A stretch of DNA of 21,231 nt from a virus. The notes under the pieces are model-generated. The model worked only from the letters and a program-made list of their open reading frames with translations. It ran no database searches and was not told the origin of the DNA. Where the stretch lies: positions 1 through 21,231 of the IMG/VR virus record IMGVR_UViG_3300045972_000293. One strand, given 5' to 3'. Positions 1 to 21,231 of the stretch are shown here, in pieces. How positions within the stretch are numbered: the first letter of the stretch is position 1; each line of letters opens with the position of its first letter. The translations under genes and the position numbers were made by a program.

Positions 1-1484
1 GTGTAGGTCGGCCAATTAGACCGGACACCCTCGGTGTAGGTACCATCATCGAGGACTGTCGCCGTTTCGGTAATTGAGTCACCAAAGAGTAGGAAAGACT
101 TTCCGGACCCAGTCCCGCCGCCCGGAGCCGATGACGCTGCCCCCGGGAGCACGATCCCATTGATCGCAGTGATCCCTCGGACAAAACCCTCATAGGAGGT
201 TGATTGCGACCCAAATTCAACCTGCGCGGCAGCGTAATTCCACGCGGCGGAGTTCCTTTGTTTGGGGGAAAAGCGGAAGTAGAAGGAGCCGGCGGGAATG
301 GTGATCAATCCCGCATTAGCTCCGATCGGTAAGAAACCCGCTCCTATAACGGTCGTTTTGTCCGCTGCCAGGAAAACATAGTATCTGTTTGCTGCCGGAT
401 TGGACTGAAGCCCCGATACGTAGAGGGTCGCCTGCCCGCGAACATAAATAAAATCGGAGGTGACAGAGTCCGCCTCGGCCTGCACATTCCCGGTCGCGTA
501 AACCTCCATGCCCGTTGTGACCGAAAGAGGGTCAAAGAGATTTTTCCCACTGGCGCCGTAAGTGAAGGCGGGCGGGGGAGGGAAGTAGATTTGGTACCCT
601 TGCCAGAAACGCACGGCCGGATCAGTTGAATATGCCTCGTAGGCTGTTGCTAACTTGCCAAATTCGACCTGGACCGTGTCATAGTTCCCGGCGCCGGCAA
701 CTCTCTGCCGAGGGGAAAAAACAAACCAGAAGGCGCCGGCGGGGATCGCCACGGTTGCCGCGTTCACCCCGAGGGGGAGGTAAACGTCGAATGCAAGCAC
801 CGTCGAGCCATCCCGCTTATAGAAAACACCATAGCGGCCTGACCCGGGGTTGTTCTGCAACCCGCTGATCATCAAAAAATGTTCGCCAAACACGCATATG
901 GGAGCGCTTACCACCGAGTTTGCCTCGGCCTTGATTGTGCCATCGCCGTAGACTTCGAACCCTGAGGTAACAGTCACCTTGTTAAAGCGGTTTTTCCCCA
1001 TGGTGTCGAGGACTTTGTTTTCGAGGGCAGCTACCCGGTCGAAGCTAGATTGGACCCAGCTTCCACCCCCTGCAGCACCTGACTTTCGATAGGTCCCGTT
1101 TTTAGCCGGGTCCGGATCGTTGGTCACCCAGGCGATTGTCTGGCCTGGGAATTCCAGGTTGGCAGATAAATCGGCGTGAGTTGCAAAACCGATGACGCTC
1201 CCAGATTGGTCGGCAAACCCGTCGATATAGATGCCTGACCGCGTTGCGGAAGATGACCCTATGGTGCATTCCAGGTCATACGTCCCAACGGGCGCCCAAA
1301 AGGAGTAATTCCCCATGCTGTCGGTATGAACCGGGTTTGGCTGGGGCACAGCGCCTGCCTCATCGTACAGCGTGGCTAAAGAGCCATCGATATGTTTCCT
1401 TACGGTGACGGCAACGCCGGCGACAGGCCGCCCGGTGGCGGGATCCGCTATCACGTCCTGGTACTTGTAAACCGTCAACGACAT
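1..1484 (-). CDS. Tail fibre with duplicated module and SGNH/GDSL hydrolase domain (3' end outside window)
   Basis: The frame is open from the ATG at 1484 to the window edge (494 codons); a GGAGGT site precedes the ATG. Residues 1-90 resemble the N-terminus of phage tail fibres, with a TGRPVAGVAVTV stretch, an NPV-TD-G-Y pattern and a YDL end. Two homologous modules of about 120 residues follow (about 164-285 and 314-434). Each starts KN-F and carries SGLQ-NP, an IPAG-F-F-FSP-QR block, a NY-VEFG block and a Y-E end. After a Gly-rich linker comes FLLFGDSIT (464-472), which is block I of SGNH hydrolases, with Ser470 as predicted nucleophile. The remaining SGNH blocks would lie beyond base 1. 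The modules probably bind a surface glycan and the hydrolase may deacylate it; that role is inferred. It directly follows the tail hub gene with no gap. Confidence 0.85.
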   Translation of the reverse strand, partial: MSLTVYKYQDVIADPATGRPVAGVAVTVRKHIDGSLATLYDEAGAVPQPNPVHTDSMGNYSFWAPVGTYDLECTIGSSSATRSGIYIDGFADQSGSVIGFATHADLSANLEFPGQTIAWVTNDPDPAKNGTYRKSGAAGGGSWVQSSFDRVAALENKVLDTMGKNRFNKVTVTSGFEVYGDGTIKAEANSVVSAPICVFGEHFLMISGLQNNPGSGRYGVFYKRDGSTVLAFDVYLPLGVNAATVAIPAGAFWFVFSPRQRVAGAGNYDTVQVEFGKLATAYEAYSTDPAVRFWQGYQIYFPPPPAFTYGASGKNLFDPLSVTTGMEVYATGNVQAEADSVTSDFIYVRGQATLYVSGLQSNPAANRYYVFLAADKTTVIGAGFLPIGANAGLITIPAGSFYFRFSPKQRNSAAWNYAAAQVEFGSQSTSYEGFVRGITAINGIVLPGAASSAPGGGTGSGKSFLLFGDSITETATVLDDGTYTEGVRSNWPTY

Positions 1485-3887
1485 TTAAACCTCCAGCAGA
1501 TCAAGGGTTACGGTGCAGGGCTGCGGGTCCAGGGAGTTTCCCATGACCAGGAACTTCTTCTTGTCGGTCAGCTCTTCCCACTGCGCGCCGGAAACCGGCA
1601 GCATCAGGCCGGTGACTCCGACCAGCTCGCCAGCGGCATACTTGCCCTGGTCGAAATACTGAGGTGGTAGGTTGGACGCCTTCAGCCTCATCTTCGGGGT
1701 AGCAAACCAGTGGTCCATGCGCGTTGCCAGCGCGACGCGCGCTGCGGGCGATGCCCCCCACTTCTCAAACCACTGCTTCTGATAGCCGGGGTTCACCTGG
1801 TATTCGGGATCGCCGGGCGGAACGTCCTTATTGAGCCCCCAGGCGATCTCCGCCGTGTTGTTGATCAGCACGTAGGAGCTGTGGTAGTTCTCGGCGCTGG
1901 TGCCTATCTTGATCGGCTTGCAGGACCAGTAGGCGCGCCAATTGGAACCGCGGCCGGGCTCTGTTGCAGCCGACGAGGTATGTGGCGCCTTGCAGGTATA
2001 GAGAGGACCGCGACCGATGCGCACGTCGCCAACGACATAGTCCTGGCCGGTGAGCCAGTCGGTAGCCCAGTAGGCTCGATGGGCAGCCCCGGTGCCGGGT
2101 GCCGTGGCGGCGCCGGTCTGGTGGGAAATCAGGCAAAACCAGGTGACCGCTGATATAGAAACGCTGTCATTTCGGGAGCAGTCAAGACCTGCAGTCCAGG
2201 CGCCCAGGTCGTTGCCGGTCTGCAGATCATCGTCGTGGCGCGGCTCGTAGTAGATGTGCTGCCGGGTGAAGAGCTCGCCCTGTCCAAGTGCCACGCTCGA
2301 CCAGGTCGCATGGTCGGCCAGCACCTCGCCAGAGATCTCCGCCGTCGCATCGTAGGGCTTGAAGCTGATAACACCATCCGGACGCTGCAGGATGAGAATC
2401 CCCGACAGCACCTGGAGCTCCTCGAGCAGTTTGCTGGCATCTTCCTTGTTGTCTTTGTCGAGCCGGCGGGAGACGTTCCAGTCGCTGCCGGAGTAGGCAC
2501 CGCTGCGCAGGCTGTTGGCCGTGGCCAAATCGATGTAACGCGAGGCGATGCCCACGTACGAGAAGATGTCCAGCATGGCGGTAATGATGTTCACCGCCTG
2601 CCACTCGACGGGCACCACCGTCGCGTCGGTGCGTTCCTCGCCTTCCGGAGTCGATTCCTTGGGTATCTTGGCCTTGGCGAAACGGGACAAGATGGTCCGC
2701 GTCTTGGCGGTGACCTCGCCCCGATAAAGGTCGATGTCCGCGTCGTACCAGAGCCCGGAGAATACCGGCTGGTACTCCGACTCGGACAGGTCCGGAAACC
2801 CGTGCTTCACCGTCACCTGCTTGTTGCGCAATAAACCATCGCGCAGCAGGTTGAAGGTCTCCCTGCGGTAGTAAAGCTTGGGCGAGATTTCACCGGTGGA
2901 CCCGATCTTCATAAGGTCGATCTTGCTGCCCAAGGCGCCTAGGGCGGGGAGCAGCAAAGGCCGGGCGCCCAGGACGGGAGTATCTTCATGCGTGGAAAAG
3001 TAGACCATCTGAGAGTCGCCACCTACTACGGCAATCTCGCGCAAAATAGGCGTGTCCAACCGGGTCGATGAAATAAAAGTGGCCTCAAAATCGTAATACC
3101 GGTAGGGGGCTAGGCTGGTGCCGTCCATCACCTCTCCGAGCTCCGTCCATGTTGCGGCGTCGTTGCTGCCGCGTGCTGTGTAGCTCAGGTTTGCGGAGCT
3201 GGTGCTGATATGGTCGACCCCAAATACCGAAGAGACCGTAGGCACCTCCCCCAGATCGACACTCCTCGTGCGGGTAAAGGCCGTCGGGTAGTAAAGCGTC
3301 TCATGTACCATGACGTAGCTGAAAAACGTGATGCTGCTGCCCGAAACGGCATCGGTGCCGACCCTCGCATAGAGGTGGCCCTTCGGTATGTTAAACGTAA
3401 GCTCGTTGACCAGCGGCTCCAGGTATGACGGGGTCGGCCATTGGACGGTACCGGCAACCCAGGTTATCCCGTCCACGCTGGTTTCGGGCCACACGCTCAC
3501 CAACCCGTCAGACGCCTGGATGTTGTAACGCATGCTGACACGCATCTGCACGCAGCGGTCATTGGGGCAGGGGAAAATTACCGACCGGAACGGCTCCAGG
3601 GGAGCAAGGCCATCCCAGGCACAGCCGAACCACTCGGCGTTTCCGACATAGACGGAGGCGTTCTCATACTGACCCGCGTGTATCTCTGCTCCGTCGGTCG
3701 CCATAATGACGACGCCCGGATCGTCCAGGGGCGAACTCGTATTGATATTGGTGCGGACCGGCCCAGCTTCCCAGTCGGTACGGGTGGTGATCACCTTGTT
3801 GATGGCATTCACGGATTCGACCGACATCAGGAGCACCGGCTGGCGATCCGTGCGGCGGGCGGCCGCTATCCACGCGGAGCTGGTCAT
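1485..3887 (-). CDS. Tail tip/hub protein with CBM5/12-like modules
   Basis: This 800-residue protein sits after the tape measure gene and before the fibre, where siphoviruses encode baseplate or tail hub proteins. The middle (about 330-500) resembles phage tail hub proteins in style but I see no diagnostic motif. Residues about 609-655 match the chitin-binding type 3 (CBM5/12) pattern: W--G--Y--GD, then YTC, HTSS, P--G--W and a YW end. A degenerate copy of the second half of that pattern lies just before it (about 583-608, WFC, HQT, PGTG, RAYW). The N-terminal 300 residues are beta-rich by appearance and unassigned. The start overlaps the upstream stop by ATGA, so translation is probably coupled. 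Function in receptor contact is inferred from position and the module. Confidence 0.75.
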   Translation of the reverse strand: MTSSAWIAAARRTDRQPVLLMSVESVNAINKVITTRTDWEAGPVRTNINTSSPLDDPGVVIMATDGAEIHAGQYENASVYVGNAEWFGCAWDGLAPLEPFRSVIFPCPNDRCVQMRVSMRYNIQASDGLVSVWPETSVDGITWVAGTVQWPTPSYLEPLVNELTFNIPKGHLYARVGTDAVSGSSITFFSYVMVHETLYYPTAFTRTRSVDLGEVPTVSSVFGVDHISTSSANLSYTARGSNDAATWTELGEVMDGTSLAPYRYYDFEATFISSTRLDTPILREIAVVGGDSQMVYFSTHEDTPVLGARPLLLPALGALGSKIDLMKIGSTGEISPKLYYRRETFNLLRDGLLRNKQVTVKHGFPDLSESEYQPVFSGLWYDADIDLYRGEVTAKTRTILSRFAKAKIPKESTPEGEERTDATVVPVEWQAVNIITAMLDIFSYVGIASRYIDLATANSLRSGAYSGSDWNVSRRLDKDNKEDASKLLEELQVLSGILILQRPDGVISFKPYDATAEISGEVLADHATWSSVALGQGELFTRQHIYYEPRHDDDLQTGNDLGAWTAGLDCSRNDSVSISAVTWFCLISHQTGAATAPGTGAAHRAYWATDWLTGQDYVVGDVRIGRGPLYTCKAPHTSSAATEPGRGSNWRAYWSCKPIKIGTSAENYHSSYVLINNTAEIAWGLNKDVPPGDPEYQVNPGYQKQWFEKWGASPAARVALATRMDHWFATPKMRLKASNLPPQYFDQGKYAAGELVGVTGLMLPVSGAQWEELTDKKKFLVMGNSLDPQPCTVTLDLLEV

Positions 3888-4654
3888 GCCACCACTCGGG
3901 AGATGAACGGGATGCGCGGGATGGTGTAGAGGCCCGTCTTCATCACCGGTTCATACTTGTAGCCTTTCTCCGTGTAGCCAAAGTGCACCTCGTCCTGGCT
4001 CGTATCGGGCACCAGAAAGAAACCGCGGGCGGTCTGGATGCAGGCGGCTGCCCAGATGCTGAAGAGGGCCTCCTCAACCGGGGTGATCTGGCCAAACGAC
4101 AGGGAGAATGGCCGGGTTACCTTTGTGGTGACGCTCCCCAGGAACAGGCCGGCGGTGCTGATCAGGTGGGTGCCATCTGCCTGTAGCGGTGCGCTGCAGT
4201 AGCCGTCCTCAAAGAAGGGCAGCAGCGACAGCCCGCCAACCGCAATATGCTTCAGCAGGAACTTGGTCGAGTGGCCTGATATCGACAGCCTAAAGTAGCG
4301 GTAGGTGGCCTGCGCTAACTGGATCCAGACCGCGCCGTCCCGGGGTGCGACCTGTGTGGCCAATGAGGTGAAGGTGCTGCCGTCGTTGGAACCCTGCACG
4401 GCTAGGGACACTCCGTGCAGATCGGCGCCGGCCAGCGCGCAAAATTCGCAGCTCTCCGCTGCACCCAGGTCGATGATGACCGAGGATAGCGCCGTAGTTG
4501 CCGGGCGCCAGCCGTTGCACTCATCGGCCTGCAGCAGATCCACTGCATCGTAGCCGGCGGCCGTTGACGATGCGGAAACGGCCGCCAACGGGCCGTAGGC
4601 TGCAAAGAGAAACGCGGGCTGGGCTGGCTGGCTGATGGATAGGAATTGGGTCAC
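3884..4654 (-). CDS. Tail protein with discoidin (F5/8 type C)-like domain
   Basis: This 256-residue protein starts at a GTG preceded by AGAGG. Residues about 25-140 have the look of an F5/8 type C (discoidin) jelly roll: a changing loop region, VIIDLGA, LAVQGSNDGSTF, then RYFRLSISG. The 'GSNDGSTF' and 'YFRL' blocks are the typical signatures of that fold, which often binds carbohydrate. The C-terminal half (FSLSFGQITPVEEALF onward) is unassigned. It lies between the tape measure protein and the hub, so it is probably a distal tail or tail-tip component. Its end overlaps the hub start by ATGA. Confidence 0.7.
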   Translation of the reverse strand: MTQFLSISQPAQPAFLFAAYGPLAAVSASSTAAGYDAVDLLQADECNGWRPATTALSSVIIDLGAAESCEFCALAGADLHGVSLAVQGSNDGSTFTSLATQVAPRDGAVWIQLAQATYRYFRLSISGHSTKFLLKHIAVGGLSLLPFFEDGYCSAPLQADGTHLISTAGLFLGSVTTKVTRPFSLSFGQITPVEEALFSIWAAACIQTARGFFLVPDTSQDEVHFGYTEKGYKYEPVMKTGLYTIPRIPFISRVVA

Positions 4655-4663
4655 GCGCGCCTC

Positions 4664-6661
4664 TTAAGTGATTAGGGTGACGCCGCGGCTGCCGGCGGAT
4701 TTGATGGCCGGGATCAGGCTCTCTTCGACCCACTTGTCCTCACCGATCAGGTTGCCCATGATCTGGACGGTGACGTGGCCTTGCTGCTGGGCCGCCGTGG
4801 TAGTTGTAGGCTGCGTCACAACCGGGTTGTACATACCACCGGGCGCAGTGACGTTGCCTGCAGATCCGCCAGATCCCGAACCACCGCCATCAGGTGATGC
4901 CGACCATATTGCGGCCAGCTGTACAGCGCCTTGTGCCCCGATAAATGCTGCTTTTGCTGCGCGTTCCACAAAGGTGAAAGAGTCAACGTCTGCCCAGGCT
5001 TTCATTATTCCGGATGCTGTGGAAATAACAGTTTCACCCGATTTGGCGGCTTGGAAGGCGCGGAAAGCAACTTTATCCCGTTTGCCTAGTACGTTATGCA
5101 GCTGTAAGGCAACATCGCCTACCTGTCCAGCGCCCGCTGCTACCATGGCATATTTCTTTTGCTCTTCTGCCTTCTTAAGGGCTATGCGCTTACCAGTGTA
5201 GATTTCCTCGATCATGGTCTTACGCTGCTCGTAAACCTCGAAAGAATCGGTCATCATCGCCCATGACTGGATAGCAGCGTCCTCCTCGGCTTGTAACTGG
5301 GCCATTTCAGGACTTCCGGTGATCCGTGCTCCAGCTTGATCAGCAGCCTGGTTTGATGCAAGATTTCTGGCTGCCCAGGTAGTAACCATAGCCGATTTAC
5401 CAAAACGCTCTTGCTGTGACTTAGACATTTCGTTTTTAGTGTTGAGCCACTCATCGGTGAGGCGCATCTCGTCGATTTGGGCAAGCAGCATCTCTTTCAA
5501 AGCAGCAGAGCGCTGCTTCATGTACGCAATTTCGGCTTTTTCGCCTTCCTCGTCAGCGAATCCGCCCCAGAATTTCACACTTTCGTTGCCCTTTGGCCCG
5601 CTCTCCTTCTTGGCGTTCATAGCCGCAAGGGCTTTCTTCTCATCAGCAGCACGCTTGCGGTTGATTTCGTCCTGCTTAAATCGCTTCTCTGTAGCGTCCA
5701 TGACCTCCCGCGAATTACGGGCAGGTGTTTGCTTTTCAGGCTCCCATCCGGCATCTGGCAGCAAGAATGCAAGGTTTTCAGGCTTGAATCCCCATTTACC
5801 CTCGCGCGCCTCTTTCAACAGTTCGGACATTGCCTCTCCCGCCCTGTTGATACTTGGCATGAGGACCTCGCTCAATGCAGCAGCCGTCTGGAATATCTCG
5901 TTTTTAAAACGGTTGATGCCTGCCTGCCCTTTTTTAGCCGCTTCGGTTGCTGAGTCGCCATAAGTCTGGTGCAGTTGCTCTGCCAGTTTGGGGAGCAATT
6001 CAGCAGACATGATCTTGCCATCCTGCATTTGTTTAAGCAGTTGAAAGGTGGTCATCCCCATTGCGTCAGCAGCAAGCTTCAGGGCGCCAGGAAGCCGTTC
6101 TCCCAGCTGGCCAGTCAGTTCCTCGGCAGAAACCTTGCCCTTGCTCATCATCTGAGATAACGCCAGAAAGATGCCCTGCGACTCTTCGCCGGAAAGCCCA
6201 AGCGCCGTGGCCGCCTCAGAGACCCCAACGAATACCTTGCGGGCCGCTTCGCCCTCGATGGAGGTATTCCGCGTAGCCGCCATAAACTTGCCGTAGGCAC
6301 CGGCAGCAATGGGCAAGGAGAGACCGAGGCGCTCCGACTCCTTGCGGATAAACTCCAACTCGCTGGCCGCTGCGCCATTACTTCCACTGGCGGCCTTAAA
6401 CAGCAGTGTGAGTTTTTCAGACGCGAGGGATGCCGTAACGATCTCACGGGCCAACAGGGAGACTGAAGCAGTGGCTCCTACGGCCCCGAGTGCAAATGTG
6501 GACATTGAGCGACCAATCGACAAGATTCCGCTGTCTGCGCGCCCAAAGGATTCGGACATGCCGCGGGCAGTTTTCTCCGTTTCCCGCTCCGCCTGTTGCA
6601 GGGTGCGGGAAAGGTTGTCCATCTTCCCTTCGAGCGCTACGCTGATTTTTTTCTCTGCCAT
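4664..6661 (-). CDS. Tail tape measure protein
   Basis: The protein has 665 residues, starts at an ATG after GGAGA, and follows the tail chaperone pair, the standard position of the tape measure gene. The N-terminal half is largely helical, with a hydrophobic Ala/Gly-rich stretch at about 49-75. Residues about 80-260 match the conserved tape measure region (LGLSLPIAAGAYGKFMAATR, then LTGQLGERLPGALKLAADAMG). The middle is Lys/Glu/Ala-rich and coiled-coil-like. A Gly/Ser-rich spacer (about 600-615) separates a C-terminal beta segment. It sets tail length during assembly and is expected inside the tube. Base composition is lower in GC than in the capsid gene (26 of 60 bases G or C in 5401-5460, against 38 of 60 in 12421-12480). 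Confidence 0.9.
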   Translation of the reverse strand: MAEKKISVALEGKMDNLSRTLQQAERETEKTARGMSESFGRADSGILSIGRSMSTFALGAVGATASVSLLAREIVTASLASEKLTLLFKAASGSNGAAASELEFIRKESERLGLSLPIAAGAYGKFMAATRNTSIEGEAARKVFVGVSEAATALGLSGEESQGIFLALSQMMSKGKVSAEELTGQLGERLPGALKLAADAMGMTTFQLLKQMQDGKIMSAELLPKLAEQLHQTYGDSATEAAKKGQAGINRFKNEIFQTAAALSEVLMPSINRAGEAMSELLKEAREGKWGFKPENLAFLLPDAGWEPEKQTPARNSREVMDATEKRFKQDEINRKRAADEKKALAAMNAKKESGPKGNESVKFWGGFADEEGEKAEIAYMKQRSAALKEMLLAQIDEMRLTDEWLNTKNEMSKSQQERFGKSAMVTTWAARNLASNQAADQAGARITGSPEMAQLQAEEDAAIQSWAMMTDSFEVYEQRKTMIEEIYTGKRIALKKAEEQKKYAMVAAGAGQVGDVALQLHNVLGKRDKVAFRAFQAAKSGETVISTASGIMKAWADVDSFTFVERAAKAAFIGAQGAVQLAAIWSASPDGGGSGSGGSAGNVTAPGGMYNPVVTQPTTTTAAQQQGHVTVQIMGNLIGEDKWVEESLIPAIKSAGSRGVTLIT

Positions 6662-6672
6662 TGCTGTCTCCG

Positions 6673-7086
6673 CTAACGATCAGCCAGCGCCTGTTTCCGA
6701 TATTCCGCCCGCCCGGTCCTAACTATCTGCACCGCCTGGCGGTACCAGGGCGGTTGATCAAGGATGGTCCCCGGGAAGGGGAGGTGGAGAATGTTGGTGT
6801 GCTCTCCGTCCGTGGTTTCGTTGACAAGCCGCAGGATCTCCCAGGTGCGGCGGGTAATGCAGGACATGGGGCACTCTAAAAAGATGATGTCATCGATCTT
6901 CAGTACCCGGCGCAAGCCGGCTGATACCAGCCGCCATTGATCTGCCCCTTTCAGGAGCTTGTGCTTTAGCCCGTGCCGGTTGCGGCAGTTGCGCTGGCTG
7001 CGTTTACGCTCGTCGCAGTCGCGGCAAACCCATTCCTTGGCTTTCTCGCCGGAGATAAGGCAGGAGAACCTTACACCGGCATAAAG
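6673..7086 (-). CDS. Frameshift extension of the tail assembly chaperone (GT-like), read by -1 slippage
   Basis: No start codon is needed. In the -1 frame relative to the upstream chaperone the reading is open from the slippery site at 7092-7086 to a TAG at 6673, adding 137 residues. The extension contains a Cys-rich segment (WVCRDCDERKR, then RNCRNRHG) that looks like a small metal-binding knuckle, followed by a region containing LRRVLKIDDIIFLECP. An internal ATG at 6843 sits in the same frame but has no clear ribosome binding site. As with lambda G/GT, the fused product would bridge tail tube protein and tape measure protein during tail assembly. The fused protein join(7550..7086, 7086..6673) would have 292 residues. 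Confidence 0.8.
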   Translation of the reverse strand, partial: LYAGVRFSCLISGEKAKEWVCRDCDERKRSQRNCRNRHGLKHKLLKGADQWRLVSAGLRRVLKIDDIIFLECPMSCITRRTWEILRLVNETTDGEHTNILHLPFPGTILDQPPWYRQAVQIVRTGRAEYRKQALADR

Positions 7087-7092
7087 TTTTTT
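7048..7092 (-). promoter_or_regulatory. Programmed -1 ribosomal frameshift signal
   Basis: The minus strand carries A AAA AAC in the chaperone frame at 7092-7086, the canonical X XXY YYZ heptamer. Five bases later a hairpin begins: GCCGG (7080-7076) pairs with CCGGC (7052-7048), and inside it TAAGG (7073-7069) pairs with CCTTA (7060-7056). The zero-frame stop TAA lies four codons after the heptamer, inside the hairpin. The heptamer, the spacer length and the stem are what is expected of a stimulated -1 frameshift site in tail chaperone genes. Confidence 0.85.
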
Positions 7093-7550
7093 CTTTCAGC
7101 CTGGGAGAGCGCAATCGTGCTATTGACCGCTCCGATTACCCATTGCACCATTTCACGAGGCGCCATCCGGTAAAAGGTGTCGAAGTCGGTTACCGGTCCG
7201 CCTTTGATGGTTAGGTTGTGGATGCCGTGCACCTTGGACTTGAGCAGCTCCCGCCGCTTGCCCTGCTCGTGCTCGGCTGCCTTGTCTGAGGAGTAGTCGT
7301 TGTAGAGCGACGAAATGGCTCGATCCAGCGCATCGGTTTCGGGTAGCGAGATCGCCTGAAGTTCGAACCAGACCATGCCGCCGTCCCCGGCTGTTTCCTT
7401 TGCCTTGACCCAGGCTGCTGCCTCGTCAAGATCAGGCTCTGTCACCAGCAGTTTCTCGAGCGCCTGCCTGGTGGCGAGCAAAGGTCTTTCCCTGTTATCG
7501 AGGTAGGGCGGTACTGCCTGGTAAATATGGTCGTTACCGTTCAAATCCAT
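7071..7550 (-). CDS. Tail assembly chaperone (G-like)
   Basis: This 159-residue, largely helical, acidic protein lies between the tail tube and the tape measure genes. It starts at an ATG preceded by AGGAG. It contains no transmembrane segment and no enzyme motif. Position, size and the slippery sequence at its 3' end identify it as the zero-frame tail assembly chaperone, the counterpart of lambda gpG. It is expected to hold the tape measure protein soluble and recruit tube subunits, and is absent from the finished virion. Most ribosomes should stop at the TAA at 7073-7071; a minority shift and make the longer form. Confidence 0.85.
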   Translation of the reverse strand: MDLNGNDHIYQAVPPYLDNRERPLLATRQALEKLLVTEPDLDEAAAWVKAKETAGDGGMVWFELQAISLPETDALDRAISSLYNDYSSDKAAEHEQGKRRELLKSKVHGIHNLTIKGGPVTDFDTFYRMAPREMVQWVIGAVNSTIALSQAERKNFMPV

Positions 7551-7561
7551 ACATCTGGCTC

Positions 7562-8650
7562 CTAGTACGCCGTGGTCTGGTCGGTGCGCATCCAGTACAG
7601 CGGTTTGCTGCCCGAGGGAGACATGGTCTTACCCGAGAACTTGGCCTTGGTCTGCTTACCCTCGTTGTCCGGATCGGGGCTTTCGCAGGTATTCTGTATC
7701 AGGGGGAAGTAGAGGACTTCCTTGTAGTGCTCGGTGGAGGAGCCGGCCAGGGAGAGGTGCGTCAGCACGACCATGATCGCCGTGGTGCGCGGGCCGGAGA
7801 ACTGGGCCTCATACTCGTCGATGCTCGAGAACCCGGACGAAGGATCGCGGAAGTCGACACTGAAGTCGAGCTGGGCCGAGAACTGCGCGGTGCGCTCGGT
7901 CTTGGAGGGGCCCTTGATGCCGTTGCCGCAGGTCTTGTCGTCCAGCCCATTATTGATCTTGATGGTCATGTCGTCCGGGGTGAACTGCTTCATGGTGCCG
8001 GCGGCCATGGCGGTGTAGTCCGGAGCTGTGCCGGTTAGGTCCGCGCCAGTACCGATGTAGAAGGTCGCGTCGCTGAATGCGTAGGGGTCGATGGCGGTGA
8101 AGCTCACCCCTGCAGTCGCAGTCTGGCCCGGGGCGCCTACCCAGCCGCCGGCGCCCTGCCCCTCAAAAGCAATGGTGACGTCCTCGTCCGGCTTGATGTT
8201 GATGGTTGCCGCCTTGAGCCGGCAGCCGCCCCAGGTCTGGCTCTTGGTCGTGCCGTCCCGGTCGATATTGGGTTCCAGGCCGAGGGCCTTGTCGGACAGT
8301 TCGGCGCCCGAACCGTAGGGCATGGCGAGCGGGTAGAGGATGCCACGGTAGGCGGTGGTGTCGGCAATGGTGCGGGTGCCAGCGTGACCCAGGAGGTGCT
8401 TGAGCAGCAGGCCCAGCTCGGAGCCCGGATAGAGGTAGCACTCCGGGGCAAAGGTGTACTGGCTCGACTTGCGGATCATGCTGCCGTCGCCCAGGGCGGT
8501 GTCGCTGCCGCGGAACTCCTTGCGGGGTTCGTCCTTGGGCATGAACTTGGGCGCCAGGCCTTTGATCACCGGCAGAAACTTGCGGGCGGGAGACGCGGGC
8601 TTGGTGCCGCGGGTGGTCTCTTCGTACAGGGACAGATACTGGTCAGACAT
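7562..8650 (-). CDS. Major tail tube protein
   Basis: This 362-residue protein starts at an ATG with a strong AGGAGGT site seven bases upstream. It begins with MSDQYLSLYEETTRGTKP, a style typical of siphovirus tail tube proteins, and is rich in beta-forming segments and Gly/Thr. Its place directly before the chaperone and tape measure genes fits. It would polymerise into the tail tube. It is longer than minimal tube proteins, and the middle (about 150-210) may form an extra surface domain; that is inference. Confidence 0.85.
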   Translation of the reverse strand: MSDQYLSLYEETTRGTKPASPARKFLPVIKGLAPKFMPKDEPRKEFRGSDTALGDGSMIRKSSQYTFAPECYLYPGSELGLLLKHLLGHAGTRTIADTTAYRGILYPLAMPYGSGAELSDKALGLEPNIDRDGTTKSQTWGGCRLKAATINIKPDEDVTIAFEGQGAGGWVGAPGQTATAGVSFTAIDPYAFSDATFYIGTGADLTGTAPDYTAMAAGTMKQFTPDDMTIKINNGLDDKTCGNGIKGPSKTERTAQFSAQLDFSVDFRDPSSGFSSIDEYEAQFSGPRTTAIMVVLTHLSLAGSSTEHYKEVLYFPLIQNTCESPDPDNEGKQTKAKFSGKTMSPSGSKPLYWMRTDQTTAY

Positions 8651-8822
8651 GCTGAGTCACCTCCTCGGTGCTGGGTTTGGGATTAGTCTTGCCGCACTTG
8701 CGGGCGACGCCCTGTGCGATGAAGGAATCGGCTTCCTCGGGGTGCACGGAGATCCGGTCGCCGCGGCGGACCTTGCCGTACTTCATGGTGTCGCGGGCCT
8801 GGGTAAACTCGATGACAATCAC
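8643..8822 (-). CDS. Small conserved-looking phage protein, unknown function
   Basis: A 59-residue frame starts at GTG 8822, overlapping the Rz1 stop as GTGA, with AGGAGG four bases upstream. It ends in a TGA that overlaps the start of the tail tube gene. It reads M/V-IVIEFTQARDTMKYGKVRRGDRI, then HPEEADSFIAQGVARKCGK. The lysine/arginine-rich GD-RI strand followed by an 'EEAD-FIAQGVA' helix resembles small phage proteins encoded near head-tail genes, which often end in a helix describing a position lost at 'A--F---G'. No function is assigned. The excellent ribosome binding site and exact coupling on both sides argue that it is real. Confidence 0.75.
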   Translation of the reverse strand: MIVIEFTQARDTMKYGKVRRGDRISVHPEEADSFIAQGVARKCGKTNPKPSTEEVTQHV

Positions 8823-9115
8823 GGCGCCTCCTTGATCGCTTCGTTGTAGAGCCGCAGCACCGTCCGCGAACTTTCCAGGGCGGCCCGGTAGAACTCCAGG
8901 TTGATCAGCACGTCGCGGCGGCCGCGATCATCGAGACAGTATTCCGCCTGCGCTGCGCCCGGCGGGTAGAGCACCACCTGGTACAGGGCCGGATGGGGCT
9001 CTATCAGCAGCTGAGCCGGACGAATACACGGCTTGCAGCAGCCCCCCAGGTATAAAAGGCAGAGGGCGAGAATCGACAAAAACAGGCTTCGGGGCGCTTT
9101 CGATGCGAGACACAT
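8819..9115 (-). CDS. Rz1-like outer-membrane spanin lipoprotein
   Basis: This 98-residue frame begins inside the Rz gene in another frame and extends 109 bases past it. It has a basic N-terminus, a hydrophobic stretch (about 11-23) and a lipobox-like LGGC with Cys26 as the lipidated residue; a second Cys follows at once and another at 30. This is the o-spanin pattern: a small lipoprotein that pairs with the inner-membrane Rz to fuse inner and outer membranes at the last step of lysis. It is longer than typical Rz1 proteins, and less Pro-rich than usual. The -2 position of the lipobox is Gly, which is tolerated but not optimal. Confidence 0.8.
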   Translation of the reverse strand: MCLASKAPRSLFLSILALCLLYLGGCCKPCIRPAQLLIEPHPALYQVVLYPPGAAQAEYCLDDRGRRDVLINLEFYRAALESSRTVLRLYNEAIKEAP

Positions 9116-9347
9116 TGATCTGGCTCTCCAGTTTGATCTGGCCGATGGCTTCGGTGATCTGGTTGGTAAGCTGCTGCATGGCAGCGGCCGACTTCAGCTT
9201 TTCGGTGAGCAGCGCCTGCTCCTGGCGGAGTTGGTCGCGCTCGGCGAAGACTGAGCGGACATACATGCCGGTACCGATCAGGCTAAGGGCCAGCAGGCCG
9301 GCAGCGATCCAGCGCCAGTTTTTGAGCGCGAATGCCAGCGCGGTCAC
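8928..9347 (-). CDS. Rz-like inner-membrane spanin
   Basis: This 139-residue protein starts at a GTG that overlaps the upstream stop (GTGA). It has one N-terminal transmembrane segment (about 10-32, WRWIAAGLLALSLIGTGMYV) followed by a heptad-like helical stretch (about 35-75, ERDQLRQEQALLTEKLKSAA). This is the i-spanin architecture: an N-in membrane anchor with a periplasmic coiled coil. The Rz1 gene lies in an alternative frame over its 3' half, the classic nested arrangement. The C-terminal 40 residues are Gly/Pro/Ser-rich, probably because that DNA is constrained by the overlapping Rz1 frame. Confidence 0.82.
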   Translation of the reverse strand: MTALAFALKNWRWIAAGLLALSLIGTGMYVRSVFAERDQLRQEQALLTEKLKSAAAMQQLTNQITEAIGQIKLESQINVSRIESAPKPVFVDSRPLPFIPGGLLQAVYSSGSAADRAPSGPVPGGALPAGRSAGGILSR

Positions 9348-9526
9348 TTGGCACCCGCTGGGACGTTCATCTTGGTTGCCAGGTCAAGCCCGAAAATGAT
9401 GCCCGTCAGCAGGACCCAGTCGGTCCCGGTGATCTTGCCAAACCAGAGGAAAACGCAGGCGGTCATCCAGGCAACATACTTCTTGGCGATGAATGTTTCA
9501 CCCAACCGTTTCAATCTGTTCAGCAT
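9344..9526 (-). CDS. Small membrane protein, possible holin or phage membrane protein
   Basis: This 60-residue protein has an ATG with GGAGG six bases upstream. It has a basic N-terminus (MLNRLKRLG) and two short hydrophobic stretches (about 18-30 and 37-48) that could form one long or two tight membrane helices. It lies between the amidase and Rz, so it probably takes part in lysis as a second holin or antiholin-like protein. There is no family motif; the assignment rests on position, size and hydrophobicity. Confidence 0.65.
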   Translation of the reverse strand: MLNRLKRLGETFIAKKYVAWMTACVFLWFGKITGTDWVLLTGIIFGLDLATKMNVPAGAK

Positions 9527-9554
9527 CCGTCCCCTCCTTGGTCTGTGCCTGGTA

Positions 9555-9665
9555 TTAATCGCGCAGCGCGTAGCACTTCAGCACGGACTGAACGACGCAG
9601 CTCGGCTTGTTGTTGTGTGCGCACTTCCCGCCGACGATACTGCAGTAGGCGCCCTCTCCACTCAT
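9555..9665 (-). CDS. 36-residue Cys-rich peptide of unknown function
   Basis: A short frame starts at ATG 9665, overlapping the amidase stop as ATGA, and ends with TAA at 9557-9555. It has four cysteines at residues 8, 15, 23 and 31, spaced seven to eight apart, in a peptide ending CYALRD. There is no signal peptide, no transmembrane segment and no clear ribosome binding site, so expression would depend on coupling to the amidase. The regular cysteine spacing suggests a small metal-binding or disulfide fold. I do not recognise it. The chance-frame alternative cannot be excluded, but without it there would be a 135-base gap in an otherwise gapless operon. Confidence 0.55.
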   Translation of the reverse strand: MSGEGAYCSIVGGKCAHNNKPSCVVQSVLKCYALRD

Positions 9666-10081
9666 GCCGCTTGCACCAGTTCGATAAAGTGCTCCCAGGG
9701 GAACAGCTTCCCGGGGCAGGACTTCTCCGCATACTCGTGGTGGCGGTGGATGGACTCGACAGGGAGCCCGGCCAAGCGCAGATAACCGGCGGTCACCTGG
9801 GCCGCGTAGGTGAGCAGCTCCTCGTCGGGCGGGGCCTGGTCGAAGTTGCCGACGATGCAGATCCCCAGGGTGTCGTTATGCCCAATGGTGTGGGCGCCGA
9901 CCATATCGATCGGCCGGCCGGTGAGGGTAGTCAGCTCGCCGTTGATACGCTCGACGCCGGCATGATAGCCGATGTCGGACCAGCCTTTCTCCTGCATGTG
10001 GTAGTGCTTGATGCCATCCCAGTCGACGGTTTGACCGTCCTTGGTCAGGCTATGGTGGATAACTATTCCGATCGGTTTCAT
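9662..10081 (-). CDS. Endolysin, N-acetylmuramoyl-L-alanine amidase (T7 lysozyme/PGRP type)
   Basis: This 139-residue protein is a single-domain amidase that would cut the bond between N-acetylmuramic acid and L-alanine in peptidoglycan. It opens with GIVIHHS (His9/His10), followed by DIGYH (Tyr39, His40), VGAHTIGHND and GICIVGNF. Near the end comes HRHHEYAEKSCPG. Mapped on T7 lysozyme, zinc ligands would be His9, His114 and Cys122 (the His-to-Cys spacing of eight matches), with Tyr39 and Lys120 in the catalytic positions. There is no signal peptide, so it needs a holin to reach the periplasm. A membrane protein gene precedes it and spanins follow, forming a lysis cassette. Confidence 0.92.
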   Translation of the reverse strand: MKPIGIVIHHSLTKDGQTVDWDGIKHYHMQEKGWSDIGYHAGVERINGELTTLTGRPIDMVGAHTIGHNDTLGICIVGNFDQAPPDEELLTYAAQVTAGYLRLAGLPVESIHRHHEYAEKSCPGKLFPWEHFIELVQAA

Positions 10082-10084
10082 GCG

Positions 10085-10381
10085 CTAAGCCTCCTCTCCG
10101 CTGCTACAGTCCCGGTTCTTACCCTGGCAAAAGCCCTGGAGCTTTTTCAACTCCTGCCCCTGGCTTGTGGTAATCCTGTAGAGAGATCGCTGGCCGCGCC
10201 AGATTTCGACCAGGAGAGCAATCAACCCCATGCCGATGGCCTTTAGCAACGTACTTTTGTCAACCGCGACGATCATATCCTCTGCGCCCACGGACTGGTC
10301 GAGGCTGAGCAGCAGCGCAACGGCGGTAATGGCCGTGAAAAAGAAAAAGGATTTGCGGACCAGGTCGCGAGGAATCATCAT
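10085..10381 (-). CDS. Putative holin (two transmembrane segments)
   Basis: This protein has 98 residues from the ATG at 10381. It has a basic N-terminus (MMIPRDLVRK), a first hydrophobic segment (about 11-27) rich in Phe and Leu, a short acidic loop, a second hydrophobic segment (about 45-61), and a charged C-terminal tail. This fits a class II holin topology. It lies four bases before the amidase, as holins usually do. An in-frame ATG at 10417 would add 12 residues and overlap the upstream gene by 13 bases. I prefer 10381 because a GGAG lies ten bases upstream and no site is seen before 10417. The holin role is inferred. Confidence 0.7.
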   Translation of the reverse strand: MMIPRDLVRKSFFFFTAITAVALLLSLDQSVGAEDMIVAVDKSTLLKAIGMGLIALLVEIWRGQRSLYRITTSQGQELKKLQGFCQGKNRDCSSGEEA

Positions 10382-10404
10382 ATTTGCGTTGCTCCGGACT
10401 GTAG

Positions 10405-10884
10405 TTAGACTAGCCATTTTCTGGTCAAGTACACGATGGTGAATTTGACCCGGGTGCCGTAGAGGATCTGGCCGCCGATGTCATGCTGCATGTCCATGGG
10501 GTTCTCGGCCATGCTGGTGCGTCGGGCCAGGCCATCCCACCGGGGATCGAGTCCAACGGCAGCCGAAACATCGGCATAGGCCTTGCGCCCGTTCAGGTCA
10601 GCCTGCTTGCCCGAGGTGAAGCAGTCGACGGTGACATTCAGGTAGTTGTACTGCCAGCCGAGTGGGGCCCCGTCGTAGACGATCTGGCTGATGTCGTCGG
10701 AGACCACCATGCAGGGAAAGTCGGTTGCCGGGTTGAGCTGGCGCTTGAGGTTCACAAACACCCGCAGGCCCAGGTCACCCTTGAAGACGTAGTCGTCACC
10801 GTTGATCTGTATCACCTGACCGGCGCGGATCCTCTGGAGCCGGGCCTCCACCGCGTTTACGAGCTGCTGCTGGATGCTGTCCAT
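10405..10884 (-). CDS. Tail terminator/completion-like protein
   Basis: This 159-residue soluble protein has an ATG preceded by GAGG. It lies after the head-tail connector gene and before the lysis genes. The start (helix MDSIQQQLVNAVEARL), a central FPCMVVSDD strand, an alternating strand YNYLNVTVDCF, and the end VKFTIVYLTRKWLV match the general pattern of small proteins that cap the tail tube or join head to tail (lambda gpU/gpZ or HK97 gp10 types). No catalytic motif. The exact step, tail termination versus neck completion, cannot be told from sequence alone. Confidence 0.6.
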   Translation of the reverse strand: MDSIQQQLVNAVEARLQRIRAGQVIQINGDDYVFKGDLGLRVFVNLKRQLNPATDFPCMVVSDDISQIVYDGAPLGWQYNYLNVTVDCFTSGKQADLNGRKAYADVSAAVGLDPRWDGLARRTSMAENPMDMQHDIGGQILYGTRVKFTIVYLTRKWLV

Positions 10885-10893
10885 GGTGCCTCG

Positions 10894-11202
10894 CTAAAAG
10901 TCGGTGGTGAGCAGCAGCCGGGTCATGCCAGTGCCGTCTGCCTGGATGCCGTAGATCTCGAATTCGCCAAGCTCGACGCTCTGGCGAAGGATGGTGAGCC
11001 GGGTGCCATGGCTGATCGAAAGCAACTCTACGTCCGCGTCGTACATGGTACAGGAAGGAGAAACTGACTCAGCCTGCCCCTCGTAGAGACCTACCCGCTG
11101 AAACGGACCATCATATAAAACCGGCACCGTTTCCGCGGGCCCAACTGCTGCGGCGTAATCGGAATCGGCCATGATGACACCGAGGTCGAGATCCGTATCC
11201 AC
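10894..11202 (-). CDS. Head-tail joining protein (lambda FII-like)
   Basis: This 102-residue protein starts at a GTG immediately after the upstream TAG. A hydrophobic-acidic N-terminal helix is followed by a small beta domain with VLYDGPFQRV, SPSCTMYDADVELLSISHGTRLTI and EFEIYGIQADGTGMTRLLL. The pattern of two strand blocks, 'a limit on allowed values' then 'G-LT' and a 'GE--I--I--DG-G---L-L' end, is the one seen in head completion proteins of the FII type. It would sit on the portal ring or connector and receive the tail. An alternative ATG at 11172 lacks a ribosome binding site. Confidence 0.65.
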   Translation of the reverse strand: MDTDLDLGVIMADSDYAAAVGPAETVPVLYDGPFQRVGLYEGQAESVSPSCTMYDADVELLSISHGTRLTILRQSVELGEFEIYGIQADGTGMTRLLLTTDF

Positions 11203-11409
11203 CTACTTAGTACCCTTTACTTTTCTTGTGGTCTTCTTGGATTCTGGACCGCCGGTGCCATCCGCTACCACATCGGCCTTGCCCTTATCCAGGATGATGG
11301 CCGCGTCCTCGGCGGAGAGGTCCTCGGGTACGGAATAGACTTCTCCGGCAAACAGGGGCTTGGCATTGCTTTCAAAGGTATCGCTTGCGGGACGTATTTT
11401 TATCTTCAC
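11203..11409 (-). CDS. Small head protein, unknown function
   Basis: This 68-residue protein starts at a GTG with GGGAGGG upstream. The first 45 residues form a compact unit (MKIKIRPASDTF, AGEVYSVPEDLSAEDAAIILDKGKADVV) and the C-terminus is a Lys/Thr-rich tail (ESKKTTRKVKGTK). The pattern is common in small phage proteins between the capsid decoration gene and the head-tail connectors, which are rarely characterised. The basic tail might touch DNA or another virion protein; that is a guess. It abuts the downstream gene exactly. Confidence 0.6.
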   Translation of the reverse strand: MKIKIRPASDTFESNAKPLFAGEVYSVPEDLSAEDAAIILDKGKADVVADGTGGPESKKTTRKVKGTK

Positions 11410-11458
11410 GGGGCCCTCCCGGGGATCGAGGTCAGGGGGCCAGAGGCCCCCTTATGGG

Positions 11459-11788
11459 TTAGATATTAAGGTTAAGGTCGACGGTTGTGGCCCCGTTGCC
11501 GGCCGCAGCATGAGCGAAACCCGCATAGGTATTACCCGAGGCGGTGGTGGTCAGACGCTTGTTGGTATTGTCCCAGTAGAGCGCGGCACCCTGGGCGACT
11601 ACGTCCGTGGAGAGCTTAGGCAGGTTGAAGACGCCTTCGACAGCCAGGGCACCCTTGGCGGCATCGGCGATGTCAATCGAGGCGACACCCAGCTTCGTGC
11701 CGACCAGGACACCAGATCCGCTGGTGATGGTTGCGCCACTGGCATTGGTGTAGGTGAGCCTGTCACCGTCCTGAATGTAATTTTTCAC
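11459..11788 (-). CDS. Capsid cement/decoration-like protein (DUF2190)
   Basis: I place the start at GTG 11788, seven bases after GGAGG; an upstream ATG at 11830 would add 14 residues lacking similarity to the family. The 109-residue product begins VKNYIQDGDRLTYTNA, followed by GATITSGSGVLVGTKLGVA and a series of beta strands with GALAVEGVFNLPK and AALYWDN. This is the DUF2190 pattern, a family encoded next to major capsid proteins and thought to include capsid-stabilising decoration proteins. It follows the protease/capsid fusion directly, as expected. Binding to the outer capsid surface is inferred from the family. Confidence 0.82.
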   Translation of the reverse strand: MKNYIQDGDRLTYTNASGATITSGSGVLVGTKLGVASIDIADAAKGALAVEGVFNLPKLSTDVVAQGAALYWDNTNKRLTTTASGNTYAGFAHAAAGNGATTVDLNLNI

Positions 11789-11859
11789 TGTATTTCCTCC
11801 ACTTAAAGGGTTGTCAGAGTAGGGGGGCAAGCCCCCCTTGATTAACTGTCTGGCGAGGA

Positions 11860-13287
11860 CTAGGACCCCGGGTTCTTGTAGAGGCCTTTCCAGCCCATGG
11901 CCTTGGCACCTACGTCGATGCGCACCTTGAACTCGACGCCGTCGGTGCTCCAGCCCTGCTTGGTGTCCAGGAAGGGGGTCTTGTTGCCGTTCAGGAAGAA
12001 CACCTTGACGGTCTTGCCCTTACGAGCGGCCAGGTACCAGGCGGTGGTGGATGCGTCGTCCAGGCGCGGTTCGTAGATCCTGGTGAAGTAGGCGCCGCTG
12101 TAGATGTTCTGCAGGTTGGGCTGCGCCTGGGTGCCGACCACCGGGGTGGAGAAGAACTGCTCCGCTGCGGCCTTCTTGGTCAGCGGGCAGAGGAAGTAGG
12201 CCGGCTTGATGTTGAGCCGGCGCTTGCCGCCGATGTCCTTCTGCAGGCCCATCGCGGTTTCAGCCAGGCCCAGGGAGTCGACGGAGACCACGGCGCCGGA
12301 AGCAGCCAGGTTCTTGTGGTTGGAATGGAACAGCGCGGTGCCGTCACCCATGGCGCTATTGGCGGTCAGTACCGCGTAGACAACGTCGCCGACGGTGCGG
12401 GTCGCAGCTTCCCCGTGCTCGCGCGGGATCTCGGAGAGAGCGCCCAGGTCGTCGTTGATGATGGTCTGGCGGCTGATCTTGAACAGCTTGCCAAAGGTGG
12501 CGATCTTGTAGCTTTCGGACTGCTCGGTGCGGGTACCGTACTTGTACTCGTCGTCCTCGCCGATCTCGTCGAGGCTGTCGACCTCACCCGGGCGGACTGC
12601 GGTGTGGGTCTTGAAGTCGGACACGGAGCCTTCGGCTACCCAGGACGGCCAGGTCTCTTCCTGGGTCTCCCAGCCGTCAAGCAGCTCTTTGTTGGCAACG
12701 TTGGAAAGCAGTAGCGGGAAATCGCTGGTGGTGAAGGAGCGGCCAACCATCTCGAGGACGTTGCCACCCAGCGCAGACTGACCGGCCATGCGCAGCGATT
12801 CGCGGGCCAGCTCGACCAGGGTGAACCCGGCCAGATCGCGGGCGCCCAGCTTGATCAGGCTGTCGTCGCAGGTGTGACCGCAGCGGATGATGAGGGACCC
12901 CTCGGCCGCCTGACGGAATTTGTCGCGGGCGTCGGTGCCGACTTCCGTGGAACTGCGGAACACGGGGGCCGGGCCGCTGGTCACCACGTGCTCGAAAGCC
13001 GCGGAGCGCACGGCTTCCACGGAGGTGCCGCCGGTGATGAACTCGGTGATCTTGGTCTCGGGCAAGCCGGCGCGGCTGCAGATGGCGCGGATGTCGGTGC
13101 AGCGGGACTGCTCTGCCAGAAATGCGGAGCGGACCTGCTCGGTTACCGCGGCTGCGTCGACGGTACCTGCCGGCGGGGCCGCCTCATCACGTACCTGCAG
13201 GGTCTCCAGGAAGCGCCTGGCCTCCTCCTCGGTCGCAGTCTCGGAAAGGCCACGACTCACCAGAAATGCTCTCAGCTTGGGATCCAT
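11860..13287 (-). CDS. Possible internally initiated major capsid protein
   Basis: Within the protease/capsid fusion, ATG 13287 (residue 227) has AAGGAG six bases upstream, as good as any site in this window. The frame is that of the fusion, giving a 475-residue product of scaffold-like domain plus capsid. The junction falls exactly between the protease end and the start of the helical scaffold-like part, where a separate capsid gene would begin. Nested in-frame products are known in lambda (C and Nu3). Many capsid copies and few protease copies are needed, so internal initiation would solve the ratio problem. This is inference from the sequence. Confidence 0.5.
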   Translation of the reverse strand: MDPKLRAFLVSRGLSETATEEEARRFLETLQVRDEAAPPAGTVDAAAVTEQVRSAFLAEQSRCTDIRAICSRAGLPETKITEFITGGTSVEAVRSAAFEHVVTSGPAPVFRSSTEVGTDARDKFRQAAEGSLIIRCGHTCDDSLIKLGARDLAGFTLVELARESLRMAGQSALGGNVLEMVGRSFTTSDFPLLLSNVANKELLDGWETQEETWPSWVAEGSVSDFKTHTAVRPGEVDSLDEIGEDDEYKYGTRTEQSESYKIATFGKLFKISRQTIINDDLGALSEIPREHGEAATRTVGDVVYAVLTANSAMGDGTALFHSNHKNLAASGAVVSVDSLGLAETAMGLQKDIGGKRRLNIKPAYFLCPLTKKAAAEQFFSTPVVGTQAQPNLQNIYSGAYFTRIYEPRLDDASTTAWYLAARKGKTVKVFFLNGNKTPFLDTKQGWSTDGVEFKVRIDVGAKAMGWKGLYKNPGS

Positions 13288-13965
13288 CTCATTCTCCTTT
13301 TTAGGGTTGCGGGGAATAACGGGGGTTGTGGCCGCCCGAACTTTTGCCATTTCATCCGCCCCGATGGGGCACATGCTCATTTCTTTAGGGGTCCAACTGG
13401 TGACTACCTTGATCGGGCCATCGTACATGGTGCCGCCCACTGCCTGGCGCTGCCCCTCCGGGATGTAGGTGCTCTCCAGGTCTAGGCGGGCGATGGAGCA
13501 GTCGGTAAGGTGCCCTTCCTTGGTTTTCAGATAGGGGCCTTCGGCTTCCGGAGCAGCCGAGAAGAAAGCGCGGCCGATCAGCTGGGAACCTTCGATGCGT
13601 ATGTCCCGGAACGATCCGATCACGCAGCTGGTATCGCTGCGCCTGTGAGTGTCAAGCAAGGGAAGCTGCTTGTTGGTGGGCATCTGGCAGCCGTCCATGC
13701 GCAGCACGGTCGGTATCTTTTCCCAACGGTCCCAGTCGATCTCGTTGACGGCGGTTTCGGTTGCCCCGACCATTTCTACCGAGCGGGTCGATTCGTCCAT
13801 TGACAAGGGGGCCCCAGGGCCAGAAACGGGCATTGCCCGGTAGTTCAGGCTGGTATCGATGTCCTGTGCAACAGGCTGGTCACCGGATTTGGGAGACCTG
13901 AGGTGCAGTCGGGTGCTGCCCAGAATGGCAGCCATCTTGCCGGCCAGGGAAATGCGGTGCGTCAT
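11860..13965 (-). CDS. Fused prohead protease and major capsid protein
   Basis: This is a 701-residue protein. I chose ATG 13965 (TGATG overlap with the portal stop, AAGGAG seven bases upstream) over the GTG at 13968. Residues about 85-210 form an HK97-type (S78-like) prohead protease: PLLDTH with His107, HLTDCSIARL with Ser157, and the closing WTPKEMSMCPIGAD with Glu195; these three fit the HK97 His-Ser-Glu triad. A charged helical region (about 228-330) looks like a scaffold or delta domain. The rest (about 340-701) is an HK97-fold capsid, with LRMAGQSALGG, SDFPLLLSNVANKELL and FKISRQTIINDDLGALSEIP. Capsid and protease are separate genes in most phages; fused versions are known. An internal ribosome binding site may also make the capsid part alone. 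Confidence 0.9.
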   Translation of the reverse strand: MTHRISLAGKMAAILGSTRLHLRSPKSGDQPVAQDIDTSLNYRAMPVSGPGAPLSMDESTRSVEMVGATETAVNEIDWDRWEKIPTVLRMDGCQMPTNKQLPLLDTHRRSDTSCVIGSFRDIRIEGSQLIGRAFFSAAPEAEGPYLKTKEGHLTDCSIARLDLESTYIPEGQRQAVGGTMYDGPIKVVTSWTPKEMSMCPIGADEMAKVRAATTPVIPRNPKKENEMDPKLRAFLVSRGLSETATEEEARRFLETLQVRDEAAPPAGTVDAAAVTEQVRSAFLAEQSRCTDIRAICSRAGLPETKITEFITGGTSVEAVRSAAFEHVVTSGPAPVFRSSTEVGTDARDKFRQAAEGSLIIRCGHTCDDSLIKLGARDLAGFTLVELARESLRMAGQSALGGNVLEMVGRSFTTSDFPLLLSNVANKELLDGWETQEETWPSWVAEGSVSDFKTHTAVRPGEVDSLDEIGEDDEYKYGTRTEQSESYKIATFGKLFKISRQTIINDDLGALSEIPREHGEAATRTVGDVVYAVLTANSAMGDGTALFHSNHKNLAASGAVVSVDSLGLAETAMGLQKDIGGKRRLNIKPAYFLCPLTKKAAAEQFFSTPVVGTQAQPNLQNIYSGAYFTRIYEPRLDDASTTAWYLAARKGKTVKVFFLNGNKTPFLDTKQGWSTDGVEFKVRIDVGAKAMGWKGLYKNPGS
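13288..13299 (-). promoter_or_regulatory. Internal ribosome binding site before capsid domain
   Basis: AAGGAG occupies 13299-13294 on the minus strand, followed by six bases and the ATG at 13287. It lies inside the coding frame of the fusion, in codons for Lys-Lys-Glu-Asn-Glu, so chance from codon use is possible. Its position exactly at the domain border makes it noteworthy. Confidence 0.5.
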
Positions 13966-15605
13966 CACTCTTCTCCTTCAGCCAAAAGTAGGGCCTCTTC
14001 GACTGCACCTCTGACAGCGCGAGTCATACTGAGGACCTTGGCTTTACGGCTTTCCCCATCGGCACCAAGAGCTGCCGGGTTATTTGCCGTGATGGTTGAT
14101 GTTTCGTCAATGTTGGCCAGGATGAAATCGAGACCGCGCTCTTTAAGGGACTCGGTGAACTCCTGCATGTTATCCAGGATCTCGTCGAGGTCCCGGCCGC
14201 GGGCGGCTACGATCTCCTGCGGGTCGCGCAGGCCTGCCTTCATCTGATCCAGAAGCGCCTTGGTGTCCCTCAGGAGGTCGGTAGACTCCATGCCAGGCGG
14301 CAGGAAGATGCCACGCTGGTATACGCGGGGATTTTTCCAGTAGTCGGGCAGCTTGAGCTTGCCGGAGAGGACGGCTGCATCGATGATGTCGTTCACTACC
14401 GGCCGGGGTAGGTGATTGATGTGACGGCGCTGGTGCGGGCGCATAGCGACACCAAAGTCGTTGCGGATCCCCTTGAGGTTGGAGAAGTTGAGCCCGGAGT
14501 AGTCCCCGGTCAATAGCTCGTAGGTCGTGTCGGTTGCAACGGCGAGCATTCTGGTGATCAACTGGGAGAAGGGCCCCACCTGGTCACCGGGGATGCTGTG
14601 ATCGGCAAAGGAGATTTTCTCACCGGGGCGCAGGTACTCGAAGGTCGCGTGGTCGATGTTTTCAAGGCGCTTGCCGGTATCCGCGCCCTGGCCTTCCACC
14701 GTGCGGCCGCGCTGGAATCCCGCGGGGTCGTTGGTCTCGATGATGCCCAGGTAGCGGGCAGCCATCTTGGCCACGTCGATGGTTGCGTCCATGTAGTCGG
14801 ACAGATCGTGGGCCAGCATGACAGCCGTGACGAACGGAGATACTCCGCGCAGCTGCCCGGGGCGCAGCGGCTCAAAGCCGTGCAGCACGTACTCGGCGGG
14901 GATTCGCTGGGTCTTGGTATAGGAGGTGATGTTGAGGCTGTTGTACCCTGTCGGGACCGCGAAGTGGTAGGCGACTACCCGGCCCGTCTTGGGATCGTAC
15001 TCAATCCCCTGGTCGACCTCCATTCCCGGTGTGATATCGGAGTAGAGGTTGGTAAGCCACTCCGCCTCGTACTGCATAAGGGAGTAGGGCAGGAAGCGGT
15101 TCTTGTCGTTGAGCCAGGTTTTTATGAAGATGTACTCTCCGGCTTCGACATCTTCGCCTTTGCCGAGGCGCTCCATCTCGCCAAAGCAAAGCGCCTGCGA
15201 GCTGCCGGGATACCAGCGTGCGTCGATCTCATCCATGCCCCAGCGCACAACGTCCTCGATCTGCTGGACCAGGACACGGTTCAGCTTGGGCCGCCCGCTC
15301 TTGCCCTTTTCCACGGTATCAAGTACCCGGCTCTGAAAATTGGTGCCGTCAGCACCAACGGTATAGTTGACAAGGTTCTTCTTTGCCTTGATAAAGTAGG
15401 GGAAGTCGCGGACCAGCTGGCGCAAGCGGGAGCGGATAACGGAGGAGGATGTGCGAATGATGCTGTTGACGTCCTGGGACGCGGGGGACCACTCGCCGGT
15501 GAGACGTGTGGTTTTGGCCGCTGCGTATTGCCGCTGCGGAATAACGATCTGGGACCCGTGAACGGTTACGGGGGTCTGCCGCCCTATGAGGCATCCGTGG
15601 CTCAT
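13965..15605 (-). CDS. Portal protein (lambda gpB family)
   Basis: This is a 546-residue protein with an ATG that overlaps the upstream stop (ATGA) and GGAGG nine bases before it. It contains hallmarks of lambda-type portals: RLRQLVRDFPYF with ANG-like KKNLVNYTVGADG, the wing-region WGMDEIDARWYPGS, GIEYDPKTGRVVAYHF, and the stretch LLTGDYSGLNFSNLKG followed by R-DF near residue 380, which is nearly invariant in the family. It would form the twelve-subunit ring at one capsid vertex through which DNA is packaged. It sits between the terminase and the protease/capsid fusion, as in lambda (A, W, B, C order). Confidence 0.95.
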   Translation of the reverse strand: MSHGCLIGRQTPVTVHGSQIVIPQRQYAAAKTTRLTGEWSPASQDVNSIIRTSSSVIRSRLRQLVRDFPYFIKAKKNLVNYTVGADGTNFQSRVLDTVEKGKSGRPKLNRVLVQQIEDVVRWGMDEIDARWYPGSSQALCFGEMERLGKGEDVEAGEYIFIKTWLNDKNRFLPYSLMQYEAEWLTNLYSDITPGMEVDQGIEYDPKTGRVVAYHFAVPTGYNSLNITSYTKTQRIPAEYVLHGFEPLRPGQLRGVSPFVTAVMLAHDLSDYMDATIDVAKMAARYLGIIETNDPAGFQRGRTVEGQGADTGKRLENIDHATFEYLRPGEKISFADHSIPGDQVGPFSQLITRMLAVATDTTYELLTGDYSGLNFSNLKGIRNDFGVAMRPHQRRHINHLPRPVVNDIIDAAVLSGKLKLPDYWKNPRVYQRGIFLPPGMESTDLLRDTKALLDQMKAGLRDPQEIVAARGRDLDEILDNMQEFTESLKERGLDFILANIDETSTITANNPAALGADGESRKAKVLSMTRAVRGAVEEALLLAEGEE

Positions 15606-15856
15606 TCCCAGCGCCCTCCGCCGTTAGCTGCACAGGTACGATTCACAGCAGCACCACTCTCGAAATCAGCCATGACCTTCACGTAGGTCATGGCCTCCTG
15701 CAACTCTTTGAAGGTGCGATACTTGAAGCGGCGGACCGTGGTGCCGTTGTTGAACTCGTACTCGGCGACCTGCATCCTGTTGGCGATGAAATCCGCCATC
15801 TGGTTCTGCATCGCTGCGTAGAGATCCGACCAAGATGTGAATGCGGTAGCTGCCAA
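15602..15856 (-). CDS. gpW-like head-tail joining protein
   Basis: I place the start at TTG 15856, giving 84 residues: a helix WSDLYAAMQNQMADFIAN, then VAEYEF--GTTVRRFKYRTFKELQEAMTYVKVMADFE. The pattern helix, two-strand hairpin, helix with 'Y-tf-eL---' is that of lambda gpW, which fills the portal channel and receives the neck. Order terminase - W - portal matches lambda. An ATG at 15940 in the same frame reads through the phased repeats and the hairpin and has no ribosome binding site, so I reject it. The TTG has AAAAGGGG about eight bases upstream. An ATG at 15811 would remove the first helix. The start is the least certain part. Confidence 0.72.
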   Translation of the reverse strand: MAATAFTSWSDLYAAMQNQMADFIANRMQVAEYEFNNGTTVRRFKYRTFKELQEAMTYVKVMADFESGAAVNRTCAANGGGRWE

Positions 15857-15862
15857 AAGAAA

Positions 15863-15906
15863 CGCCCCTTTTGTCGATGATGGCGACATTATAGGGGCGC
15901 TTTTTT
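15863..15906. terminator. Hairpin with T-tracts on both sides, possible bidirectional terminator
   Basis: CGCCCCT (15863-15869) pairs with AGGGGCG (15893-15899), and within it TGTCG (15872-15876) pairs with CGACA (15884-15888). On the plus strand the stem is followed by CTTTTTT (15900-15906); on the minus strand by TTTCTTTT (15862-15855). It would end transcription from either side. On the minus strand it lies between the HTH gene and the head genes, and on the plus strand it would block antisense transcripts. Confidence 0.6.
15888..15893 (-). promoter_or_regulatory. TATAAT -10-like box of a candidate late/head promoter
   Basis: A perfect TATAAT reads on the minus strand at 15893-15888. The hexamers 16-18 bases upstream do not resemble TTGACA. 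A start site near 15881 would give a leader of about 25 bases before the TTG of the gpW-like gene. The missing -35 box and the phased repeats at 15911-15980 suggest an activator-dependent promoter. The box lies inside the terminator hairpin, which may simply be coincidence. Confidence 0.4.
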
Positions 15907-15910
15907 GGGG

Positions 15911-15980
15911 GTACTGGCATTTACCGGCATTTACTGTCATTTACCGGCATTTACCGGCATTTACCGTCAATTACGGTTGA
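15911..15980. repeat. Seven phased 10-bp direct repeats, consensus TTACCGGCAT
   Basis: Seven consecutive units of exactly 10 bp run from 15911 to 15980. Units 2, 4 and 5 are identical (TTACCGGCAT); the others differ at one to five positions, with the outermost most divergent. The repeats begin four bases after the stop of the HTH gene and end eighteen bases before the TATAAT box. One unit per helical turn puts all copies on one DNA face, as expected for cooperative protein binding. The outer units contain an inverted GTCAA/TTGAC pair (15965-15980 region). No spacers, so not CRISPR. Confidence 0.85.
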
Positions 15981-15984
15981 CAGG

Positions 15985-16179
15985 CTATTTTGTAATTGCA
16001 ATTTGCGCACACCACTCGTTGATGGCGACGCGGGAACCTACCCAGTATCCGGATTTGCTGGTTTTCTTGATCGGCAAGCCCAATTCACGATGCCACTTGA
16101 GCGCCGTAGTCTCGCTCACATTCAAAAAACTACAGATGTGCTTCATTCCTACCAATAAATTCTGGGCTTCCACTGACAT
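15985..16179 (-). CDS. Small HTH DNA-binding protein
   Basis: The product has 64 residues from ATG 16179, which overlaps the terminase stop (TGATG) and has AGGAGG five bases upstream; a GTG at 16185 is less well placed. It contains a helix-turn-helix of the MerR/excisionase type: HICSFLNVSETTALKWHRELGLPIKKTSKSGYWVGSRVAINEW, with the second helix ending in WHR and a hydrophobic wing. Such proteins act as excisionases, terminase small subunits or regulators. Being encoded immediately before the phased repeats, it may bind them and control the head operon. This is inference from adjacency; a role in DNA packaging is the alternative. Confidence 0.75.
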   Translation of the reverse strand: MSVEAQNLLVGMKHICSFLNVSETTALKWHRELGLPIKKTSKSGYWVGSRVAINEWCAQIAITK

Positions 16180-18116
16180 CACCACCTCCTGGATTTGGGC
16201 CGCGTTTCGTTATGGGTTTTCGTTGATTCAAGTTCTTCGATAGACTCTTCAGGCCGGCGCTCATCCCCTATGAAGAGAATATCTGCGCAGGCATAGCTAT
16301 ACTGCCCTATGTCAAAATGGTGGTTGGCGAGTTGCTTGGGATTGACCCAGAAGCCACCCTCATCCTGATACTCGGAGCACATCTGCTTGGCGTATGAGCT
16401 CCAGCGAAGCTGCCCCTCATGGCGGATATCGTGCGGTCCACTCCAGCTTTCCATTTCCTCCTCAGTCAAACCGGCATGGAGATGGATGGCACCAGGGTTA
16501 CCAGGGTCTATCAGTAACTTCCTATTGAGCATGTTCTTATAGTAGGTGGTATCGATGGTGTAGAGCACTAGCCCGCCAGGTATCGATACTCGCTCGCCCT
16601 TGGAGCCCGGATAGAAGTCCAGGCGGGTCCAGCTCACTGGGGTACTTTGCCGTTTCCGTCCCTTTAGGGGGTGCCAAAAGGGGTTTTCGATGCAGAAGTC
16701 GTAGACCTCACGTGTCCGGCTATGTTTGGGGCGGTGGGGGTTAGCGCCGCCGCCGGAGTCGAGGAAACCGGCGCGCGCTCGGTACCTGGCCCCATCGGCA
16801 TCAAACCAATCCCGATCGGCAAGGCGGTTCAAGTGCTCGAAGTGCTCAATAAAGCCGTGGTCAATGACTGAGTTTTCCAGCTCGCGGCCCCAGGCAAAAG
16901 TCTTCACCTCGTAGTAGAAGCCCTGCTGCTGGGTGTCGGCAATGATCAGGATCGAATTTGTATCGCGCGGGACTATGCCGCGCGGCATATGCGGATCTAT
17001 CAGGCGCAGGATGTGGTCCTCTTTATGGGCAACCTGCTGCGGCTCGTATTTTTTCGCACGATAGGAGTTATCCAGCTCGATCTGGTCGGCGACGTCCCCA
17101 GAGCGGGCCTTGAGGATCGCGGCCGCGTATTCTGAGAGCGAGATATCTGGGCAGATGAAAGCGTCGATGATGAAACCGACAGATACTGGACGGTAGACCT
17201 CATTGCGGGCCTTCCAGTCACCCAGGCGCACAGCACGGTCCCGGTCCATATCGTTCCAGAGCACGCCGCAACCTTCACAGGTGTACCTAGCCGACTTGCT
17301 GTTGAGCACCTGCTTGGGATCCACGTTCGGCTGATTCGGAGTCCCGCCAACCAGCTCCAGCTGGCCAGGCCAGATAAGCTGGCTTTCCTTCATCTGCTGC
17401 TCATGTCCGCACGAAGGGCAGACAACGTAGAAGTCGAGCTGCTCCATGCAGGCATCAAAGGCCTTGCTGATCAAGGAGCCGGCGCCGGCCGGGGAGGAGC
17501 ACTTGATCTTCTTTGGGCGGCGGAAGGTCGTCGCGCGCTTTTCCATGAGGTTTAGCGCATGGGTTTCTTTCCCGGCAAGGTCCTCGTTCTTGTCGACCTC
17601 GTCCGCGAAGACATCGTCAGCCGGAAAACTGGAGATCTCGGAAGGGGAGGAGCCCCATACCGGGTAGATCACGGTGCCGTCACGGAAAGCGATGCGGCCG
17701 GCGGTGGTGTCGTCCGGGTTGCTGCTCATCTTTTTGGCGACCGGCTCGCACATGCGATAGATCGGTATCAGCCGGTCCTTAGCGATCTTCTTGGCGAGGT
17801 TCTCCTTGGGGAGCATAACGTACTTAACGTTGCCGCCGCGGTAGACGATGGCATAGAGGTGCATGTTGATGCAGGCGTTGGACTTCCCGCTCTGCGGCAC
17901 GCCCACGATCACGATTTCCTGTACCCAGGACAGGTTGTAGGTATCCATGATCCGGGTGAGGTACGGCGTGATGGAGTTGTCCCAGTCCCCCTGGTGCTGG
18001 CCCAGGGTCACCTTGCGCGACTTGGCGGCGAACTGGGAGACTGTAAGCGGCGGCTTCTCGCGCCAGATCTCCAGCTCGCCCGGATACCATTCGTATGTGA
18101 CGGCGGGTTCGGTCAC
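16179..18116 (-). CDS. Terminase large subunit (lambda gpA family)
   Basis: This 645-residue protein overlaps the small subunit gene by ATGA. Residues 1-200 form the ATPase: Walker A GVPQSGKS (72-79) and Walker B VFADEVD (169-175, Asp172 and Glu173). A zinc-ribbon-like insert follows with CPSC (233-236) and CEGC (280-283). The nuclease half has ILIIADTQ with Asp394 and GFLDSGG with Asp453, the spacing typical of RNase H-like terminase nucleases. It cuts concatemers and drives DNA into the procapsid with the small subunit and portal. Length and motif order match the GpA family used by cos-type phages, so cohesive ends are plausible but not shown. Confidence 0.96.
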   Translation of the reverse strand: MTEPAVTYEWYPGELEIWREKPPLTVSQFAAKSRKVTLGQHQGDWDNSITPYLTRIMDTYNLSWVQEIVIVGVPQSGKSNACINMHLYAIVYRGGNVKYVMLPKENLAKKIAKDRLIPIYRMCEPVAKKMSSNPDDTTAGRIAFRDGTVIYPVWGSSPSEISSFPADDVFADEVDKNEDLAGKETHALNLMEKRATTFRRPKKIKCSSPAGAGSLISKAFDACMEQLDFYVVCPSCGHEQQMKESQLIWPGQLELVGGTPNQPNVDPKQVLNSKSARYTCEGCGVLWNDMDRDRAVRLGDWKARNEVYRPVSVGFIIDAFICPDISLSEYAAAILKARSGDVADQIELDNSYRAKKYEPQQVAHKEDHILRLIDPHMPRGIVPRDTNSILIIADTQQQGFYYEVKTFAWGRELENSVIDHGFIEHFEHLNRLADRDWFDADGARYRARAGFLDSGGGANPHRPKHSRTREVYDFCIENPFWHPLKGRKRQSTPVSWTRLDFYPGSKGERVSIPGGLVLYTIDTTYYKNMLNRKLLIDPGNPGAIHLHAGLTEEEMESWSGPHDIRHEGQLRWSSYAKQMCSEYQDEGGFWVNPKQLANHHFDIGQYSYACADILFIGDERRPEESIEELESTKTHNETRPKSRRW

Positions 18117-18817
18117 TCGGTCTCCACTTTAAAGCTGGTCGCCCGTGCGTACCGATCAAGCCAGGCGTCCAGCTTGCGGTCGTACTCCTCCTGCAGGTCG
18201 GGAATGACCGCCTGCAGGTTGATTTCGTCCATGTCCATGCCGAGGTTGCGCAAGTAGTCCGAGGCCACGTCGACCAGCTGGTCACAGATGCGCGGACCGA
18301 AATTGCTGAGGTCCTTTTTCAGAAAACTGGCAGCGGTGGCGCAGCGCTGCTCGACATCGGAGCGCAGCAGGTAGTTGCCGCGGGTAATCTCGTTGGCCAG
18401 GGATAGCTTGTCGGCTTGCTCCTTGGCTAGGCGCCGCCTGTGGTCTTCCTCGTCGCCGCCGGTCGCCTTCGGGCGGCTGGGATTCTCCCAGGTCTGGTCT
18501 GCGTAAGCCTCGATCTCGGGCGACAGGTATGAACCGTCCTTCTGCCTATGCGGGAAGCCCGGGCGCTCCGCGTGGTTGCGAATGGTGCGGGCGCTCACGA
18601 TGTAGCCCTGCGTGATGATCCAGGTGCAGACCGCCTCGAGGTTTTTGAAACGCTCGCCAGCCTCATCTGCTCCCGCCTGCGCATCTGCTTTAGCGAACGC
18701 GGACTTGGCACCGTTCCACTTCCGGAGATTCTCCAGCGACGGGTTCTCCTGGTACGCCAGGGCAGTCTTCTGGACCGCAGCGGAGAGAATCTCTTTTTCG
18801 GTGGCAAGTTCGGTCAT
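18113..18817 (-). CDS. Terminase small subunit-like DNA-binding protein
   Basis: This 234-residue protein is joined to its neighbours by ATGA overlaps on both sides. The N-terminal part (about 5-50) is a helical hairpin. Residues about 60-110 look like a winged HTH (FKNLEAVCTWIITQGYIVSARTIRNHAE, then FPHRQKDGSYLSPEIEAY), similar in layout to lambda Nu1-type recognition domains. The rest is helical (KEQADKLSLANEITRGNYLLRSDVEQRCATAASFLKKDL), typical of small terminases with a 'R--y----ve' segment and dimerisation helices. It directly precedes the large terminase, so a role in packaging-site recognition is likely. Confidence 0.8.
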   Translation of the reverse strand: MTELATEKEILSAAVQKTALAYQENPSLENLRKWNGAKSAFAKADAQAGADEAGERFKNLEAVCTWIITQGYIVSARTIRNHAERPGFPHRQKDGSYLSPEIEAYADQTWENPSRPKATGGDEEDHRRRLAKEQADKLSLANEITRGNYLLRSDVEQRCATAASFLKKDLSNFGPRICDQLVDVASDYLRNLGMDMDEINLQAVIPDLQEEYDRKLDAWLDRYARATSFKVETE

Positions 18818-19467
18818 TTCAAATCCAGGGGCCGGACTAGGTTGGGCATCTCAGGGTGACGGGCCAGCAGATCGCGTAGCTCCAAGTACATGACTCCGGC
18901 GCAGATATACTGGGCCTCCTCGTCAGAGTCCCCGCTCAAGCTGTCGTACCAGACCGCTCCGTCAACCCGAAGAGGAGCACACCAATACTCGATGTCGGAG
19001 CGGGCTGCATGGTAAGATATCTCGGCGCCCAGGGCGACGATGGTCAGCTCCTTGGATCTTTCCAGAACGGCCGCGCCTGAGCTGCGCCGGGTCATCTCAT
19101 CGATGATGCGCTGCGCCACTACCTGGACATGAGTCGCCTCGCGTAGGATGCCATGCTCGCCGTGGATATCATTGACCCAGAGGGCAAGCTCCAGCTCGCG
19201 GACCTCGCGCTTGAGTTTTTGGAGCATCTCCCATCGCTCGTAGGCTTGCCAGAGCAACTCGGGATACTTGACTAGAGCGACGGCGTACTCCTGGGCAAAC
19301 AGAGAGTCAAAGCCCGCATCTACCCCGTGCCGTGCAACTGCAAGAGCGGTTTGCGACTTTTCCCATACAGCCAGGTATTCGATGACCATATGAGCTAGAT
19401 CGCTCTTACTCTTATTCATCAGGTAGCGATGATTGATTGGACCCCCGCTAAATTCAGCAATACTCAT
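18814..19467 (-). CDS. Phage protein of unknown function
   Basis: I place the start at ATG 19467, which overlaps the upstream stop as ATGA and has GGAGGT seven bases upstream; an upstream ATG at 19497 would lie inside the previous gene and has no site. The 217-residue product is mostly helical and charged, with three Trp-containing helices (AVWEKSQTALAVARHG, LLWQAYERWEMLQKLKREVRELELALWVNDI). No catalytic motif, membrane segment or signal peptide is seen. It ends in an ATGA overlap with the small terminase gene, so it belongs to the packaging transcript. I do not recognise a family. Confidence 0.7.
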   Translation of the reverse strand: MSIAEFSGGPINHRYLMNKSKSDLAHMVIEYLAVWEKSQTALAVARHGVDAGFDSLFAQEYAVALVKYPELLWQAYERWEMLQKLKREVRELELALWVNDIHGEHGILREATHVQVVAQRIIDEMTRRSSGAAVLERSKELTIVALGAEISYHAARSDIEYWCAPLRVDGAVWYDSLSGDSDEEAQYICAGVMYLELRDLLARHPEMPNLVRPLDLK

Positions 19468-19799
19468 TTCAGTACCTCCATGGTTATGCTGGAGCATGCC
19501 GCGCCCATAAAGTCATTCTTCAGGAATCCAATCATCATCTCACGCATCATCTTCCCTTCATCCTGAGGGTAACGGCTCTCCAAGTAGTACGATCCGTCCC
19601 AGGATTCTCGCCAGATGATTCCTTTATCCACTAAAGATGTCACCACTTGACCAGTGCGGCTATCGTTCCACCCAAGCTGGTACTTTATGCAGCTGTACCC
19701 CATACCGCCGATCCCTGAGGGATACCAGCAGCCGAGGCGGTAGACGAGGTGCTGCTCGTCCTTAGACAACGGCATTTCTGGCAATGCAAGCTGGCTCAT
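19464..19799 (-). CDS. Small phage protein, possible winged-helix-like, unknown function
   Basis: This 111-residue protein has an ATG preceded by GAGGAGA. It contains a stretch that could be a winged HTH (DEQHLVYRLGCWYPSGIGGMGYSCIKYQLGWNDSRTGQVVTSLVDKGIIWRESWDGSYYLE): a helix, a turn, a second helix 'SRTGQVVTSLVDKGII' and a beta hairpin with 'WDGSYYLE'. This matches the layout of small transcription factor-like folds, but similarity is by shape only. It is the first gene after the hairpin element downstream of the reverse transcriptase and may begin the packaging transcript. Confidence 0.6.
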   Translation of the reverse strand: MSQLALPEMPLSKDEQHLVYRLGCWYPSGIGGMGYSCIKYQLGWNDSRTGQVVTSLVDKGIIWRESWDGSYYLESRYPQDEGKMMREMMIGFLKNDFMGAACSSITMEVLK

Positions 19800-19830
19800 T
19801 TATCTATTCTCCTCGTAGCTCCTGCAGCGG

Positions 19831-19883
19831 GCCGGGTTCGACACCGGCTAAGGGACCATCCCTTTTGGTAGCTAGTAAAAGGG
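19831..19883 (-). ncRNA. Structured leader-like element with alternative hairpins
   Basis: Between the reverse transcriptase stop and the next gene the minus strand can form CCCTTTT/AAAAGGG (19883-19877 with 19866-19860, loop of ten) or AAGGGA/TCCCTT (19864-19859 with 19855-19850, loop of three). These two share bases and exclude each other. A third stem, GCCGG/CCGGC (19848-19844 with 19835-19831, eight-base loop TGTCGAAC), can form with either. The ten-base loop of the first hairpin contains TAGCT, which can pair with AGCTA at 19819-19815 just before the ribosome binding site. This looks like a switch or attenuator-type leader. I recognise no RNA family and transcription is not shown. Confidence 0.45.
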
Positions 19884-19893
19884 TCGCCGTCCT

Positions 19894-21132
19894 TTATTGG
19901 GCACTACCGACACGTCCTTCCGTGCTGCCGCTGCGTTTAAAGATTTTGGTGAACTTCCCGTCCGCGCAATGCCCCTTACCTAGCGTGATGCGCACTACCC
20001 GGGCCCTCGCATGGTGGCTGTGGTTCGACTGACGTAACAACCCCAGGTAGCTGTTCGCGCTGCGCATCAGGTCGTCTCCGGTTTTACTGGTTACGGTCCT
20101 AATCGCGTTGTTGTAGGTGGTGCGCCTCAGCACTCGGCGCCAGGGCTTTATGATTTGGCCTACGAAATCTACCCCACGGTCAATGGGCTGCAGGATCGTT
20201 TTGCGCGGGTTGAGCGACATGCCAAGCCGCTCGGAGACAAAGGCGCTGATTTTTCCGGCGGCCTGGCTCAACCACTCGGGCGATTCATGCAACAGCACCA
20301 TGTCGTCGACGTAGCGGATGTAATGCCGGGCCCCTATCTGGTGCTTCACGTACTGATCGAGCGGGTTCAGGTAAACGTTGGCAAAAAACTGGCTGCTCAG
20401 GTTACCAATGGGTAGCCCCAGGTGCGATGGCTGGTTAAATAGGCTCTTATGGTGAGGTATTAGAGCCATCATCCTGGGCGAAGCCTTCAGGTAAACATCG
20501 CCGCGCGGATCGTGGAAGAGCACAACCTGGGTTAGCCATAAGGTCCACGGCCCCACTATCTTGCTGGCAAGCAGTTCATACAGGATGTTCTTGTCGATGC
20601 TGACAAAGAAGTTGGCCAGGTCGAGCTTCAGGTAGAAAGCGCGGCGAATCCAGTTCTGGGTGATGCTCCGAACCTTGTGCTCCAGCCGGGTTGCACCATA
20701 AAGGGTCCCACGGCCGGGAATGCAGGCGCAACTGTCGGCAATGAATGAACGGTGGAACGTTCCGGAGATCCGGTTATAGAGAAGGTGGTGTACTACCCTG
20801 TCCCGGAAGTCTGCCGCCCATACCTCGCGCGGCTTAGGGCGGGTTACCACAAAGCAGATGGATGTGCCGGGACGGTAGCTGCCGTCTACTAGATCCCGGT
20901 ACAGAGCCATGATGTTGCGCTCCAGGTTCGCCTCAAATCTGAGAGCGTTGACGGTGGTACGCTTGTGCCTGCGGCAGTCGTAATAGGCACAGAGCAGCTC
21001 GTCCACCGTCAGGGGTGCATCGCTATAATCTGCGGACCGCCCTGACTCCGAAATTGTTGTTCTTATTGTTGTTGTTCTGGTTGCCATTGTTGAAATTGAT
21101 GTTCCAGGCGTTGTTGGAGTAGGAGGCGTCAT
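19894..21132 (-). CDS. Diversity-generating retroelement reverse transcriptase
   Basis: The 412-residue frame has the DGR reverse transcriptase signature rather than that of retrons or group II introns. It has PREVWAADFRDRVVHHLL (101-118), KLDLANFF (169-176, catalytic Asp171), GLPIGNLSSQFFANVYLNPLDQYV (239-262), and YVDD (274-277, catalytic Asp276/Asp277), then NPRKTI and a VDFVGQII thumb-start. The GxxxSQ form of motif 4 is the mark of DGR enzymes. It copies TR RNA with errors at adenines, and the cDNA replaces the variable repeat of a target gene. The first 38 residues, Thr-rich, come from the TR read in another frame, so translation probably starts downstream of the TR or this tail is unimportant. 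Candidate starts are ATG 21132, ATG 21087 and GTG 21006; none has a clear ribosome binding site. Confidence 0.93.
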   Translation of the reverse strand: MTPPTPTTPGTSISTMATRTTTIRTTISESGRSADYSDAPLTVDELLCAYYDCRRHKRTTVNALRFEANLERNIMALYRDLVDGSYRPGTSICFVVTRPKPREVWAADFRDRVVHHLLYNRISGTFHRSFIADSCACIPGRGTLYGATRLEHKVRSITQNWIRRAFYLKLDLANFFVSIDKNILYELLASKIVGPWTLWLTQVVLFHDPRGDVYLKASPRMMALIPHHKSLFNQPSHLGLPIGNLSSQFFANVYLNPLDQYVKHQIGARHYIRYVDDMVLLHESPEWLSQAAGKISAFVSERLGMSLNPRKTILQPIDRGVDFVGQIIKPWRRVLRRTTYNNAIRTVTSKTGDDLMRSANSYLGLLRQSNHSHHARARVVRITLGKGHCADGKFTKIFKRSGSTEGRVGSAQ

Positions 21133-21142
21133 GTCGTGCTAT
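21023..21142 (-). repeat. DGR template repeat (TR), outer borders approximate
   Basis: On the minus strand a frame from 21142 to a TAG at 21025-21023 reads as the C-terminus of a C-type-lectin-fold DGR target: DASYSNNAWNINFNNGNQ, then four Asn, Lys, three Asn and FGVRAVRRL. It contains 14 AAC/AAT codons, the codons that can become many amino acids when adenines change. The frame is closed by a TGA at 21145-21143 and has no start, so it is a template and not a gene. The GC-rich end before the stop (21049-21029, encoding GVRAVR) corresponds to the unmutated initiation region. The true borders depend on a variable repeat not present here. The TR overlaps the 5' end of the reverse transcriptase frame. 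Confidence 0.88.
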
Positions 21143-21162
21143 TCACGTCGCAGGGCAGAAGG

Positions 21163-21231
21163 CTAAGCCGATCCATCCCGAAACTGCGCCACGACCTTGC
21201 GGGTCCACTGCCCGCCGGTTTCGCTGCTGGC
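21163..21231 (-). CDS. 3' end of an upstream gene, possibly Avd (frame uncertain)
   Basis: The last bases of the window hold the end of something outside it. One minus-strand frame is open from the edge to TAG 21165-21163 and reads ASSETGGQWTRKVVAQFRDGSA. DGR accessory (Avd) proteins often end near the TR with a G-W-containing helix, and this fragment would fit loosely. The other two frames are also open, to TGA 21145-21143 and TGA 21131-21129 (the latter overlapping ATG 21132 as ATGA), so the coding frame cannot be decided from 69 bases. I prefer the first because its composition is the most protein-like. Confidence 0.3.
   Translation of the reverse strand, partial: ASSETGGQWTRKVVAQFRDGSA

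Follow-up and report, generated by a model that had tools for sequence, protein, structure and literature searches.

A phage diversity-generating retroelement with a putative RT-15 RNA scaffold upstream of its template repeat and a reverse transcriptase frame that overlaps the template

Mechanistic work on diversity-generating retroelements (DGRs) rests largely on the element of phage BPP-1, where a spacer RNA on the 3' side of the template serves both to hold the enzyme and to prime cDNA synthesis. In this element (mtd-avd-TR-Sp-brt; RF03022 Phage_DGR), the template repeat (TR) comes right after avd, with a gap of about 0 nt, and a 144-nt Sp lies 3' of the TR. Five other phage DGRs are organised like BPP-1, with avd-TR gaps of 6-30 nt and gaps of 131-162 nt between the TR and the reverse transcriptase (RT) gene. 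According to a 2022 review, the structured RNA of DGRs trails the template (PMC8867640), and the paper on the reconstitution of the BPP-1 system places it between TR and brt (PMC12875486). The DGR of Bacteroides uniformis phage F2 (Bacuni) has targets of the DUF1566 type (PMC8143477). Here we describe a phage DGR whose putative RNA scaffold precedes the TR and whose RT frame runs across the TR.

The retroelement in the window and the reading frame across its template

The window, that is, the whole stretch of DNA analysed, is the IMG/VR virus record IMGVR_UViG_3300045972_000293 of 21231 bp (G000). Read on the minus strand from the right end, it contains a match to the 3' part of an RNA of the RT-15 family, the TR, the RT gene, two ORFs without family match, a small terminase-like ORF, and a GpA-type large terminase:

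21127..21231, minus strand: match to the 3' part (model positions 90-192) of the RT-15 structured RNA (RF03018), putative DGR scaffold; cmscan 58.0 bits, E=4.4e-13
21130..21023 (about), minus strand: TR with 14 AAY codons; relatives have a TR in the same position with A-specific variable repeat (VR) partners
21028..21037, minus strand: GTCCGCAGAT, IMH-like 3' end of the TR, common to the relatives' VRs
21132..19894, minus strand: ORF of the DGR reverse transcriptase, 412 aa; RVT_1 E=9e-16, 8ub7 RT E=2e-41
19464..19799, minus strand: 111-aa ORF between the RT and terminase genes; no family match
18814..19497, minus strand: 227-aa ORF; no family match, two partial viral relatives
16179..18817, minus strand: small terminase-like ORF and GpA-type large terminase; GpA_ATPase E=1e-44, GpA_nuclease E=3e-30

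The small terminase-like ORF was called by its position only, and the family match applies to the large terminase alone. Beyond the terminases lie head-, lysis-, and tail-like genes, as judged by position and sequence. On the tail side, an 800-aa protein (1485-3887, minus strand) shows a weak match to the carbohydrate-binding family CBM_5_12, slightly below the Pfam cut-off. An incomplete 494-aa protein (3-1484, minus strand), which is cut by the left contig end, contains an internal repeat and ends in a segment that by eye resembles an SGNH hydrolase (LLFGDSITE). The 227-aa neighbour ORF was dropped as a marker because its only two relatives are both partial.

A sequence-only reading of this DNA had recognised a DGR-type RT with the motifs GNLSSQ and YVDD and a TR with 14 AAY codons, and had placed the element upstream of the terminase genes. 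The sequence bears out the motifs and the codons, and the order RT, two ORFs, small terminase-like ORF, GpA terminase agrees with the proposed placement. Damage to catalytic residues, which the same reading had named as a possible objection, was not found in the window: the GxxxSQ of motif 4 (LPIGNLSSQ), the YVDD, and the motif-A aspartate (KLDLANFF) are intact, and the RT is full length. Two features had gone unmentioned: the stretch 21231..21127 corresponds to the 3' half of a structured RNA, and the RT frame traverses the TR. The closest solved structure by sequence is the reverse transcriptase 8ub7 with its sister entries (E=2e-41), entries that we take as the DGR complex of BPP-1. NCBIfam models for group II, retron, and DRT enzymes all remained far under their cut-offs (best group II match 74 bits vs 300, retron St85 50 vs 235), and the top PADLOC match was a generic RT model, in a listing without cut-offs. 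On the basis of its sequence, the element in the window is a DGR with an apparently intact RT.

For comparison, the best 80 of the 368 IMG/VR stretches that encode an RT relative were analysed (RT 58-82% identical), together with 80 further loci from GTDB, whose genomes are mainly those of Burkholderiales, Pseudomonas, and other Proteobacteria. Geobacteraceae MAGs account for the two closest GTDB loci, with RT identities of 82 and 73%. The scored set comprises the 151 loci with a locatable RT core.

The TR, whose bounds were taken from TR-VR homology in the relative L003, overlaps the 5' part of the RT reading frame; its translation is ASYSNNAWNINFNNGNQNNNNKNNNFGVRAVRRL. From an ATG at 21132 the ORF stays open across the TR, which contains an in-frame ATG at 21087-21085, and the conserved RT core (AYYDCRR) begins at 20988. 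Among the relatives, the distance from the GTCCGCAGA of the TR to the RT core takes about nine lengths from 28 to 55 nt, with the same remainder modulo 3 in 93 of 95 clusters. When the spacing changes are placed on the RT tree, 30 of 31 are multiples of three, and the lone frame-breaking change (37 to 53) occurred in L158/L167, a lineage with an ATG downstream of the TR. By reading, L032, L060, L147, L152, and L162-L164, which had been set aside in the spacing analysis, also have an in-frame ATG a short way upstream of the core.

Such a constraint could also arise if the RT started after the TR and the conserved frame reflected RNA spacing instead of translation. GTG or TTG occurs between TR and core in 49 of 93 clusters and ATG in 4, the window itself has a GTG six codons before the core as a possible late start, and no clear Shine-Dalgarno sequence was seen by eye before the TR-internal ATG. 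However, a start (ATG, GTG, or TTG) that lies beyond the TR and leaves eight or more codons ahead of the core is present in only 21 of 92 clusters and absent in the other 71. Furthermore, a late start fits poorly with the common remainder of about nine different spacing lengths, and the frame-breaking change falls in just that lineage which has an ATG after the TR. We consider this alternative unlikely. In 17 clusters, including that of the closest relative (L088), a stop codon in or near the beginning of the TR closes the frame on its upstream side, and all 17 have an ATG inside the TR. Given the conserved spacing, the scarcity of late starts, and the TR-internal ATGs, translation of the RT probably starts inside the TR or upstream of it, with the ATGs at 21132 and 21087 as candidate starts in the window. 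The TR would then be dual-coding. In one relative (L073), a DNA-methyltransferase-like gene (9084-10013, plus strand; by eye) lies between TR and RT, and RT-15 plus TR (8744-9037) are found ~0.9 kb from the RT.

The RT-15 leader and its pairing with the template

The match of the window's leader to RT-15 (58.0 bits) is below the gathering cut-off of 82, probably because the contig end removes the 5' side of the RNA, of which only half is present. In the relatives the leader matches the full model: RT-15 was full-length in nine of nine relatives scanned (123-186 bits), and the match ends where the TR begins. Between avd and the TR lie 125-195 nt in nearly all relatives, and a consensus fold derived from 60 aligned leaders contains 27 pairs, 19 of them with compensatory change. 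A 22-aa frame at the right edge of the window (ASSETGGQWTRKVVAQFRDGSA), considered as a gene end, was rejected because it lies in this conserved non-coding leader matched by RT-15.

A search for RT-15 that was independent of the RT revealed nine places above the cut-off, in eight genomes, among 195 genomes of one family; one of these places was previously known. Twelve above-cut-off places were checked, the four query genomes included, and eleven of them precede a TR end and an RT motif that share a reading frame. The twelfth, in L179, had no match to the TR/RT search pattern. The control genomes contained no RT-15. Rfam lists RF03018 ('RT-15') as an sRNA gene only; in the relatives it is tied to a DGR including the TR, with covarying pairing to the TR 3' end, and this tie indicates a probable function for the family. 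In L163, a locus that has an RT-15 DGR too, a Proteo-phage-1 RNA (RF03044; 1324-1401, plus strand) and tRNA genes were observed.

A nearly invariant ATCTGG in the leader is unpaired in the consensus fold, and its ATCTG is complementary to CAGAT at the TR 3' end of the relatives. As an invariant ATCTG cannot covary, covariation was sought in the flanking extension of this pairing. In 92 clusters, the second flanking pair is T-A (54), G-C (21), or C-G (9). It is canonical in 93% compared with 52% in shuffles, none of 5000 shuffles being as high, and on the RT tree 11 of its 17 changes are compensatory vs 2% (maximum 10%) with shuffled labels. Flanking positions 3 and 4 give weaker support for pairing, and position 1 often has A opposite C. 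The search used the first occurrence of ATCTGG, which is wrong in a few loci (e.g. L122), but wrong picks should lower the pairing score and not inflate it. The invariant TCTGG is also complementary to a TR-internal CCAGA found in 76% of the TRs. The leader strand may thus form an additional pairing within the TR, the covariation test having addressed the pairing with the TR 3' flank only. In the window's own phage the anti-TR strand falls outside the contig, and the pairing was read from the relatives.

Alternatively, the scaffold might occupy its usual 3' place and overlap the RT gene, with the RT-15 leader being a separate regulatory RNA. The TR-RT gaps of 131-162 nt in BPP-1 and the five other phage DGRs, and the structured RNA that trails the TR in the review (PMC8867640), would be in line with this possibility. 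In the family studied here, however, the RT core follows the TR end after only about 28-55 nt. The window lacks the BPP-1 arrangement of a structured RNA on the 3' side of the TR, some 140 nt ahead of the RT; in it, TR and RT frame overlap. The possibility that the RT gene conceals a 3' spacer was likewise rejected, as the conservation of synonymous sites is not raised beyond the TR: 3' of the TR it drops to the RT-gene average within a few codons, which argues against a second conserved RNA overlapping the RT gene there. RT-15, by comparison, lies immediately next to the TR, with whose 3' flank its unpaired strand covaries. A scaffold in the 3' position thus appears quite improbable, and the pairing of the leader suggests that the 5' RNA serves the purpose that the spacer has in BPP-1, with the order permuted.

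Variable repeats, target genes, and a proposed mechanism

The sequence-only reading had proposed to search for copies of the TR that differ specifically at adenines. Among the relatives, at least one VR was found in 140 of the 151 scored loci. All of the 295 VRs are on the TR strand, and they differ from their TRs at 4596 of 10055 TR adenines (46%) compared with 721 of 21610 other bases (3.3%). Typically they lie about 0.65 and 1.2 kb upstream of the TR, some up to 8 kb. The VR-bearing ORFs are small (median 191 aa), carry the VR at the C-terminus, and have membrane-like segments in 18 of 269 cases. The two that were tested by Pfam, both from L003, are Lcl_C proteins, and two others are annotated as 'lectin fold'. 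The order in L003 is Lcl_C gene, Lcl_C gene, bAvd (PF22296), leader, TR, RT. Burkholderia phage Magia and Pseudomonas phage Haboob have the order avd-TR-RT, with an annotated Avd-like protein and with upstream VR genes that are annotated or were detected. In L033 (5057-6084, plus strand) and L091 (3057-4084, plus strand), extra VR-bearing small ORFs occur about 4-4.5 kb upstream of the TR; judging from these, one TR may have up to four target genes. Two type II hammerhead ribozymes (RF02276; 6597-6677 and 7410-7475, plus strand; 55 and 63 bits) were seen upstream of the DGR targets in L003.

In the window, whose right edge is only ~100 nt past the TR, no VR was found. A VR inside it was ruled out by scanning both strands, where the best match at non-A positions elsewhere (49%) equals the background; both tail ORFs were scanned, and the statement of the sequence-only reading that they lack a matching VR proved correct. 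A leader-motif scan for a contig that is near-identical to the window and reaches further right returned only L002 and the record of L003. Because the window ends within the avd-TR interval as known from the relatives, its own targets are expected 0.5-1.3 kb past the right end. One of two alternatives offered earlier, a target just right of the window, gains support from the relatives, whose VRs occupy the TR strand ~0.65 and ~1.2 kb upstream. With the nearest RTs 82% identical, we infer that avd and the targets of this phage lie just beyond the right contig end.

The second alternative was a distant tail fibre of the same phage, brought near by circularisation of the genome. Many phage DGRs, such as that of BPP-1 with mtd, target tail proteins, and the tail genes are at the far left of the window, where the 494-aa tail-side ORF (3..1484) is incomplete. 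However, neither tail ORF of the window has a VR, and pattern scans of the whole records of 20 relatives detected, besides the TR, VRs only in the cassette or upstream of it. (The scan was blank for the records G017 and W03, although L078 and L084 inside them have a TR and VRs.) The short VR-bearing ORFs, with Lcl_C in those tested, do not fit this explanation either, and we regard it as very unlikely. In the annotated or inspected relatives, the cassette is situated in the early or lysogeny part of the phage, away from tail genes. In L003, a Mu-like phage, it lies among early genes after the Mu-type transposase and GemA/Mor. The ORFs that follow it in L088 resemble a methylase, an integrase, and, at a distance of about 6 kb, a terminase (by eye). 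In Magia, Shewanella phage vB_Sb_QDWS, and Haboob, the neighbours of the cassette include integrase, methylase, recombination, or repressor genes. The cassette is thus without a fixed tie to packaging or tail genes. As targets, prophage-expressed or particle-associated ligand-binding proteins are favoured over a tail fibre.

We consider it very probable that the window element is the DGR of a temperate-type phage, cut by the right contig end, which has a permuted RNA and an overlapping RT gene and functions as follows. The full cassette would carry on one strand at least one Lcl_C-fold target gene ending in a VR, followed by avd, the RT-15 RNA, the TR, and the RT; comparison of the relatives supports these parts and the adenine bias of the VRs, and places avd and the targets of this phage beyond the contig by inference. 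A single transcript would run from avd into the RT gene. Its RT-15 segment would fold 5' of the TR and presumably hold the RT-Avd complex as an RNP. The unpaired ATCTG would anneal to the TR 3' end, as the covarying leader-TR pairing supports, and cDNA synthesis would presumably be primed at this duplex. Copying would then proceed across the TR toward the scaffold, with errors opposite adenines, and the mutagenised cDNA would replace the VRs of the upstream target genes. Translation of the RT would begin inside or upstream of the TR, in agreement with the frame constraint seen by comparison, its start codon being one of the candidates named above. A decayed, inactive DGR remnant, as the incomplete contig without visible VR and avd might suggest, is hardly credible, as the RT is full length with GNLSSQ and YVDD intact, the TR and the 3' half of RT-15 are intact, and the relatives are abundant and have VRs that diverged almost only at adenines.

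If this mechanism is true, the placement of the scaffold on the opposite side of the template in a widespread family of proteobacterial phages would demonstrate that permutation of the DGR RNA is possible. An RT gene that reads through the template would also suggest how template use and RT synthesis might compete. As the targets are no obvious tail fibres, a concrete question is what phages gain from diversifying small lectin-fold proteins.

Comparison with known DGRs

The family shares with BPP-1 an RT with GxxxSQ and Y.DD, an Avd-like protein (in the relatives), TR/VR pairs with adenine-specific differences, and a scaffold strand complementary to the TR 3' end. In a stem search of BPP-1, AGGTGGT/ATCACCT ranks first; this stem lies next to the priming adenine A56. 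Unlike BPP-1, the family has a structured RNA of 125-195 nt 5' of the TR, an RT frame over the TR, and a target that is no obvious tail protein. RT-15 had no match in BPP-1, and Phage_DGR (RF03022) had none in the relatives scanned. Homology between RT-15 and the BPP-1 Sp was rejected for this lack of cross-matches between RF03018 and RF03022; all that is shared, and loosely, is a GGTC by the anti-TR strand in BPP-1 and one other phage.

Bacteroides uniformis phage F2 resembles the window family in its 5'-type spacing, with 126 nt between avd and TR and 36 nt between TR and RT. In addition, its leader sequence GTTATCTGTG pairs with TGCAGATAAC at the TR end in a 10-bp stem that includes two G-U pairs. 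It differs from the window family by an RT that is only about 35% identical and by having no RT-15 match. We see an even chance that RT-15 is the scaffold of a second, permuted DGR RNA architecture, which by spacing and pairing would also exist in F2. In this architecture the scaffold would precede the template, the ATCTG would fold back on the TR 3' end, and the template would encode the RT start, so that translation and template use share nucleotides.

Magia, vB_Sb_QDWS, and Haboob have RTs that are 57-63% identical and the same order of TR and upstream VR genes, and RT-15 was found in Magia and Haboob, the two with an annotated Avd-like protein. They are different phages, however, whose cassettes are in early or lysogeny modules and not directly before terminase genes. 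As far as the literature consulted shows, a 5' scaffold combined with an overlapping RT frame is a variant other than the described standard DGR, of which an earlier description is possible. As a DGR, the window element is, judged by its sequence, a member of a large phage family.
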